Shown here: positions 1 through 64,000 of the stretch, piece by piece | Layout: each line of letters begins with the position of its first letter | Numbering within the stretch: the stretch's first letter is position 1 | Assembly: GCF_014207235.1 (NCBI RefSeq) | Contig: NZ_JACHDA010000001.1 | Location: forward strand, 372,001 to 436,000 | DNA length: 64,000 nt | DNA from: Sphingopyxis sp. JAI128 | GTDB lineage: Bacteria > Pseudomonadota > Alphaproteobacteria > Sphingomonadales > Sphingomonadaceae | Direction: 5' to 3' | The notes under the pieces: generated by a model | What the model was told of the DNA's origin: nothing | Database searches by the model: none | Seen by the model: only the letters and a program-made list of their open reading frames with translations | Position numbers and translations under genes: made by a program

Positions 1-166
1 CCGCGATCCGCCCGGCGGATTCGAGTTCGACGCGGTGGCGCTGGTTATAATCGATCGTGAGCGCTACGACGCGCGCGCCAGCTTCGCGCGCGAGGCCCGC
101 ACAGACCATCGAGTCGAGCCCGCCCGACAGGAGGACGATCACCGTTTTTCCGGAAACTTGCTGCAT
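1..166 (-). CDS. queC: 7-cyano-7-deazaguanine synthase QueC, N-terminal part
   Basis: Only the first 55 codons lie in the window; the gene runs off the left edge. The ATG at 166 is followed by a PP-loop ATP pyrophosphatase motif SGGLDS at residues 14-19, then VALTIDYNQRH, both typical of QueC. By family knowledge the enzyme converts 7-carboxy-7-deazaguanine to preQ0 with ATP and ammonia, in queuosine tRNA modification. No preQ1 riboswitch-like structure was recognised in the 184 bp upstream. Confidence 0.9.
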   Translation of the reverse strand, partial: MQQVSGKTVIVLLSGGLDSMVCAGLAREAGARVVALTIDYNQRHRVELESAGRIA

Positions 167-350
167 CGGCGCCAGATAGGCCTGTGCCGCGGGGCGTGCA
201 AGGGCTGAGCAGCGCCAAAAGAAACGGGCCGCGTGACGCTGTCCCACGGCCCAGTTCGGCATGAAAGCCGTTAGGGAGAAGACACACAACAGTATGTCAT
301 GACACGGTCTAGCCCTATATGGTTAACAAGCCGTTAGCGGCTGCCGGATT

Positions 351-755
351 TCAGCAAGCGCCGGCGCGGCGGGCCTCGATCGCCTGCGAGAAGGGCTTGC
401 CATCGGCGATCCCCTGCGTATCGATCTGGACAAGCCGGTTCGTCTCGCTGCGAATGGTGGTGCGCCCGTGCCCGGCGCCGGGACAAGTGTAATGTACGGT
501 CACCGACTGCGGGGTATCTTCGATGATATAGCGCGAGCAGGTCGCGCGAGGGTGATATATCTGGATCATCCGCCGCGCGTCGCCCACACAAATCGTTTGA
601 AGAAGCGTGCTCTCGCCGCGCTCCCGAAGCTGCCAGCTTCCCTTTTCAAGCCGGTCCAGCATCGCCAGCGACGGCGCCTGCGCCGGCACCGCCGTCGCGC
701 CGGCGAGGGCGCACGCCGCAATAGAACATCGAAACAGGGGAGAGAAGATCGCCAT
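351..755 (-). CDS. Secreted hypothetical protein (134 aa)
   Basis: I do not recognise a firm family. The first 26 residues form a Sec signal peptide (hydrophobic stretch ending AVPAQA). The mature part starts near MLDRLEKGSWQLRERG, which resembles the opening of DUF3617-type periplasmic proteins. It carries four cysteines (TIC, ATC, YTC and the C-terminal residue), enough for two disulfides, so a periplasmic location is likely. It stands alone between queC and hslO on the same strand. Confidence 0.7.
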   Translation of the reverse strand: MAIFSPLFRCSIAACALAGATAVPAQAPSLAMLDRLEKGSWQLRERGESTLLQTICVGDARRMIQIYHPRATCSRYIIEDTPQSVTVHYTCPGAGHGRTTIRSETNRLVQIDTQGIADGKPFSQAIEARRAGAC

Positions 756-880
756 TTTTACCTATCCATTGGCTGCCCGCGCACAGGCTGAATTTGCGAC
801 CCCGTTGTGTCCGAGGTAGCAAGCCGACAGAGGGATTTCAACCGACTGGCGCCAAATCGCGTCGCTTCGCCGCGCGTCCG

Positions 881-1798
881 TCAATGATCGTGCATCGAAA
901 TGTCGCTCAGCGGGATTGGAAAGAAGCGCGAGCAAAAGGCGCAATCGACGACGATATTCCCTGCCTCGTCCGCCATTTCGGCGCGTTCGCTCTCGGGGAA
1001 CTGCGCCAGCACTCCCGCGAAATAGTCCGTGTTGCACCGGCAACCGCGCGAGACCGCGATGCCGGGCTCGACCCGCACCTCGTCTTCGTGGAACAAGCGC
1101 CATGCCAGCGTCTCGAGCGAGGTGGCGGGATCGGTCAACTCCTCGGCCTTCAGCGTCGCTGCGATCGTCTTGGCATGTTCCCATTCGGGATTGTCGTGAC
1201 GGACATGCAGCCGGTCGCGGCCAACCTCGCCTTCGGGAAGATGCTGGAGCAGCAACCCGCCCGCAAGGCATCCCGCCTCGGGATCGTGGCGCGCCGCGAG
1301 TTTGATCAGGCTGGGGATTTGTTCGGATTGTTCAAAATAATGTTCGGCCGCTTCGCCGATCGACGTGCCTTCCAGCGGCACGACGCCTTGGTAGCGTTCG
1401 CCGGTCGTCGCTTGATCGAAGGTGATAGCAAGGAACCCTTCGCCGAACAGCGCGAACAAGGTGGGATCGGCACCGACCTCGGCCAGCCGTTCCGCGTCGA
1501 ATTTGAGATAACCGCGCAGTTCGCCGCCGCGATAATCGCAGACGAGCAGTTCCACCGGGCCGCCGCCGGTCTGCGCCTGCAACGTCATCTGGCCATTCTC
1601 GTCCTTCAGCGTCGAGCCGAGCAGAACCGTAAGCACAAGCGCTTCGGCCAGCAGTTTTTCGGCAACCGGAGGATAATGGTGCGCGCCGATGATAGTCCGG
1701 AGAGTCGGTCCCAGCCGCACCAGCCGTCCCCGCACATGGCGTTCGGCGATGGTGAACAGCAGCGGTTGGTCGAACCAGGTTTCGATGATGTCACTCAC
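881..1798 (-). CDS. hslO: Redox-regulated chaperone Hsp33
   Basis: Hsp33 is a cytosolic holdase switched on by oxidation. With the GTG start at 1798 the protein has 305 residues. The zinc-binding cysteines are in the C-terminal third: CRC at 253/255 and CAFC at 286/289, the CxC...CxxC pattern of the redox switch. An open frame extends upstream to 1882 but overlaps argF. The GTG lies 10 nt after the argF stop and begins the conserved N-terminus (SDIIETWF), so it is preferred. Third gene of the argD-argF-hslO unit. Confidence 0.93.
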   Translation of the reverse strand: MSDIIETWFDQPLLFTIAERHVRGRLVRLGPTLRTIIGAHHYPPVAEKLLAEALVLTVLLGSTLKDENGQMTLQAQTGGGPVELLVCDYRGGELRGYLKFDAERLAEVGADPTLFALFGEGFLAITFDQATTGERYQGVVPLEGTSIGEAAEHYFEQSEQIPSLIKLAARHDPEAGCLAGGLLLQHLPEGEVGRDRLHVRHDNPEWEHAKTIAATLKAEELTDPATSLETLAWRLFHEDEVRVEPGIAVSRGCRCNTDYFAGVLAQFPESERAEMADEAGNIVVDCAFCSRFFPIPLSDISMHDH

Positions 1799-1808
1799 GG
1801 TTTCGAAC

Positions 1809-2732
1809 TCACAATTTCCCAAGCGCCCAAAGAAGGATCGACTTCTGCGCGTGGACACGGTTCTCTGCTTCGTCCCACACACGCGACTGCGTCCCGTCCA
1901 TCACCGCATCGACGACCTCCTCTCCGCGATGCGCGGGAAGGCAATGAAGGAAGATCGCATCACCCTTGGCGCCCGTCATCAGCCGCTCGTCGACTTGGTA
2001 GGGTGCCATGGCCGCGAGCTTGTTATGCGCATGATCCTGCCCCATCGACACCCAGGTATCGGTGACCACGAGATCGGCGCCCGCCGCGGCTTCGCGTGCA
2101 TCGCGCACGATGTCGATGCGCGATCCGTTAGCGCGCGCGGCATCGACGAAGCCGGCGTCGGGCTCATAGCCCTGCGGCACGCCCACGCGGACGTGGAAGC
2201 CGAAAAGGCCCGCCGCCTCGATCAGCGAGGCGAGGACATTGTTGCCGTCGCCGAGCCATGCGAGTTCAAGTCCGGGCAGCGCCTTGCCGCTTTCGACTAC
2301 GGTGAGCAGGTCAGCGACGATCTGGCACGGGTGCGAGAGGTCGGTGAGCCCATTGATCACCGGGACGCTGGCATATTCGGCCAGTTCCTCGGCCTTCGCG
2401 TGGTCGTCGGTACGGATCATGATCGCATCGGCATAACGCGACAGCACGCGCGCGGTGTCGGCGATCGTCTCGCCGCGCCCGAGCTGGGTCACGCCCGCGT
2501 CCATGATCATCGGGACGCCGCCGAGCTGGCGGATCGCGATGTCGAATGAGGCGCGCGTGCGCGTCGAATTCTTCTCGAACACCATCGCAAGAACATGGTC
2601 CGCAAGCGGCCTGTCGGCGTCGGGCTTCGCTTTCGGCCAGCCCGCGCGCGCTGCCTTGCGGTCGATCGCATCGGCGAGCATCGCGGCGACCGCATCCCCG
2701 CCCGCGTCGGACAGGTTCAGGAAGCGCCGCAT
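1809..2732 (-). CDS. argF: Ornithine carbamoyltransferase
   Basis: Catalyses carbamoyl phosphate + ornithine to citrulline + phosphate in arginine biosynthesis. The 307-residue protein has the carbamoyl-phosphate loop STRTR (56-60), HPCQ (134-137), the ornithine-binding SMG (229-231) and HCLP (263-266), all intact. The ATG at 2732 overlaps the argD stop by one base (TGATG), implying translational coupling; a GTG one codon upstream is possible but less likely. It sits between argD and hslO in one transcription unit. Confidence 0.97.
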
Positions 2733-3919
2733 CACGCTTCCGGCGGCGTGTAGCTCGCCGCGCCCGCCGACAGTTTTTCAATGAATTCCGCAATATGACT
2801 GTCGTCGATGTTGAGCGGCGGCAGCACGCGCACGACATTCTCGCCCGCCGCGACGGTCAGCAGCCCGTGATTGTCGCGCAGGTGCGCGACGAAGGCGCGG
2901 CTGTCCGAGTTGAGCTTGACCCCCAGCATCAGCCCAACGCCCCGCACACTGTCGAACAGCTGGTCGTGGTTCGGAATCAGCTGTTCGAGCGCGCCGCGCA
3001 GGCGCTCACCGGTTGCCTTGACCTGATCGAGGAAGCCGTCTTCGAGCACGACGTCGAGCACCGCCTGTCCGGCAGCACAAGCGAGCGGGTTGCCGCCGTA
3101 GGTCGACCCGTGCGTGCCGATGACCATGCCGCGCGCAGCCTTTTCCGTCGCGAGGCACGCGCCCATCGGGAAGCCGCCGCCGATGCCCTTGGCGCTGGCC
3201 AGGATGTCGGGAGTCACGCCGAAATGCTCATAGGCATAAAGATGCCCGGTCCGCGCGACGCCGCACTGGACCTCGTCGAATACCAGCATCAGGTCGCGCT
3301 TGTCGCAAATGTCGCGCAGGGCCTGCAGGAAGGGCTGCGACGCCGGACGGATGCCGCCTTCGCCCTGGATCGGCTCGACCAGGAAGCCCGCCGTGCTATC
3401 GTCGACCAGGTCGAGCGCGGCGTTGATGTCATCGAACGGCGCATAGGCGAAGCCAGGCAGCAGCGGGTCGAACCCCTTGCGCAGCTTTTCCTGATTGGTG
3501 GCCGAGATCGTTCCCAGCGTGCGTCCATGGAAGGCGTTGTTGAAGGTGATGAGCGTATGCTTTTCGGCGTTGCCCGCACTCGAATGATAGGCGCGCGCGG
3601 TCTTGATCGAACATTCGACCGCCTCGGCGCCCGAGTTGGTCAGGAACACCGTATCGGCGAACGTATGTTCGACGAGCCGCGCGGCATAGGCTTCGCCCTG
3701 CGGGCTGCCATAGAGGTTCGACACGTGCATCAGCGTCGCGGCCTGATCCTGGATTGCCTTCGTCAGGTGCGGGTGGCCGTGACCGAGCAGGTTGACCGCT
3801 ATGCCGCTCGCGAAATCGAGGTAGCGCTCGCCGCGCTCGCCGATCAGATACGCGCCCTCGCCTCGCACCGGACGCACACCGCACCGGGGGTATACGGGCA
3901 TCAGCGGCGTGATCGTCAT
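2732..3919 (-). CDS. argD: Acetylornithine / succinyldiaminopimelate aminotransferase
   Basis: PLP-dependent class III aminotransferase (395 aa) making N-acetylornithine for arginine synthesis; ArgD commonly also serves lysine synthesis. Visible motifs are NSGAEA (95-100), DEVQ (215-218), the SAKGIGGG segment with the PLP lysine near 244, and [12 protein letters not shown]. An AAAGG ribosome site lies 8 nt before the ATG at 3919; the longer frame to 3928 would start on GTG inside that spacing. First gene of argD-argF-hslO, behind a promoter and a leader hairpin. Confidence 0.96.
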
Positions 3920-3943
3920 GGCAGGCACCTTTCAGTCAAAAGT

Positions 3944-3973
3944 AAAAAGGCGACCCCAAAACGGGCCGCCCTT
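3944..3973 (-). terminator. Hairpin at the 5' end of the argD mRNA (attenuator-like)
   Basis: Read on the minus strand, an 11-bp stem (two G-U pairs) with a 6-nt loop pairs 3973-3963 with 3956-3946. The 3' side ends in five T residues (3948-3944). It lies between the predicted argD transcription start (about 3979) and the argD ATG. It has the form of an intrinsic terminator, but it could equally protect the mRNA 5' end. Confidence 0.45.
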
Positions 3974-3985
3974 GGTCGGACCGCC

Positions 3986-4015
3986 CCTATACTGCCGCTG
4001 CCGGAGCCGCGTCAA
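3986..4015 (-). promoter_or_regulatory. sigma70-type promoter for argD-argF-hslO
   Basis: On the minus strand a -35 box TTGACG (4015-4010) and a -10 box TATAGG (3991-3986) are separated by 18 nt. The predicted start of transcription is near 3979, about 60 nt before the argD start codon. Confidence 0.6.
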
Positions 4016-4068
4016 CACGGGGGGCGCCGACGCGGCGCAACCAAGCGGCCGGAGCCGCGTTCCCAGCG

Positions 4069-4506
4069 ATGATGTGGCGCGCCTCCCTTCTTCCCCTGTT
4101 GCTGGCCCTTGGCGCCTGCGGCGCCTTGCCGCGCGATGCTGCGGGAACGACCGAGCGGATCGCGCGCGAGCATGTAATGCGCGTGGCGGTTCTGCCCGGG
4201 ACCCCGGATGCCGCACCTGCCGTCGCGCTGCTCGACGCCTATGCAGCCAAGCATCGCGCACGCCTGATGCTGGTCGCAGCGCACGGCGAGCACGCGGCGC
4301 GCCAGCTGGAGGAGGGTCGTATCGACGCGCTTGTTGGCCATTTCGCGAAAGCTTCGCCATGGATGACCGATATTTCGCTGTCGAAAGCCGTGGGACGCCG
4401 TGAGCCCGACGACAGCCGGCAGCCCGTGCTACGCATCGCCCGCCGGAATGGCGAGAATGCCCTGATCCTTGCAACCGACCGGGCCATTGCGGCGATGGCG
4501 CAATGA
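4069..4506 (+). CDS. Putative lipoprotein (145 aa)
   Basis: Short protein with a lipoprotein signal: charged start MMWR, a leucine-rich stretch, then lipobox LGAC, so it is probably anchored to a membrane in the envelope. The rest (RVAVLPGTPDAAP...ALVGHFAKASPW) recalls a small piece of an extracellular solute-binding fold, but the family is not identified. The next gene, a cation efflux transporter, starts inside its stop codon (ATGA overlap at 4503), so the two are probably made together; a role in metal handling is inference only. Confidence 0.7.
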   Translation: MMWRASLLPLLLALGACGALPRDAAGTTERIAREHVMRVAVLPGTPDAAPAVALLDAYAAKHRARLMLVAAHGEHAARQLEEGRIDALVGHFAKASPWMTDISLSKAVGRREPDDSRQPVLRIARRNGENALILATDRAIAAMAQ

Positions 4507-5426
4507 GCCTTCACAGCGGCATTCCAAGCGCGATCGCCGCCGATGTCGGGCGCGGCGAACGGCTCGAACATTGGACGCTCGGCTGGATGGCGAGCGTGGT
4601 GCTGGTGATGTGGCTCGTGATGGGCGCGAGCCAGGCGATGAAGGCGGCGGTAATCGAAGATTTGCTCAGCCTCGTTCCGGCATTCGTCTTCCTGCTGTCG
4701 GTGCATTGGGAACGGCGTGGGCCGAACCGGCGCTTTCCCTTTGGCTATCGCCGCGCGAACAGCCTTGCGTTCCTCGTCGCCGCGACCGCCTTGCTCTCGG
4801 TCGGGGGCTTCCTCGCCTATGAAAGCGTCTCGACGCTGATAAAGCAGGAGCATCCCAGCGTTGGCGGCATCACCCTGTTCGGGCACACGATCTGGCTCGG
4901 CTGGCTGATGATTGCGGCACTCGTCTATTCGGTCGTCCCGCCGATGATCCTCGGCCGCATGAAACATCCGGTCGCCGAACGCATCAAGGATAAGGTGCTG
5001 CATACCGACGCGCTGATGCAGAAAGCCGACTGGCAGACAGGGCTTGCCGGTATCGCGGGAATCATCGGCATCGGCATCGGTTGGTGGTGGGCCGACGCGA
5101 CCGCTGCGCTTTTCATTTCGCTGTCGATCATCAAGGACGCGGTCGGCGCGCTGCAACAGGCGGTTGCCGAGTTGCTCGACGGCACACCGCGCGCGCTCGA
5201 TTCGAACGCGCTTTCCGACGATGCGAAGTCCCTGGCAACCACGCTGAAAGCGCGGTTCGGCGATGTCGACATACGGCTGCGCGAAACGGGGCGCTATATT
5301 GCTGCCGAGGTCGATTGCGCGTCGCCGGCGGATATTCCGACGGCGGCGGATTTGATGGGCGACGATCTCGCCTGGCGCCTAGCGAGCCTGAGTTTCCGCC
5401 CTGAACCCGTCGAGGCGAACCCCTAA
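4503..5426 (+). CDS. Cation diffusion facilitator family transporter
   Basis: Inner-membrane protein of 307 residues, normal for CDF exporters that swap divalent metal ions for protons. It has about five or six hydrophobic segments in residues 25-215, the cytoplasmic loop FGYRRANSLAFL typical of the family, and a short soluble tail. The membrane histidine/aspartate pattern is not the plain HxxxD of zinc exporters, so the substrate is uncertain. Its start overlaps the stop of the upstream lipoprotein, and its stop overlaps by 4 nt the stop of the convergent oxidoreductase. Confidence 0.8.
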   Translation: MSLHSGIPSAIAADVGRGERLEHWTLGWMASVVLVMWLVMGASQAMKAAVIEDLLSLVPAFVFLLSVHWERRGPNRRFPFGYRRANSLAFLVAATALLSVGGFLAYESVSTLIKQEHPSVGGITLFGHTIWLGWLMIAALVYSVVPPMILGRMKHPVAERIKDKVLHTDALMQKADWQTGLAGIAGIIGIGIGWWWADATAALFISLSIIKDAVGALQQAVAELLDGTPRALDSNALSDDAKSLATTLKARFGDVDIRLRETGRYIAAEVDCASPADIPTAADLMGDDLAWRLASLSFRPEPVEANP

Positions 5427-6409
5427 AGCGTCTTCGCCGCCTCCATCGCAAGCGCGACCGAATGCTTGCGCGCATCATGATCGTACATCGACGATGCCAC
5501 AATGATCTCGTCGACGCCGGTTCGCGATCGAAATGCCTTGAGACCCGCCGCGACATCGTCGACCGTCCCGACCGCCGAGCATTGCAGCACATGGTCGAGG
5601 ATGGCGCGCGCGTTGGGCGGCAGACTGTCCTTGTAGCCCGCGAGCGGCGGCTTCATTTTCCCGGGATTGCCGGTGCGCAAAGCGACGAACGCCTGCTGCT
5701 GCGACGAGGCAAGCAGTTCGGCCTCGTCGCGCGTGTCGGCGGCGAAGACGTTGAACGCCGCCGCGGCATAGGGTTCGGACAATTGCTCCGACGGCTTGAA
5801 CTGCCGGCGATAGATGTCGAGCGCCTCGTCGAGCGCGTCGGGCGCGAAATGGCTGGCGAAGGCATAGGGCAGGCCCAGCATCGCTGCAAGCTGCGCGCCG
5901 AACAGGCTCGACCCCAAAATCCACAGCGGAACATTCGTGCCCTCGCCCGGCACCGCACGGATGCCCAGCCGGTCGTCGCCGGCGAGAAAGGCCTGCAATT
6001 CGACGACATCCTGCGGAAATTGCCGCTCGTCGCTCGCAAGGTTGCGGCGCAGCGCCCGCGCCACAACGCCGTCGGAGCCGGGCGCGCGGCCGAGCCCCAG
6101 GTCGACGCGGCCGGGGAACAGCGCCTCCAATGTTCCGAACTGCTCGGCAATCACCATCGGCGCGTGGTTCGGCAGCATGATCCCGCCCGCGCCGATCCGG
6201 ATTGTCGAGGTCGCCTGCCCGATATGCGCGAGCACGACCGAGGTCGCGGCGCTTGCGATCCCCGCCATGCCGTGATGCTCGGCAACCCAGTAGCGTTCGT
6301 AGCCGAGCGTCTCGGCGTGCCTTGCTAGATCGGCTGCGTTGGCGAGCGACTGGGCGATCGTGCCGCTATCGGTGACGGGCACGAGGTCGAGGAAAGAGAG
6401 TTTCGTCAT
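5423..6409 (-). CDS. LLM-class flavin-dependent oxidoreductase (luciferase-like)
   Basis: A 328-residue bacterial-luciferase-fold protein of the single-component YhbW/MsnO8-like group. It shows LSFLDLVPV at the N-terminus, RYWVAEHHGM near residues 40-50, the IRIGAGGIMLPNHAP strand and GRVDLGLGRAPGSD. Such enzymes use reduced FMN; the substrate cannot be told from sequence. The next gene upstream on the same strand is an Lrp-type regulator, about 70 bp away. Confidence 0.88.
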   Translation of the reverse strand: MTKLSFLDLVPVTDSGTIAQSLANAADLARHAETLGYERYWVAEHHGMAGIASAATSVVLAHIGQATSTIRIGAGGIMLPNHAPMVIAEQFGTLEALFPGRVDLGLGRAPGSDGVVARALRRNLASDERQFPQDVVELQAFLAGDDRLGIRAVPGEGTNVPLWILGSSLFGAQLAAMLGLPYAFASHFAPDALDEALDIYRRQFKPSEQLSEPYAAAAFNVFAADTRDEAELLASSQQQAFVALRTGNPGKMKPPLAGYKDSLPPNARAILDHVLQCSAVGTVDDVAAGLKAFRSRTGVDEIIVASSMYDHDARKHSVALAMEAAKTL

Positions 6410-6476
6410 GAAACCGATATGCGGTGGGCGCGACGCAGGTTCAAGCGCACCCCTTCACGGGCAGCGCGAAGAAAAA

Positions 6477-6938
6477 CTACGCCCGCTCGTCCTTCGGCGA
6501 GTCCATCAGCACATACGTGGTGATCGAATGAACCTGCGGCAGCACCCCCAGCACCTCGGTATGGAAATGCTTGTAGGATACGAGATCCTCGGTCTCGACA
6601 CGCAGCAGATATTCGATCGTGCCGGTGATATTATGGCATTCGCGCACCTCGGGCGCCTCCGCCATCGCCGCCTCGAAATCGGCCTGCGACTTCTTCGTAT
6701 GCGATGACAGGCCAACGGTCACATAAGCAAGGAAGGTCAGCCCGAGCTTCGCAGGGTCGATCACCGCCCGATAGCCCTTGATCACACCGCTGCGTTCGAG
6801 CTCCTGCACGCGGCGCAGGCAGGCAGATGGGGAGAGGCCGACGCGATCGGCGAGTTCGAGATTCGAGATTCGCCCGTCGCGCGACAATTCTTGCAATATC
6901 TTGCGGCCAATTGCGTCGATCTTGATCATGGATTGCAT
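6477..6938 (-). CDS. Lrp/AsnC family transcriptional regulator
   Basis: At 153 residues it is the usual Lrp size. An N-terminal helix-turn-helix (DAIGRKILQELSRDGRISNLELADRVGLSPSA region, about 8-40) is followed by a RAM ligand-binding domain ending in TTYVLMDSPK. It is divergent from a LysE-type exporter with only 64 bp between, the usual arrangement for a regulator sensing an amino acid and controlling its exporter. A second in-frame ATG three codons downstream is an alternative start; neither has a clear ribosome site. Confidence 0.9.
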   Translation of the reverse strand: MQSMIKIDAIGRKILQELSRDGRISNLELADRVGLSPSACLRRVQELERSGVIKGYRAVIDPAKLGLTFLAYVTVGLSSHTKKSQADFEAAMAEAPEVRECHNITGTIEYLLRVETEDLVSYKHFHTEVLGVLPQVHSITTYVLMDSPKDERA

Positions 6939-7002
6939 AATCTAGCCGAATGCGGTCCATTTTTGCAATCCGCTGGGCATCGAAACGCATTATGTTGCGC
7001 GA

Positions 7003-7593
7003 ATGAACCATACCACCCTCGCCGCGCTCTCCGCTTTCGCGCTCGTCTCGTCGATCACACCGGGGCCGAACAATATGATGCTGATGGCGTCGGGCGCCAA
7101 TTTCGGGCTGCGCCGCACGGTGCCGCACGCACTCGGCGTCGGCATCGGTTTCACGCTGATGATCATCCTCGTCGGCGTCGGGCTGATGGGGCTGTTCGAC
7201 CTGGTCCCGGTGCTGAATATCATATTGAAGGTGGTGAGCGTCGCCTATCTGCTCTGGCTCGCGTGGAAGATTGCGAACGCCGCGGCACCCGATACGTCAG
7301 GCAGCCTGCGCGGCAAGCCGATGAGCTTTCTCCAGGCGGTGCTGTTCCAGTGGGTGAACCCCAAGGCCTGGTCGATGGCGCTCACCGCGATCGCGCTTTA
7401 CGCGCCCGACCGCAATTTCGCCGCGGTGCTGCTCGTCGCGGTGATCTTCGGCCTCATCAACCTGCCCTCGACCAGCCTGTGGGCGGTGATGGGCATGTCG
7501 CTGCGCGGCTGGCTGTCGAGCCCGGCGCGGCTCAGGGCGTTCAACTGGACGATGGCGGCGCTGCTCGTCGGATCGCTCGCGCTGCTGATCTGA
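7003..7593 (+). CDS. LysE/RhtB family amino-acid exporter
   Basis: Membrane protein of 196 residues with about six hydrophobic segments. The family signature SITPGPNNMMLMASGANFG lies at residues 14-32. LysE proteins export amino acids or related compounds across the inner membrane. It is divergent from the Lrp-type regulator at 6477-6938, which probably controls it; the substrate is unknown. Confidence 0.9.
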   Translation: MNHTTLAALSAFALVSSITPGPNNMMLMASGANFGLRRTVPHALGVGIGFTLMIILVGVGLMGLFDLVPVLNIILKVVSVAYLLWLAWKIANAAAPDTSGSLRGKPMSFLQAVLFQWVNPKAWSMALTAIALYAPDRNFAAVLLVAVIFGLINLPSTSLWAVMGMSLRGWLSSPARLRAFNWTMAALLVGSLALLI

Positions 7594-7655
7594 TTGCAAG
7601 GTTTCATCGCGCAACCTAAAGACGGGCTCCCCTCCCCCTGACCGGAGAACGAGCC

Positions 7656-8672
7656 ATGCAAAGCCGCCGCCTTGGACGAAGCGCCATCCATGTATCCGAC
7701 ATCTGCATGGGGACGATGACCTTCGGCAGCCAGACCGACGAGGCCGAGGCGTTCCGCATCCTCGACCGCTGTTTCGACGAAGGAATCAATTTCTACGACA
7801 CCGCCGAAGGCTATCCGGTGCCGCCCGATGTCAAATGGGTCGGCCGCACCGAGGAGATCGTCGGGCGCTGGATGAAGACCAAGCCGCGCGACGCGATCAT
7901 CATGGCGACCAAGGTATCGGGGCCGAGCCATGTCTGGTTCAAGTCGCCGTGCCGCGGCGGCATGACCGCGCTCGACCGCCACAATATCATGCAGGCGGTC
8001 GACGACAGCCTGACGCGGCTCCAGACCGATTATATCGATCTCTACCAGACACACTGGCCCGACCATGACGCGCCTTATGACGAGATGATGGATGCGCTCG
8101 ACGAACTCGTCCGCGTCGGCAAAGTTCGCATCCTTGGCTGCTCGAACGAAACGAGCTGGGGGCTGATGAAATCGCTCGCGGCGTCGGAAAAAATCGGCGG
8201 TGCGCGCTATCACACGATCCAGAATAATTTCAGCCTCAACAACCGCCGCTTCGAGGACGAACTGGCGCAGGTGTGCCGGCAGGAGGGCTTCAGCCTGATC
8301 CCCTACTCGCCGCTGGCAGGCGGCGTGCTGTCCGGGAAATATCAGGGCGGCGCAACCCCCGAGGGAGCGCGCTTCTCGCGCTACCTCCAGATGGAAGGGC
8401 GCCAGGCGGCGATGGGTCGCCGCTTCGTCAACGAAAAGAGCCTTGCCGCGACCGAACGCTATCTCAAGATCGCGGCAGAGGCCGGGCTGCATCCGGTCAC
8501 GATGGCGACCGCGTGGTCGAAACAACATGATTTCGTCGCGTCGACGATCGTCGGCGTCAGCACCTATGATCAGGTCCAGCCGATCCTCGATGCGATGGAA
8601 TTGGTGCTGGAGGGCGATTTGATGAAGGCGCTGCACAAGGTGAGCAAGGACATCCTCTACCCGATGGGGTGA
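7656..8672 (+). CDS. Aldo/keto reductase, Tas-like
   Basis: NADPH-dependent aldo-keto reductase of 338 residues. N-terminal MQSRRLGRSAIHVSDICMGTMTFG and the catalytic Asp/Tyr of NFYDTAEGYPVPP match the Tas-like branch. HWPDHDAPYDE, the lysine-bearing GKVRILGCSNE and the C-terminal STIVGVSTYDQV cofactor loop are also present. The substrate is not known. Its 3' end overlaps the convergent gene at 8657-9226 by 16 nt. Confidence 0.9.
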   Translation: MQSRRLGRSAIHVSDICMGTMTFGSQTDEAEAFRILDRCFDEGINFYDTAEGYPVPPDVKWVGRTEEIVGRWMKTKPRDAIIMATKVSGPSHVWFKSPCRGGMTALDRHNIMQAVDDSLTRLQTDYIDLYQTHWPDHDAPYDEMMDALDELVRVGKVRILGCSNETSWGLMKSLAASEKIGGARYHTIQNNFSLNNRRFEDELAQVCRQEGFSLIPYSPLAGGVLSGKYQGGATPEGARFSRYLQMEGRQAAMGRRFVNEKSLAATERYLKIAAEAGLHPVTMATAWSKQHDFVASTIVGVSTYDQVQPILDAMELVLEGDLMKALHKVSKDILYPMG

Positions 8673-9226
8673 CCGCTCGGCCATTGGAGGATCAACACAT
8701 CTCCGACCTGCAGCGCACGCCACGCCTGCGACAGCCGCTCGAAATCGGCAAACACGCGCGATTGCGCGGCGTCGATCCGCGCTCGCTCGTCGGCGCTGAG
8801 CGAGGAGCGTGTCCGTTCCGCCTCGCCGAGCGCCGCGCGCTGTGCTGCGCTGTCGGGGCGCGTGCTGCTGCGCCAGCCGATATCGAAGAGGAAGGCGGCA
8901 AGTTCGGACAATTCGCCCTCGCGGCCCTGCGCCTTGATCAGCTTCGCGCCCTTTGCGACCTGTTTGCGCGCCGCGCGCTGGCGCTGCTTTGCCGACAGGG
9001 CGCCGTCCGCCTCGACATGGAAGGCACCCGCGTCGCCGCCCGCCGCGATCTGGCCGAACACGCCGGTCTGGAGCCCCAGCGCCGCTTCGACGACGAAATG
9101 CACCATGTCGTGCGGTAGGTCGGGATCGAAGCCCGGTGCGGGGTCCATCACCAATACCGGTAGCCCGGCGCGCTCGATGCGCATGCTGTAGCGGCGTTCG
9201 CCCGACCGGATGAAATGGACTTTCAT
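8657..9226 (-). CDS. Conserved hypothetical protein (189 aa)
   Basis: No family recognised. The protein is soluble, with no signal peptide or membrane segment. The N-terminal half is probably alpha/beta (MKVHFIRSGERRYSMRIERAG) and contains PHDMVHFVVEAALGLQTGVFGQIAAGG near residues 38-65. The middle (SAKQRQRAARKQVAKGAKLIKAQG) is helical and charged, and the C-terminus ends in a GDVLILQWPSGHP strand. It overlaps the convergent aldo-keto reductase and is divergent from the DUF411 gene 47 bp away. Confidence 0.75.
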   Translation of the reverse strand: MKVHFIRSGERRYSMRIERAGLPVLVMDPAPGFDPDLPHDMVHFVVEAALGLQTGVFGQIAAGGDAGAFHVEADGALSAKQRQRAARKQVAKGAKLIKAQGREGELSELAAFLFDIGWRSSTRPDSAAQRAALGEAERTRSSLSADERARIDAAQSRVFADFERLSQAWRALQVGDVLILQWPSGHPIG

Positions 9227-9273
9227 GGCCCCCGCCTATAGGCTCCGCGGTGCTTCCACCAAAAGGATTTGCG

Positions 9274-9741
9274 ATGACTTCTGCCCGCCGCGCGTTTTTC
9301 GCCCTCGCCGCCTTTTCCGCCATCATAGGCACCGCGCACGCGGCAAACCCGGTGATGTTCCGCGATGCGGGCTGCGGCTGCTGTCTCAAATGGCTCGAAC
9401 AGGTGAAGGCGTCGTTCGGGACGAAGGCGACCATCGTCAATTCGAAGGATATGGGCGCGGTCAAGGACAAACAGGGCGTGCCGCAGGCGCTCAGAAGCTG
9501 CCACACGGTGCTTGTCGGCGGCTATGTGATCGAAGGGCATGTCCCGGCAAAGGAGATCGCCCGCCTGCTCCGTGAAAATCCGAAGGGCGTGAAGGGTCTT
9601 GCAGTTGCCGGCATGCCGATAGGGTCGCCCGGCATGGAACATGGCGACCACCGCGAAGCCTATAAGGTCATGACCTTCGGCCCCGGCAGCCAGCGCGTCT
9701 ATGCGAGCTATGCCGCGAGCGGCGGCGCGCACGCGCACTGA
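9274..9741 (+). CDS. DUF411 protein, periplasmic, probable metal-binding
   Basis: The 155-residue precursor has a signal peptide ending near THAHA and then a DUF411 domain (PF04214). It begins VMFRDAGCGCCLKW, whose CGCC is the presumed metal site; DUF411 genes are often found with copper resistance genes. The C-terminus has further His residues. The ATG at 9274 is preceded by AAAAGG; an upstream in-frame codon at 9250 lacks a ribosome site. No other copper gene is adjacent. Confidence 0.85.
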   Translation: MTSARRAFFALAAFSAIIGTAHAANPVMFRDAGCGCCLKWLEQVKASFGTKATIVNSKDMGAVKDKQGVPQALRSCHTVLVGGYVIEGHVPAKEIARLLRENPKGVKGLAVAGMPIGSPGMEHGDHREAYKVMTFGPGSQRVYASYAASGGAHAH

Positions 9742-9757
9742 CCAAGGGCGCCGCGCA

Positions 9758-10630
9758 TCAGCCCAGCTCGGCCTTGAACAACTCGAGCATTCGCCCCCAC
9801 GCCTTTTCGGCCGCCGCTTCGTTGTAGGCGCGGCCGTCGGGCGGGCACCAGCCGTGCATAGCGCCTTCATAAACCTCGACCTCGTGCCAGTGCGGCGACG
9901 GCGCGAGGGCTCCCTTAAGCAAAACCTTCTCGTTGGGCGCTTCCTTGTCGTCATTTTCGGCGATCGCGAACAGATAACCCGCGTTGGTATCGCCGATCAG
10001 CAGGTGCGGACTGTCCGGCTTGTCCGTCGCAACGCCGCCACCGTGAAAGCTCGCCGCGGCGCCGACGCGGTTCGGGCGCAGCGCCGCGGTATAGATCGTC
10101 ATCGCGCCGCCCATGCAATAACCGGTGGTGCCGATCCGCCGCTTCGTATCGACTTCGGGCTGCGCATCGAGAAACGCAAGATGCGCTTTCGCGTCGACCT
10201 CGACCGGCGCCCGCGTGAGCTGTTTCAGATAACCGAACAGTTTCTCGCGCACCTCGGGATTGCCCCAGTCGTTCGCGGCATCGACGACCGGCGATTGCTG
10301 CCAGCGGTAGAAGGGATTGACGGTCAGCACCGCATAGCCCTCGCCCGCCAGCCGGTCGGCCATCTGGCGAAAGGCTGGACGCAGCCCGCGAATGTCGGGC
10401 CACACCAGCACGCCGGGATACTTGCCCTCGGCGGGCGCGACGAAATAGGCGTCGCATGTGCCGTCTTCGGTCCTGATCGCGACGTCGCGCCCCTTCACGG
10501 GCTTACCCGCCATCGCGCGCGCCGGCAGCGCCGCGATCAACGCGCCGGCCCCCGCCAGCGCGGTAAAGCTGCGCCGCGCAACGGGCATTCCGGCACGGTC
10601 GAGGTCGGCTTCGGTATTTTCGGTGCACAT
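9758..10630 (-). CDS. Dienelactone hydrolase family protein, exported
   Basis: An alpha/beta hydrolase of 290 residues. Residues 19-41 form a Tat-like signal (RRSFTAL then a hydrophobic run ending PARAMA), so the protein is probably periplasmic. The nucleophile elbow is GYCMGG (Cys nucleophile, as in dienelactone hydrolases) and the catalytic histidine is in GAMHGWC. AAGGAG lies 7 nt before the ATG at 10630, supporting this start. It is probably a general carboxymethylenebutenolidase-like hydrolase rather than part of an aromatic pathway, since no pathway genes adjoin. Confidence 0.85.
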   Translation of the reverse strand: MCTENTEADLDRAGMPVARRSFTALAGAGALIAALPARAMAGKPVKGRDVAIRTEDGTCDAYFVAPAEGKYPGVLVWPDIRGLRPAFRQMADRLAGEGYAVLTVNPFYRWQQSPVVDAANDWGNPEVREKLFGYLKQLTRAPVEVDAKAHLAFLDAQPEVDTKRRIGTTGYCMGGAMTIYTAALRPNRVGAAASFHGGGVATDKPDSPHLLIGDTNAGYLFAIAENDDKEAPNEKVLLKGALAPSPHWHEVEVYEGAMHGWCPPDGRAYNEAAAEKAWGRMLELFKAELG

Positions 10631-10703
10631 CGCTTCTCTCCTTGGGGCGCTTTTCGAAAGCCGCAGAAAACTACTTATCTTCCTTATAGTTACTATCTTT
10701 TGG

Positions 10704-10719
10704 CCGGTTCGCTAACCGG
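10704..10719. repeat. Perfect inverted repeat (6-bp arms, 4-bp loop)
   Basis: CCGGTT and AACCGG flank CGCT in a relatively AT-rich stretch upstream of the dienelactone hydrolase gene. It is not followed by a T-run on either strand, so it is more like an operator or small hairpin than a terminator. Confidence 0.4.
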
Positions 10720-11140
10720 GTTTCCGACCCGAAGCTAATCCAGCGCTCCAGGGTAAAACAGCAAAATTTTGGAAGAGCGACGATGGGCAGCATCGCTGTG
10801 TGCTAGCGAACGGAGGGCGCTTCTATGTTGATCGTCGCCGACGGGATCTCGGCGCGAGAGATTATTTTCCCCACGAACGCACCTATTACTTCCTGTCGGG
10901 CAATCCCGAAAAACAGCAGCAAGCGCCGGGATATTATCTCGACACGCGCGGCGGCTCGCCCACGCCCCCAACGGGCGAGCGCGCGCTTCCCGCCGGCTAT
11001 GAAGGGGCGGTATTCGACCGCATCCTGCATGCGCGCGCAGCGGAATTTTCGAGTTCCGCATCGACCAGGCCAACCGACTGCGCGAGCGCGACGAGAGGAA
11101 TAATATGCTGCGAATGCGATATGCGACCGTCCGGCCCTAG
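10716..11140 (+). pseudogene. Frameshifted gene of unknown family
   Basis: The stretch between the dienelactone hydrolase and HAD genes has protein-like coding in two consecutive plus frames. The first reads FWKSDDGQHRCVLANGG ... YFPHERTYYFLSGNPEKQ ... GYEGAVFDRILHARAAEF. At a TTTT run (11046-11049) the sense continues one frame over as FEFRIDQANRLRERDER and stops at 11138-11140. Adding a single T restores one frame of about 113-140 residues. No convincing start codon is seen apart from an in-frame GTG at 10800. The family is not recognised; a real decayed gene or a sequencing deletion are both possible. Confidence 0.4.
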
Positions 11141-11162
11141 GTTTCGTGCGATGTCGGCGTCG

Positions 11163-11834
11163 TCAGGCGCGGTGGAACGCGAGCGCGCGCACGGCTTCGT
11201 AATCCGGGGCAACATGATGCACCCCGACGCCGCGCAGCATCTCGCCATGGCCTGCGCGATCGACGATATGCCCCGCGCCGCAGAAGCCGACGACGGTCAT
11301 CCCCGCCGCAAGCGCCGCGCGCGCGCCGGTCGGCGAATCCTCGATCGCGAGGCACCCGGCGGGATCGACGCCGAGCCCCCTTGCCGCTGCAAGATAGATG
11401 TCGGGATGGGGCTTGCCGCGCTCCCAGCCGTCGGCGCTGTAGATATGCATCCCGAAATGATGGCGGAGGCCGAACAACCCAAGCGCCCAATCGATATATT
11501 CGGCGCGGCTGGAAGATGCGATTGCGCGCGGCAGCGCGCCCAGCGTGTCGAGAAAGGCGGGAGCCCCGGGGACGGCATCGAACCCTTCCATGAAGCGCGC
11601 CCGCGCGCGGGTGCGGTGCGTCTCGCGAAAATCGGCGGGTAGCGGCCGCCCGAAGCGCGCCTCGATCCGCCGCTGCGTCTCCTGCCAATTATGACCGTAA
11701 TAGTCGCGCAGGCATTCCTCATAGGTCGCGGGCATCCCCGCCGCGGTCAGGCTTTCGGCGAGCGACAGGTTCGCTCGCACCTCGCTGTCGGCGATCACGC
11801 CGTCGAAATCGAAGATGATGGCCGCAGGGGTCAT
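11163..11834 (-). CDS. HAD-superfamily phosphatase, beta-phosphoglucomutase-like subgroup
   Basis: A 223-residue haloacid dehalogenase hydrolase. Motif I is FDFDGVIADS (residues 8-17) with the nucleophile and general-acid aspartates. The SSSRAEYI serine is motif II, KPHPDIYLAAA the lysine motif and IEDSPTGARAALAAG motif III/IV. The helical cap between residues 20 and 85 places it with YniC/PGMB-like sugar-phosphate phosphatases. Its substrate is not predictable. Confidence 0.88.
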   Translation of the reverse strand: MTPAAIIFDFDGVIADSEVRANLSLAESLTAAGMPATYEECLRDYYGHNWQETQRRIEARFGRPLPADFRETHRTRARARFMEGFDAVPGAPAFLDTLGALPRAIASSSRAEYIDWALGLFGLRHHFGMHIYSADGWERGKPHPDIYLAAARGLGVDPAGCLAIEDSPTGARAALAAGMTVVGFCGAGHIVDRAGHGEMLRGVGVHHVAPDYEAVRALAFHRA

Positions 11835-11894
11835 AGGAATCGCAGTATATTCATATTTGGCGCTTACGGCTTCACCGTGTCAGGAGACAACATC

Positions 11895-12083
11895 ATGAAA
11901 TTCATTTCCTTGCATTCGCGCGGCGGCAATTATCTCGTCGTCGCCCAAAATGTCGCCTGGCTCCGCGCCGCCGAAAATGGGCAAACGCAGGTCGGGATGG
12001 TTGGCAGTTCCCCACTGCTCGTATCGGGCGAAATCGACGATGTCGCTGCGTCGATTCTGGCCCAGGCGAACGCGGCAGTATAG
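11895..12083 (+). CDS. Small conserved protein, FlbD-like fold (62 aa)
   Basis: ATG at 11895 with AGGAGA 7 nt upstream. The 62 residues read MKFISLHSRGGNYLVVAQNV, then WLR...GQT.VGMVGSSPLLVSGEIDDVA. The pattern of short beta strands ending in an amphipathic helix resembles the FlbD/YlzI-type small proteins, though no flagellar gene is nearby. Function unknown; the resemblance is from pattern only. Confidence 0.65.
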   Translation: MKFISLHSRGGNYLVVAQNVAWLRAAENGQTQVGMVGSSPLLVSGEIDDVAASILAQANAAV

Positions 12084-12102
12084 CGCGCCCGTAACCGGCG
12101 TC

Positions 12103-12519
12103 TCACGATCGCATGACGCCGGCATCGCGCGCATACTCCCACGCCCCCTCACCCGACCAGCCACGCCCGTCGGGAAAAACGAGCCGGAGTCCGTGGAGCC
12201 GCGCGGGCGCGAAGAGGCGCATGTTGACGCCCATCAGGTCGATAGCCCCACCCGTGCGCTCGATCAGCCCCTCGGTCGCTGACCAATGGGTCGAGCATCC
12301 GCAATTGGCGCAGAAATGCAGGTCCGAATTGGGATTCGCCCGGTCGGCACGATTATAGGTACGGGTCGGCCCTTCGATCACCACATCTTTGGGCGAATAA
12401 TAGGCCCAGAGGATGCCGTGCGAAAAACAGAGCGAGCAATTGCATTCGGCAAGCTCCTCTGGTGCCTTGGCAAGGCGAACCGAGACGGCGCCGCAGTGAC
12501 AGGACGCTTCCCAGATCAC
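12103..12519 (-). CDS. GFA-family (glutathione-dependent formaldehyde-activating enzyme-like) protein
   Basis: A 138-residue zinc protein of the GFA/CENP-V fold: SCHCGAV near the N-terminus, CNCSLC at about 27-32 and FCANCGCSTHW at about 70. These cysteine pairs bind structural and catalytic zinc. The GTG start at 12519 overlaps the glmS stop by 4 nt, so it is probably translated from the glmS message. True glutathione-formaldehyde activity is doubtful for most family members. Confidence 0.85.
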   Translation of the reverse strand: MIWEASCHCGAVSVRLAKAPEELAECNCSLCFSHGILWAYYSPKDVVIEGPTRTYNRADRANPNSDLHFCANCGCSTHWSATEGLIERTGGAIDLMGVNMRLFAPARLHGLRLVFPDGRGWSGEGAWEYARDAGVMRS

Positions 12520-14339
12520 TCCACCGTCACCGATTTCGCGAGGTTCCGCGGCTGGTCGACGTCGGTTCCCTTGGCGACCGCGACATGATAAGCCAAGAGC
12601 TGCACCGGCACCGCGTATACCAACGGTGCGATCAGCGGGTGGACCTTGGGCATTTCGATGGTCGCCATGCAGCCGTCGCCGGCGTCGGCGAGTCCTTCGG
12701 CGTCGCTGATCAGCACCACCTTGCCGCCGCGTGCCATGACTTCCTGCATGTTGCTGACGGTCTTTTCAAACAGCGGCCCGCTGGGCGCGAGAACGATTAC
12801 CGGCACCGCCTCGTCGATCAGCGCGATCGGGCCGTGCTTCATCTCGCCCGAGGCATAGCCTTCGGCGTGGATGTAGGAGATTTCCTTGAGTTTGAGCGCG
12901 CCCTCGAGCGCCAGTGGATAATCGGGGCCGCGGCCGAGGTAGAGCACGTCGCGCGCGGGGGCGACGAGGTGCGCCATCGCGGCGATGTCCTCGTCATGGC
13001 CGAGCGCGGCATTGAGCGCAGCAGGCGCCTCGATCAGATGCTTGACGATCTCGCGCTCATCCTCTGCGCTGAGCTTGCCCTTTTTGAGCGCGAGGTGCGC
13101 GGCGAGCGCGGCGAGCACTGCGAGCTGGCAGGTGAAGGCCTTGGTCGAGGCGACGCCGATTTCGGGGCCCGCGTGCGTCGGGAGCAACAGGTCGGCCTCG
13201 CGCGCCATGCTGCTCGTCGGAACATTGACGACGACTGCGATCGTCTGCCCGTTCGCCTTGCAGTGGCGAAGTGCCGCGAGCGTGTCCGCAGTCTCGCCCG
13301 ACTGCGAGATGAAGAGCGCGAGTCCGCCGGGTTGCAGCACCGGGTCGCGATAACGGAACTCCGACGCGACATCGATGTCAACGGGCACGCGCGCAAAGGT
13401 CTCGAACCAATATTTGGCGACCATGCCGGCATAGAAGCTGGTGCCGCACGCGACGATGGTGATACGGTCGATGGTCGACAGGTCAAAGTCCATCTGCGGC
13501 AGCGCGACCGTCTGTTCGAGCGGGCGGATGTAGGAGGAGAGCGTCTGCGCGACCACCGTCGGCTGCTCGAAAATCTCCTTCTGCATGAAGTGGCGGTAAT
13601 TGCCCTTCTCGACCGCCGCGGCGGTCACGCCCGAGGTGGTGATCTCGCGGATCACTTCCTGGTTTTCGGCATCGTAGATCTGCGCGCCTTCGCGGGTGAT
13701 GACGACCCAGTCGCCTTCGTCGAGATAGGCGATCTTCTGCGTCAGCGGCGCAAGCGCCAAGGCGTCGCTACCGAGATAGGTCTCCCCCTCGCCATAGCCG
13801 ACGACGAGCGGCGAGCCAAGGCGGGCACCGATGAGGAGTCCGGGCTGCTCGCGGAAAGCAATGGCGAGCGCGAAGGCGCCGCGCAGTTGCGGCAGCACCG
13901 CCTTCACCGCATCCTGCGGCGACAGGCCCGCTTCGACCTGTTCGGATACGAGATGCGCGACGACCTCGGTGTCGGTCTCGCTCTCGAATTTGCGCCCGCG
14001 CGCTTGCAGCGCCTCGCGCAGGGGCTTGAAATTCTCGATGATACCGTTGTGAACGAGCGCAACCTCGTTCGTCGCATGCGGATGCGCATTGCTCGTCGTC
14101 GGCGCGCCGTGGGTCGCCCAGCGCGTGTGCGCGATGCCGACGGTGCCGGGCGCGGGATTGCCGGCGAGTTCCTTGACCAAATTGTGGAGCTTGCCCTCGG
14201 CGCGGCGGCGGATCAGCCGGTCGCCCTCGACCGTGCATACGCCCGCCGAGTCATAGCCGCGATATTCCATACGCCTGAGGCCATCGACCAGCCGGTCTGC
14301 CACCTGATCCTCGCCGATGATTCCGATAATTCCGCACAT
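12516..14339 (-). CDS. glmS: Glutamine--fructose-6-phosphate aminotransferase (isomerizing)
   Basis: Makes glucosamine-6-phosphate from fructose-6-phosphate and glutamine, the first step to UDP-GlcNAc. The protein has 607 residues. It starts MCGIIGI with the catalytic Cys2 of the glutaminase domain, contains HTRWATHG and two SIS sugar-isomerase domains, and ends in the usual KSVTVE. The open frame continues upstream to 14615, but Cys2 must follow the initiator Met, which fixes the start at 14339. The gene begins 17 nt after the PIN toxin stop; the GFA gene follows with overlap. Confidence 0.97.
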   Translation of the reverse strand: MCGIIGIIGEDQVADRLVDGLRRMEYRGYDSAGVCTVEGDRLIRRRAEGKLHNLVKELAGNPAPGTVGIAHTRWATHGAPTTSNAHPHATNEVALVHNGIIENFKPLREALQARGRKFESETDTEVVAHLVSEQVEAGLSPQDAVKAVLPQLRGAFALAIAFREQPGLLIGARLGSPLVVGYGEGETYLGSDALALAPLTQKIAYLDEGDWVVITREGAQIYDAENQEVIREITTSGVTAAAVEKGNYRHFMQKEIFEQPTVVAQTLSSYIRPLEQTVALPQMDFDLSTIDRITIVACGTSFYAGMVAKYWFETFARVPVDIDVASEFRYRDPVLQPGGLALFISQSGETADTLAALRHCKANGQTIAVVVNVPTSSMAREADLLLPTHAGPEIGVASTKAFTCQLAVLAALAAHLALKKGKLSAEDEREIVKHLIEAPAALNAALGHDEDIAAMAHLVAPARDVLYLGRGPDYPLALEGALKLKEISYIHAEGYASGEMKHGPIALIDEAVPVIVLAPSGPLFEKTVSNMQEVMARGGKVVLISDAEGLADAGDGCMATIEMPKVHPLIAPLVYAVPVQLLAYHVAVAKGTDVDQPRNLAKSVTVE

Positions 14340-14356
14340 GGGGCCTATGCCTTCTT

Positions 14357-14734
14357 CTAGAGCGTGTAAGGAACGCGGATACCCGGCATTGCCGCCGGAA
14401 AATCCTTGATATTTCGGGTCACGAGAACGCGTCCGCGCGTCAGCGCGGTCGCCAATATGACGGCGTCCATCGCCTTCAACCGTGGCCTTTCCCGCCTCAA
14501 CGCGGCAGCGCGCTCGCCGATTTCGGCATCGATTTCGTCGACGCCGAACCCCGCCAAAAGCATTTCGACCCGGCGAAGACCGTTGCCTTCGCCTTTGGAC
14601 ATGACCTCGATCCACACGGCGCGACTAATCCATACACGACCTCTTTGCGCTGCACGCTCAAGCTCCGCACGCGCTTGCGGAAACCCCCTGAGCAGGTCGA
14701 TCAGGATATTGCTGTCGAAAGCGAAGCCGCTCAC
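14357..14734 (-). CDS. vapC: PIN-domain ribonuclease toxin, VapC-like
   Basis: The 125-residue PIN domain carries the acidic metal-binding set: D7 (FAFDSNILID), E43 (WIEVMSKGEG), D90 (AMDAVILATA) and D111 (NIKDF). VapC toxins cut tRNA or rRNA. The start overlaps the stop of the upstream RHH antitoxin by 4 nt (ATGA), the classical toxin-antitoxin layout. glmS begins 17 nt downstream. Confidence 0.92.
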   Translation of the reverse strand: MSGFAFDSNILIDLLRGFPQARAELERAAQRGRVWISRAVWIEVMSKGEGNGLRRVEMLLAGFGVDEIDAEIGERAAALRRERPRLKAMDAVILATALTRGRVLVTRNIKDFPAAMPGIRVPYTL

Positions 14735-15165
14735 TTCTTCCGACGCTTCTTCGGCTTCATTTTCGGACTGCTGTCGGAGAATAGCTCGAGGGCCCTGTCC
14801 AGCCCGGGATAGCCTTCACCCAATTTCATGCCTTGCGTGGCCAGCCACGCTTTATGAAGTTCGTGCTCGCGATCGTCCTGCTCGTCGAATAGATCGGGAA
14901 ACTCGGCACGAACTTCGGGATAATCCGGGTCCCAGGGGCGGGTGGACCCCGCCCGCTCGCGGCGCTGCCATTCGACAGAATCACCGATATCCGTCCGATC
15001 CTTCCACGCCCCGAATCCCGCCTCGATCCAATCCAATGGCGCCTGGGGACGATAGGCAGATACGGCATCGCGCAGAACCGCCGCGCGTGACTTGCCTTGT
15101 TCGACCGCAAGCTGGTCGAGCCATTTGATGTCCTCGTCGGGCAGGTCGGCCAATATTCGTGTCAT
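14731..15165 (-). CDS. Ribbon-helix-helix antitoxin of the PIN toxin
   Basis: The N-terminal 45 residues (ILADLPDEDIKWLDQLAVEQGKSRAAVLRDAV) form a ribbon-helix-helix DNA-binding domain of CopG/Arc type. The long acidic tail (residues 50-144, ending KMKPKKRRKK) presumably wraps the PIN toxin. At 144 residues it is longer than common VapB proteins, with an extra basic C-terminus. ATG at 15165 has no visible Shine-Dalgarno; the predicted promoter would start transcription almost at the ATG, so the message may be leaderless. Confidence 0.85.
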   Translation of the reverse strand: MTRILADLPDEDIKWLDQLAVEQGKSRAAVLRDAVSAYRPQAPLDWIEAGFGAWKDRTDIGDSVEWQRRERAGSTRPWDPDYPEVRAEFPDLFDEQDDREHELHKAWLATQGMKLGEGYPGLDRALELFSDSSPKMKPKKRRKK

Positions 15166-15172
15166 TGATATA

Positions 15173-15200
15173 CTGATATCATATCATGATATCATGTCAA
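15173..15200 (-). promoter_or_regulatory. Promoter and tandem palindromic operator of the toxin-antitoxin pair
   Basis: Two copies of the perfect palindrome TGATATCA lie at 15174-15181 and 15187-15194, 13 bp apart, with a partial third copy at 15166-15173. They are embedded in a promoter read on the minus strand: -35 TTGACA (15200-15195), 16-nt spacer, -10 TATCAG (15178-15173). Tandem short palindromes are how RHH repressors bind DNA, so autorepression by the antitoxin is likely. Confidence 0.7.
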
Positions 15201-15203
15201 TCC

Positions 15204-15518
15204 TCACGCCCGCCCGAAATTGCGGTCTACGAAGATCATGGCGAACTGCACGGGATCGGCGGGTTCGCCATTACCCGCTTCGAAGCGCGCCTTGCCCTCG
15301 TCCCAGATGCGCCGGATCTGCGCGGCCAGGTCGGCCGGGAATTTCATCTGCTGCTCGACGATCTGCGGCCAGCTGCCCTTGATGCCGAAGCTTTTTTCGA
15401 GGCTGGGGACCATCGCCTTGCAATATGTATCGGTCGCCTCGTCGAGATGGCCGATCGCGCGCAGAACCCACGCATCGACGAAGCGCAGGAAGGGCTTCTC
15501 GGTGTAGCGGTCGCTCAT
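15204..15518 (-). CDS. Conserved hypothetical protein (104 aa)
   Basis: Small soluble protein (RFVDAWVLRAIGHLDEATDT..., MKFPADLAAQIRRIWDEG, QFAMIFVDRNF) with no recognised domain, probably all-helical. Its start overlaps the glmU stop by 4 nt, so it is co-translated with glmU. It ends just upstream of the toxin-antitoxin promoter. Confidence 0.75.
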   Translation of the reverse strand: MSDRYTEKPFLRFVDAWVLRAIGHLDEATDTYCKAMVPSLEKSFGIKGSWPQIVEQQMKFPADLAAQIRRIWDEGKARFEAGNGEPADPVQFAMIFVDRNFGRA

Positions 15519-16867
15519 TTCTTCTGCTCGGCCTTCTTCTTGCGCATCGTGTCGTGGAAGCGGTCGGCCCAGCCGGGCTTCACCGACTGTTCGGCGCGAA
15601 CGAGGCGAAGTTCGCCGTCCATCACGTCGCGCGTCACCGTGCTGCCCGCCGCGACGATCGCGTCGGCGCCGATCTTCACCGGCGCGACCAGCGCGCTGTT
15701 CGATCCGATGAAGGCGCGCGGGCCGATCACCGTCTGATATTTGAAATAGCCGTCATAATTGCAGGTAATCGTCCCCGCGCCGATGTTCGCGCCCGCGCCG
15801 ACCGTGGCATCGCCGATATAGGACAGATGGTTCGCCTTCGCGCCCTTGCCGAGGGTGGCCTTCTTCACCTCGACGAAATTGCCGACCTTGGCCTTTTCCT
15901 CTAGCACCGCGCCGGGGCGCAGCCGGGCATAGGGGCCGACCTCGCAGCCCGCGCCGACGCGGGCGCCCTCGATATGGCTGAAGCCGCGGATCGTCGCGCC
16001 TTCGCCGACGATTACGCCGGGGCCGAAAAACACGTGGGGTTCGACCGTCACGTCGCGGCCGAGCGCGGTATCCCACGAGAACCAGACCGTTTCGGGCGCC
16101 TTCAGCGACACGCCCTCGGCCATCGCCTCCTCGCGCCTGAACGCCTGCCACTGCGCCTCGGCGGCGGCGAGTTCGGCTCGGCTGTTGATCCCAGCGACTT
16201 CGGCGGCGCCGGTCTCGATTACGGCGACGCGCCCGCCTTCGGCAATCGCGCCCGTCGCCACGTCGGGGAGATAATATTCGCCCTGCGCATTGTCGTTGCC
16301 GACCGCTTCGAGCAGACGCCACATGTCCGCCGCTCCAGCGACGATGACGCCCGAATTGCAAAGGTCCACCGCACGCTCGGCCGCCGACGCATCCTTATAC
16401 TCGACCATTTTGCGGACGGTGCCGTCGGCATCGGCGATGATCCGGCCATAGGCCCCCGCGTTGGCCGGCCGAAAGCCGAGCACGGCGACCGATGCGCCAC
16501 CCTCGAGCGCGCCGCAGAGACGCAATATGGTGTCGGCGGTGAGCATCGGGCAGTCGCCGAAGCAAACGAGGACGATCCCGTCGAAACCGGCCAAAGCGCC
16601 CTTCGCCTGGAGCGCTGCGTGCGCGGTTCCGAGCTGCGGATCCTGCACCGCAACGACCGCGCCGGTGCCGGCGAGCGCCGCTTCGACCTGTTCGCGCTTG
16701 TCGCCGACGACGACCACCGTCGCGGCGGGGCGCAGTTGCCCAAGCCCCCCCAGCAAATGCAACAGCATCGGCCGCCCGGCGATCGGGTGCAGGACCTTGT
16801 GCAGGTCGGACTTCATGCGGGTTCCCTTGCCCGCGGCAAGGACGATGGCGGCAATCGGACTGGTCAT
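15515..16867 (-). CDS. glmU: Bifunctional N-acetylglucosamine-1-phosphate uridyltransferase / glucosamine-1-phosphate acetyltransferase
   Basis: Makes UDP-GlcNAc for peptidoglycan and lipopolysaccharide. The N-terminal pyrophosphorylase domain has LAAGKGTRMKS (about 8-18). The C-terminal left-handed beta-helix has hexapeptide repeats (KVGNFVEVKKATLGKGAKA... NIGAGTITCNYDG), with the catalytic His in the KANHLSYIGD region. 450 residues from the ATG at 16867, preceded by GGGA; a second ATG four codons upstream (16879) is possible. Confidence 0.96.
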   Translation of the reverse strand: MTSPIAAIVLAAGKGTRMKSDLHKVLHPIAGRPMLLHLLGGLGQLRPAATVVVVGDKREQVEAALAGTGAVVAVQDPQLGTAHAALQAKGALAGFDGIVLVCFGDCPMLTADTILRLCGALEGGASVAVLGFRPANAGAYGRIIADADGTVRKMVEYKDASAAERAVDLCNSGVIVAGAADMWRLLEAVGNDNAQGEYYLPDVATGAIAEGGRVAVIETGAAEVAGINSRAELAAAEAQWQAFRREEAMAEGVSLKAPETVWFSWDTALGRDVTVEPHVFFGPGVIVGEGATIRGFSHIEGARVGAGCEVGPYARLRPGAVLEEKAKVGNFVEVKKATLGKGAKANHLSYIGDATVGAGANIGAGTITCNYDGYFKYQTVIGPRAFIGSNSALVAPVKIGADAIVAAGSTVTRDVMDGELRLVRAEQSVKPGWADRFHDTMRKKKAEQKK

Positions 16868-16926
16868 GCGCGATCCCATGCCAGCAAATCATTGCAGTTG
16901 CCAGCACATCGCGCCATGCGGAGCCG

Positions 16927-17595
16927 ATGGACGGATTTCCTTTCGCGACCGTTGGCTTCGACCTGGACGGCACGTTGCTCGACACGCTCGGCGACCTTGC
17001 GGCCGCGGTGAACCATGTGCTGGCGACGATCGACCGCGCGCCGCTGAGTGCGGACGCGGTTCGCCCGCTGGTGGGCCTCGGCACGACGCACCTGCTTGAA
17101 GGCGCGCTCGCCGCAACGGGAGGCATCCCGCAGGACGATGTGCCCCGGCTCCTGCACGAATTGCTTGCCTATTATGAAGCGCATATCGCCGTGCGCAGCC
17201 GGCCCTTTCCCGGCCTCATCGCCGCGCTCGACCGGCTTGATACGATGGGGGTGCGCACTGCGGTCGTCACGAACAAGCTCGAGCGCCTCGCGCGCCAGCT
17301 TCTGGGCGAATTGGGGCTCGCCGACCGGATGGCGACGATCATCGGCGGCGATACGTTGGGACCGGGAAAGGCCAAGCCGTCGCCCGCGCCCGTCCGCGCG
17401 ATGATCGAGCGGTGCGGCGGCGGTCGCGCAGCGCTGATCGGCGACAGCATCTTCGACGTCGAAGCCGCGCGCGGTGCGGGGGCGACGAGCGTGCTGGTCA
17501 GTTTCGGCTTCCTGCATCGCCCCGCGGCCGAGCATGGCGCCGATCATATCATCGATCATTTCGACGAACTGGTCCCGTTGCTCGCGACATTGTGA
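16927..17595 (+). CDS. gph: Phosphoglycolate phosphatase-like HAD hydrolase
   Basis: A 222-residue HAD phosphatase: motif I FDLDGTLLDT (11-20), motif II VVTNKLERLA, the lysine in GPGKAKPSPAP and the acidic motif LIGDSIFDVEAARGAG. Length and the small helical cap fit Gph, which removes 2-phosphoglycolate formed during DNA repair. It is divergent from glmU, a neighbourhood common in sphingomonads. A close paralogue such as a pyrophosphatase PpaX cannot be excluded. Confidence 0.85.
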   Translation: MDGFPFATVGFDLDGTLLDTLGDLAAAVNHVLATIDRAPLSADAVRPLVGLGTTHLLEGALAATGGIPQDDVPRLLHELLAYYEAHIAVRSRPFPGLIAALDRLDTMGVRTAVVTNKLERLARQLLGELGLADRMATIIGGDTLGPGKAKPSPAPVRAMIERCGGGRAALIGDSIFDVEAARGAGATSVLVSFGFLHRPAAEHGADHIIDHFDELVPLLATL

Positions 17596-17614
17596 CCCTT
17601 GGCGAAAGCCAGGG

Positions 17615-18631
17615 TCAGGACCCTTTCCGCCACTTCGTCCACAAATGCCGCGCGAGCATCGCGGGCGGCATGCGCAGCCAGTGCGAGCGGATGTAAAAGG
17701 CCTGTTCCAGCAGCGGATTCGTGACGCGGCCCCAATCGTCGCGCGCGAACAGACGGCGGCGAAACCAGAGGTCGACCGGATCGTGCCTGTCCCAGCCTTG
17801 GGGCAATCGCGCGCCATAAAGGTCGCGCGACAGCCGCGCGGCGCGATGCACCGCGCCGCGCAAACCGTGCAGCGCGGCACGCCCGTCGAGCTTGCCCCAG
17901 AAGCCCGGATCGGTCGCCACGAAATCGCGCGTCATCGTGTGGAAATCCCACAGGTTGCGCAACCCGCCCTGCAAATCGCCGTCCGCAAGCATGTGCGCCG
18001 CGCAATGAACCGCCATGTCCGCAGGGCAAAGCACGGCGTAACCATCGGCGCTGCGGACCGCGTCGCTCATCAACGCGAGCGCGTCGGGCGTGATACGGTG
18101 CGTGCGGGGCAGGATCGTGTGATGAACGTCGATCATCCGATCGCGCGCCTTGTGAATCAGTGGCGGCAGTTCATGCATATGCGCACGGTAATAATGATCG
18201 TCATAGGGATCGGACTTCACCCATTCCCAGCCCGCCTTGAGCAACAAATTCTCGGCGCGGCGGATGTCGGAGGCAAGGACGAGGATATCGAGATCGCCGA
18301 TCTGTCGCCCTTCGGCGCAGGCCATGCCGGCGACGGCATAGGCGGCCCCCTTCAGGAGCACGAACTCGACGCCGGCGGGCGCAAGCGCGCGTCGGGCCAT
18401 TTCGGCCTCCCATAGTGCCTGCGTCTGTGCGACTTTTGCCGCCATGCGCTGATCGGCAAAGAGCGCCGCGACGGTCGGGGGAAGGGCGGCACCTTCGAGG
18501 AGGAAGGCGAGCGTGGCGAGCATGGCTTCGCTGCGCGCGACGCCGATGATACCGTCCCAGTCGGGCCGCGCCAGCTTGGCCGGATCGCGGCGACCGGCCA
18601 GCAGGTCGACCAAGGCGACCACCGCGCTCAC
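17615..18631 (-). CDS. Nucleotidyltransferase-family protein of an HPr-rel-A-type system
   Basis: The 338-residue protein belongs to the NTP_transf_5 (PF14907) type. The fold is marked by FVLLKGAAYAV (90-100), GDLDILV (112-118) carrying the two acidic residues of the metal site, and a third acidic MIDVHH (166-171). The helical C-terminal half has many Trp, His and Arg residues. It starts 2 nt after the stop of the HprK-related kinase and is last in the MarR-PqqD-kinase-nucleotidyltransferase unit. A nucleotidyltransferase with an HPr-kinase-like enzyme is also known from lasso-peptide clusters such as paeninodin. Its substrate here is unknown. Confidence 0.85.
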   Translation of the reverse strand: MSAVVALVDLLAGRRDPAKLARPDWDGIIGVARSEAMLATLAFLLEGAALPPTVAALFADQRMAAKVAQTQALWEAEMARRALAPAGVEFVLLKGAAYAVAGMACAEGRQIGDLDILVLASDIRRAENLLLKAGWEWVKSDPYDDHYYRAHMHELPPLIHKARDRMIDVHHTILPRTHRITPDALALMSDAVRSADGYAVLCPADMAVHCAAHMLADGDLQGGLRNLWDFHTMTRDFVATDPGFWGKLDGRAALHGLRGAVHRAARLSRDLYGARLPQGWDRHDPVDLWFRRRLFARDDWGRVTNPLLEQAFYIRSHWLRMPPAMLARHLWTKWRKGS

Positions 18632-18633
18632 CG

Positions 18634-19497
18634 CTACGCCTCGGCCCAGAGATGTTCGACCAGGCCGATGCCCGCCTCGCTGTCGGGATAGGAAATGGCG
18701 AACGCCGGCGTTTCGCGCACCAGTCGCGTCAGCGCGGCAAAGCCCGCTTCGCCGAGCGCGACATAGTTGGTCGATGCCTCGGTCAGCCGGACGAAGGCTT
18801 CGCCCTCGCCCATCGGCTCGACAGCCGATTCGCCTCCGAAGCGGGGGAAGAGCAACAACGCCGGGCGCGCGGGTTCGTGCATCGCGGCGATCGCATCGGC
18901 GCGCGGGACAAGGTGGCGGATATCGCCCTTCGGCGTTCCCGCGAGCAGCGGCCCGAGGCGCGCCGCATCCACGCGCGCCGCGACCTCGGCGATCGCCTCG
19001 TTCTTGAGGCTGACTGCGCGCGGAAAAGCCAAAGCGTCGCCGTCCGCCGGGTCGATCAGCGTGAACTCGTCGCCCATCAGCCGCCAGTCGCCTCCTTCCC
19101 CCAGCAGCGCGGCAAGCGTCGATTTACCCGACCCCGATTCGCCCGACATGATCAGCGCGCGGCCATCGCGTGCAACAGCGCTCGCATGAAGCAACATATG
19201 TCGCCGCCAGCCGAGCGCGACCTGCAAATTCATCGCCATTTCGGCAGCAAGCAGGCCCATCGGCAGTGGCAGCGGCAGCGCGTCCGGGACCACGAAATCA
19301 CCGCCGATATGAACCGAGGGACGCAACCAGCGCCGCCACGGCCGCGCGGCGAACAACCGCACCGTTGCATCGGCGGGGCGCATGCCGTCCTTTGGATAGA
19401 CCGCGTACAGACGCTCAAGCGCTGCGATCGGCTCCGCCCAGTCGCTGCCGATACGGAATTGCACCGGACCAACAGCAATGCGGGTCTCGTGCCTCAC
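18634..19497 (-). CDS. HprK-related kinase A
   Basis: The 287-residue protein resembles the catalytic domain of HPr kinase. It has LLHASAVARDGRA (about 102-114), a P-loop SGESGSGKST (118-127) and GDEFTLI (142-148) where HPr kinase has its catalytic acidic residue. It lacks the N-terminal domain of true HprK, and no PTS gene is near, so it more likely modifies another peptide or protein. Its start overlaps the PqqD-like stop by 4 nt, and the nucleotidyltransferase follows after 2 nt. Confidence 0.9.
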   Translation of the reverse strand: MRHETRIAVGPVQFRIGSDWAEPIAALERLYAVYPKDGMRPADATVRLFAARPWRRWLRPSVHIGGDFVVPDALPLPLPMGLLAAEMAMNLQVALGWRRHMLLHASAVARDGRALIMSGESGSGKSTLAALLGEGGDWRLMGDEFTLIDPADGDALAFPRAVSLKNEAIAEVAARVDAARLGPLLAGTPKGDIRHLVPRADAIAAMHEPARPALLLFPRFGGESAVEPMGEGEAFVRLTEASTNYVALGEAGFAALTRLVRETPAFAISYPDSEAGIGLVEHLWAEA

Positions 19498-19775
19498 GCG
19501 CGCTCCACCAGCCCCATGGCGGCAAGTTCGGCAAGGCGTTCGGCAAGGACCGGTATGGCATCGCCCTCGCTTTCGAGATCGAACGACGCGGCAAGGCGTC
19601 TGGCGAGCGCGGTCGCGTTCGAGGCATCGTCGCCCATTGTTTCCAAGATCTCGGGCATCGGCGAAACGACGAGGTGTGTCTGCATCGAACGGCGATCGAA
19701 TAGCGCGGTCAGCTCGCCTAGCGGCTCGATGCGCAGCGCGTCCGCCCGCGCGGCGCGATAGGCCCGGTCAGTCAT
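19494..19775 (-). CDS. PqqD-family protein of an HPr-rel-A-type system
   Basis: A 93-residue PqqD-like protein, a fold that serves as a RiPP recognition element holding a precursor peptide's leader. It runs from RIEPLGELTALFDRRSMQTHLV through SPMPEILETMGDD to a C-terminal helix ending LAAMGLVERA. It is the partner expected beside an HprK-related kinase A. It overlaps the MarR gene upstream (8 nt) and the kinase downstream (4 nt). No precursor-peptide gene was found nearby. Confidence 0.85.
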   Translation of the reverse strand: MTDRAYRAARADALRIEPLGELTALFDRRSMQTHLVVSPMPEILETMGDDASNATALARRLAASFDLESEGDAIPVLAERLAELAAMGLVERA

Positions 19776-20214
19776 AGGTTTCGGCGGCAGCGGTCAACTT
19801 TGCCAGGATCGCCATCAACGTCGCGCGTTCGCTTGCGCTGATGTTCGATTCGAGCCGCGTCTCACTGGCAAGCGCGGCGGGCACGATGGCATCGTAGAGC
19901 GAACGTCCGGTATCGGTGAGGTCGAGATGATGCGAACGCCCGTCGGCCTGATGCGCCTCGCGCGCAATGAGCTGGCGATCGGCGAGCGCCTTTGCCGCCC
20001 TGTTTACGGTCACCTTGTCCATGCGAGTCGCCTCTACCAGTTCGCGCTGCGTTTTCGGCGTCCCTTCGCCAAGGACCGCCATCAGCCGCCATTCGGGAAT
20101 TTTCAGCCCGAAGCGGTTCTGATATTCAGCAGCAATCCGGCTCGACAGGGCGTTCGACGCGATGGACAGGCGGTACGGCAGGAAATTGTCTAGATTCAGC
20201 TTCTTCGTGGCCAT
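19768..20214 (-). CDS. MarR family transcriptional regulator
   Basis: From the ATG at 20214 the protein has 148 residues and a MarR winged-helix fold: GLKIPEWRLMAVLGEG, then the recognition helix ELVEATRMDKVTVNRAAKAL and the wing REAHQADGRSHHLDLTDTG. An upstream in-frame start at 20232 adds six residues. It is first in the unit with the PqqD-like, kinase and nucleotidyltransferase genes and probably regulates them, although regulators of this type are also often simply autoregulatory. Confidence 0.88.
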   Translation of the reverse strand: MATKKLNLDNFLPYRLSIASNALSSRIAAEYQNRFGLKIPEWRLMAVLGEGTPKTQRELVEATRMDKVTVNRAAKALADRQLIAREAHQADGRSHHLDLTDTGRSLYDAIVPAALASETRLESNISASERATLMAILAKLTAAAETYD

Positions 20215-20331
20215 GCTTGTCAAAATCCCCAACTATCCCGGCGCGGGAAGCCTAAACGGCCCTTTATCGGTGCGCAATCCCGGTCGGCGGGGATTTCCTA
20301 TTGGGAGGAAATTGATGCTGAGAACTGATTT

Positions 20332-20438
20332 CCCCTTCCGCTTGCGGGAGGGGCAGCGTGGCTAGCTCGCTAGCCGTAGCGGGGTGGGCTGATCGCAGCG
20401 GCGCTGCCTACCCCGCCCCCTCCCGCAAGCGAGAGGGG
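20332..20438. repeat. Palindromic intergenic repeat, REPIN-like
   Basis: About 107 bp with outer inverted arms: CCCCTTCCGCTTGCGGGAGG at the left pairs with CCTCCCGCAAGCGAGAGG at the right, with two mismatches. Inner pairs GGCTAGC/GCTAGCC and GCGGGGTGGG/CCTACCCCGC make a folded cruciform. It lies between the MarR gene and the 3' end of the TonB receptor gene and may help end transcription of the receptor operon. Confidence 0.65.
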
Positions 20439-20498
20439 AGATCAACGTCCGCTTCCGGTCGAAACCGGCCGCCGTCTCGCAAAACATGCGTCTCTCTG

Positions 20499-22538
20499 TC
20501 AGAACCTCGTCCGAACGCCGACCCACAGCGTGCGCGGGGTCGCGCGTTCCACGATGCCCGCCGAGGAGATCGCGGCCGGTACCAGTTCGTCGAACAGATT
20601 TTCGCCCCGCGCCTCGATGCTGACCGCATCGCTGAATTTCCACCACAGCCCGGCGTCGAGCGTCAACGCGTCGCCCAACGCGAGCAGCCCCAGATCGTCC
20701 TCATTCTGCTTGCCGATATAGCGCAGCGTCGCGAAGCCACCGAAAGGGCCATCGTCATTGCTACGCAGCGACAGGCTGCCGCCATGCTTGGCAATCTGCG
20801 CGGGACGGCGGCCGTCGAGCCGCGCCGCGCCGCCCGAGGCGTCGACCTTCGCATCGGTTAAGGCATAGGTCGCACGCAATGTTGCGGGGCCGATCCGCTG
20901 TTCGGCGCTGACCTCGATCCCCTTGCTGTCGATCGCACCCAGATTCTGCCGCTGGTTGAGGTTCGGCGCGAGCGTGACGTTGGCGATCGCGTTGGTCAGA
21001 TGGTTTGCAAACAGCGTCGCCGAAAGCTTTGTATCGCCATTGTCCCAGTCCATCCCGACCTCGCCGCCCCACAACCGTTCGGGTTTCAGCATCTCGTTCG
21101 CCATCGTGGTCTCGGAACCGACGCGGAACGGGCGATAAAGCTCGTTGAGCGTCGGCAGTCGCCAGCCGCGATAGGCGGCGGCGCGCAGCGAAAACGCATC
21201 CGACGTCCAGCGCACGCCCGCACGGCCGCTGCCTTCCCAGCCCTGCCGCGACGCGAACCGCAGGTCGCTAATGACCGGTCCGCCGTCGCGATTGCGCTCG
21301 GTTCGATAGCCGGTGCCAAGCCACCAGCGATCGACCCGCCCGCTCAGCGTCCAGAGGAAGCCGTCATCCGGGTCGCCCGACGTCCATCCGGCAAAAGCTC
21401 CGATGGTATCGCTGCTGCCCCCGGCGGAGCGGTGGCGGCCAGGAACGCCGGCGGTGAAAAAATAATCCTCTTCGGTGCGGCCGGTGGTGCGCCGCCAGTC
21501 GGCGCCGACGCGGAGCGGGTTCGCGCCGCCGACCGCCGGGCGCAGTTCGAAGCGCGCGCCGAGACCCGTTGCAGGGACACGCTGGAACAACGCAGGAGCG
21601 GCGCTGTTCCGCCCCGCCGCGACGCTCGCGAACCCGCTCTCGAAATCACGAAGTTGGATATAGGTAAGCGCGAGCCATTGCGTCCCGCCCGCGGGGTCAT
21701 GGACGACGCGCAGGCTGGCATCGAGCCCGTCGACCTTGCTCTCGGTAAAGTCGGTGCCGCGGTCGCGCCGGTCGGAAAAGCCGCGCACGCTCGCCTCGAT
21801 GCGGCTGTTGTCGCCGGCATCCAAGCGCAACCGCACGCCGAGCCCGCCCTGTTCGTAGGGCGCGGCACGGTCGACTGCGCCGCGCTGGCCCTTCGCGACG
21901 GGCACAAAGCCGTCACCGCGGCTGTAGCGGCCATCGATCGCGACCTGCCCATTACCGAGTTCGGTCCCGGCGCTCGCCGACGCATCGAAGCTGTCACGGC
22001 TGCCATAAGCGGCGCTCGCGGTGACGCCCTCGGTCATTTCAGAGTAGAGGCCGACCGTGCCCGCCAGCGCGCCGGGTCCATCGGCCCCGCTCCCGCCGCC
22101 GCGGGTAATCGAGATGCCGCCGAGGTTGATCGCATCATAGGCGCTCCACGCCACCCAGCCGCCGAACGGATCGGCCTGCGGCACGCCGTCGAGCGTCACC
22201 AGCGCGCGGCTCGACGCATTGCCGCCCAGCCCGCGGAGCGTCACGCCCTGGCTCGTCGGATGCGCGCTGCGTCCGTCGGAGCGGCGGAACTGCACGATGC
22301 CCGCTTCGTCGCGCAGGCGGTTTTCGACGCGGGCGCCGAGGCCGGCATCGACATCGGTCAAAAGCTGACTGCTCTGGACGGTGTCGCCATCGGAACGGGT
22401 CAGCACGCCGCTGCCGACAACCACAATCTCTTCAGATGGACCCTTGAGTATCGGAATGACGATGGGTTCCAAGTCGTCCTGCGCCATCGCCGCCGCCGGC
22501 ATGGCCAGCGCGGCGACCCCCGTCAGCCAGCGGATCAC
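20499..22538 (-). CDS. TonB-dependent outer-membrane receptor
   Basis: 679 residues from a GTG at 22538. A signal peptide ends near AAAMAQ, followed by a short TonB-box-like region (EEIVVVGSGV). The plug domain carries SAHPTSQGVTLRGLGGNASSRALVTLDGVP, and a 22-strand barrel ends in the aromatic VGVRTRF. The GTG overlaps the upstream stop by 4 nt (GTGA); the longer frame to 22592 would run into the transferase gene. It imports an unknown substrate through the outer membrane and closes a four-gene unit. Confidence 0.92.
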   Translation of the reverse strand: MIRWLTGVAALAMPAAAMAQDDLEPIVIPILKGPSEEIVVVGSGVLTRSDGDTVQSSQLLTDVDAGLGARVENRLRDEAGIVQFRRSDGRSAHPTSQGVTLRGLGGNASSRALVTLDGVPQADPFGGWVAWSAYDAINLGGISITRGGGSGADGPGALAGTVGLYSEMTEGVTASAAYGSRDSFDASASAGTELGNGQVAIDGRYSRGDGFVPVAKGQRGAVDRAAPYEQGGLGVRLRLDAGDNSRIEASVRGFSDRRDRGTDFTESKVDGLDASLRVVHDPAGGTQWLALTYIQLRDFESGFASVAAGRNSAAPALFQRVPATGLGARFELRPAVGGANPLRVGADWRRTTGRTEEDYFFTAGVPGRHRSAGGSSDTIGAFAGWTSGDPDDGFLWTLSGRVDRWWLGTGYRTERNRDGGPVISDLRFASRQGWEGSGRAGVRWTSDAFSLRAAAYRGWRLPTLNELYRPFRVGSETTMANEMLKPERLWGGEVGMDWDNGDTKLSATLFANHLTNAIANVTLAPNLNQRQNLGAIDSKGIEVSAEQRIGPATLRATYALTDAKVDASGGAARLDGRRPAQIAKHGGSLSLRSNDDGPFGGFATLRYIGKQNEDDLGLLALGDALTLDAGLWWKFSDAVSIEARGENLFDELVPAAISSAGIVERATPRTLWVGVRTRF

Positions 22539-23167
22539 GCCGGCTTTACCGCGTCGGGATGCGCATTCCGGAACGCGTCCAGCTCCATGCACGCCGCGTC
22601 GATCGCGATCAGCCGCGGATAATCGTCTAGCGGCACTTCGAAACGCCGCGCATTATACATTTGCGGGACGAGGCAGCAGTCGGCGATTCCCGGTGTCTCT
22701 CCGCCAAGGTAAGTCCCCTCACCCGCCATCGCCTCGAGCGCCTCGAACCCCTGCGCGATCCAGGTGGCGATCCAGCGGCCCTTGGTCTGTTCGTTGAGCC
22801 CCAAATCCTTCGTCAGATATTTGAGCACGCGCAGATTGTTGAGCGGATGGATATCGCTCGCGATGACCTGCGCCTGGGCCAGCGCGACCGCGCGCGGCAT
22901 CGCCTCTTCGGGGATCAGCCGCGGCTCGGGATAAGCGCGGTCGAGCCAGTCGATGATCGCCATGCTCTGGATGATCGGCTCGCCATCGACCACGAGCATC
23001 GGGACGAACCCCTGCGCATTCTGCTCGAGATAGGCGTCGCTGCGTTGCTCGCCCGCGATCAGGCTGATTTCGACGCGTTCGTAGGCGGGCCCTTTCAGGT
23101 TCATCGCGATGCGGACGCGAAAGCTGGCCGAGGAGCGGAAATAATCGTGGAGGACGAGGCTTGTCAT
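22535..23167 (-). CDS. maiA: Maleylacetoacetate isomerase-like glutathione S-transferase (zeta class)
   Basis: 210 residues from the ATG at 23167. The N-terminal thioredoxin fold begins LVLHDYFRSSASFRVRIAM, the zeta-class position where SSCS-x-R is usual; the cysteine is alanine here. QNAQGFVPMLVVDG and QSMAIIDWLDRAYP bind glutathione, and a helical domain follows (IADCCLVPQMYNA). True enzymes isomerise maleylacetoacetate in tyrosine breakdown. It lies 7 nt after the cytochrome gene and overlaps the TonB receptor, an unusual setting for that pathway. Confidence 0.82.
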   Translation of the reverse strand: MTSLVLHDYFRSSASFRVRIAMNLKGPAYERVEISLIAGEQRSDAYLEQNAQGFVPMLVVDGEPIIQSMAIIDWLDRAYPEPRLIPEEAMPRAVALAQAQVIASDIHPLNNLRVLKYLTKDLGLNEQTKGRWIATWIAQGFEALEAMAGEGTYLGGETPGIADCCLVPQMYNARRFEVPLDDYPRLIAIDAACMELDAFRNAHPDAVKPA

Positions 23168-23174
23168 GCGCCGC

Positions 23175-24203
23175 CTAATGCGCGTCTTTCGGCATCTCGG
23201 CAATCCATTGCCTGAGCAGCGCCGCGCCTTCCTTGTGCACCGTAGAGCGCCCGACCTCGGGCATCGCGATGCCGGGATCGGTGCTTTCGAGGCGATAGAT
23301 GAGGAAGCTGTGCGCCGGGTCGCCCGGTGCGATGGCGAAATCCATGCCGCCGCTGCCGCGTCCCGCCGCGGTCGGGCGCTTGCCGATGCCGTAATTCACC
23401 CCCTTCGGATCGTCGGTCCAGCGCAGAAACAGGCCGCTGTTCGACGCGCTGCCTGCCGGATTATGGCAATGCGCGCAATTGACGTCGAGATAGGCGCGCG
23501 CGCGGTCGGCGACGGTTCCAGCTTTCGGGTCGTCCCATTGCGGCATCGTCGGTTTCAGCGCCGCCGGGTTGTCGAAATAGAGGGCTCGCAGCGTCGCGGA
23601 TGCTGCGGGATCGGGAACGAAGTTCCGCGCCTTGGGCCCGATCGGCACGATCGCGCCGTTCAGGCTATGGCATTCCTTGCACTGATTCTTGTTCGGCACC
23701 GCATAGCGGATGCTGTGCATCTCCCCGTCGGGACTTTTGAACGTCACCGGCACGCGGCGTCCGCCGAGCGCCAGCGTCGCATCTTTACCGTCGGCATCCC
23801 ATATATAGGGCAGGGCGACCCACCCCGACGCGCGGTGGATCAGCAGGCGCGTTTCGACCGGGCGCCCGCCGTTGACGTCGGCCCAGCCGAAGCTTTTGAC
23901 GAGCACGGTACCGACCGGAAATTCGATGACCCCGTCGGCGGCGACCGTCGCCTTTTTCCCTGCCGGGATCGATATGAAGCGATGCTTGTCGGTAGAGTCG
24001 CTGAACAGCGGCGCGCGCAGCGTATAGCCGAGGCCGGTCGCCGGCTGCGCCGGGTAGTTACCGCGGAACAGGCCGAACGCCGACAGTTTCGCTGGCATCG
24101 CGTCGCTGTCGACGACGGCCTGATCGACCCCGGGCAGCGATCCCGCCGCCCCGCCGCTCGTGCACAGAAGCGCCGCCGCGAGGGCGGCTAATACGCGCCT
24201 CAC
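23175..24203 (-). CDS. SO2930-family diheme cytochrome c
   Basis: 342 residues from a GTG at 24203 that overlaps the stop of the beta-helix gene by 4 nt. A signal peptide (VLAALAAALLCTSGG) points to the periplasm. Two heme sites are visible, CKECH (about 168) and CAHCH (about 230), the second in YLDVNCAHCHNPAG, with candidate distal Met ligands later (IAMPEVGRS). It belongs to the TIGR03806 group, which by family knowledge is nearly always adjacent to a TIGR03805 beta-helix protein, as here. Role unknown, presumably electron transfer. Confidence 0.88.
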   Translation of the reverse strand: MRRVLAALAAALLCTSGGAAGSLPGVDQAVVDSDAMPAKLSAFGLFRGNYPAQPATGLGYTLRAPLFSDSTDKHRFISIPAGKKATVAADGVIEFPVGTVLVKSFGWADVNGGRPVETRLLIHRASGWVALPYIWDADGKDATLALGGRRVPVTFKSPDGEMHSIRYAVPNKNQCKECHSLNGAIVPIGPKARNFVPDPAASATLRALYFDNPAALKPTMPQWDDPKAGTVADRARAYLDVNCAHCHNPAGSASNSGLFLRWTDDPKGVNYGIGKRPTAAGRGSGGMDFAIAPGDPAHSFLIYRLESTDPGIAMPEVGRSTVHKEGAALLRQWIAEMPKDAH

Positions 24204-25405
24204 CGGACCTTCGCCTCCATGCTGTCGGGAAGCTTGATCGTCGGCAGCGCGGCGGGGGGCGTGCCCGTCGACAGGTCGGCCGGCGCCGGCTTCGCCTCGC
24301 TCTGCGGCGTCGCCACATCGGGCAGGTTCAGCGACAGCACGCCGACCTCGTCGAGGACGACCGCATCGCCCGACCCATCCCACAGCACCGGCGGAATGCT
24401 GCCGCCCATCGCTGCCGCGATCGCGTCGCCGCCGGGAAAGGCCGGGGCATAGCCCGCCTTGCCATGCTGGTTGCCGCGCACGACGATCGCCTTCGGCAGC
24501 GGCTGGTATTTCGGGTCCTTATGTTCGTAGCGATAACCGACGATCATCACATTGGCGGTGCCGTTGTCGGCGAAGACATTGTCGAAAATCTCGACATTGC
24601 GGTTCGCCATGATCAGCACGCCGGTACCCGTCGGCACGCTCGCGACGATATTGCCCTTGGGCGCGAAGTTCGGCGTGCTGTTGTCGTTCACGATATTGTC
24701 GAACACGCGGACGTTGTGCCCCCCCTGCATCGGCAGGCTCGGCAGGTCGAACACCAGGATTCCGCCGGTATTCTTCGTCGCGATATTGTCGTGGACGTCG
24801 GCGTCATGGCTGTTCTCGATCTCGATCCCCGCGACATTTTCGGTCGTGATCGAGTCGCGGACGACGATATTCTTCGACTGGCCGACGTAAATGCCCGCAT
24901 CCGATGCCCCGCGAACATAGACGCTGTCGACCAGCACGTCGCTGCTTTCGACAGGATAGATGCCGTATGCCCCGTTGGTTTCCTTTGGCCCCGCGGTCCA
25001 TTCGACGCGCAGCTTGTGATAGACGATGCGGTCGGCGCCCTTCGATTTGATGCCGTCGCCCTTGGTGTTGAGAACCGCGAAGTCGGCGAGCAAGACATCG
25101 TCGGAGGTGACGAGAAGCCCCTCGCCCGCGCCCTGCTGGCCCGTAAAGTCCAGGATCGATCCGCCCTCGCCGGCTCCCGCCCCGCGCACCGTGACATTGG
25201 CGACGTCGAGCGACAGGCCATCGGTCAGCTTCCACACACCCGCGTCCAATTGCACCGTATCGCCCGGTTCGGCGAGGATCAGCGCCTCCTGCAACTTCTC
25301 ATTGGCGTCGGCAGTACCGGCGGCGACGCTGATCGTCTTGGCCGACACGGGCGTTGTAACAGCCAGCACCGCGCAAAAAGGTGCGACGAGATGATGGAAT
25401 CGCAT
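24200..25405 (-). CDS. Parallel beta-helix repeat protein, exported (SO2930 partner)
   Basis: 401 residues with a signal peptide ending VSAKT. A right-handed parallel beta-helix (about residues 60-320) is built of repeats such as VVRDSITTENVAGIEIENS, DVHDNIATKNTGGILVF and VEIFDNVFADNGTANVMIVG. The pattern of short N- and D-rich turns matches pectate-lyase-like NosD/TIGR03805 proteins. It is first in the beta-helix, cytochrome, transferase, TonB receptor unit. A polysaccharide- or metal-related function is guesswork. Confidence 0.88.
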   Translation of the reverse strand: MRFHHLVAPFCAVLAVTTPVSAKTISVAAGTADANEKLQEALILAEPGDTVQLDAGVWKLTDGLSLDVANVTVRGAGAGEGGSILDFTGQQGAGEGLLVTSDDVLLADFAVLNTKGDGIKSKGADRIVYHKLRVEWTAGPKETNGAYGIYPVESSDVLVDSVYVRGASDAGIYVGQSKNIVVRDSITTENVAGIEIENSHDADVHDNIATKNTGGILVFDLPSLPMQGGHNVRVFDNIVNDNSTPNFAPKGNIVASVPTGTGVLIMANRNVEIFDNVFADNGTANVMIVGYRYEHKDPKYQPLPKAIVVRGNQHGKAGYAPAFPGGDAIAAAMGGSIPPVLWDGSGDAVVLDEVGVLSLNLPDVATPQSEAKPAPADLSTGTPPAALPTIKLPDSMEAKVR

Positions 25406-25500
25406 CAGACTCTCCCTTGTTTTTTGGCAGCATGGTGCAAGACTGGCGTAATGCCAAGCCGGTTACTGACAGGCTTGTGACTAATCGGGGAGAGGTCGCA

Positions 25501-25914
25501 TTGTTCCACAGATTTACCCTGGCGCTTGTCGCTTGCACCGCCGCGCCATCGCTGGCCGCGGCCCCCGCCTCGATCGCGGGGCGCTGGAAAACCGATGACG
25601 GCAAGGGAATCGTCGTGATGACCCCTTGCGGCGCAAAGATGTGCGGGCACATCGACCGGCTGCTCATCAAGCAGCCCGCAGGGGGCCAGCTCGACGCGCG
25701 CAACCCCGACAAGGCCAAGCGCGGCCGCCAGGTGACGGGCCTGCGCATCTATTGGGATCTTGCCCCGGAGGGGGAGGTCTGGAAGGGTCAGGGCTACAGC
25801 CCCGAAGACGGCCGCTATTACAAGGCGCACCTCAGCGTGAAGGGCGACAGGATGACCATGAAGGGCTGCGTTGCGGTCTTTTGCCGCACAGTGACGTGGA
25901 CGCGGGTGGGGTAA
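25501..25914 (+). CDS. DUF2147-family secreted protein
   Basis: 137 residues starting on TTG at 25501, with GGAGAG 7 nt upstream; no ATG or GTG fits as well. A signal peptide (FTLALVACTAAPSLAAA) precedes a DUF2147 domain: IAGRWKTDDGKGIVVMTPCG, the two-cysteine core KMCGHID...KGCVAVFC, and GKGYSP-like WKGQGYSPEDGRYYKAHL. The domain is lipocalin-like and periplasmic; its function is not established. Divergent from the beta-helix gene. Confidence 0.82.
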   Translation: MFHRFTLALVACTAAPSLAAAPASIAGRWKTDDGKGIVVMTPCGAKMCGHIDRLLIKQPAGGQLDARNPDKAKRGRQVTGLRIYWDLAPEGEVWKGQGYSPEDGRYYKAHLSVKGDRMTMKGCVAVFCRTVTWTRVG

Positions 25915-25920
25915 CGCCTA

Positions 25921-26029
25921 ACCTCCCTGTCGCGACGCGATGCGGAGGTGGCAGCGCGAAGCGCTGCCGGAGGGGCATTCATACAACGTCGCGGCGGTCC
26001 CGTCCCCATGCCTGCGGCACAGGGAGGGT
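25921..26029. repeat. REP-like palindromic repeat (CCTCCC...GGGAGG family)
   Basis: The outer arms CCTCCCTGT and ACAGGGAGG are inverted. Inside is a strong hairpin, GGCAGCGC-GAA-GCGCTGCC. Close relatives recur at about 51893-52003 and 59555-59652. Confidence 0.65.
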
Positions 26030-26040
26030 TTTCCAGGACC

Positions 26041-26293
26041 AGGACCCATTAATTCCGTGCCCGAGGTGTGAAGCGATTTTGCTCAGGACGACGAGAAAAG
26101 GGGCAGGAATATGTCGATATTTCGAGACTTTTTGACGAAGCCATGGGCAAATCGGTCAAATCCCGAAGCGACGCCGAAATGGCTTCGATCTCAGGCTCGC
26201 GCGGCCTTGCGGGTAGCGATGCTACCCGCTGCACTCACCCAAGTCCGATATCTTCGCCATTTCGACGCCTCGAACCTGGAATTAATGGGTCCT
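26041..26293. mobile_element. MITE-like element with 16-bp terminal inverted repeats
   Basis: A 253-bp block is bounded by perfect inverted repeats AGGACCCATTAATTCC (26041-26056) and its complement at 26278-26293. The tetranucleotide GACC occurs directly outside both ends (26037-26040 and 26294-26297), as expected for a target-site duplication. It encodes no transposase. An internal 9-bp hairpin (26209-26217 with 26221-26229) is present. It abuts the stop codon of the racemase gene. Confidence 0.7.
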
Positions 26294-26297
26294 GACC

Positions 26298-26996
26298 CTA
26301 AGCTCCCTCGCCTAAAATCCAGTCGACGCCCGCCGCGACGTGGATGCGCGTCGTGTCATAAATCGGCACGACATTGGCGTCGGTGTCGACCAGCATCACC
26401 AGTTCGGTGCAGGCGAGCACGACCGCCTGGATATCCTGCTTTGCAATGTCGGTCAGGAAGGTCTTCATCGTCCGGCGCGAACTTTCGTTCACCTTGCCAA
26501 GCATAAGCTCTTCATAGATGATCCGGTCGATCTCGTCGGCGCGGCTTGCGTCGAAGGGCGCAAGCGTCAGCCCGTGGCGGACGAGGCGCTGGCGGAACCA
26601 GGGCTCGGTCATCACGCCCCGCGTGCCGATCACCGCCGCTGCCTTGATCCCGTCGGCCTTCATCTTCTCGCCGGTCTCGTCGACGATATGGAGCAAGGGA
26701 ATGGAAATGGCCGCGGCGACGTCTCCGGCGACCTTGTGCATCGAATTGGCCGCGATCATCAGCGCGGTCGCTCCGGCATCCTCTAGCCGCTTGGCCGAGG
26801 CGATAAGCACCTCTTTCGCACGCGCCCATTGCTCCGCCGTCGTGATGCGCGACAGCTCGCAATAATTCAGGCTCTCCATCAGGATCGGCGCCGAACAGGC
26901 TGTGCCGAGGCGCTTTTGCACCCCCTTGTTGAGATGGCGGTAATAAAGCTCGGTCGATGCCCAGCTCATTCCCCCGATCAGGCCGATCTTGCGCAT
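26298..26996 (-). CDS. Aspartate/glutamate racemase family protein
   Basis: 232 residues from the ATG at 26996 (KIGLIGGMSWASTELYY start). The fold and MSLNYC-like, HIVDETGEKMKADG and LACTELVML motifs match the YgeA/aspartate racemase family. The second catalytic cysteine (CTEL) is present. The first active-site segment, usually CTNTMHK or CNTMH, reads AANSMHK here, so the usual acidic/nucleophilic residue is missing. It may be a racemase with altered mechanism, or a lyase-like relative. Its stop codon abuts the MITE-like element. Confidence 0.82.
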   Translation of the reverse strand: MRKIGLIGGMSWASTELYYRHLNKGVQKRLGTACSAPILMESLNYCELSRITTAEQWARAKEVLIASAKRLEDAGATALMIAANSMHKVAGDVAAAISIPLLHIVDETGEKMKADGIKAAAVIGTRGVMTEPWFRQRLVRHGLTLAPFDASRADEIDRIIYEELMLGKVNESSRRTMKTFLTDIAKQDIQAVVLACTELVMLVDTDANVVPIYDTTRIHVAAGVDWILGEGA

Positions 26997-27018
26997 ATGT
27001 GACATGTACCCCTTTGTC

Positions 27019-27094
27019 GTCACCCCGGCGAAGGCCGGAGTCTCTCCGTCAATTGCTGACGCGAGGTTGAACTCCCGGCCTTCGCCGGGATGAC
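27019..27094. repeat. Palindromic repeat (CCCGGCGAAGGCCGG family)
   Basis: Inverted arms GTCACCCCGGCGAAGGCCGG and CCGGCCTTCGCCGGGATGAC flank about 28 bp. It lies between the racemase start and the pntB stop. Related copies are at 34877-34941 and 51683-51769. Confidence 0.65.
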
Positions 27095-27117
27095 GATTCG
27101 GGTCAATGCCGTTGCGA

Positions 27118-28626
27118 TTAATGCCCGCTGCCGCTCAGCGCCTTAACGATGTCGTCGGCCATCTTCTTCGCATCGCCGAGCAGCATCATCGTCTGGTCCA
27201 TGTAAAAGACGTCGTTGTCGACGCCGGCATAACCGACCCCGCCCATCGAGCGTTTCACGAACAGCACGGTCTTGGCATTGGCGACATCGAGGATCGGCAT
27301 GCCATAGATCGGCGAGGTCTTGTCGGTCTTTGCCGCCGGGTTCGTCACGTCGTTCGCGCCGATGACGAAGGCGACATCGCATTGCGCGAACTCGCCGTTG
27401 ATGTCCTCGAGTTCGAACACCTCGTCATAGGGCACGTTCGCTTCGGCAAGCAGCACGTTCATATGGCCGGGCATACGTCCCGCGACGGGATGGATCGCAT
27501 ATTTGACGTTCACGCCCTCTTTTTTCAGCTGGTCAGCCATTTCGCGGAGCGCGTGCTGCGCCTGCGCCACCGCCATGCCATAGCCGGGGACGATAATGAC
27601 ATTTTCGGCCTGGCTCATCAGGAAGGCGGCGTCGTCGGCGCTGCCCGGCTTCCACGGGCGCTGTTCCTTCGCCCCGCCGCCGGAACCCGCTTCGGCATCG
27701 GCGCCGAAGCCGCCCGCGATCACGCTGATGAAGCTGCGGTTCATCGCGCGGCACATGATGTACGACAGGATCGCACCCGACGAACCGACGAGCGCGCCGG
27801 TGATGATCATCGCCGTGTTGCCGAGCGTGAAGCCCATCGCCGCCGCGGCCCATCCCGAATAGCTGTTGAGCATCGACACGACGACGGGCATGTCGGCGCC
27901 GCCGATCGGGATGATCAACAGGAAGCCGATCGCGAAGCTCAGTCCCGTGATCGTCCAGAACACCCACGGCGACTGGTCCTGCGTGAAATAAGCGGTCAGC
28001 GCGACGATCGCCGCGAGCGTGCCGAGGTTGATGATGTGCCGTCCGGGCAGCATGATCGGCGAACCCGACATATTGCCGTTGAGCTTCAGGAAGGCGATGA
28101 CCGATCCCGAAAAGGTGATCGCGCCGATTGCAATGCCAAGGCCCATCTCGACGCGGCTGACGACATGGATCTGCCCGGCGGCATCGGCAATGCCGAACGC
28201 TTGCGGATTGAGATAAGCGGCTGCGGCCACCGCGACCGCGGCAAGGCCGACGAGGCTATGGAAGGCCGCGACAAGCTGCGGCATCGCCGTCATCGCGATG
28301 CGGCGCGCCATGGCGATACCGATCACCGCGCCGATGCCGATCGCCGCGAGGATTTCGATGAATGCCGTGCTGTCGAAACGCCATACGTAGGAATCGGGAC
28401 CGAAGCTGTCGGTCGCTCCGGGCAAGTGGGTGACCAGCGTGGTGACGACCGCAATCGTCATGCCCGCCATGCCGAAGCGGTTACCGCTCTGCGCCGTGGC
28501 GGGGCTCGAAAGCCCGCGCAGCGCAAGAATGAACAGGATGCCCGACACCAGATAGGCAATGGCTGCGTAAGGATTTACCGCGCCATGGCCGCCGGTCGCG
28601 GCAGAAAGGATCGACTGAAATTCCAT
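27118..28626 (-). CDS. pntB: NAD(P) transhydrogenase subunit beta
   Basis: Proton-translocating transhydrogenase beta subunit, 502 residues from the ATG at 28626. The N-terminal half holds about nine membrane helices (domain II). The C-terminal NADP-binding domain III has the motif VPGYGMAVAQAQHA, GRMPGHMNVLLAEA, IGANDVTNPAA and VKRSMGGVGYAGVDN. It works with PntA to transfer hydride between NADH and NADP+ using the proton gradient. The small pntAB gene is directly upstream; the NAD-binding pntAA subunit is not adjacent. Confidence 0.95.
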   Translation of the reverse strand: MEFQSILSAATGGHGAVNPYAAIAYLVSGILFILALRGLSSPATAQSGNRFGMAGMTIAVVTTLVTHLPGATDSFGPDSYVWRFDSTAFIEILAAIGIGAVIGIAMARRIAMTAMPQLVAAFHSLVGLAAVAVAAAAYLNPQAFGIADAAGQIHVVSRVEMGLGIAIGAITFSGSVIAFLKLNGNMSGSPIMLPGRHIINLGTLAAIVALTAYFTQDQSPWVFWTITGLSFAIGFLLIIPIGGADMPVVVSMLNSYSGWAAAAMGFTLGNTAMIITGALVGSSGAILSYIMCRAMNRSFISVIAGGFGADAEAGSGGGAKEQRPWKPGSADDAAFLMSQAENVIIVPGYGMAVAQAQHALREMADQLKKEGVNVKYAIHPVAGRMPGHMNVLLAEANVPYDEVFELEDINGEFAQCDVAFVIGANDVTNPAAKTDKTSPIYGMPILDVANAKTVLFVKRSMGGVGYAGVDNDVFYMDQTMMLLGDAKKMADDIVKALSGSGH

Positions 28627-28627
28627 C

Positions 28628-28909
28628 TCAGCGCTCCTTCTTCTTGTACATCGCAAGCATGCGCGACGTCACGGCAAAGCCGCCGAAGATATTGATGCTC
28701 GCCATAACCACCGCGGCGAGGCCCAGCCATTTCGAGGTCGCCGACCCCGCGGCCGCGCTGGCGATCAGCGCGCCGACGATGATCACCGACGAAATGGCGT
28801 TGGTGACGCTCATCAGCGGCGTGTGCAGCGCCGGGGTCACCGACCACACGACAAAATAGCCGACGAAGCACGCCAGGACGAAAATCGAAAAAATCGCGAT
28901 AAAATCCAC
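28628..28909 (-). CDS. pntAB: NAD(P) transhydrogenase alpha subunit, membrane part (split PntA-2)
   Basis: A 93-residue membrane protein with three or four hydrophobic helices (FIAIFSIFVLACFVGYFVVW, SSVIIVGALIASAAA, KWLGLAAVVMASINIFGGF) and a basic tail YKKKER. TPALHTPLMSVTNAISS is the conserved loop. It corresponds to the membrane segment of PntA when that subunit is split in two. It ends 1 nt before the pntB start. A terminator separates it from the fasciclin gene upstream. Confidence 0.92.
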   Translation of the reverse strand: MDFIAIFSIFVLACFVGYFVVWSVTPALHTPLMSVTNAISSVIIVGALIASAAAGSATSKWLGLAAVVMASINIFGGFAVTSRMLAMYKKKER

Positions 28910-28985
28910 GGGTTCGCTCCCCTGCTGATTCCGTTTCGCGCACCTCTTGCCGCGCGCGGTGCAGCCTGTCGACTCCTAAACCGGC

Positions 28986-29030
28986 CCAAAAAGGGCGCGC
29001 GCATTCCCCCACGTGAGAAAAGCGCGCGCC
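28986..29030 (-). terminator. Intrinsic terminator after the fasciclin gene
   Basis: On the minus strand a 9-bp all-GC stem pairs GGCGCGCGC (29030-29022) with GCGCGCGCC (29002-28994). It is followed by C and a run of five T residues, 45 bp after the fasciclin stop. Confidence 0.75.
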
Positions 29031-29075
29031 TTGTGAAATAAAATATCGCTTTACCGGCCTTGCGGGCGATCGATT

Positions 29076-29660
29076 TTACATTTGCGGGATGAGCACCGCG
29101 TCGATCACGTGGATGACGCCGTTCGACTGCCCGATATCCGCGGCGGTGACCGTCGCCTTGTTGCCGCTCGCGCTGGTCAGCAGGATCCTGTCGCCGCTTT
29201 TCGTGGCGGTCAGATCCTGCCCGTCGACGGTCTTGAGCACGGCCTTGCCCCCGCCCTCGGCGACCTTGGCGGCAAGGTCGGCAGCGGTCAGCGCACCGGA
29301 CACGACATGATATTTCAGCACCCCCGCGAGCACATCCTTTTGCGCGGGGCGCATCCAGCCGTCGCGGGTCACCGGTGCGACCTGAACGAAAGCCGCGTCG
29401 GACGGCGCGAACATGGTGAAGGGTCCAGCTCCCGAAAGCATTTCCGCAAGACCGGCCGCATTGATGGCGCTGGCAAGGCTCGTGAGGGTCGGCGCGCCTT
29501 TTATGCCGGCCGCAATATTCGTCGTCGCATCCGCCCCCATGGCCTTGCCCGTTGCGGAAGCAGCCTGGCGGTCGGCGGCGGGCGCATCGCCGGGCTTTCC
29601 GTTACACGCCGAAAGTGTCAGCGTGGCCGCTGCGATCGTCAGAATAAGCGGGCTTTTCAT
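29076..29660 (-). CDS. Fasciclin (FAS1)-domain lipoprotein
   Basis: A 194-residue envelope protein: signal with lipobox LSAC (residues 16-19), a low-complexity linker, then one FAS1 domain. The domain has TSLASAINAAGLAEML, FTMFAPSDAAFVQ (H1-like motif), LKYHVVSGAL and the C-terminal GVIHVIDAVLIP. FAS1 domains mediate adhesion or ligand binding at the cell surface. It is divergent from an AraC-type regulator. Confidence 0.92.
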   Translation of the reverse strand: MKSPLILTIAAATLTLSACNGKPGDAPAADRQAASATGKAMGADATTNIAAGIKGAPTLTSLASAINAAGLAEMLSGAGPFTMFAPSDAAFVQVAPVTRDGWMRPAQKDVLAGVLKYHVVSGALTAADLAAKVAEGGGKAVLKTVDGQDLTATKSGDRILLTSASGNKATVTAADIGQSNGVIHVIDAVLIPQM

Positions 29661-29716
29661 GTTCCGTCCTTCAAAAATGGCGACCGCAGCGGAGCGAATC
29701 GACAGCCGAAGACGGG

Positions 29717-29735
29717 CATCAACACGCTGTTGATG
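29717..29735. promoter_or_regulatory. Palindrome between the divergent fasciclin and AraC genes
   Basis: CATCAAC and GTTGATG, 7-bp perfect inverted arms around ACGCT, sit centrally in the 127-bp gap between the two divergent genes. It is a candidate operator for the adjacent AraC-type regulator or another dimeric regulator. Confidence 0.45.
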
Positions 29736-29787
29736 ACATGAATGTTACGATGGTGCGATACGCGAGCGCCAAGGCTATAGGCGTTCC

Positions 29788-30543
29788 ATGAACAGCAAGC
29801 GCACCGTCGTCATATCGTCCGAATTTGCCAGTTTCGTCGGGCGCGGCCCATGCGACCCGGGCGCGCTCCCCGACGATGCGCTGATCCTCGGCTTTGGCGA
29901 CATCGGCGAGCCAGCCGTCATGATGCTTGGCAAAGCCGATCTGACCGACCAGGCGATCGACCACCTCGTCGTGCTCGCCATTGGCCGCGCGGAGTGCCTG
30001 CGGCTGTTCGCTATTCTACCCAAGGCCGAGGGCCGCTGGTTTTTGCCCGCCGACCTGCGCGGGCTCGGGCGCGCGCTGGTCGCGGTCGAGGGTGACAGCG
30101 CCGCATCGACGATGCTCCGCACGGCGCGCAGCATGGAATTGCTCTGCCAGCTCTTCGCGGCGCTCCAAGCCGGGCGCATGGTCGAAGTCGGCGGTGCCAC
30201 GACGCTGAACGAACAGGATATCACGCGGGTCGCCGCCGCGCACCAGATCGTGAACGAATGCTGGCACGAGAAACTGACGGTCGGCATCGTCGCACGGCGG
30301 TGCGGCCTCAGCAAGGCGAAGCTCACGCACGGGTTTCGGCAGCTTTATCAATGCACCGTTCCCGAGGCGATCAGCGCGCGCCGGCTGGAACAGGCGAAAC
30401 AATTGCTCGCGCAGAGCGATCTGCCGATTTCGAGCATCGGATATCGGTGCGGTTATCTGAGCAACGCCAGCTTCACGCGCGCGTTCGCGCGTCGCTTCGG
30501 CATGGCGCCAACCGAAATGCGGCGGCTGGAGATGACCCCGTAG
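29788..30543 (+). CDS. AraC family transcriptional regulator
   Basis: 251 residues. The C-terminal ~100 form a double helix-turn-helix: LTVGIVARRCGLSKAKLTHGFRQLY, then LPISSIGYRCGYLSNASFTRAFARRFGMAPTEMRR, a textbook AraC signature. The N-terminal part (FASFVGRGPCDPGALPDDALILGFG) matches no known ligand domain that I recognise. It is divergent from the fasciclin gene and is followed directly by gene debris, so its original target may have been lost. Confidence 0.9.
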   Translation: MNSKRTVVISSEFASFVGRGPCDPGALPDDALILGFGDIGEPAVMMLGKADLTDQAIDHLVVLAIGRAECLRLFAILPKAEGRWFLPADLRGLGRALVAVEGDSAASTMLRTARSMELLCQLFAALQAGRMVEVGGATTLNEQDITRVAAAHQIVNECWHEKLTVGIVARRCGLSKAKLTHGFRQLYQCTVPEAISARRLEQAKQLLAQSDLPISSIGYRCGYLSNASFTRAFARRFGMAPTEMRRLEMTP

Positions 30544-30574
30544 ATGCCGCGGTCCGCCGATCGCGGCGAACGCG

Positions 30575-30747
30575 CCCGACGATCAGGCCGGCAGCGCGGC
30601 CGTCGAAATAGGGCTGCGCCTCCGAAACCAGGTCCCGCACATAATCGAGCGCATTCTTCGCCACCCCCGAAACCGTGCCGTGGTAGGCCGGCGATGCGAC
30701 GATGATGCCGTCGGCGGCGCGGAGCGCGGCCATCAGGGCCTGCGCTC
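30575..30747 (-). pseudogene. Fragment of an NADPH-dependent FMN reductase
   Basis: An internal piece of about 57 codons reads ALMAALRAADGIIVASPAYHG, then TVSGVAKNALDYVRDLVSEA and QPYFDGRAAGLIV. This is the flavin-binding core of the SsuE/FMN-reductase family. Both ends are lost: no start precedes it, and the reading after GLIV turns into unrelated residues running into the end of the AraC gene. Confidence 0.7.
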
Positions 30748-30801
30748 AACGTCTTTTTCAACATGCAGGCGTCGATCTGAACAGCTCGCTCGGCTATCAG
30801 A

Positions 30802-30890
30802 GAGCGCTACCCCGATCTGCCCGCGCGGATCGCGGAATTGTGCGAGCGCGGCATCCGCGTCCTCGGCTATGTGAATCCCTATCTGGCAGG
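30802..30890 (+). pseudogene. Fragment of a GH31 alpha-glucosidase/sulfoquinovosidase (YihQ-like)
   Basis: Thirty residues, ERYPDLPARIAELCERGIRV followed by LGYVNPYLAG, match the GH31 barrel segment typical of YihQ-type enzymes, where GYxNPY is characteristic. Neither the nucleophile region nor any flanking domain remains. In the same frame it runs on into a piece of an MFS transporter. Confidence 0.6.
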
Positions 30891-30944
30891 ACTTCACGGT
30901 GATGCGCCTCGACACGGACGAACCCGGGCTCGGGCTCGGCCGCT

Positions 30945-31104
30945 CGGCGTTGGCGCGGTCAGCGATTTCCTCTCCGAGCCAATGGGGCTAAGGTCGGCTG
31001 AGGGCGTGCGCTCATCGCTGCTGATCTTCATCCTGGTCGGCGCGCTCACCTCGGCGCTGTTCTGGATAGCGCGCAAAACGATCCGCGAGGAGATGGTCAG
31101 TTGA
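30945..31104 (+). pseudogene. C-terminal fragment of an MFS transporter
   Basis: The frame gives GVGAVSDFLSEPMGLRSAEG, then VRSSLLIFILVGALTSALFW and IARKTIREEMVS before a stop. This is the last loop, last membrane helix and tail of a spinster-like MFS carrier. Everything before is missing. The stop overlaps the TTG start of the following dehydrogenase, which suggests the transporter gene was once the upstream partner of an operon. Confidence 0.6.
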
Positions 31105-32273
31105 GTATTGCCAGTATCGCCCTGCCCCGCATCCTGCGTATCGGCGGCGGGGCGTCGAAGCAATTGCCCGAGGTGCTGGCGTCGCTGGGATTGTCGCGGC
31201 CATTGGTCGTGACCGATAATTATCTGTTGAGCAGCGGGCGCGTGGCCGAAATGGTGGACGGGCTGGGGGCCGCCGGCATCGCGGCGCGCGTGTTCGCCGA
31301 GACGGTGCCTGACCCGACTGTCGCTTCGATCGACGCAGGGCTCGCATTTCTGCTCGAGGGTGAGCATGACTGCGTCGTCGGTTTCGGCGGCGGCAGTCCG
31401 CTCGACAGCGCGAAGGCGATTGCTCTGCTCGGTCAGCACGGCGGGGTGATGGCCGATTACAAGGCGCCGCATGTACAGGACGCGCCCGGCCTGCCGGTGA
31501 TCGCGATCCCGACGACCGCGGGAACGGGGTCGGAGGCGACGCGCTTCACGATCATCACCGACGAGGCGACCGACGAGAAGATGCTGTGCCCAGGGCTGGC
31601 TTACCTGCCCGTCGCGGCGCTCGTCGATTATGAGCTGACCTTCACCAAGCCCAAAAGGCTGACCGCCGACACCGGCATCGACTCGCTCGTCCACGCGATC
31701 GAGGCCTATGTATCGACGCGCGCCAACCCGTTCAGCGACGGCGTGGCGCTGCTCGCGATGCGCGCGATCGCCCCGAACCTGCGCCGCGTGTGCAGCGACC
31801 CGACGGACGCCGCAGCGCGCGAGGCGATGATGCTGGGCGCGACGCAGGCAGGGATCGCCTTCTCGAACAGCTCGGTCGCGCTGGTGCACGGAATGAGCCG
31901 GCCGATCGGCGCGCATTTCCATGTGCCGCACGGGCTGTCGAACGCGATGCTACTGCCGGCGGTGACCGCGTGGTCGGCGCCCGCCGCGCTGCACCGCTAT
32001 GGCGATTGCGCGCGGGCAATGGGGGTGGCGGACGAAGCCGAGGGCGACCAGTCGGCTGTGGCGCGATTGCTGGACGAGTTGGCAGCGCTTAACCGCGAGC
32101 TGGAAGTGCCGGGGCCGGCAGCGTGGGGCATCGACGCGGCGCGCTGGGAGGCGCTGGTTCCGACGATGTGCGCGCAGGCGGCGGCGTCGGGCTCGCCCGC
32201 AAATAACCCGCGCGTGCCGGATGCCGAGGAAATGGCGATGCTGTACGCGCAGGTTTGGGCGGGACAGGTCTAG
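31101..32273 (+). CDS. Iron-containing alcohol dehydrogenase (group III)
   Basis: 390 residues. NAD(P)-binding motifs VVGFGGGSPLDSAKAIA and IPTTAGTGSE are clear. The iron ligands are in the D-x3-H region of DTGIDSLVHAIEAYVS and in HGMSRPIGAHFHVPHG. It starts on TTG at 31101, overlapping the stop of the MFS remnant (TTGA). No better start is near; an intact reading frame suggests it is still functional. The substrate alcohol or aldehyde is unknown. Confidence 0.9.
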   Translation: MSIASIALPRILRIGGGASKQLPEVLASLGLSRPLVVTDNYLLSSGRVAEMVDGLGAAGIAARVFAETVPDPTVASIDAGLAFLLEGEHDCVVGFGGGSPLDSAKAIALLGQHGGVMADYKAPHVQDAPGLPVIAIPTTAGTGSEATRFTIITDEATDEKMLCPGLAYLPVAALVDYELTFTKPKRLTADTGIDSLVHAIEAYVSTRANPFSDGVALLAMRAIAPNLRRVCSDPTDAAAREAMMLGATQAGIAFSNSSVALVHGMSRPIGAHFHVPHGLSNAMLLPAVTAWSAPAALHRYGDCARAMGVADEAEGDQSAVARLLDELAALNRELEVPGPAAWGIDAARWEALVPTMCAQAAASGSPANNPRVPDAEEMAMLYAQVWAGQV

Positions 32274-32276
32274 ATC

Positions 32277-32699
32277 GTGGAGATCAGGCGCTATCGACCA
32301 ACCGATTTCGACGGGGTGCAGTCGCTTTGGGAAGAGGCGTTCCCGAACGATCCGCCGTGGAACCGTGCCGAGATTGCGGTCCCGGCGAAGCTCGCCTTCC
32401 AGCCAGACCTGCTGTTCGTCGCGATCGACGGCGGCGGGGTGATCGGGTCGGTCATGGCGGGATATGACGGGCATCGCGGTTGGCTTTATGCCGTAGCGGT
32501 GCAGGAGGATTGCCAGCGGGGCGGCGTCGGCGCCGCGCTTGTCCGTAAAGCCGAAAGCGCGCTGGCGGCGCTGGGGTGCGAAAAGGTGAACCTGCAGGTG
32601 CGCGCGTCGAATGAAGCGGTCGCGCGCTTCTATACAAAGCTGGGTTATGCCGTCGAGGATCGCATCAGTCTGGGCCGGCGTCTTTCGGCGGAGCCTTGA
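32277..32699 (+). CDS. GNAT family N-acetyltransferase
   Basis: 140 residues on a GTG start, 3 nt after the dehydrogenase stop. It has the GNAT fold with IRRYRPTDFDGVQSLWEEAF, the acetyl-CoA pyrophosphate loop VQEDCQRGGVGAALVRKAE (Q/RxxGxG/A type) and ASNEAVARFYTKLGY. It is close to the YpeA/RimI-like small acetyltransferases. Its end overlaps the convergent GFA gene by 35 nt. Confidence 0.88.
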   Translation: MEIRRYRPTDFDGVQSLWEEAFPNDPPWNRAEIAVPAKLAFQPDLLFVAIDGGGVIGSVMAGYDGHRGWLYAVAVQEDCQRGGVGAALVRKAESALAALGCEKVNLQVRASNEAVARFYTKLGYAVEDRISLGRRLSAEP

Positions 32700-33096
32700 C
32701 GGGATTTCGCGCATGTTCGACCAGCGGCAGGTCGAGCCAGGCGTGACGCTGCTCGGCCCATACCGCCTGTTCGGGCATGGGAAAGCCCGGATCCTCGAAT
32801 GTCCCCGCCGCGACCCCGGCCAGGTGCGGCATGCGTGCCGGTTCCCACCACAGCGACGAGCCGCATTCGGGGCAGAAGTGGAACGCAACGTCGAAACCGC
32901 TCGCCGAAGGGCGCGCGAAGACTTTCGCCGTCCCCTCGATCAATGTCACGCATTCGCGCGGAAAGAAGGCCGCGACGCTGAACAGCGAGCCCGTCCGCCG
33001 CTGGCAGTCGAAGCAATGGCAGAGCGAGACCTTGGAAGGTTCACCGGTGCAGCGGAGCACGAGCTGACCGCAATGGCATGTGGCGCATCGTTCCAT
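32665..33096 (-). CDS. GFA-family zinc protein
   Basis: 143 residues from the ATG at 33096. The CHCGQL motif near the N-terminus, LCHCFDCQRRTGS and FCPECGSSLWW provide the zinc-binding cysteines of the GFA/CENP-V fold. Another in-frame ATG at 33114 and the long frame to 33159 are alternatives without better ribosome sites. Second GFA member in the window, not closely similar to the one at 12103-12519. Confidence 0.85.
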   Translation of the reverse strand: MERCATCHCGQLVLRCTGEPSKVSLCHCFDCQRRTGSLFSVAAFFPRECVTLIEGTAKVFARPSASGFDVAFHFCPECGSSLWWEPARMPHLAGVAAGTFEDPGFPMPEQAVWAEQRHAWLDLPLVEHARNPVKAPPKDAGPD

Positions 33097-33262
33097 GGGA
33101 GAACGGGATAGCATCGTCCAGCCCGGGAGCAAGGGCTCCAGAATAGGGCTGGAATTCAATTTCGTTCATCATTTGGCAAGCCGCGCCCTGCTTAAGCGCG
33201 CTCGCCCCGCTTCCCTCTCTCCTACGTCTCAACGAGGAGGCGGGGCATCCCCCTTGCTACCA

Positions 33263-33292
33263 TCGTCATCCCGGACTTGATCCGGGGTCCAT
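33263..33292. repeat. Half copy of a palindromic repeat
   Basis: CATCCCGGACTTGATCCGGGGTC forms one hairpin with CCCGGA/TCCGGG arms. It looks like one arm of the dispersed repeat seen in full at 27019-27094, and lies just before the IS30 remnant. Confidence 0.45.
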
Positions 33293-33364
33293 GACTTCGG
33301 CGCTGCTGCCCCCCCCCACCCTTGAGTTCCCAAACAAAGTGCAACACCCCGGGCAGGTGCCGCG

Positions 33365-33599
33365 ATGTCCCACTACCGCGAGGTATCGATCGAGGAGCGA
33401 TGTTCGATTGCGGCAAATCGCTTCAGCTCTGGATCGCCAGCCGTTGACCATCGCGCGCGAGTTGAAGCGCAACTCGGGCGCCAAGGTCGGCTATCAGCCG
33501 CTTATGCGCAGGCAAAGACCGAGGCTCGGCGCCGGACCGGAGCGCGATCGTGATGATGTCTTGCGCGAAGCAGTACTCGATCGGCTCGCGCAGGGCTGG
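33365..33599 (+). pseudogene. IS30-family transposase remnant (5' part, frameshifted)
   Basis: The start MSHYREVSIEERCSI is the N-terminus of IS30 transposases. It then shifts frame to LRQIASALDRQPLTIARELK, the helix-turn-helix region, and on through GYQP...VLREAVLDRLAQGW. It ends abruptly at about 33599, where homology to a monooxygenase on the other strand begins. The catalytic DDE domain and right end are absent. Confidence 0.75.
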
Positions 33600-33901
33600 A
33601 TCTGGTCGATCGTCGCGATCTGGCGCGCGCGTTGCGGCGGCCAGCTTTCGCCGATGCGCCCCGCCATCAGCCAACGGATCCGCTTCACCATTGTCGCGAT
33701 CGCCGCGGCAAAGGCGGTGGTGTCGATGCCGAGTGTATAGCCCGAGGGGAGCAGGATATCGTCGAACCCTTGAGCGTCGGCCTGCAGCACGATGTCGCGG
33801 CAATGTTCCAAGCTCGATTTGGGCATCGGGTCGGGAACGCCGAGAAAGTCGTCGTCGCACAGCGCCGAAAACCGGCTGACCTCGCAACCGCGGTCGGTCA
33901 T
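33599..33901 (-). pseudogene. 5' fragment of an SsuD-like alkanesulfonate/sulfoquinovose monooxygenase
   Basis: About 100 codons from ATG 33901 show the N-terminus of a two-component LLM flavin monooxygenase: VSRFSALCDDDFLGVPDP, SSLEHCRDIVLQADAQGFDD, ILLPSGYTLGIDTTAFAAAI, ending RQIATIDQI at the IS30 junction. Three quarters of the gene is gone. The ATG overlaps the stop of the aldo-keto reductase by 4 nt (ATGA), so the two were once co-translated. Confidence 0.75.
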
Positions 33902-34809
33902 GGCAGTTTCTCCCCCATCGATGTTTGCAGCACCGCATACCATTCGGCGCGCGTCCAGCGCGGGGCGAAGGCCTGCGGGATTTCCTTGATCCGTTCGACA
34001 TTCTGGGTGCCGACGATCGGGATCGGGCGCGCGGGATGCGCCATCACCCAGCTGTAGGTCGCAGCGGCGCGCGAGACGCCGTATTCGGTCGCCTTCGTAT
34101 CGAGCAACGCGGCGACGGCGCGTCCGCGCTCGTCCGCCGGATCGCCAAGCCGGCCGCCGCCGAGCGGTGACCAGGCGAGGAAGCCCATGCCCTCCGCCAT
34201 CGACTGGTCGAAGATGCCGTCGAACAGGGGGGCGAGGTGGAGCGGCGAAAATTCGCTCTGATGACTGACCACCGGAACGGGCAGGAATTTGGCGAGCGCC
34301 GATGTTTGCGAAGGCGTGAAGTTCGACACACCGATCGCGCCGACCTTGCCTGCCTTGTGCGCCTCCTCGAGCGCGCGCGCGATTTCCTGCGGGTGGGTAA
34401 GCAGGTCGGGGCGATGAATCTGCCACAGCTCGACCTGATCGGTGCGCAAACGCCTCAGCGAGATGTCGATCGCCGAGGTCAGATAGGCCGCGCTGCTGTC
34501 ATAGGGCACGCCGAGGATGATCCCGCCCTTGGTCGCCAGCACCATCTTGTCGCGCAGGCCCGGCGCTTCGGCGAAGACGTCGCCGAGCAGGGCTTCGGCC
34601 GAACCGAAGCCGCCCGGCGTGTCGCATCCGTAGATGTCGGCAGTGTCGAACAGCGTGACGCCGGCCTCGAACGCAGCGTCGATGCGCGCGCGCGCAACCG
34701 AAACATCGACGCCCGCGAAGCGCCACATGCCCCACGCAATCGGTGAAATGTCATGACCGGCGAGGGTCACATGGGCGGGCGCGGAAAGAAAATCTGACAT
34801 CGTTGTCAT
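33898..34809 (-). CDS. Aldo/keto reductase (possibly a sugar-aldehyde reductase)
   Basis: 303 residues if started at ATG 34809 (GGAG is close upstream); 34800 and 34818 are alternatives. Catalytic residues are visible: Asp/Tyr in FDTADIYG, Lys in MVLATKGGI and His in LWQIHRPDLL. GAIGVSNFTPSQTSAL and the cofactor loop PIPIVGTQNVERI are also present. It is the intact first member of a coupled pair whose second gene, an SsuD-like monooxygenase, is truncated. An aldo-keto reductase beside such a monooxygenase resembles the SmoB/SmoC pair that reduces 6-oxoglucose; this is inference. Confidence 0.87.
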   Translation of the reverse strand: MTTMSDFLSAPAHVTLAGHDISPIAWGMWRFAGVDVSVARARIDAAFEAGVTLFDTADIYGCDTPGGFGSAEALLGDVFAEAPGLRDKMVLATKGGIILGVPYDSSAAYLTSAIDISLRRLRTDQVELWQIHRPDLLTHPQEIARALEEAHKAGKVGAIGVSNFTPSQTSALAKFLPVPVVSHQSEFSPLHLAPLFDGIFDQSMAEGMGFLAWSPLGGGRLGDPADERGRAVAALLDTKATEYGVSRAAATYSWVMAHPARPIPIVGTQNVERIKEIPQAFAPRWTRAEWYAVLQTSMGEKLP

Positions 34810-34876
34810 ATACTCCAAAATGCGGGAAGAGGAAAGCGGGTTTTATGCGCGGTTCGTTAGATGCCGCCCCTCGTGC

Positions 34877-34941
34877 TCCCCCGGGCGAAAGCCGGGGTCC
34901 ATTCAGCGGCAGGATATGGACCCCGGCTTTCGCGCGGGGAA
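34877..34941. repeat. Palindromic repeat (GCGAAAGCCGGGGTCC family)
   Basis: Arms CGGGCGAAAGCCGGGGTCCAT and ATGGACCCCGGCTTTCGCG are inverted around about 12 bp. It lies in the gap upstream of the aldo-keto reductase. Confidence 0.6.
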
Positions 34942-34965
34942 CACAAATATGATCCGTCTTTCCTG

Positions 34966-35250
34966 TCAATGCGCCGGCACCTGCACTTCGCCATCTTCGT
35001 CCTGGGTCGCCTGCCAGCCCCGCATCGTCGCCATCAGCGGGATGAACAACGGCGTGAGGATCGCGCCGACATTTGGGGCGATGCCACCAAGACCGAGAAC
35101 GAAACTTCGCTCCTTCGCGTTGAAATAGGTCGCGGCGGTCTTCACCGCAGCCGGAGTGCCGATCGATTCCGCGACGCCGGGGCACGGCGCGCGAGACGCC
35201 GAAGCCCGATACGGTCGTCGCGAAGGCATGCACCATGCGCCGCAGGCGGG
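34966..35250 (-). pseudogene. Fragment of an MFS sugar/acid transporter (ExuT-like)
   Basis: The pieces HAFATTVSGFGVSRA (one frame) and GVAESIGTPAAVKTAATYFN with AKERSFVLGLGGIAPNVGAI (next frame) follow each other, matching helices 3-4 of the anion:cation-symporter branch of MFS. A frameshift near 35190 separates them. After MRGWQA the reading jumps to a charged tail DEDGEVQVPAH and a stop at 34966, as if the middle of the gene was deleted. The former start is not recognisable. Confidence 0.6.
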
Positions 35251-35294
35251 CCGCCGGTCATGTAAAGTGGAGACCGATGGCCCGCGCGGCCGGA

Positions 35295-37103
35295 TTATGC
35301 GTCGAGCAGCATCGCATCCCCATCATCGGCGTTGACGATATTGCCCGACTGCCGGTCGAAAAGCCGGCGATACTGGCCATTGGCGTTGGCAAGCAGCGCA
35401 TCGTGATTGCCATCCTCGATCACTTTCCCCTGATCGAAGACGAGGATGCGGTCGAGCGTGCGCACCGTCGACAGCCGGTGCGCGATGACGATCGCGGTGC
35501 GGCCCTTCATCAACCGGTCCATCGCTTGCTGGATCAGCGCCTCGCTCTCCGAATCGAGGCTCGACGTCGCCTCGTCGAGGATCAGGATCGGCGCGTCGGC
35601 GAGGAAGGCGCGCGCGAGCGCGACGCGCTGACGCTCGCCGCCCGACAGCTTGACCCCGCGTTCGCCGACAAGCGTCGCATAGCCGCGCGGCAGCCGGACG
35701 ATGAAGTCGTGCGCGTTGGCGAGCCGCGCCGCCGCCTCGACCTCGGTCCGGCTCGCATCGGGGCGGGCATAGGCGATATTGTCGGCGAGGCTGCGGTGGA
35801 ACAGGATCGGCTCCTGTTGGACGATCGCGATCTGCGCCCGCAGCGACTGCTGTGTCGCGTGCGACACATCCTGCCCGTCGATCGTCACCCTGCCCTCGTC
35901 CACGTCGTAGAGACGCTGGATCAGCTTGACGAAGCTGGTCTTGCCCGAACCCGAATGGCCGACAAGCCCGACCCGCTCGCCGCCACCGATCACGACATCG
36001 AGATGCTCGTAGAGCGGCGTGTCGTGCCCGCCATAACGGAAGGTGACGTCGTCGAAGCGCACCTCGCCCGCCCCGATGCGGATCGGTGCGGCGTCGGCGC
36101 GATCCTCGATCCCCAGCGACTGGTCGTGGAGATCGACCAGTTCCTCCATCTCGTTCACCGAGCGTTGCAGGTGATGGATGTGAAAGCCGATGTCGACGAG
36201 ATAGCCATGGACGACGAAGTAGCTGGTCAGCACGAAAGTGACGTCGCCCGGCGTCGCGGCACCGCGCCACCACAGCCAGATCGCCACGCCGGTGATCGCG
36301 CTGCGCACGCCCCAGAGGAGCAGAATCTGGGCACTGCCCGACCAGGTGTAGCGCATCCAGGTGCGCCGCGTACGCTTCGCCCATTTGACGAGCAGCGTTT
36401 CGACGCGCGCTTCTTCACGATCCTCGGCGCCGAATGCCTTGACGACGGCGTTGGAGCCGATCGCGTCGGAGAGAAGTCCGCCGAGTTTCGTGTCCCACGC
36501 GTTCGACAGCGTCGCCGCCGGTGAAGCCCAGCGCGCGGCCAGCAGGACGGTCATCGTAACATAGAGCGCTGCGCCGACCGCCATGACAAGCCCGAGCACG
36601 GGCCAGTGCAAGCCAAGGAGGAGCATCGTGCCGAAAAGCACGACGGCAGACGGCAGCAGTTGCAGCAGCAACACGTCGTTGAGCGTATCGAACGCCCACA
36701 TGCCGCGCGTGATCTTGCGCACCGTCGAACCGGCGAAGGCGTTGGCGTGCCAGTCGGTCGAGAAGCGCTGGACGCGGTGAAAGCTGTCCTGCGTCACGCC
36801 TCGCATCATGCGCAGCGTGAAGGGAACTATACCGGCCCAGGCGAAATGGCGGAGTACCACCATCGCGAGGCCGAGCGCCGCCATCGCTGCGAACAGCGCG
36901 AGCGCGCCGTCGCGCCGACCAGCCGCGAGCGCGTCGATCAGGCGTCCCGCGTACAGCGGCACGAAAATTTCGGTGACGGTCGCAACGGTGATAAACAGGG
37001 CGATGAAGGCCACGCGCCGGCGCTGCCCCGCCCAGTGACGGAATGTGAAGTCGAGGACGCGGCGGATCGAATCCGCGCGGCCGGTGTCGGGTGTCGATGT
37101 CAT
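35295..37103 (-). CDS. ABC transporter, fused permease and ATPase
   Basis: 602 residues from the ATG at 37103; the frame runs upstream to a TTG at 37121. Six membrane helices fill residues 30-320. The ATPase domain has Walker [10 protein letters not shown], signature [13 protein letters not shown], Walker [13 protein letters not shown] and the His switch [10 protein letters not shown]. The layout is of a homodimeric exporter (lipid, drug or peptide). It sits between gene debris and a LacI regulator on the same strand; its substrate is unknown. Confidence 0.92.
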
Positions 37104-37364
37104 ATCATGAACCGGCGCCAAGGCGCCGTCTCCAAAGCGTTATGTCAGGGGATAATCCGGTCGAAAAACCGAATCAGGGAGGCTTCAGGACCTAGTGGTC
37201 GAAGCGCTCGAAGGCTCGAAACCTTCCGGGAGGGCATGCTGCGATCGAAAAATTCATTACGCCCTCCTTCCTGCGCATTGGAACGCAAGCTGTGTACCGC
37301 CCCGCCATATGCTTGGCAAGCCTTGGTTTTCCGGGCCGCGACGGGACGAAGCCCGCCTTCCCGC

Positions 37365-38369
37365 TCAGCCCTTCGGTGCCGCCGTCGATCCGCGCACGAT
37401 CAGTTCGTGCGGCAATTGCCGGCGCTCGATTGTCTCGCCGAATTCGAGCAGCAGGTCGGCGGCGGCGTAGCCCAGGTCACGGATCGGCTGGCGGATCGTC
37501 GTCAGCGCGGGCCAGACGACCTGCGCCAGGTCGGTGTCGTCGAAACCCGCGACCGAGAGCTGGTCCGGCACCGATATGCCCATGCGGTGCGCCGCTGTGA
37601 GCACGCCCGCCGCCATTTCGTCGCTGCTCGCGAAGATCGCGGTCGGCGGTTCGGGCAGTGCCAGCAGCGCCTTGGCGGCGGCGATGCCCGACCGGAAATC
37701 GAACTGGCCGGGATGGACGAGCGCCGCGTCGAAACCGATTCCGGCGCGCTGAAGCGCCTGCCGGTAGCCGGTCAGGCGCTGGCCGCTCGCAAAATAATTG
37801 GCGTGGCCGGTGACCAGACCGATGCGGCGATGGCCGAGCGAGACGAGGTGGGCCGTCATGTCGTCGGCGGCCTGGACGTTGTCGATATAAACCGCCGACG
37901 TTGCGGTCAGGTCGGTGCCCGGCTGGACGCGTACGACGGGAATCTTGCGGCGGAACAATTCGGCGAGTGCGGTGCCGACATCGGTCACCGGCGGGGTCAT
38001 GATGATGCCATCGAGCTGCGCCTGGTCGATCAGCGCGCCGATATCGTCGACGAGACCGGGCGAGGCGATATCGCACGGCTGGATGATCATCCGGAAATTC
38101 GCTTCGCGACACCGCAGTCCGACACCTGCCTGCATGTTGAAGATGTAATAGGGATTGGGATTGTCGTGGACCAGCCCAATCTGGAACGAGCGCCGGCCCG
38201 CTAGCGTGCGCGCGGCCAGGCTGGGGTGATAGTTGAGGCGCGCAACCGCCTCCTCGACCTTTTTCCGCATGTCTTCACTGACATAGCGCTCCTTGTTGAG
38301 AACGCGCGATACCGTCTTGATCGACACGCCCGCGATACGCGAGACATCCTTGATCGTCGCCCGGGTCAT
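37365..38369 (-). CDS. LacI family transcriptional regulator
   Basis: 334 residues from the ATG at 38369 (frame open to 38444). Helix-turn-helix TIKDVSRIAGVSIKTVSRVLN and hinge helix NYHPSLAARTLAG are typical. The periplasmic-binding-like effector domain has IGLVHDNPNPYY, LDGIIMTPP and ASSDEMAAGVLTA, and C-terminal VAGFDDTDLAQVVWPALTTIRQP. It would sense a sugar. A TGxCA-N6-TGxCA arrangement at 38394-38409, just upstream of its start, could be an operator. Its natural target genes may be the eroded ones around it. Confidence 0.9.
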   Translation of the reverse strand: MTRATIKDVSRIAGVSIKTVSRVLNKERYVSEDMRKKVEEAVARLNYHPSLAARTLAGRRSFQIGLVHDNPNPYYIFNMQAGVGLRCREANFRMIIQPCDIASPGLVDDIGALIDQAQLDGIIMTPPVTDVGTALAELFRRKIPVVRVQPGTDLTATSAVYIDNVQAADDMTAHLVSLGHRRIGLVTGHANYFASGQRLTGYRQALQRAGIGFDAALVHPGQFDFRSGIAAAKALLALPEPPTAIFASSDEMAAGVLTAAHRMGISVPDQLSVAGFDDTDLAQVVWPALTTIRQPIRDLGYAAADLLLEFGETIERRQLPHELIVRGSTAAPKG

Positions 38370-38549
38370 GCGCACGAGCGCTCCGCACCCGGGTGGCAAA
38401 TTGGTGTCACGATCGTGCGTCTCCCGCTCGGCCTTGCTGACCATCGTTGTCTGCTTAGGCCGGTCGCCCTACCCTTCGCAAGCGAAGCCTTGCGCGGCCG
38501 CCCGTACTGACGATTGGCGCGATCTCATGACAGCGTTGGACAGCGCGCC

Positions 38550-38806
38550 CGTGGTCGCCCCTGGTTCATCACCGCCTTCTTTGCGAGGGTGACGCTGAAC
38601 AGCGTGGCGCCGATCCCCGAAACGGTACGCTGCGTCGCGCTCACCGGGTCGAAGGCCTTGTTGCTGCTCGCGGTGACGGCGACCGCGATGCGCACGCGCA
38701 TGGACCTGTTGCTCGAAATGGCGTGGCGCGCCGGGATCCCCGTCGTGACAGCGATGGCGACGAGTTTTGCCGCCGCGCTGCTGTTTGCTTTCACCATCGT
38801 CCGACC
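38550..38806 (+). pseudogene. C-terminal fragment of a YeiH/UPF0324 putative sulfate exporter
   Basis: The plus frame RGRPWFITAFFARVTLNSVA, SKALLLLAVTATAMRTRMDL and GIPVVTAMATSFAAALLFAF corresponds to the last two or three membrane segments of YeiH-type proteins (PWF, then NS, then SKxLL and MxT landmarks). The rest of the gene is missing upstream, and no start is present. It ends against the convergent HMG-CoA lyase gene. Confidence 0.5.
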
Positions 38807-38807
38807 G

Positions 38808-39713
38808 TCAGCCGGGAAAGGCGGGCGCCTTGCTGACCATCGCCGGCAGGGGGCGGTCCATCACTCCGGCGAGCCAGCCTGCGGCCTCGGCGATGCGCGG
38901 CAACGCGAGGCCGGTACGGACGCCGCTGCGTTCGAGCATATAGGCGACATCCTCGGTCGCGACATTGCCTGCCGCGCCCGGTGCAAAGGGGCAGCCACCG
39001 AGCCCGCCGAGCGACGCATCGACCGTCGCGGCGCCTTCCTGCACCGCGGCCCAGACATTGGCAATGCCCGTGCCGCGCGTGTTGTGGAAATGGACGCGTA
39101 TGGGAAGATCGCCCACCGCTTCGCGCACGCGGCCGACCATTTCGGCGATCTGCGCGGGCACCCCGACGCCGATCGTGTCGGCGAGCGCGATTTCGCGCGG
39201 GGCCGCATCGGCGGCGCGCTTTGCCATTTCGACGACGCGGTCGATCGCGACCTCACCCTCGAAGGGGCAGCCAAAGGCGGTCGCGATGGTGATCTGCCCG
39301 CTGCGCCCCGCCGCCTTCGCCAGCGAAACAATCTCCGCCGCGGCGGCGATCGATTCGGCGGAGCTTTGCCCCTGATTGCGGATGCCGAACGTATCGCTGG
39401 TCACGCAGACCGCGCCCAGTTCGTCGATGCGGCCGGTGGCGAGCGCGCGTTCGGCGCCGCGGCGATTGAGGACGAGGCCGACCCAGGTCACATCGTCGCG
39501 GTCGGGCAGCATCGCGACCAGGTCTTCGGCGTCGGCAAGCTGCGGAACCTTCTTCGGGTTGACGAAGCTCGTCACCTCGATACGCCGGACGCCATAGTCG
39601 ATCGCACGGCGGACGAGTTCGAGCTTGTCGGCGGTCGAGACGATCGCATTTTCATTTTGCAGCCCGTCGCGTGGGCCGACCTCGACGATTTCCACGACAT
39701 GATTTTTCAACAT
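38808..39713 (-). CDS. Hydroxymethylglutaryl-CoA lyase
   Basis: 301 residues with the HMGL-like TIM barrel: VEVGPRDGLQNE (Asp and Arg of the active site), SFVNPKKVPQLAD, HFHNTRGTG (metal-binding His pair) and the catalytic loop GLGGCPFAPGAAGN with its Cys. It splits HMG-CoA to acetoacetate and acetyl-CoA at the end of leucine breakdown, but close relatives act on citramalyl-CoA-type substrates. It is divergent from a CoA-transferase, which would fit either. Confidence 0.92.
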   Translation of the reverse strand: MLKNHVVEIVEVGPRDGLQNENAIVSTADKLELVRRAIDYGVRRIEVTSFVNPKKVPQLADAEDLVAMLPDRDDVTWVGLVLNRRGAERALATGRIDELGAVCVTSDTFGIRNQGQSSAESIAAAAEIVSLAKAAGRSGQITIATAFGCPFEGEVAIDRVVEMAKRAADAAPREIALADTIGVGVPAQIAEMVGRVREAVGDLPIRVHFHNTRGTGIANVWAAVQEGAATVDASLGGLGGCPFAPGAAGNVATEDVAYMLERSGVRTGLALPRIAEAAGWLAGVMDRPLPAMVSKAPAFPG

Positions 39714-39831
39714 CTTGCGTCCTGATCATCCTCAGTCATTTAGCAGGTTGAAAATTACATAGCATTCTAAGTATACAAAGGCCATGGGCGAGGCAGGTCC
39801 TCTTATCAGAGTCGGCCGCGAAAGGAATGAC

Positions 39832-40995
39832 ATGAGCGAGACGGGCAGCGGGGGCGCGCTGGAAGGCATCAAGGTCGTCGAAATGGGGCAGCTGATCGCG
39901 GGCCCCTTCTGCGGCCAGCTCCTCGGCGATATGGGCGCCGAGATCGTCAAGCTCGAACCCCCGGTGACGGGCGACCAGATGCGCAACTGGGGTCAAGGCG
40001 ACAAGCCGAGCTGGTGGCGCGTGATCGCGCGCAACAAATATTCGGTCGCGGTCGACCTGCGGTCCGAAGAGGGTCAGGCGCTCGCGCGCGAACTGATCGC
40101 CAAGGCCGATATCCTGATCGAAAATTTCCGTCCCGGCACGCTCGAGAAATGGAACCTCGATCCCACGGAGTTGCGCAAGACCAACCCTGGGCTGATCGTC
40201 GTGCGCGTGTCGGGTTACGGCCAGACGGGTCCCTATTCGGCGCGCGCCGGTTTCGGCGGCATCGGCGAGGCGATGGGCGGCTGGCGCGGCATCGTCGGCT
40301 ATCCCGACCTGCCGCCGGCGCGCATGGGCGTGTCGATCGGCGACACGCTCGCCGCGACTTACGGCTGCATGGGCGCGCTCGCCGCGCTCCACCACCGCGG
40401 CAAGACGGGCGAAGGCCAGATCGTCGACTCGGCGCTCTACGAGGCGGTGTTACAGGTCATGGAATCGACCGTATCGGACTATTCGGCGAGCGGTACCAAA
40501 CGCCGCCGCACCGGATCGACCCTCCCCGCAATTGCCCCCTCGAACGTCTATCCGTGCAAGGATGGCGAATATCTGATCGGCGCCAATCAGGACGGCGTCT
40601 TCGCAAGGCTCGCCGCCGCGATGGGCCGCCCCGAACTCGCCAGCGACGAACGTTATGCGACGCACCGCGCACGCGGCGCGCGGCAGGAAGAGCTCGACGC
40701 GATAATCGGCGAATGGACGAAAACGCTGACGATCGCCGAGCTGGAAGCGAAGATGGTCGCTGCCGGCGTTCCGGCCGGCCGCGTCTATGATGCCGAGGAT
40801 ATGCTGGCGGACCCGCATTTCGCCGCGCGCGAGGCGCTGATCACGGTAGCCGACGAGGAACTGGGCGAAATCCGGATGCAGGGCATCTTTCCGAAACTGT
40901 CGGCGACGCCAGGAAGCGTGCGCCGACCTGCCCCGCTCAGCGTCGGGCAGGACACGGCGGACGTCCTGAAACGCTGGCTCGGGCGAGAGGTTTGA
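39832..40995 (+). CDS. Type III (CaiB/BaiF) CoA-transferase
   Basis: 387 residues from the ATG at 39832, with AAAGGA 6-7 nt before; the frame is open to 39784. GIKVVEMGQLIAGPFCGQLLGDMGAEIVKLE is the family N-terminus, NFRPGTLEKWNLD follows, and the catalytic Asp is in the RMGVSIGDTLA region. It moves CoA between carboxylic acids. The downstream GST gene starts 4 nt after it. With the divergent HMG-CoA-lyase-type gene it may activate a dicarboxylate for cleavage. Confidence 0.92.
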   Translation: MSETGSGGALEGIKVVEMGQLIAGPFCGQLLGDMGAEIVKLEPPVTGDQMRNWGQGDKPSWWRVIARNKYSVAVDLRSEEGQALARELIAKADILIENFRPGTLEKWNLDPTELRKTNPGLIVVRVSGYGQTGPYSARAGFGGIGEAMGGWRGIVGYPDLPPARMGVSIGDTLAATYGCMGALAALHHRGKTGEGQIVDSALYEAVLQVMESTVSDYSASGTKRRRTGSTLPAIAPSNVYPCKDGEYLIGANQDGVFARLAAAMGRPELASDERYATHRARGARQEELDAIIGEWTKTLTIAELEAKMVAAGVPAGRVYDAEDMLADPHFAAREALITVADEELGEIRMQGIFPKLSATPGSVRRPAPLSVGQDTADVLKRWLGREV

Positions 40996-40999
40996 GGCG

Positions 41000-41704
41000 A
41001 TGATCACCCTCTATGGCGGCCCGACCCCCAATGCGCGCAAGATCGCGATCGCGCTGTTCGAAATGGGGCTCGACTGGCGGCTCGAATATATCGATATCCT
41101 TGCGGGCGATCAGCTCACCCCCGAATTTCTCGCGCTCAACCCGAACAACAAGACGCCGGTGATCGTCGATGACGAAGGGCCCGATGGCGAACGCTTCGTG
41201 CTGTGGGAAACCGGCGCGATTCTGCTCTATCTTGCCGAAAAAACGGGGCGCTTCTTGCCGACCGATCCGGCAAAACGCGCAATCTGCTGGCAATGGCTGA
41301 TGTTCCAAATATCAGGGGTCGGCCCGATGTTCGGGCAGGAAGCGCATTTCACCCATTATGCCAAGGATCGGCACGACTATGCCATCGCGCGTTACAGCCG
41401 CGAGGTCGACCGCCTGATGATGGTGATCGACAAGAGGCTGGGCGAGGCCGAATGGCTCGGCGGCGACGATTATACGATCGCCGACATGGCGACCCTGCCC
41501 TATCTTCGCCGCCAGCTGATCGAAAAGGCCGGGCGTTTCTCCAATGTCGATCGCTGGGGCGCCGCGATGCTCGAACGCCCCGCAGTCGCCGAGGGCCTGA
41601 AAGTCGGCGTCGCGCGCGCGGAGACGATCGAGGGCGGGCTGACCGGCTTCACCGACGAGCATCGCGCAATCCTGTGGGGGGACAGGCAGCACGCAAAGCG
41701 GTGA
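41000..41704 (+). CDS. Glutathione S-transferase family protein
   Basis: 234 residues. The thioredoxin-fold N-terminus (ITLYGGPTPNARKIAIALFEMGLDW) lacks an obvious catalytic Ser/Tyr/Cys in the first loop. NPNNKTPVIVDDEG, then ETGAILLYLAEKTG binds glutathione, and a helical C-terminal domain contains YTIADMATLPYL. It resembles the Nu-class YfcG/YghU type. Co-transcribed with the CoA-transferase (4-nt gap). Confidence 0.88.
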   Translation: MITLYGGPTPNARKIAIALFEMGLDWRLEYIDILAGDQLTPEFLALNPNNKTPVIVDDEGPDGERFVLWETGAILLYLAEKTGRFLPTDPAKRAICWQWLMFQISGVGPMFGQEAHFTHYAKDRHDYAIARYSREVDRLMMVIDKRLGEAEWLGGDDYTIADMATLPYLRRQLIEKAGRFSNVDRWGAAMLERPAVAEGLKVGVARAETIEGGLTGFTDEHRAILWGDRQHAKR

Positions 41705-41776
41705 TGCGGCGAACGCCGGTTGTGGTGTGGTGAGCGACATTCGACGGCGAACCGGCCGCAACCGGCCGCCTTCGCC

Positions 41777-42460
41777 CTATCCCTCACTCTCGCTGATATC
41801 TTCGAGCATCTCGGCGTCGAGCACGCGAACGCGGCCTTGTTCGAGCGAGATCACGCCCGATTCCTCCCAGCTCCTGAGCTGGCGGTTGATATGCTCCCGG
41901 CTCATGCCGGCGAAATTGCCGAGTTCGGTCTGGCTGAGTTCGACGCGCTGCGACGCCTCGACATCCTTGCGGATCAACCGTTTGAGATAGCGCGCGAGCC
42001 GCGGTCCCGAGGCATAGGCGCGATCGCTTTCGATCGTCTGGTCGGCGGTCCGCAGCCGCCGCGCGAGTTGCTGCATCAGCGACCAGGCGAATTCGGGATG
42101 GCTCGCGGCAAAATCCTTGAGCGCGTTGCGCCCGAGTTGCAGCGCGCTGCCCGCGCTCGTCGCGGTGACCGATGCCGTGCGTTCGCCGCCGTCGAGCAAC
42201 GCGATTTCGCCGAGCACCGCGCCGGGTTCGGCATAAGCGAGCACGATCTCGCGCCCGCCGGCGGTCAGCATCGACACGCGCGCCGTGCCTTCGGTCAATA
42301 TCAGCATCATGTCGCCCGGGTCGCCCTGGACGAGCAATTCCCTGCCCTTGGCGAAATTGACCTGAACCGCGCGGCTCGCAATCTCGGCCCAATCCTCGAT
42401 CGAAAGCCCGGAAAAGATGCTGTCGGGGCCCTGCAACTCGGCGAGCTTTGCGTGATCCAT
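41777..42460 (-). CDS. Crp/Fnr family transcriptional regulator
   Basis: 227 residues: a cyclic-nucleotide-binding-type beta barrel (GDPGDMMLILTEGTARVSML, GAVLGEIALLDGGERTASV), a dimer helix, and a C-terminal winged helix (VELSQTELGNFAGMSREHINRQLRSWEESG). The N-terminus has no cysteine cluster, so it is not an Fnr iron-sulfur sensor. It sits 35 bp downstream on the far side of the pyrG stop and is transcribed away from it on the same strand. Confidence 0.9.
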   Translation of the reverse strand: MDHAKLAELQGPDSIFSGLSIEDWAEIASRAVQVNFAKGRELLVQGDPGDMMLILTEGTARVSMLTAGGREIVLAYAEPGAVLGEIALLDGGERTASVTATSAGSALQLGRNALKDFAASHPEFAWSLMQQLARRLRTADQTIESDRAYASGPRLARYLKRLIRKDVEASQRVELSQTELGNFAGMSREHINRQLRSWEESGVISLEQGRVRVLDAEMLEDISESEG

Positions 42461-42495
42461 GCCCCTAAACCCCTTTTATCCCGCCGGTGCGTCGG

Positions 42496-44127
42496 TCAGA
42501 CCAGTCGGCTCTGTTTCACCGCCGCTTCGATGAAACCCGCGAACAAGGGATGCGGGTCGAACGGCTTCGATTTGAGTTCCGGGTGGAACTGCACCCCGAT
42601 AAACCACGGATGGTCGGGGCGCTCAACGATTTCCGGCAACATGCCGTCGGGCGACATGCCCGAAAAGACAAGCCCACCCTTTTCCAGCCGGTCGCGATAG
42701 GCGCCGTTGACCTCGTAACGGTGGCGGTGCCGCTCGCTGATGTCGTTCGCGCCATAGACGCTCGCGACATGGCTGTTCGGCGACAGCTTCGCTTCATAGG
42801 CGCCGAGCCGCATCGTGCCGCCGAGATCGGTATCGGCGCCACGCTTCTGCAAGCCCTCGGCGCTCATCCATTCGGTGATCATGCCGACGACGGGCTCGTT
42901 CGTCGGACCAAATTCGGTGCTCGACGCCTCGGCGATCCCGCTCGTGTTGCGGGCGGCCTCGATGCAAGCCATCTGCATGCCAAGGCAGATGCCGAAAAAA
43001 GGCACGCCGCGTTCGCGGGCGAAGCGCACGCTCGAAATCTTGCCTTCGGACCCGCGCTCGCCAAAGCCGCCGGGGACGAGGATGCCGTGCATCGGTTCGA
43101 GATTCGCCGCCAGATCCTCGTCGCGCTCGAACATTTCGGCGTCGAGCCAGCGGATATTGACCTTGACCCGGTGCGCCATGCCGCCGTGAACCAGCGCCTC
43201 GTTCAGCGACTTATAGGCATCGGGCAATGACACATATTTGCCGACGACGCCGATCGTGACCTCGCCCTCGGGGTGCTGCTTGCGGTCCATGATGTCGTAC
43301 CAGCGCGACAGGTCGGGTGCGGGCGCGTCGTGGATGCCGAAGGCGCGCAGGACTTCGCTGTCCAGCCCTTCGCCATGATATTGGACAGGCACCGAATAGA
43401 TGCTGTCGGCGTCGAGCGCCGGGATCACCGCTTCCTTGCGGACGTTGCAAAACAGCGCGATCTTCGCGCGCTCGCTCTCGGGCAGCGGCTTTTCGCACCG
43501 GCAAAGCAATATGTCGGGCTGGACGCCGAGCGACGCCAGTTCGCGCACGCTGTGCTGCGTCGGCTTGGTCTTCAGCTCGCCCGCGGCGGCGATATAGGGC
43601 ACCAGCGTGACGTGGACCGAAATGGCGTTTTCGCGCCCCTCCTCGTTCTTGAGCTGGCGGATCGCCTCGATGAAGGGCAGCGATTCGATGTCGCCGACGG
43701 TGCCGCCGATTTCGCACAGCACAAAATCCAGATCGTCGGTTTCGGCGCGCGCAAATTCCTTGATCGCGTCGGTGACGTGCGGGACGACCTGTACCGTTGC
43801 GCCGAGATAGTCGCCGCGGCGTTCCTTGGCGATGATGCCCTGATAGATGCGGCCCGAGGTGACATTGTCGCTCTGGCGCGCGGCAACCCCCGTAAAGCGC
43901 TCGTAATGGCCCAGGTCGAGGTCGGTTTCCGCCCCGTCGTCGGTCACATAGACCTCGCCGTGCTGATAGGGCGACATCGTCCCCGGATCGACGTTGAGGT
44001 AAGGATCGAACTTGCGAATACGGACACGATAGCCACGCGCCTGCAACAAGGCCGCGAGGCTAGCCGCCATCAAACCTTTGCCAAGCGAGGAGACCACGCC
44101 GCCGGTGATAAAAATGAACCGCGCCAT
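42496..44127 (-). CDS. pyrG: CTP synthase
   Basis: 543 residues, normal for PyrG. The N-terminal synthetase domain opens [15 protein letters not shown] and contains the conserved [21 protein letters not shown]. The C-terminal class I glutaminase has nucleophile GICLGMQMA and the His/Glu pair of FHPELKSKP. It aminates UTP to CTP. It follows secG on the same strand, a gene order seen widely in sphingomonads. Confidence 0.97.
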
Positions 44128-44233
44128 GGGAGGAAAGACTTACTCAACGGGAGGGGGACGGCGCAAGCCGTCGAATCGCACGCACGGAAATTATTTCCGC
44201 GCGCCGGGCTTATGCGGAGGCCGAAGCCGCCGG

Positions 44234-44683
44234 TTATTTCTTGGTGGGGGGCGCCTGCGCGGGAGCCGGGGCGGCTTCCTTGCTTGCCGCCGCTGCGGCG
44301 GCGGCCGCCAACGGATCGTCGCGCGCCGGGATGGCGGGCGCCGCGTCGGCGGGAGCCTCAGGCTGCGCCGGACCGGTCAGCGACGACGCGGGTGCCGCGC
44401 CGCTGGTCTGCGCCGCCTTCGACAGCGACGTGTCGATCGTCGAACCGCCGCGGCCGACCGAGGCCATCGCCGCGAGCAGGATCGAAAGCGCGACGAACGT
44501 CGTCGCGAGGACCGTCGTCGCACGGGTCATGAAATCCGCGGCGCCGCGCGCCGAAAGCAGGCCTGCCGGGCTGCCGCCGACGCCCAGGCCGCCACCTTCC
44601 GATTTCTGCATCAGGATGACGCCGATCATCGTCGCGGCAACGAGCGCCTGGACGACGAGCAGGAAGGTGAACAGATTCGACAT
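44234..44683 (-). CDS. secG: Preprotein translocase subunit SecG
   Basis: 149 residues from the ATG at 44683 (MSNLFTFLLVVQALVAATMIGVILMQ). Two membrane helices are separated by EGGGLGVGGSPAGLLSARGAADF, the SecG signature, and followed by FMTRATTVLATTFVALSILLA. An Ala/Pro-rich C-terminal tail of about 80 residues is longer than in E. coli but usual in sphingomonads. It assists SecYE in protein export. Between tpiA and pyrG on one strand. Confidence 0.93.
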   Translation of the reverse strand: MSNLFTFLLVVQALVAATMIGVILMQKSEGGGLGVGGSPAGLLSARGAADFMTRATTVLATTFVALSILLAAMASVGRGGSTIDTSLSKAAQTSGAAPASSLTGPAQPEAPADAAPAIPARDDPLAAAAAAAASKEAAPAPAQAPPTKK

Positions 44684-44812
44684 TGGATTTTCCCGAACTT
44701 GCGCGACATCACACGGGCCGCGCCCGCGGCGCACATAGAGACGAAGCGGCTGCGCTTCAACCCATACATCGCCGCGCGATGGTCCTCCCTGTCGCGGAGC
44801 GACGGGGCCAGG

Positions 44813-45559
44813 TTAGCCGAACGCCGCCGCCGCTTCGACGATCGGGAGGAATTTCGCCGCCGTCAGGCTCGCCCCTCCGACCAGCGCGCCGTCGACATCG
44901 GCGGCGGCCAGCAATTCGGCCGCATTGTCGCCATTGACCGACCCGCCATAAAGGATGCGCATCGCATCCGCCGCTGCACCGAAGCGATCGGCCAGCGCGC
45001 CGCGGATCGCGCCGTGCATCGCGGCGACGTCGCCTAGCGTGGGCACCAGGCCGGTGCCGATCGCCCAGATCGGTTCATAGGCGATGGCAAGCCGCTGCGG
45101 GTCGAAATTGTCCGGCACCGATCCCGCGATCTGCCCCAGCACATAGTCGATCGCGCCGCCCGATTCGCGCACTTCGCGGGACTCACCGACGCACAGGATG
45201 ACCGACAATCCCGCGGTCAGGCCCGCCTCGGCCTTTGCCCGAACATCGCCGTCGCTCTCGCCGAAGCCTTCGCGCCGTTCGCTGTGTCCGACGATAACAA
45301 CGCTGGCGCCCGCGTCTGCGAGCATCGGCGCGGCGATCGAGCCGGTGAAGGCGCCCGATGCGGCGCGATGGCAATCCTGCCCGCCGACCACGGCCCCCGG
45401 CACCACGGCCATCGCGCCCAGCAGCGTGAACGGCGGGCAAAGCGCGACATCGACGGCGGGATGCCCGGCAGCGCCCGCAAAAATCGCCCGCGCGTCGACG
45501 ATCGCTGCCGACAGGCCGTTCATCTTCCAATTGCCCACCACATATTTGCGCCGTGCCAT
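44813..45559 (-). CDS. tpiA: Triose-phosphate isomerase
   Basis: 248 residues from the ATG at 45559. NWKMNG at the N-terminus, catalytic His in IVGHSERR, catalytic Glu in AYEPIWAIGTG, and LYGGSVNGDNA with the phosphate-binding loop are all present. It interconverts dihydroxyacetone phosphate and glyceraldehyde-3-phosphate. The frame is open to 45643 but the N-terminal motif fixes the start. Divergent from the PpiD-like gene. Confidence 0.96.
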   Translation of the reverse strand: MARRKYVVGNWKMNGLSAAIVDARAIFAGAAGHPAVDVALCPPFTLLGAMAVVPGAVVGGQDCHRAASGAFTGSIAAPMLADAGASVVIVGHSERREGFGESDGDVRAKAEAGLTAGLSVILCVGESREVRESGGAIDYVLGQIAGSVPDNFDPQRLAIAYEPIWAIGTGLVPTLGDVAAMHGAIRGALADRFGAAADAMRILYGGSVNGDNAAELLAAADVDGALVGGASLTAAKFLPIVEAAAAFG

Positions 45560-45741
45560 TGCCCCGTCTCTCCCGCTGTCTGAACCGATGCCCCGTGCCC
45601 TAGCGGCCCGCGGGGGCGATAGGCAAGCCGCGTCGGTCGGCACGAAAAGCCCCTTTCCAGCCTTGATGCAGCCCCGCCTCCCGCCTAAAGCAACGCCCGA
45701 ACGCGCCCGAACAAGCGCCTTGCCGAAAGAACGCCCGTTTC

Positions 45742-47688
45742 ATGATTACCGCCATTCGCGCCATGTTTTCCTCGACGATCGGCAAATTCCTTGCCCTCGC
45801 CTTCGTCGTCCTTGTCGGGCTTGCCTTTGCGCTCAGCGACGTGACCGGCAATTCCACCTTTGGCGGGCTCGGCGGCGCCAATGTCGCCGAAGTCGGCAGC
45901 GAGGCCATCGGGGTCGGCGAACTGCGCGACCGCGCGCGTCTCGCCTACGACCAGGCGCGGCAGCAACAGCCAGGGCTGACGATGGCGGCCTTCGTCGAAT
46001 CGGGGGGCCTCGACCAGGTGCTCGACCAGCTCGTCGAGGGGCTCGCCTTCGAACAGTTCGCCAGAGAGATGGGCTTCGGCGTCAGCAAGCGCCTCGTCGA
46101 TGGTCGCATCGCCGACGTGCCCGCCTTCGCCGGCGTCGCGGGGTCCTTCGACCAAAAGGTGTTCGAGAACTCCCTGCGCCAGAACGGCATCAACGAAGCC
46201 CAGTTCCGCCGCGAAATGCGCCAGCAGCTGCTGCTCGAACAACTCGCCGCGCCGATCGCATCGATGCCGCGGATCGCGCCGGGTATGGCGCGGCCCTATG
46301 CCGCGCTTCTGCTCGAACAGCGCCGCGGGCAGGCCGCCTTCATCCCGTCCAGCCCCTTTGCACCGACTGCCGACCCCGGCGATGCCGCGCTCCGGACATA
46401 TCTGTCGCAGAACAAGGCCAAATTCACCGTGCCCGAGCGCCGCGTGATCCAATATGCAGTGTTCGATCGCGACGCGGTTCCCGTTCCTGCCGTCACCGAC
46501 GCCGAAATCGCAAAGATATACAAGGACAATGCCGCGCAGTTCGCCGCCAGCGAGACACGCCGCTTCGCGCAGGTGATCGTCCCCGATCAGGCGGCTGCCA
46601 ACGCCCTCGCCGCCAAGGTTCGCGGCGGGACGTCGCTCGCCGCCGCCGCGCAGGCGGCAGGCCTCTCGGCTTCGACCACCGGCGACCTCACCCAGTCGGC
46701 CTATGCCGCGACCAGCAGCGCCGCCGCGGCCAAGGCGGCCTTCGCCGCGAAACGCGGCGACGTCGTCGGGCCCTTGCAGACCGGGCTCGGCTGGACCGTC
46801 ACGCGCGTCGATGACGTTACCGCAAAGCCCGCGCGCGACCTCGCCGCGGCGACTCCCGAAATCCGCGCCGAACTCGCCAAGAACAAGGCGAACGAGGCGA
46901 TCGTCGATTATTACAACAGCCTGCAGGACGCGGTGAACGGCGGCGCGTCGATCGAGGAGATCGCCGCCGACCGCAAGCTGCAGATCGTCGAAACGCCGGC
47001 GATCCTGCCGAGTGGCCGCGCGCCTGGCCAGCCCGGCTACACGATGGCGCCCGAACTCGCGCCGCTCGTCGCGCAGGCCTTCCAGGCGGCGGGCGAAGGC
47101 GAAAGTCATATCGCGACGCTCGTCGAGAATGAAAAATTCGCCGTCTATGCGGTGAAATCGATCGCCGAAGCCGCGCCGCCGCCCTTCGCGCAGATCCGCG
47201 GCGACCTGCTTTCCGAATGGCGCTTTGCCGAGGGGCAAAAGGTCGCCCGCGACAAGGCGCGCGCGATTACCAAGGCGGTCGAGGGCGGCAAGAGCCTTGC
47301 CGCGGCGGTCGCCGCCGCCGGCCCGAACATCGGCAGCGTCCAGTCGATCGGCGGGCGACGTGCCGAGCTCGGCGCCAACGGCCAGCCGGTCCCGCCCGAA
47401 CTCGCGCTCCTCTTCTCGATGGCGGAGGGCAGCGTGAAAACGCTCGAAATCCCGGGCAATCGCGGCTGGATGGTCATCGCGCTGGGCGAGGTGCAGCGTC
47501 CCGATCCGAAATCGATCGACCCGGCCCGCGTCGCCGCGATCGCGCAGCCGCTCGCCCCCGCCTTCGGTAACGAACTCGTCGGACAGCTCGCCGCCGAGGC
47601 GAAGCGCCGCGCCGGGGTGAAGATCAACAAAAAGCTCGTCGACCAGCTCCGCGCCGAACTCACCGGCAACGCGCCGGTCGTCGAATAG
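45742..47688 (+). CDS. ppiD: PpiD-like periplasmic folding factor (SurA_N and PpiC domains)
   Basis: 648 residues. A single N-terminal membrane anchor (IGKFLALAFVVLVGLAFAL) is followed by a SurA_N-type helical domain and a parvulin PPIase-like domain around residues 270-360. A second helical domain lies towards the C-terminus. This is the architecture of PpiD, an inner-membrane-anchored chaperone acting on exported proteins. The gene is directly upstream of trpE (7-nt gap), a conserved neighbourhood in sphingomonads. Confidence 0.9.
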   Translation: MITAIRAMFSSTIGKFLALAFVVLVGLAFALSDVTGNSTFGGLGGANVAEVGSEAIGVGELRDRARLAYDQARQQQPGLTMAAFVESGGLDQVLDQLVEGLAFEQFAREMGFGVSKRLVDGRIADVPAFAGVAGSFDQKVFENSLRQNGINEAQFRREMRQQLLLEQLAAPIASMPRIAPGMARPYAALLLEQRRGQAAFIPSSPFAPTADPGDAALRTYLSQNKAKFTVPERRVIQYAVFDRDAVPVPAVTDAEIAKIYKDNAAQFAASETRRFAQVIVPDQAAANALAAKVRGGTSLAAAAQAAGLSASTTGDLTQSAYAATSSAAAAKAAFAAKRGDVVGPLQTGLGWTVTRVDDVTAKPARDLAAATPEIRAELAKNKANEAIVDYYNSLQDAVNGGASIEEIAADRKLQIVETPAILPSGRAPGQPGYTMAPELAPLVAQAFQAAGEGESHIATLVENEKFAVYAVKSIAEAAPPPFAQIRGDLLSEWRFAEGQKVARDKARAITKAVEGGKSLAAAVAAAGPNIGSVQSIGGRRAELGANGQPVPPELALLFSMAEGSVKTLEIPGNRGWMVIALGEVQRPDPKSIDPARVAAIAQPLAPAFGNELVGQLAAEAKRRAGVKINKKLVDQLRAELTGNAPVVE

Positions 47689-47695
47689 TCCTCCG

Positions 47696-49213
47696 GTGAC
47701 GCTCGAGGGCAAGGCCGCCGCGCTCGAAGCGCTGGCCGGGGGGCGCGGCGCGGTCGTCTGGCAACGGCTGATTGCCGATGTCGAAACCCCCGTTTCGGCG
47801 GCGCTCAAGCTGATCGAACCGGGGCGCGGCGACTGGGTGCTCGAATCGGTCGAAAGCGGCGAGACACGCGGACGCTACAGCCTGATCGGGCTCGACCCCG
47901 ATTTGCTCTTCGAGGTGAAGGGCGAGGCCGCGCGCATCAACCGCGACTGGCGCCGCGACCGCGAGGCATTTCGGCCGCTCGAAACCGGCGCGCTCCAGGC
48001 GCTGCGCGACCTTGTCGCCGAATGCCGCTTCGATGTTCCCGAAGGCCTGCCCAAGGCGCTCGCGACGCTCGTCGGCTTCTTCGCCTATGAAACGATCGGC
48101 CTCGTCGAACGCATCGCGCGGGCGCCGGGCGCGGGTCTCGGCTTGCCCGACATGATCTTCGTGCGCCCGACGACGATCCTCGTCTTCGACCGGCTGGCCG
48201 ACGAACTCTTCCTCATCGCGCCGATCTGGCCCGATGCGGCCGGCGCGATTGACCGGATGATCGAGGCGGCGCAGGACCGGATCGAAAGCATCGCCGCGCG
48301 CCTGTCGAGCGCCAGCGCGCACGCCGACCGCGCCGCGACCGACGCGCTGCCCGTCGATATCGCGGCCAACCCCGCGACGCCTCCCGAGCGCTTCGCCGAA
48401 ATGGTGGGGGCGGCAAAGGACTATATCGCCGCGGGCGACATTTTTCAGGTCGTGCTCTCGCAGCGCTTCTCGACCCCGTTCGGCCTGCCCCCCTTCGACC
48501 TTTATCGCGCGCTACGCCGCGTGAACCCCTCGCCCTTCCTCTATTTCCTCGACCTTCCGGGCTTCGCGCTGATCGGCTCGTCGCCCGAAATCCTCGTCCG
48601 GGTGCGCGACGGCGAAATCACGATCCGCCCCATCGCCGGCACGCGCCCGCGCGGCCGCACGAGCGCCGAGGATGTCGAAAATCGCGACAGCCTGCTCGCC
48701 GATCCGAAGGAACGCGCCGAGCATCTGATGCTGCTCGACCTCGGCCGCAACGACGTCGGGCGCGCGGCCATCGGCGGAAGCGTGACCGTCACCGACAGCT
48801 ATACGGTCGAATTTTACAGCCACGTCATGCACATCGTGTCCAACGTCATCGGCCGCGTCGCGCCGGGCAAGGACGCGATCGACGCCCTGTTCGCGGGTTT
48901 CCCGGCGGGGACGGTCAGCGGCGCCCCGAAAGTGCGCGCGTGCCAGATCATCGCCGAACTCGAAGCCGACGCACGCGGGCCTTATGCGGGCGGCGTCGGC
49001 TATTTCGCCCCCGACGGCAATATGGATAGCTGCATCGTGCTGCGCACCGCGATCGTCAAGGATGGCGAAATGCACGTCCAGGCCGGCGCGGGCATCGTCG
49101 CCGACAGCGACCCCGCCTATGAACAACGCGAATGCGAAGCCAAGGCCGGCGCGCTCTTCGCCGCCGCGCGCGAAGCCGTCCGGCTCGCGGGCACGCCGGG
49201 ATATGGGCAGTAA
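47696..49213 (+). CDS. trpE: Anthranilate synthase component I
   Basis: 505 residues on a GTG start at 47696. The chorismate-binding domain has FQVVLSQRF, NPSPFLYFLDLPGFALIGSSPE, PIAGTRPRGRT, HLMLLDLGRNDVGR and the GAPKVRACQIIAELE segment. It makes anthranilate from chorismate with ammonia from TrpG. No leader peptide or trp attenuator is visible, and the gene follows ppiD closely. Confidence 0.96.
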   Translation: MTLEGKAAALEALAGGRGAVVWQRLIADVETPVSAALKLIEPGRGDWVLESVESGETRGRYSLIGLDPDLLFEVKGEAARINRDWRRDREAFRPLETGALQALRDLVAECRFDVPEGLPKALATLVGFFAYETIGLVERIARAPGAGLGLPDMIFVRPTTILVFDRLADELFLIAPIWPDAAGAIDRMIEAAQDRIESIAARLSSASAHADRAATDALPVDIAANPATPPERFAEMVGAAKDYIAAGDIFQVVLSQRFSTPFGLPPFDLYRALRRVNPSPFLYFLDLPGFALIGSSPEILVRVRDGEITIRPIAGTRPRGRTSAEDVENRDSLLADPKERAEHLMLLDLGRNDVGRAAIGGSVTVTDSYTVEFYSHVMHIVSNVIGRVAPGKDAIDALFAGFPAGTVSGAPKVRACQIIAELEADARGPYAGGVGYFAPDGNMDSCIVLRTAIVKDGEMHVQAGAGIVADSDPAYEQRECEAKAGALFAAAREAVRLAGTPGYGQ

Positions 49214-49282
49214 CAGCTGCGCTTGGCGGGCGAAAAGCTTCTATCCCTTCCCCCACTGCACCAAAATCGTTACGGCCCGATC

Positions 49283-49873
49283 ATGATCCTCGTCATCGAC
49301 AATTATGACAGCTTCACCTTCAACCTCGTTCATTATCTGATCGAGCTGGGCGCCGATGTGCGCGTCGAACGCAACGATGCGCTCACTGCCGCCGAAGCCC
49401 TCGCGACCGGCGCCGATGCGATCCTCATCTCGCCCGGTCCCTGCACCCCCAACGAAGCGGGCATCAGCCTCGACCTCGTCGCCGCATGCGCCGACGCGCG
49501 CCGCCCGCTGCTCGGCGTGTGCCTCGGCCATCAGGCGATCGGGCAGCATTTCGGCGGCACCGTCCAGCGTGGGCATTTGATGCACGGCAAGACCTCGCCG
49601 GTCTGTCATGACAATAGCGGGCTCTATGCCGGCCTGCCCTCGCCCTTCCAGGCGACGCGCTATCACAGCTTGGAAGTCGTCGACATTCCCGCGCATCTCG
49701 TGATCAACGCAACCAGCGACGACGGTGCGGTGATGGGCTTCCGCCACGCGGACCTTCCGATCCACGGCGTGCAATTCCATCCCGAAAGCATCGCGACCGA
49801 ACATGGCCATGCGATGCTCGCCAATTTCCTGGAAATCGCGGGGTTGCCGGTCGGCGAACGGAAGGCGGCATGA
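49283..49873 (+). CDS. trpG: Anthranilate synthase component II (glutamine amidotransferase)
   Basis: 196 residues from ATG 49283 (ILVIDNYDSFTFNLVHYL). Class I amidotransferase with nucleophile GVCLGHQAIGQ and the catalytic pair in VQFHPESI. It supplies ammonia to TrpE; the dimer could also serve para-aminobenzoate synthesis. Its stop overlaps the trpD start (ATGA). Confidence 0.95.
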   Translation: MILVIDNYDSFTFNLVHYLIELGADVRVERNDALTAAEALATGADAILISPGPCTPNEAGISLDLVAACADARRPLLGVCLGHQAIGQHFGGTVQRGHLMHGKTSPVCHDNSGLYAGLPSPFQATRYHSLEVVDIPAHLVINATSDDGAVMGFRHADLPIHGVQFHPESIATEHGHAMLANFLEIAGLPVGERKAA

Positions 49874-50868
49874 GCCGTTTCGGCCCGTTTCCCGACCCGT
49901 CCGACCTGCTCGCGGACGACGAGGCGGCGCATGCCTTTGCGACGATGCTCGACGGCGGCGCCGACGACGAACAGATTGCGGCCTTTCTCGCGGCCCTGTC
50001 CGATCGCGGCGAAACGATGGTCGAAATCGCCGCCGCGGCGCAGGCGATGCGCGACCGGCTGATCCCCATCGACGCCCCCGCGGGCGCGATCGACGTCTGC
50101 GGGACCGGCGGCGACGGCCACCACACGCTCAACGTCTCGACCGCCGTCTCGATCGTCGTCGCGGCGTGCGAGGTTCCGGTCGCAAAGCATGGAAATCGGG
50201 CGGCTTCGTCCAAATCGGGTGCCGCCGATACGCTCGAAGTGCTCGGGCTCGATCTCGATCGCGCGTCGCACATGGCCGAGGCGCAGCTCGCCGACCTCGG
50301 CATCTGCTTCCTCTTCGCCGCGCATCATCATCCGGCGATGAAGCGCATCATGCCGATCCGCAAGGCGCTCGGTCGCCGCACGATCTTCAACTTGATGGGT
50401 CCGCTCGCCAATCCCGCACGCGTCACGCGCCAGCTGATCGGCATCGCGCGTCCCGCCTATGTCCCCGTCTATGCCGAGGCGCTGCACCGGCTCGGCACCG
50501 ACCATTCGCGCGTTATTTCGGGCGACGAAGGGCTCGACGAGCTGTCGCTCGCCGGCGGTAACGAGGTTGCGATCGTCATGCCCGAGGGCGTCCGTATGCA
50601 GCGCAGTCACGCCGCCGACGCCGGTCTCCCGACGCGGCCGCTCGAGGAAATCCGTGGCGGCGATGCGGCCTATAACGCCAAGGCGCTGCGCGCGCTCCTC
50701 CAGGGCGAACCCGGCGCCTATCGCGACGCCGTGCTCTACAACGCCGGCGAAGCGCTTGTCGTAGCCGGCGCCGCCGGCACGCTCGTCGAAGGCGTCGAGG
50801 AAGCCGCCGAAGCGATCGACAAGGGCCTTGCCAACGCGCTGCTCGATTGCTGGATCGCCTATAAATGA
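49870..50868 (+). CDS. trpD: Anthranilate phosphoribosyltransferase
   Basis: 332 residues. PRPP-binding [15 protein letters not shown], the [18 protein letters not shown] substrate loop, and [19 protein letters not shown] are all intact. It attaches phosphoribosyl to anthranilate. Overlaps trpG before and trpC after by 4 nt each. Confidence 0.96.
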
Positions 50869-51650
50869 ACAAGCTCACGCAAATCCTCGCCACCAAGGCC
50901 GAAGAGGTCGCCGCGCGCCGGACGATCCGCTCGCTGTCCGAGCTCGATGCGATCGACGCCGGCCCGGCGCGCGGTTTCCACAAGGCGCTTCGGGCGAAGA
51001 TCGACGCCGGCCAGTTTGCGCTGATCGCCGAAATCAAGAAAGCATCGCCTTCCAAGGGACTGATTCGCGACGTTTTTGATCCCGCAGACCATGCCCGCGC
51101 TTACACCGCGGGCGGCGCGGCCTGCCTGTCGGTCCTGACAGACGCGCCCTATTTCCAGGGGCATGAGGACTATCTCGTCGCCGCACGCGCGGCGTGCCCG
51201 CTCCCCGCGCTGCGCAAGGATTTCATGGTCGACCCCTGGCAGGTCGCCGAAGCGCGCGCGATCGGCGCCGACGCGATCCTGATCATCGTCGCCGCACTCG
51301 AAGACGGCGCGATGCGCGAGATCGAGGCCGCCGCCTTCGAACGCGGCATGGACGTGCTCGTCGAAGTGCATGACGAAGCCGAACTCGACCGCGCGCTCAC
51401 GCAGCTCCAATCGCGCCTGATCGGCGTCAACAACCGCGATTTGCGCACCTTCGAAACCGACCTAGCGGTCACCGAACGCCTCGCGAAGCTGGTCCCGCCG
51501 GGCACATTGCTCGTCGGCGAAAGCGGCATCGCCACCCACGCCGACTGCCTGCGACTGGCCGAAAGCGGCGTCAAAACCTTCCTCGTCGGCGAAAGCCTGA
51601 TGCGCCAGGACGACGTCACGGCGGCAACGAAAGCACTGCTGGAGGGCTGA
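50865..51650 (+). CDS. trpC: Indole-3-glycerol-phosphate synthase
   Basis: 261-residue TIM barrel. Catalytic lysines and glutamates lie in [27 protein letters not shown] and [13 protein letters not shown], with [12 protein letters not shown] near the end. It is monofunctional, without a fused TrpF domain. It closes the trpEGDC cluster; trpF, trpB and trpA are elsewhere. Confidence 0.96.
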
Positions 51651-51682
51651 CGGCGGGTTTTAGGGTGATGGGCTGCCATCTC

Positions 51683-51769
51683 GTGAACCCCGGCGAAAGC
51701 CGGGGTCCAGTGCGGAAAAATGCAAACTTGGTATGGGAGTTCTGGGCCCCGGCTTTCGCCGGGGTTCAC
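51683..51769. repeat. Perfect 23-bp inverted repeat (GCGAAAGCCGGGG family)
   Basis: Arms GTGAACCCCGGCGAAAGCC(GGGG) at 51683-51705 and its exact complement at 51747-51769 flank 41 bp. It lies 32 bp after trpC and may fold into a long hairpin in the trp mRNA. Confidence 0.7.
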
Positions 51770-51892
51770 ATTTCTACCGGCCGCCTTCGGTCGGACGACG
51801 AACCTCTCTGTCCGTTCGTGTCGAGCAAAGTCGAGACACCCGCCGACGCGACGCCTGACCCGAGGGGCATCTCGACTTCGCGCGATGTGAAC

Positions 51893-52003
51893 GGGTCCGC
51901 CGCGCAGCGGTGGCGGAGGGGCCGCGAGCTCGCGCGATCGGCCCCTCCGTCAGCCCTTCGTGATGCCACCTCCCCAATGCTGCGCCACAGGGAAGATCGA
52001 ACG
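51893..52003. repeat. REP-like palindromic repeat (GGCGGAGGGG family)
   Basis: GGCGGAGGGGCC...GGCCCCTCCGTC hairpin and flanking GCAGCGGTGG/CCACCTCCCC-type arms. It lies between trpC and moaC, beside the preceding inverted repeat, and is related to the elements at 25921 and 59555. Confidence 0.55.
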
Positions 52004-52071
52004 GCAGCTTCCGGTCACCGAACCACCATCCCCCTTGCCTTTCCCGCCCCGCATTGCTTCCCTGCCCGCGC

Positions 52072-52545
52072 ATGACATTCAAACCGACTCACCTCGACGA
52101 AACCGGCGCCGCACATATGGTCGATGTCGGCGCCAAACCCGCGACGCAGCGCCGCGCGGTCGCCGCCGGCCGCATCATCATGTCGCCCGAAGCGCTCGAC
52201 GCGATCCGCAGCGGCAATGCGCCCAAGGGCGACGTCCTTTCGACCGCACGCATTGCGGGCATCATGGGCGCCAAGCGTACCGCCGACCTCATCCCGCTCT
52301 GTCACCCGCTCGCGCTGACCAAGGTCAGCGTCGACTTTACCTGGGAAGACAATGGCATATCGGTCGAGGCCGTCGCGCAGACGACGGGGCAGACCGGGGT
52401 AGAGATGGAGGCACTCACCGCCGCCTCGGTCGCGCTCCTCACCCTCTATGACATGGCGAAAGCGCTCGACCGCGCGATGATCCTTGGCGACATCCGCCTC
52501 CTCGAAAAGAGCGGCGGGCGCTCGGGCGACTGGCGCGCCCAATGA
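52072..52545 (+). CDS. moaC: Cyclic pyranopterin monophosphate synthase
   Basis: 157 residues from ATG 52072 (frame open to 52054). Family motifs [32 protein letters not shown] and [25 protein letters not shown] with the KxxD-type catalytic region. It makes the pterin ring of molybdenum cofactor. Its stop overlaps the moeA start (ATGA). Confidence 0.96.
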
Positions 52546-53732
52546 ACGGCCTGCTGCCGGTCGAGGACGCGCAGGCGCGGCTGCTTGCGCTTCGCCAACC
52601 GCTTGGAAGCGAGAATATCGCCTTTTCCGAATCGCTTGGCCGTCATCTTTCGCGCGATCTCGTCGCGCTGCGCGACCAGCCCGCCGCGCCTCTCTCCGCA
52701 ATGGACGGTTATGCGATCCGCTTCGACGACCTGCCCGGCCCGTGGACGGTTACCGGCGAAAGCGCCGCCGGCGCGGCGCCCGACCGCAGCGTGGGACCCG
52801 GCGAGGCGATGCGTATCTTCACCGGCGCGCTGCTTCCCCCCGGCGCCGACACGGTTGTCGTTCAGGAGGATGTCGCGCGCGAGGGCGACAGGGTGACGCT
52901 GACGCGGGATGCCCCCGGCGCGCGCGGCCGCCACATCCGGGCCTGCGCGGCCGATTTCGCCGCCGGCGACCGCCTTCTCGCCGCGGGCACGCGCCTGACG
53001 CCCGGTGCCATCGCCGCCGCGGCGATGAGCGGTGCGGGCGAACTTGCCGTCGGGCGCCGGCCGCGCGTCGCGATCGTCACGACCGGCGACGAACTTGTGC
53101 CGCCCGGGCACCCGCTCGCACCCGGCCAGATCCCCGAGAGCAACGGCGCCATGCTCGCAGCGATACTCGCGGGCGAGGCCGAAGCGCCGGTCCTCGCGCA
53201 TCACCTTCCCGACGATCGCGCAAAACTTGCCAGCGCATTCAAGGAGTTGGCGCGACGTCACGACGTCATCGTCACCGTCGGCGGCGCCTCGGTCGGCGAT
53301 CACGACCATGTCCGCGGTGCGCTGGACGATGCCGGCGGGCGGCTCGATTTCTGGAAGATCGCGATGAAGCCCGGCAAGCCGCTGATCGCCGGCACGCTCG
53401 GCCACGCGGTGCTGCTCGGCCTGCCCGGCAACCCCTCGTCGGCGTTCGTCACCGCGACCCTGTTCCTGCTGCCGCTCGTCCGCCATCTCGGGGGGGCAAG
53501 CGGTCCTTTACCCCCCGTACACCAAGCCCCCCTCGCCTCGCCGCTCGACGCAGGCGGGACGCGCCGCGACTATCTCCGCGCGCGCTTGGAAAATGGCAGG
53601 CTGGTGCCGATGATCGGGCAGGAGAGCGGACGCACCCTTCCGCTGGCCTCGGCCAACGCCCTCTTGATCCGCGATATCGGGGCCTCCGCGCGCGATCGTG
53701 GCGAAATGGCGGATTATATCGTCGTCGCTTGA
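52542..53732 (+). CDS. moeA: Molybdopterin molybdenumtransferase
   Basis: 396 residues. [11 protein letters not shown] near residue 50, the MPT-binding domain with [11 protein letters not shown] and [41 protein letters not shown], and the C-terminal barrel. It inserts molybdate into molybdopterin-AMP. Coupled to moaC. Confidence 0.95.
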
Positions 53733-53760
53733 CAAGTTCCGCTTTGTTCCACTATCGTTC
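53729..53760 (+). promoter_or_regulatory. lexA promoter with alphaproteobacterial SOS box
   Basis: The direct repeat GTTC-N7-GTTC (53746-53749 and 53757-53760) is the LexA box of alphaproteobacteria. It overlaps the -10 region of a promoter with -35 TTGACA (53729-53734) and -10 TATCGT (53753-53758, 18-nt spacing), so LexA would block its own transcription. Confidence 0.8.
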
Positions 53761-53797
53761 TCTCTATGTCCGGTAATGGCATCATGGAGAATGACCG

Positions 53798-54481
53798 ATG
53801 TTGACCGCAAAGCAGCATGAACTGCTCCACTTCATCCAGCAAAAGCTTGACGCCAGCGGCATCTCGCCCTCGTTCGAAGAGATGAAGGAGGCGCTGGGGC
53901 TCAAGTCGAAATCGGGCATACATCGCCTGATAAGCGCCTTGGAAGAAAGGGGTTTTCTCCGCCGCCTGCCCAATCGTGCCCGCGCGCTGGAAGTGCTGAA
54001 GCTGCCCGACGCGGCGAAGCCCGCCGTGCGCAATGATCGCGACAATGTGGTCCCGCTCCGCAAGCCCGAGCCGGCACTGAAGCCGATCGCCGCGAACGAC
54101 GTCATCGAAATCCCGCTGCACGGCAAGATCGCGGCGGGTGTCCCGATCGAGGCGTTCGAGGATCACAACAATCTCGCCGTCCCCGCCGCCTTGCTCGGCT
54201 CGGGCGAACATTATGCGCTCGAAGTGTCGGGCGACTCGATGGTCGAGGCGGGCATTTTCGACGGCGACTATGCGTTGATTCAGAAAGCAAACACCGCACG
54301 CGAGGGCGATATTGTCGTCGCGCTCGTCGACGGGCAGGACGCGACGCTCAAATATTTCCGCCGCGAAGGCCCGATGATCCGGCTCGATCCCGCCAACAGC
54401 GCCTATGAACCGCAACGATATCCCGCCGAGCGCGTCATCGTGCAAGGTCGGCTGTCGGGACTGCTTCGTCGTTACCACTAA
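53798..54481 (+). CDS. lexA: LexA SOS repressor
   Basis: 227 residues. N-terminal winged helix ([28 protein letters not shown]), Ala-Gly self-cleavage site at 113-114 (IAAGVP), catalytic Ser147 (SGDSMVEAG) and Lys185 (DATLKYF). It represses DNA-damage genes until RecA filaments trigger its cleavage. A matching SOS box lies just upstream. The last 47 nt overlap the convergent comEC gene. Confidence 0.97.
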
Positions 54482-56594
54482 GCTGCTGCGGCAATCGCCA
54501 CGGATGCTCGTCGCCCGCGCGCTTTGCGGAGACGGCGTCGGGCGCTTCGCCCAGATAAATTGCCAGTCCGCCCGTTTCGGCCAGGCTGTCGCGGTCGATC
54601 GTCATCCAACGCCCCACGCATTCGCGCGGTAGCCAGCGGTCGCTGATCACGACATCGGCGGCAGCGCAGGCGGCGGCCATCTCGGCGCCCTCGATCCGGT
54701 CGCGCCCGTGCGATGCCAGGATGACGCGCCGCGTTCCGCCCTCGCCCTGCGTCCAGCGGCAGAAATCGCGGTTGCATTCGACGTGGTCGAGTTCGGCGAG
54801 CGCGAGGAGCGGCGCATCGACCCCGGCCGCTTCGGCGACCATGCCGCGAACATAATCGCCCGCGCGGCCGCGAAGCAGCGCATAGCCGCCGTCGGGCAGC
54901 GCGGCGGCGATATGGCGCCCGTCGCCGGTGACGAGCAAGTCGGGACGCGGCGCGGACAGTAGCGCCGCCATGCCGATTGCCAGCGGCACCGTGCCGGCGG
55001 CGCGCCAGCGCGTCTGCCATAACAATATCCACAACCCGCCGGATATCGCGAGGGCAAAACCCCACGGCGGAAAACTCGGCATCGTCGCGACCGCGCCGGG
55101 CGCGTCGGCGACGCCATGCGCCAGCACGATCAGCGCGCGCAGCGCCTGCTCGGCCACCCACCAGAAGGGCGCGCCGAGCCCGACGCTGTCGAACCCCAGC
55201 GCCAGCGCCTCGGCGGGCATGATGACAAAGGTGGTCAGCGGGATCGCGACGACGTTGGCGAGCGCGCCGTAGAGCCCCGCCTTGTGAAAATGGAACAGCG
55301 CGATCGGCGCCAGCGCGACCTCTACGACCAGCCCGGTGATCAGCAGCCCGACGACGCCCCGGCCCAGCCGGAACAACCGAGGCTCCTCGCGACGCGCCAG
55401 AAAGGCCCGCATCGGGCCACTTTCATGCAGCGCGATGATCGCGGTGACCGCAGCAAAACTCAGCTGGAAGCTCGGGCCCGTCAGCGATTCGGGACGCCAG
55501 ATCAGCACGATCAAAGCCCCCGCCGCAACGAGCCGCAAGGTCAGCGCCTCGCGCCCCATCAGGAACGCCACCAGCACCAGCAGCGCCGCGATGAACGAGC
55601 GCAGCGTCGGCACCTCGGCCCCCGCGAGCAATGTGTACCCGCCGCCGGCAAGCGCGCCCGCCGCCGCCGCAAGCGGCAGCACATAGCCAGCAAGCGCGAG
55701 CCGCCGGCTCAGCGCGAACAGCCGCAGCGTCAGCAGCATCGCAAAACCGACCACCGCGGTGACGTGCAGCCCGCTGATCGACAGCAGATGCGCCAGCCCG
55801 CTGCGGCGCATTGCTTCCGCATCTGCGTCGCTGATCGCGCCGCGATCGCCCGTGACCAGCGCCGCCGCTATGCCACCCGCCGATCCGTCGACCTGCTCAT
55901 GGATATGCGCGCTCAGGCGCGCGCGCAGCGGCGGCGCCGCGCCGGCGCGGCCTGGCGCGCGCGAAACCTCGCCCAGCACTGTTCCGACCGCCCCGATGCG
56001 GTCGAACCAGGCGCGCTGCGCGAAATCATAGCCGCCGGGCAGGCTCGCCGTCGGCGGCGGCATCAACCGCGCGCGCACTCCGATCGTTTCACCGTCGCCG
56101 AGGTCGCCGGCCTGTTCGCTCCGCAAGGTCAGCCGAATTCGCGGCGGCAGGTCGGCGCGGCGCAGCGGCTGTGCCAAAATCCGTACCTGCCCCCTCGCCG
56201 GCAGCGGTTCGACACGTTCGACCGTCGCGGAAAATTGCGTCGTAACGGGCGCGCCAAGCACCGGCGCTGCGACCCACAGCGCGCGCGCCCAGATGAGCAG
56301 CAGTCCCGCCGCCATCGCACCGCATCCGACCATAACCGCCCGTCCGAACCGGCTTTGCCAGCCGATCAACAGACCCGCGAACAGGCCGGCCGCCATCAGC
56401 AACAGCGCGCCGATCCAGTGCATCTCGGCGGGCAGCGCAAACCATATCGCGATGCCCGCCCCGAAAGCGACGGGCAGCCACAGCCCGATCCGCTCGCGCT
56501 CGGTCTCCAGCCGCGCTTCGATGCTGCGCGACAGCCCGCGCCACATCATTGCGCGGCGCGCGGCAATGGGCGTTTGAAGCGGACTTGTCGCCAT
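54435..56594 (-). CDS. comEC: ComEC/Rec2-family membrane protein
   Basis: 719 residues from the ATG at 56594. N-terminal hydrophobic segments and an OB-like DUF4131 region (about 110-230) are followed by the competence domain with [16 protein letters not shown] and about seven further helices. The C-terminal 170 residues occupy the place of the metallo-beta-lactamase domain but show no HxHxDH metal motif, as often in this class. It imports single-stranded DNA in transformable bacteria. Its 3' end overlaps lexA. Confidence 0.9.
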
Positions 56595-56650
56595 GCTAGG
56601 GGCACCCCCGATCCCCGTCCAACAGGGCGGCAAAGTGAGTGAAAGAGGCC

Positions 56651-58108
56651 ATGGTGGCAATCGAAAACCAAACCAATGTGGCAGAAGCGACCGGCGCCGC
56701 CGTCGTCACCCGTTTCGCCCCGTCGCCGACCGGCTATTTGCACATCGGCGGCGCGCGCACTGCGCTGTTCAACTGGCTGTTCGCGCGCCACCACGGCGGC
56801 AAATTCCTGCTGCGGATCGAGGATACCGACCGCGCGCGCTCGACCGATGCCGCGATCGACGCAATTCTCGACGGGATGCAGTGGCTCGACCTCGATTGGG
56901 ATGGCGAGACCGTCTATCAGTTCGCGCGCGCGCCGCGCCATGCCGAGGTCGCGCACGAACTGCTCGCCAAGGGCGACGCCTATCGCTGTTACCTCACGCA
57001 GGACGAACTCGCCGCGATGCGCGCCGAAGCGCAGGAAAAGCGCCAGCCCTTCCGCGTGCGCAGCCCGTGGCGCGACCGCGACGACGGCGACCCGTCGGCG
57101 CCGCACGTATTACGCCTGCGCGCGCCGCAAGACGGCGAGGTCACCATCGCCGACAAGGTTCAGGGCGACGTTACCGTCCAGAACGGCGAGCTTGACGATT
57201 TCGTGCTGCTCCGTAGCGACGGCACGCCCACCTATATGCTCAGCGTCGTCGTCGACGACAACGACATGGGCGTCACGCATGTCATCCGCGGCGACGACCA
57301 TCTCAACAACGCCTTCCGCCAGCTTGCGCTCATCCGCGCAATGGACTGGCGCGAGCCCGTCTACGCGCATGTGCCGCTGATCCACGGCGCCGACGGCGCG
57401 AAGCTGTCGAAACGCCACGGCGCGCTGGGTGTCGATGCCTATCGCGACGAGATGGGCTATCTGCCCGAAGCAGTGAACAATTACCTCCTCCGCCTCGGCT
57501 GGGGACACGGCGACGACGAGATTATCAGCCGCGAACAGGCGACCGAGTGGTTCGATCTCGACCATGTCGGCCGCTCGCCCTCGCGCTTCGATTTCAAGAA
57601 GCTCGAAAATCTCAACGGGCATTATCTGCGCGAAGCCGATGACGCGCGCCTCGCCGCGCTTGCCGCCCCGCGCGTCGAAAAGCGCGTCGGCCGCGCGCTG
57701 GGCGACGCCGACCGCGATTTGCTGACGCGCGCGATGGAGTCGCTGAAACCGCGTGCCAAGACGCTGGACGAGATTGCCGACGGCGCGTTTTTCCTGTTCC
57801 AGGGCGACCCGTTGCCGATGGACGAAAAGGCCGCCGAGGTGCTAAAGGCCTCGCCCGAAGGCCTGCTCGCCGCGGTGACAGCGCGGCTGCGCGGGCTGGA
57901 CGATTGGACGACAGAAGAGCTGGATGCCGCCGTGCGCGCCGAAGCCGAAGCCGCCGAACTGGGGCTCGGTAAACTCGCGCAGCCATTGCGTGCGGCGCTA
58001 ACCGGCCGAACCGTTTCCCCGGGAATTTTCGACGTGCTGCTGTTGCTCGGACGCGATGTGAGTCTGGCGCGACTTGACGCAGCGCAACATTATCCGGCAG
58101 GGGCGTAG
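56651..58108 (+). CDS. gltX: Glutamate--tRNA ligase
   Basis: 485 residues from ATG 56651; a GTG four codons upstream is possible. Class I motifs: [19 protein letters not shown] (HIGH-type HIGG at 31-34) and KLSKR in [13 protein letters not shown] (KMSKS-type). The anticodon-binding helical domain follows. Length fits GluRS of the standard type. Divergent from comEC and followed by gltA. Confidence 0.95.
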
Positions 58109-58147
58109 CCACTCACTCTCCCCGCCGTCAGAACAGGGAAAAAATAT

Positions 58148-59431
58148 ATGACCGACACCGCGAAAATCACGCTGGGCGACCAGACCGTCGACAGCCCTGT
58201 CCTGTCGGGCACCGTCGGCCCCGAAGTGGTCGATATCCGCAAATTCTACGCCCAGACGGGCGCCTTCACCTACGACCCGGGCTTCACCTCGACCGCGAGC
58301 TGCGAATCGCAGATCACCTATATCGACGGCGATGAAGGCGTGTTGCTCCACCGCGGCTATGCGATCGGCGACCTCGCCGAAAATTCGAGCTTCATGGAGG
58401 TCTGCTACCTCCTCCTCAATGGCGAGCTACCGAACGCCGACGAACTGGCGAAATTCGACAACACCATCACGCGCCACACGATGCTGCACGAACAGCTCGC
58501 GACCTTCTATCGCGGTTTCCGCCGCGACGCGCACCCGATGGCGGTGATGTGCGGCGTCGTCGGCGCCTTGAGCGCCTTCTATCACGACTCGACCGAGATC
58601 CACGATCCGCACCAGCGCATGATCGCCAGCCACCGGCTGATCGCGAAAATGCCGACGATCGCGGCAATGGCGTATAAATATTCGGTCGGCCAGCCCTTCG
58701 TCTATCCCGACAACAAGCTCAGCTACACCGGCAATTTCCTGCGCATGACCTTCGGCGTCCCCGCCGAGGAATATGAGGTCGTTCCTGCCGTCGAACGCGC
58801 ACTCGACCGCATCTTCATCCTCCACGCCGATCACGAACAGAATGCGTCGACCTCGACCGTCCGCCTCGCGGGTTCGTCGGGCGCGAACCCCTTTGCGTGC
58901 ATCGCGGCGGGTATCGCCTGCCTGTGGGGCCCCGCGCACGGCGGCGCGAACGAGGCTGCGCTCAACATGCTGCGCGAAATCGGCCGTCCCGAACGCATCC
59001 CCGAATATATCGCACGCGCAAAGGACAAGGACGATCCGTTCCGCCTGATGGGCTTCGGCCACCGCGTGTACAAGAATTACGACCCGCGCGCGACCGTGAT
59101 GCAGAAGACGGTGCGCGAAGTGTTCGACGCGCTGAAGGTCAACGACCCGGTCTTCGAGGTCGCGCTGCAGCTCGAGGAAATGGCGCTGAGCGATCCCTAT
59201 TTCATCGAAAAGAAGCTGTTCCCCAACGTCGACTTCTATTCGGGCGTGATCCTGTCAGCGATCGGTTTCCCGACGACGATGTTCACCGCGCTCTTCGCGC
59301 TCGCGCGCACCGTCGGCTGGGTCGCGCAGTGGAATGAAATGATCTCCGACCCCGCGCAGAAAATCGGCCGCCCGCGCCAGCTCTACACCGGCCCGACGCA
59401 CCGCCCGTTCGTCCCGGTCGACCAGCGCTGA
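58148..59431 (+). CDS. gltA: Citrate synthase
   Basis: 427 residues, type II hexameric enzyme size. Conserved [16 protein letters not shown], catalytic His in [11 protein letters not shown], His/Arg in [14 protein letters not shown] and the catalytic Asp towards the end (the [13 protein letters not shown] segment). It condenses oxaloacetate with acetyl-CoA. A strong terminator lies 20 bp after the stop. Confidence 0.97.
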
Positions 59432-59451
59432 ACGCGGCGCAAGGAAACAGG

Positions 59452-59482
59452 AAAGGGGCCGTTTCGCGGCCCCTTTCTCTTT
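59452..59482 (+). terminator. Intrinsic terminator of gltA
   Basis: Perfect 9-bp stem AAAGGGGCC (59452-59460) with GGCCCCTTT (59468-59476), a 7-nt loop, then CTCTTTG. Confidence 0.85.
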
Positions 59483-59554
59483 GCGCAGACGGCGGCCGTT
59501 CAGGTGGGGCAGGTTCGATCGAAGACGATCCTTAATCCTCGCTGTGTCGAAGCC

Positions 59555-59652
59555 ATGGGGAGGTGGCAGCGCGAAGCGCTGACGGAGGGGCTTTAACGAG
59601 ACCCCTCCACCCCTGGTCCCCCTCCCCATCGCTTCGCGACAGGGAAGATATT
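59555..59652. repeat. REP-like palindromic repeat (GGGAGGTGGCAGCGCGAAGCGC family)
   Basis: GGGGAGGTGGCAGCGCGAAG...GACGGAGGGG, then CCCCTCC and CCCTCCCC with TCGCGACAGGG arms. It is closely related to 25921-26029 and to the CCTCC-type element at 51893. It lies between the gltA terminator and the kinase-like gene. Confidence 0.6.
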
Positions 59653-59693
59653 AGTGTCCGCTCACCACTCCAAAGCCGCCTTCTCCTCCGCGC

Positions 59694-61076
59694 TCAATCC
59701 CGCGCAGGCAAACTCAGCGTAAACCTCGCACCCTGCCCCGGCGCGCTCTCGACGGTCAGGTCGCCCTCCATCGCGCGCGCCAGCCGCCGCGCGATATAGA
59801 GGCCCAGCCCCGAACCGCCGCTGTCGGTGCGGCCGAGCCGCTCGAATTTCTCGAACACGACCGCCTGCTGGTCGGCATCGATCCCCTGCCCCTGGTCGGC
59901 GACGGTGATCATCGCACGGTCGTCGGCGCGATCGACGCGGATCCATATCTGCGAATTTTCCGGCGAATAGCGGATCGCATTGCCGAGCAGGTTGAGCAGC
60001 ACCTGCAGCACGCGGCGAAACTCGCCGGTCGCGGGCATCTTGTCGTCGACCCGGGGCGCGTCGATCCGAATCCCCTTTTCCTCGGCCTTCATGCCGAGCA
60101 GGCCGACCGCGCGCCGCGCCAGATCGCCCAGGTCGATTTCGTCGGCCGCCGCCTTAAACCCCGGCCGCTCGATATTCTGGAGGTCGGCCAGATCGTCGAC
60201 CAGCCCCAAAAGATGCCGCCCGGCATGCGCGATATCGCCGGCATAGCGGGCGTAATCGGCGCGGATCGGCCCGTCGAACTGCCCTGAAATCGTCTCGGCC
60301 GTCGCGATGATGCGGCTCAGCGGCCCGCGCAGCGCGCCGTCGATACGCCGACCGAACTGCGGATCGGACAGCGGCAACGATCCGAACGCTGGATCGGTCA
60401 GCACCGCGCCCGGAAGCGGCGCCGCCTGCGCCTGCGCCTGCGGCTCGGCGAGCTCCGCCGACCCGCGAAAGCCGACAAACACGCCCGCCGCATCGAACTG
60501 CGGTTCGCCCGTCAGCGTCATGGCGATACGCCCCGCCGGACCGTCGGCCTGTACACGCTGGCCGTCGAAGCGCGATTGGCGCCCCAGCGCGCGCAGCACC
60601 GGGAAGCGCCCGTCTTCGTCGGGTTGCAGTTCGAACAATTCGGACAGCGACCGTCCCTCCCAGCCGGCCGGGACGGACGGCGCATCGGATGCCGCGCGCA
60701 ACGCGACGACGCGCAATTGCTGGTCGCACTCCCACGTCCAGCCCTGCCGGGTCAACGCGCTGTCGGCGATGACGGGTATCTGCGGGTGGATCGTCGGGCC
60801 GGTTCGCCAGTCGCTAATCTCGAGGCTGGCGCCGTCGGCATCGGGTGCGATACGGACGAGCGCGTGGATGTTACTATGATCGTCGGCCGTGTACATGGGC
60901 CGGCTGATGTCGCGGTGCAGCCGCTGCGCCAGCGCGACCAGCCGGGCCAGATGCGGCAGCGCCAGCGGCTTGCCGAGCCCCGAACCCGCCCGCTGCTGCA
61001 GGCGGAGCAAGGGCGTATCGGCGCTGACCAGCACGCCCGACCGGTCGATCCGGCCCCGGATGATGCGTTCGTTCAT
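59694..61076 (-). CDS. Histidine-kinase-like protein with a degenerate H-box
   Basis: 460 residues from the ATG at 61076; no membrane segments. A PAS-like region lies in the N-terminal half. The dimerisation helix that should carry HELRTPL reads GALRGPLSRIIATAETI, so the phospho-acceptor histidine is a glycine. The second helix (DIAHAGRHLLGLVDDLADL) is normal. The ATPase domain keeps its N box (LLGNAIRYSPE), G1 (DQGQGID) and G2 (GSGLGLYIAR). It may bind ATP and partner other kinases rather than autophosphorylate, like DivL-type pseudokinases. It overlaps the upstream gene by 4 nt; no response regulator is adjacent. Confidence 0.85.
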   Translation of the reverse strand: MNERIIRGRIDRSGVLVSADTPLLRLQQRAGSGLGKPLALPHLARLVALAQRLHRDISRPMYTADDHSNIHALVRIAPDADGASLEISDWRTGPTIHPQIPVIADSALTRQGWTWECDQQLRVVALRAASDAPSVPAGWEGRSLSELFELQPDEDGRFPVLRALGRQSRFDGQRVQADGPAGRIAMTLTGEPQFDAAGVFVGFRGSAELAEPQAQAQAAPLPGAVLTDPAFGSLPLSDPQFGRRIDGALRGPLSRIIATAETISGQFDGPIRADYARYAGDIAHAGRHLLGLVDDLADLQNIERPGFKAAADEIDLGDLARRAVGLLGMKAEEKGIRIDAPRVDDKMPATGEFRRVLQVLLNLLGNAIRYSPENSQIWIRVDRADDRAMITVADQGQGIDADQQAVVFEKFERLGRTDSGGSGLGLYIARRLARAMEGDLTVESAPGQGARFTLSLPARD

Positions 61077-62011
61077 CGCCCGTCCTGCCCGGATGGCGCG
61101 GGGCCGTCGTGATCGTCGTCGCCGCCGTCGGCTACGGCACGCGAGGGCAGCATCACCAGCGAGGCTTCGAGCGGCGCGAGCGCCATAGGGTCGAGCTGCA
61201 GCGGCGCCAGAAGCGACGGCAGCGCCGCGGCTTGCGCCGTCAGCAGCGACAGCGCCATGTCGCCATAGCTCCGGCGGTGCGCCGCGGCCGCTAGCGCGAT
61301 CAGCACCGGCCAATTGTGCCGCGCGATAGCGTCCGCCGCCACCTGTGGCACCCTGTCGCCCAATATCGCGTGATAGGCGTTCGCCGCGTCGGCGATGCCC
61401 GGCTCTTCGGCCTGCCGGTCAACGAGAGCCCGCACCGCGTCGCCAAGCTGCGCGGCACGGCCCGTATCCCGGCTGATCTCGGCCAGCCGCCACGCCGCGA
61501 TGTCGATCAACAGCGCACGAAAAAGCTCGGCGTCGAGGTCGCCCACCGCGAGCGCGGGGTTGCCCAGCGCGTCGAACCGGCGCCGATCGGCGATCTGGAG
61601 CGCCAGATAGGCGCGGTCGACATCGGAAAGCGCCGTATCGACCCCTGGCGCATCGGTCGTCGCGTCGTCGGGATGGACCGGCGCCGGCGATACGTTCCGG
61701 TGCGCCGATTGCTCGCGCCAGCGATGTTCCTCCGCGCGTGCGAAACAATGGTCGACCAGCCGCTCGGCGCCCGGCACGCCGCCGCGCAGCCAATCGGCCC
61801 ACAGCGCATTGGCGTCGATGGCGGGGTCGAGCCGGGCCGCGACGTCGGCGACCAGTCGCCGGGCGATACCCAGCGACAGCGCGCGCTGCTCCTCGGTCAG
61901 CCTGCCGGCGGCGGGCGCGGCCAGATAATCCGCCAGCTCGCGCAGGCGCGCCGACAGCGTCGACGACGGCGGATCGATGCCGGGAGAGGAGACGGATTCA
62001 ATCATGCGCAT
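61073..62011 (-). CDS. Conserved hypothetical protein upstream of the kinase-like gene
   Basis: 312 residues, soluble and helix-rich (long stretches of Ala, Leu, Arg and Asp; two or three repeat-like helical blocks between 130 and 290). No signal peptide or known motif. The order and the 4-nt overlap with the kinase-like gene suggest the two proteins act together. A second Met two codons in is an alternative start. Confidence 0.7.
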   Translation of the reverse strand: MRMIESVSSPGIDPPSSTLSARLRELADYLAAPAAGRLTEEQRALSLGIARRLVADVAARLDPAIDANALWADWLRGGVPGAERLVDHCFARAEEHRWREQSAHRNVSPAPVHPDDATTDAPGVDTALSDVDRAYLALQIADRRRFDALGNPALAVGDLDAELFRALLIDIAAWRLAEISRDTGRAAQLGDAVRALVDRQAEEPGIADAANAYHAILGDRVPQVAADAIARHNWPVLIALAAAAHRRSYGDMALSLLTAQAAALPSLLAPLQLDPMALAPLEASLVMLPSRAVADGGDDDHDGPAPSGQDGR

Positions 62012-62063
62012 CGGCCAATAACAGCATAGCGTTAAAAGGCGTTAAACCTTCGAGAGCTTTGTT

Positions 62064-63365
62064 TTACCGCGCTTCGGGGCGCGTCGCGAGCCGCAGCCAG
62101 AGCAGAATCTGCAGCAAGGCGAGCAGCGGCAGGATCGCGAACATCAACGGCGCAAAGCCGAAGACAAGCGCGGGCGCGAGCATGATCCACGCCTGATCGG
62201 CGTCGGGAAGCAACCAGTGGAAACGCCGCCGGTCGCCCGAATCTTCGTACAGCCATCGCGCCAGCAGGATGGCCGCGGCCAGGCACGGTGCCAGCGCGGC
62301 CTCGGAAAAGGGCGGCATCCGATGGTCCGGCCCCGCCAGCGACAGCAACCAGGGAAAGATCGCCAGCAGCACCCAGGCGAAGGTGCGGATGACGTCGCGC
62401 GTCCGGTCCTGCGCGGCGCTTTCGGCGCGAAAGGCCGACAGAAAGCGCATCGCGGCCAGTGCGAAGCCACCGAGGATCGCGACAAGCGCGCCCGCCGCCG
62501 CCAGCCCGCTGGCCGCGAGCAGCGCAACGATGACCCACAATAGAGCGGCAATATAGGGCAGGTAGCGGGCGGTCGTCGGCGACTTGACGAGCAGCGGCCC
62601 CGCCAGCCGGATCAACGGCATCATGATCGCCGAACGGCCGAGCCCCATACCGCCATATTCGACCTGTTGCAGGCTCGATTGCTCGATCAGCGCCGCGGTC
62701 GGGCGATCGGCAACGATCGCGATCTCGCCCTGTTCGAACAGCGCCGGCTCGCAGTAGAGCCGGCGCGCGCCCGACTGGACCGCGATCCGCAACAGCGTCA
62801 GCATCATGTCCCACTCGCCCGGCATCGCGGCGAGTTCGGCCGCCATCGCATCGGAAATACACGCCAGCCCGCCCCAGCGGCGCGTCGCATCGATCCGCTC
62901 GAACCCCTGCGTCAGCATCGTGTCGCCGGTAACGAGGATCGCGGGCGATCCGGGCTTGGCGATCGCAGCATAATGCGTCCCGCCTGCGCGCAGGCCGTCG
63001 GCGACAAGGATGATCCGGTCGTCGCCCTCGACCAGCCCCATCAGGTCGGCGGCGGAGCGCACCGGCGTCACCTTGACCCTGCGGCGGCGGATGCGGTCGC
63101 AGGTTGCGAGCAGATCGGCGGGAACCGCGCCGACGGCCACGGCGATGTGGGTCACGCCGACATCGGCGAGCCGCGCCGCCTGCCGCTCGATCAGCGTCTC
63201 GCCCGCGACGGTCACCAGCGCGCGCAGCCCGCCGTCGGGCAGGACTTCGCTGGCACCGACCAGCGCAATCAGCGCCACCGGCGCCCCCCAGGCAGGCTGT
63301 TGGTCATCGCCGCGCAGCTTTAGGGGCAGAGCCGCGATTGGCAAGCCGCTTCCATGCGCTTTCAC
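62064..63365 (-). CDS. Membrane protein with N-terminal nucleotidyltransferase-like domain
   Basis: 433 residues if started at GTG 63365; a TTG at 63344 is an alternative with a ribosome-site-like GGAAG. Residues about 40-230 look like a GT-A/MobA-type nucleotidyltransferase ([59 protein letters not shown]). The typical GxGxR loop is modified. The C-terminal half has about six membrane segments. The CDP-alcohol phosphatidyltransferase motif expected in fused lipid synthases is not present. Function unknown. The next gene downstream on the same strand is the hypothetical protein at 61073-62011. Confidence 0.65.
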
Positions 63366-63617
63366 CCTGCTTTCCCGGGCAGGAGTCCGGGCGCACACGA
63401 GCGGTTTGGGATGATATCCGGACCATGCGCGCCCATCCAGCGGATTCACCGCCATGACGCCATTGCAACCTGCGGAAAAGACGTCTCTTTTCCCACTCCC
63501 TCCGCCCTGCCCGACCGGACAAAAAGATCTGCCCGAAAGCGACCGAATCGCTGGCCTTTCCCGCCCCCATGGGCTAGGCCCGAGGCTGCTCCCGATAAGC
63601 AGAAAAAAGGCCGGGTC

Positions 63618-64000
63618 TTGACCGAAGAAAATACGCCTATGCAGCCGTCCGAGGACGGCGTTTCGCCGATCAACATCGTCGACGAAATGAAGACATCCTA
63701 CCTCGATTACGCGATGAGCGTGATCGTCAGCCGCGCGCTCCCCGATGTGCGCGATGGCCTGAAACCCGTGCATCGCCGTATCCTCTATGCGGCGCAGGAA
63801 GGCGGGTTCGTCCCCGGCCGCCCGTACAAGAAATCGGCGAAGATCGTCGGTGACGTCATGGGTAACTACCACCCGCACGGCGACAGCGCGATCTACGACG
63901 CGCTCGCGCGCATGACGCAGGACTGGTCGCTGCGCGTGCCCTTGATCGACGGCCAAGGCAATTTCGGCTCGATGGATCCCGATCCGCCGGCGTCGATGCG
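63618..64000 (+). CDS. gyrA: DNA gyrase subunit A, N-terminal part
   Basis: Starts on TTG at 63618 with AAGG 7 nt upstream, or possibly at ATG 63639; it runs off the right edge after 127 codons. Conserved [32 protein letters not shown] and the quinolone-resistance region [18 protein letters not shown] are present. Ser90 and Asp94 (E. coli 83 and 87) are wild type. The active-site tyrosine lies just past the end of the window. Confidence 0.95.

Follow-up and report, generated by a model that had tools for sequence, protein, structure and literature searches.

Four minus-strand genes in the 64,000-nucleotide window, the whole stretch of DNA that was analyzed, form a real, little-studied set with a predicted role in protein modification, and a conserved small protein with an RR (Tat-like) signal is well supported as its substrate. 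The kinase of the set and this RR-signal protein track each other almost one to one, and the genomic partners of the system are XrtA-type exopolysaccharide (EPS) genes. We consider it likely that the four genes represent the enzymatic part of a system for modifying proteins, in which the PqqD-like protein would hold the precursor, the kinase would phosphorylate a serine, the nucleotidyltransferase would elaborate it, and the Tat pathway would export the product in the service of an EPS layer.

Gene organization and conservation

The minus-strand quartet of the first-pass annotation, comprising a MarR regulator, a PqqD-like protein, an HprK-related kinase, and a nucleotidyltransferase, was confirmed by the ORF calls (Table 1). 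Neighboring genes overlap or abut by the 2–8 nt that it had given, with a 2-nt gap between the nucleotidyltransferase and kinase genes, a 4-nt overlap between the kinase and PqqD genes, and an 8-nt overlap between the PqqD and MarR genes. A TTG start further upstream, at coordinate 20232, is possible for the MarR gene. The name HPr-rel-A exists in public annotation, and the assignment of the module to this system was borne out, as the kinase and the adjoining PqqD protein each score above the cut-off of their NCBIfam model (HprK_rel_A and PqqD_rel_X, respectively), with the nucleotidyltransferase adjoining. A search of the available literature for HPr-rel-A and for the names and accessions of its two models found no paper.

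Table 1. Genes of the set, with predicted roles, and the candidate substrate gene of the same genome
Feature	Position	Strand	Length	Evidence	Predicted role
Nucleotidyltransferase (PF14907 NTP_transf_5)	17615..18631	-	338 aa	165.6 bits vs 31.2 cut-off	second modifying enzyme
HprK-related kinase A (TIGR04352)	18634..19497	-	287 aa	221 bits vs 200 cut-off	serine kinase
PqqD_rel_X (TIGR04353, 'HPr-rel-A system PqqD family peptide chaperone')	19494..19775	-	93 aa	54 bits vs 35 cut-off; alignment	substrate-binding chaperone
MarR-family regulator	19768..20214	-	148 aa	PF12802, 49.5 bits vs 27 cut-off	
Candidate substrate, outside the window	G000:C1:478662-479063	-		single profile match, E=2.5e-30	

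The catalytic positions have been strictly retained. Residues G122, G124, K125, and T127 of the kinase P-loop, together with D143-E144 and K190-G191, showed no variation among 18 aligned homologs, and neither did K94, G95, R109, D113, D115, and D168 of the nucleotidyltransferase among 17. The P-loop and the metal site are thus kept, as had been claimed, and the poor conservation of kinase catalytic residues that the first-pass annotation had named as evidence against its own reading was not what the alignment revealed. Furthermore, the kinase was present in all 36 searched genomes of the window's genus, either as a complete gene or truncated at a contig end (the count includes one contig-cut copy under the cut-off, in G018), indicating that the four-gene set is more than chance. 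Of 19 genus loci that were read, 17 have the MarR gene immediately upstream, in agreement with its proposed place at the head of the unit. In 4 of 45 long kinase stretches, no nucleotidyltransferase was found.

AlphaFold2 models built on single sequences reached a mean pLDDT of 41.9 for the kinase and 58.4 for the PqqD protein, which was too poor for a fold search. When solved structures were searched by sequence, the kinase profile matched HPr kinases (E=5e-4), with the match confined to the P-loop region, and the nucleotidyltransferase and substrate profiles gave no useful match. PADLOC returned one weak match of the kinase to mads_8 (E=0.0069) and no match for the three other proteins submitted.

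A candidate substrate family

The substrate, earlier described as open, can now be proposed: a conserved small-protein gene adjoins the set in 56 of 108 kinase-bearing genomes, and in many families it stands beside PqqD. The encoded proteins have approximately 120–240 residues, an RR (Tat-like) signal, a cysteine after the signal, and usually a C-x-x-S motif near the C-terminus. A search of relatives for a co-occurring small gene, which had been suggested as a check, therefore did yield a conserved gene, but its product is a protein of this size rather than a short RiPP peptide. Likewise, the remark that no precursor is visible holds for the window, where a profile search of the genome placed no substrate and where the 284 nt upstream of MarR contain no ORF of at least 20 aa resembling a precursor; it fails for the genome, which carries one copy 42.7 kb beyond the right end of the window. 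All 36 genomes of the genus have a profile match. In sister lineages, the site of the substrate gene corresponds to the place held by MarR in the window; MarR now occupies the former place of the substrate gene in the window's genus, and the substrate gene has moved away. Inspection by eye of the regions upstream of MarR (24) and of the relocated substrate gene (29) found no common conserved block, so no shared operator was seen.

The substrate profile comprised 28 rows (alignment A1) picked partly by RR/RK and C-x-x-S, so the invariance of both motifs in A1 is partly built in by selection. Within these rows, R16 is invariant and R15 is at least 90% conserved, RR/RK having belonged to the selection. 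Outside the profile, C-x-x-S occurred in 29 of 29 genus sequences and in 20 of 22 from other loci, all retrieved with the same profile. Conservation of the signal was 0.95, compared with 0.56 for the stretch preceding it. The PF10518 TAT model was matched by one of nine candidates (Pfam, E<=0.1), at 13.2 bits and under the cut-off of 22.7, and tatC is present in the window's genome. No known family scored over its cut-off among the candidates scanned (9 with NCBIfam and 11 with Pfam), and no substrate family was thereby found for HPr-rel-A.

The motif is not shared by every locus. In ten genomes (families f45, f48, f76, and f84), the spot is taken by another RR-signal protein that has no C-x-x-S, and the motif is likewise absent from the proteins of G161 and G185, whose match to the profile falls mainly on the signal; the serine of C-x-x-S is consequently not a universal acceptor. 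No clear substrate was found in G099, whose kinase is under the cut-off. In G248, the locus is truncated where the contig ends.

Co-occurrence and exopolysaccharide context

Among relatives, the profile matched 48 of 49 kinase-positive genomes, the 49th substrate being identified by reading, and none of 11 kinase-negative genomes. In a 398-genome sample of the phylum, strong matches (E<1e-7, a line set after the list was seen) occurred in 50 of 61 genomes with a kinase over the cut-off and in none of the other 337; 33 of these 50 genomes contributed no profile row. At E<=0.001, the 50 kinase-positive matches were joined by nine from kinase-negative genomes, which cover N-terminal stretches only. 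The Fisher values for co-occurrence take no account of phylogeny. The association outlasts separation of the genes, with 39 genomes keeping an unlinked substrate copy. Where kinase and substrate lie apart, PqqD stays beside the substrate in four cases (L142, L143, L144, and L146), and a second substrate copy in G244 (L147) is likewise accompanied by PqqD.

In one relative, the set lies inside an XrtA-type EPS operon (locus L073), together with glycosyltransferases, a deacetylase, and an amidotransferase. The amidotransferase TIGR03108 exceeded its cut-off in 55 of the 61 kinase genomes versus 7 of the 337 others, and its association with the kinase (phi 0.88) is close to that of the substrate (0.89). 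All seven kinase-negative genomes have XrtA over the cut-off, which places the amidotransferase in a wider EPS system. XrtA itself was rejected as a strict partner, since only 25 of the 61 kinase genomes have it over the cut-off (phi 0.48). In the window's genome, xrtA (313 bits) and TIGR03108 (880 bits) lie together on contig C2, away from the triad of PqqD, kinase, and nucleotidyltransferase. Despite its place in such an operon at L073, the set departs from the XrtA/PEP-CTERM system in that most candidate substrates end near C-x-x-S and not in PEP-CTERM. In the available text of the 2006 description of that system, PqqD is unmentioned and the kinase discussed is the histidine kinase PrsK (PMC1569441).

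This context permits two other readings, both of which appear improbable. The small protein could be an accessory or regulator, such as a periplasmic partner in EPS export, while the kinase and nucleotidyltransferase act on sugar as a small-molecule kinase and a sugar nucleotidyltransferase. The operon setting at L073 suits this idea, and so do the genes adjoining the set in the window, which we take to be glmU- and glmS-like and which have counterparts in three relatives (clusters c9 and c8, respectively). However, PqqD accompanies the small protein and not the enzymes in the four split cases, the conserved C-terminal C-x-x-S has the look of a modified tail, and PqqD-type proteins bind peptides in RiPP clusters, as the available part of the source describes (PMC7470986). 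About equally unlikely is modification of another residue, for example a conserved cysteine, with a structural serine and with the amidotransferase, rather than the nucleotidyltransferase, as the key second enzyme. Both cysteines are at least 90% conserved in the profile rows (the second was part of the row selection), and 11 of the 45 kinase stretches contain the amidotransferase gene, in most cases directly after the nucleotidyltransferase; the presence of the amidotransferase in kinase-negative, XrtA-bearing genomes and its position beside xrtA in the window's genome argue against this reading.

Comparison with lasso peptide clusters

The tailoring trio of lasso clusters, an RRE, an HprK-like kinase, and a PF14907 nucleotidyltransferase, is present in the window's set, and the earlier likening to paeninodin-type kinase and nucleotidyltransferase tailoring was apt. 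For phosphorylated and phosphoglycosylated lasso peptides (paeninodin, pseudomycoidin, and Bsf), the available portions of the sources describe an RRE/PqqD protein with an HprK homolog and a nucleotidyltransferase, sometimes with a sulfotransferase, and phosphorylation of a precursor serine, the C-terminal one except in Bsf (PMC8498205, PMC10368454). As reported there, the HprK homolog phosphorylates the C-terminal serine and the nucleotidyltransferase attaches hexoses to that phosphate (PMC8498205), and the RRE protein makes the lasso kinase faster (PMC10368454). In contrast, the candidate substrate here is a protein of about 120–240 aa with a Tat-like signal, the set is without a B2 protease or lasso cyclase, and its kinase belongs to a distinct NCBIfam family.

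The missing cyclase and protease had already been pointed out. A search of the window's genome with PF13471 and NF033535 (E<=0.001) gave matches on contigs C2, C4, and C5 and none on C1, so neither lies beside the set. Their absence is not a defect, however, because C5 of the same genome carries a phospho-lasso cluster that includes a B1, B2, cyclase, kinase, and nucleotidyltransferase of its own, and for the same reason the lasso reading was rejected as the main explanation. A lasso-leader precursor was not seen upstream of MarR; the one found, of 49 aa and with a C-terminal serine, belongs to the C5 cluster. It is very unlikely that the triad is an orphan RiPP tailoring unit acting on a lasso-type peptide or some other short peptide whose gene lies elsewhere, perhaps in the service of the C5 cluster: that cluster also uses PqqD, an HprK-like kinase, and a PF14907 nucleotidyltransferase on a Ser-ending precursor, and the genome has two additional B2-type genes, but its kinase and nucleotidyltransferase share only 24–36% identity, locally, with those of the window, and the triad's kinase is present in all 36 searched genomes of the genus and follows the RR-signal protein almost one to one.

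Proposed mechanism and implications

In the modification of a small exported protein, which we prefer, PqqD would bind the precursor, probably through the strongly conserved signal peptide, as a Tat proofreading chaperone does. The HprK-like kinase would then phosphorylate the C-x-x-S serine in the cytoplasm, and the nucleotidyltransferase would extend this phosphate with a sugar or a nucleotide; in some lineages a sulfotransferase, beside or replacing the nucleotidyltransferase, may also elaborate it. The finished protein would leave via Tat and serve the XrtA-type EPS layer. The available text on the redox enzyme maturation proteins (REMPs) DmsD and TorD offers a parallel, in that a dedicated chaperone reads one Tat signal, with specificity residing in the hydrophobic part of such signals, and cytoplasmic maturation is completed before export (PMC3316669). 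The present set differs in its PqqD-like chaperone and in a maturation that would be covalent modification rather than cofactor loading. A more specific version is possible and is advanced tentatively: with a PqqD-type chaperone at the signal peptide, a serine near the C-terminus of the Tat-exported precursor may receive a phospho-sugar (or sulfated) handle, which might join the protein to the EPS matrix outside the cell.

Because the substrate family matches the kinase almost one to one and has one conserved serine close to its end, the function of the set can be tested. If the proposed mechanism is true, RRE-guided tailoring by a kinase and a nucleotidyltransferase would extend past peptide natural products to exported proteins of widespread EPS systems, and a PqqD-type protein would be able to serve as a signal-peptide chaperone.

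Gene unit in the window and distribution of the kinase

The first-pass annotation described four abutting or overlapping same-strand genes, and the coordinates and spacing agree with it (one 2-nt gap; overlaps of 4 and 8 nt). Three of them form a triad of a PqqD-like protein, an HprK-related kinase and a nucleotidyltransferase (NTase). The kinase and PqqD-like models are the two NCBIfam models of the "HPr-rel-A system", and both cut-offs were passed; among the open-licence papers searched, none names this system, either of the two models or their accessions (TIGR04352, TIGR04353). The claim that kinase and NTase keep their catalytic residues is upheld by alignments, in which active-site residues are invariant across 18 kinases and 17 NTases.

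The triad is a core system in the window's genus. Among 60 relatives, the kinase is present in 36/36 searched genomes of the genus and in 13 of the 24 other order members. TIGR04352 gave some match at E<=0.001 in 58 relatives and exceeded its cut-off in 47; two genomes with sub-cut-off scores, G040 (187.8 bits) and G018 (177.6 bits, truncated at a contig boundary), were counted as positive. The remaining 11 order members comprise nine with short P-loop matches only (<=31 bits) and two, G046 and G052, without a kinase match at E<=0.001. Among 398 genomes of the phylum, the kinase matched at E<=1e-25 in 62 and above cut-off in 61. In G099, a divergent kinase (100 bits) is paired with an NTase (72 bits); the sole ORF seen upstream, of 70 aa, contains a hydrophobic segment, and the locus is possibly a third variant.

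Features in the window, its genome (G000) and the loci compared
Feature	Location	Strand	Family or remark
NTase	window 17615-18631	-	PF14907
Kinase	window 18634-19497	-	TIGR04352, 221 bits (cut-off 200)
PqqD-like	window 19494-19775	-	TIGR04353, 54 bits (cut-off 35)
MarR	window 19768-20214	-	ORF upstream of PqqD-like gene
c10 counterpart	window 16927-17595
c9 counterpart	window 15515-16867
c8 counterpart	window 12516-14339
Two small overlapping genes	window 14357-15165		clusters c13, c14
Substrate candidate	G000:C1:478662-479063	-	profile A1
Phosphorylated-type lasso cluster	L162:4345-11261 (G000:C5:337344-344260)		precursor, B1, B2, cyclase, kinase, transporter-like gene, NTase
B2-type protease gene	L163:5777-6615 (G000:C5)
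B2-type protease gene	L164:4837-5991 (G000:C4)
Substrate candidate of G040	L151:4828-5547
Kinase/NTase pair of G099	L141:4527-6829
TPR-sulfotransferase-like protein	L072:8722-10392
TPR-sulfotransferase-like protein	L080:9921-11651

A candidate substrate and its co-occurrence with the kinase

Stretches of 15-20 kb around the kinase were taken from 19 genomes (L062-L080), and their genes were called by script and clustered, with L063 read by hand. In 18 of the 19, the gene upstream of PqqD codes for a protein with an RR (Tat-like) signal; 11 of these 18 proteins have C-x-x-S close to the C-terminus (L062, L070-L076, L078-L080); it was not found there in L063-L069. At the upstream spot of L077, neither PqqD nor an RR-signal gene was found. 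The proteins were first picked out by position, not motif; some fall into similarity clusters c4 and c29, and all others are singletons. The candidate profile A1 comprises 28 rows from 27 genomes, and since further rows were gathered by a motif scan using both R[RK] and C-x-x-S, the invariance of these motifs in A1 is partly built in.

A1 matched 48 of the 60 relatives (11 of which contributed rows), namely all kinase-positive genomes except G040, and 0/11 kinase-negative ones. The G040 candidate, found by reading, scores only 21 bits; it has poly-Asp stretches in the protein body and retains the tail SCWTS. In the phylum sample, A1 matched 59 genomes at E<=0.001 and 50 at E<1e-7, a line set after the list was seen, in a gap from 2.7e-8 to 1.1e-6. 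All 50 strong matches lie in kinase-positive genomes (17 gave A1 rows; 33 are out of sample), with G161, G185 and G240 matching mainly over the signal; the nine weaker ones all lie in kinase-negative genomes and cover only N-terminal stretches of the profile. Kinase above cut-off and strong candidate thus occur together in 50 genomes, kinase only in 11, candidate only in 0 and neither in 337; because these genomes are related, not independent, the co-occurrence is given without reliance on P values. Within families f1, f5, f6 and f8, both are jointly absent in some members and jointly present in others, the only f6 member with both being G040, by reading. The RR-signal small protein is very probably the substrate of the triad.

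Mean column identity over 31 genus sequences is 0.56 before the RR (a figure affected by script-chosen start codons), 0.95 in the signal, 0.89 in the body and 0.90 in the tail. The signal is no less conserved than the mature body, which suggests that a dedicated protein reads it. Among REMP chaperones, DmsD and TorD recognise the hydrophobic part of Tat signals, not the variable N-terminal region (PMC3316669). C-x-x-S occurs in 31/31 genus sequences (29 outside A1) and at 20 of 22 further loci, all retrieved with a profile that itself contains the motif; the two exceptions are L068 (G161) and L132 (G185).

Displacement and loss of linkage

The first-pass annotation saw no substrate, and no strong A1 match lies within the window's span (C1:372001-436000), but the genome does encode a candidate 42.7 kb beyond the right end. 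It is the single strong A1 match in G000 (E=2.5e-30; next best E=0.48), a predicted 137-aa protein with SRRKML, an AFAQ stretch, NCQIPVP and the tail SGFTCFASITTSR. In three relatives (L074-L076), the gene order is candidate, PqqD, kinase, NTase, c10, c9, c8, the last three being clusters that we take to be a HAD phosphatase (the family search of the window agrees), glmU and glmS. Since the window shares these flanks, its triad stands at the ancestral place, with MarR at the substrate's former spot. Of the 19 genus loci read, 17 have MarR directly upstream of the triad, and G015 and G017 retain the candidate gene at that spot. Around the relocated gene, stretches from five genus genomes contained neither PqqD nor kinase; it adjoins a sensor-like gene, presumably PhoR-type, in four of five gene calls, and in the fifth the region was called on the opposite strand. 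The two small genes between the glmS-like and glmU-like genes, which we assume to resemble a PIN-type toxin-antitoxin pair, have cluster members at the same position in L075 and L076.

Both samples combined hold 108 kinase genomes, and A1 finds the candidate in 95. By hand-sorting, it lies no more than about 2 kb from the kinase in 56 (on the opposite strand in G196) and away from it in 39, comprising 34 of the window's genus and G081, G128, G140, G184 and G326. In G081, G128, G184 and G326, PqqD adjoins the separated candidate, with none detected next to the kinase, and G244 carries an additional candidate-PqqD pair; judged by gene neighbourhood, PqqD in these five goes with the small protein. 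The reverse holds in the window's genus, where PqqD remained with the kinase, and in G140 no PqqD was found beside either gene.

The 13 kinase genomes without an A1 match are G040, whose candidate belongs to the family by reading, G248, whose locus runs into a contig end, G099, whose kinase is below cut-off, and ten with a different RR-signal protein at the candidate's spot (G074, G078, G325, G328, G352, G375, G394, G396, G404 and G431; families f45, f48, f76 and f84). These proteins have an [ST]-P-G stretch in 7/10 and C-x-x-S near the end in 0/10, and because they differ in this from the C-x-x-S lineages, the acceptor residue may not be the same everywhere. This second set of RR-signal proteins is encoded upstream of PqqD in L063-L067, L069, L129, L131, L133 and L140; near five of these loci lies a cluster c7 gene, presumably trypsin-like protease-like.

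Exopolysaccharide partners and other tailoring genes

The XrtA/PEP-CTERM amidotransferase TIGR03108 is above cut-off in 62 of the 398 genomes, 55 of them kinase genomes (55/61); the seven without kinase all have xrtA above cut-off. Kinase genomes without TIGR03108 above cut-off are G078, G108, G136, G244, G352 and G431. For xrtA and kinase, both occur in 25 genomes, kinase only in 36, xrtA only in 10 and neither in 327. L073, the sole XrtA-type operon with the triad annotated gene by gene, reads chain-length determinant, tyrosine autokinase, wecB, XrtA polysaccharide deacetylase, FemAB, two XrtA glycosyltransferases, substrate candidate, PqqD, kinase, NTase and amidotransferase. In G000, homologues of its deacetylase, FemAB and amidotransferase clusters lie beside xrtA on contig C2.

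Among 45 kinase stretches of at least 9 kb, 11 hold an XrtA-type amidotransferase gene and 41 an NTase; in three of the four lacking an NTase, a sulfotransferase gene follows the kinase. L072 and L122 have both, the L072 sulfotransferase being PF13469. Because a sulfotransferase-like protein stands beside the kinase with or without an NTase, the last tailoring step seems, from gene content, to vary by lineage. The TPR-sulfotransferase-like protein adjoins the kinase in L072 and L080 and lies near it in L122, L125 and L126.

Parallel with lasso peptides and proposed mechanism

Contig C5 of the same genome carries a lasso cluster with a 49-aa lasso-leader precursor ending in Ser, B1 (PF05402), B2 (NF033537), a cyclase (438 bits to NF033535, under the cut-off of 525), an HprK-type kinase, a PF14907 NTase and a further gene, presumably ABC-transporter-like. 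That the triad serves this cluster was rejected as the main explanation, as the cluster has its own B1, kinase and NTase, the latter two only distantly like those of the window; both sets seem to apply the same tailoring scheme in parallel. Two further B2-type protease genes each follow a 42-44-aa ORF and look like additional lasso-type clusters.

According to passages of PMC8498205, an HprK homologue phosphorylates the C-terminal Ser in lasso systems, the pseudomycoidin cluster NTase attaches one or two hexoses to the Ser phosphate, and some lasso clusters also have sulfotransferase genes. Passages of PMC10368454 describe faster phosphorylation by BsfK with the RRE protein BsfB1, at Ser3, not the C-terminus. 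Applied to the triad by analogy, PqqD would bind the small-protein precursor, the kinase would phosphorylate its C-x-x-S serine, the NTase would elaborate the phosphoserine and Tat would export the modified protein; tatC is present in G000. Our likelihoods for these parts, as for the substrate itself, are judgements on wholly comparative evidence. Serine phosphorylation of the small protein is fairly probable and sugar transfer by the NTase is tentative, slightly doubtful, whereas the chances that the small protein has a role in the matrix appear evenly balanced.
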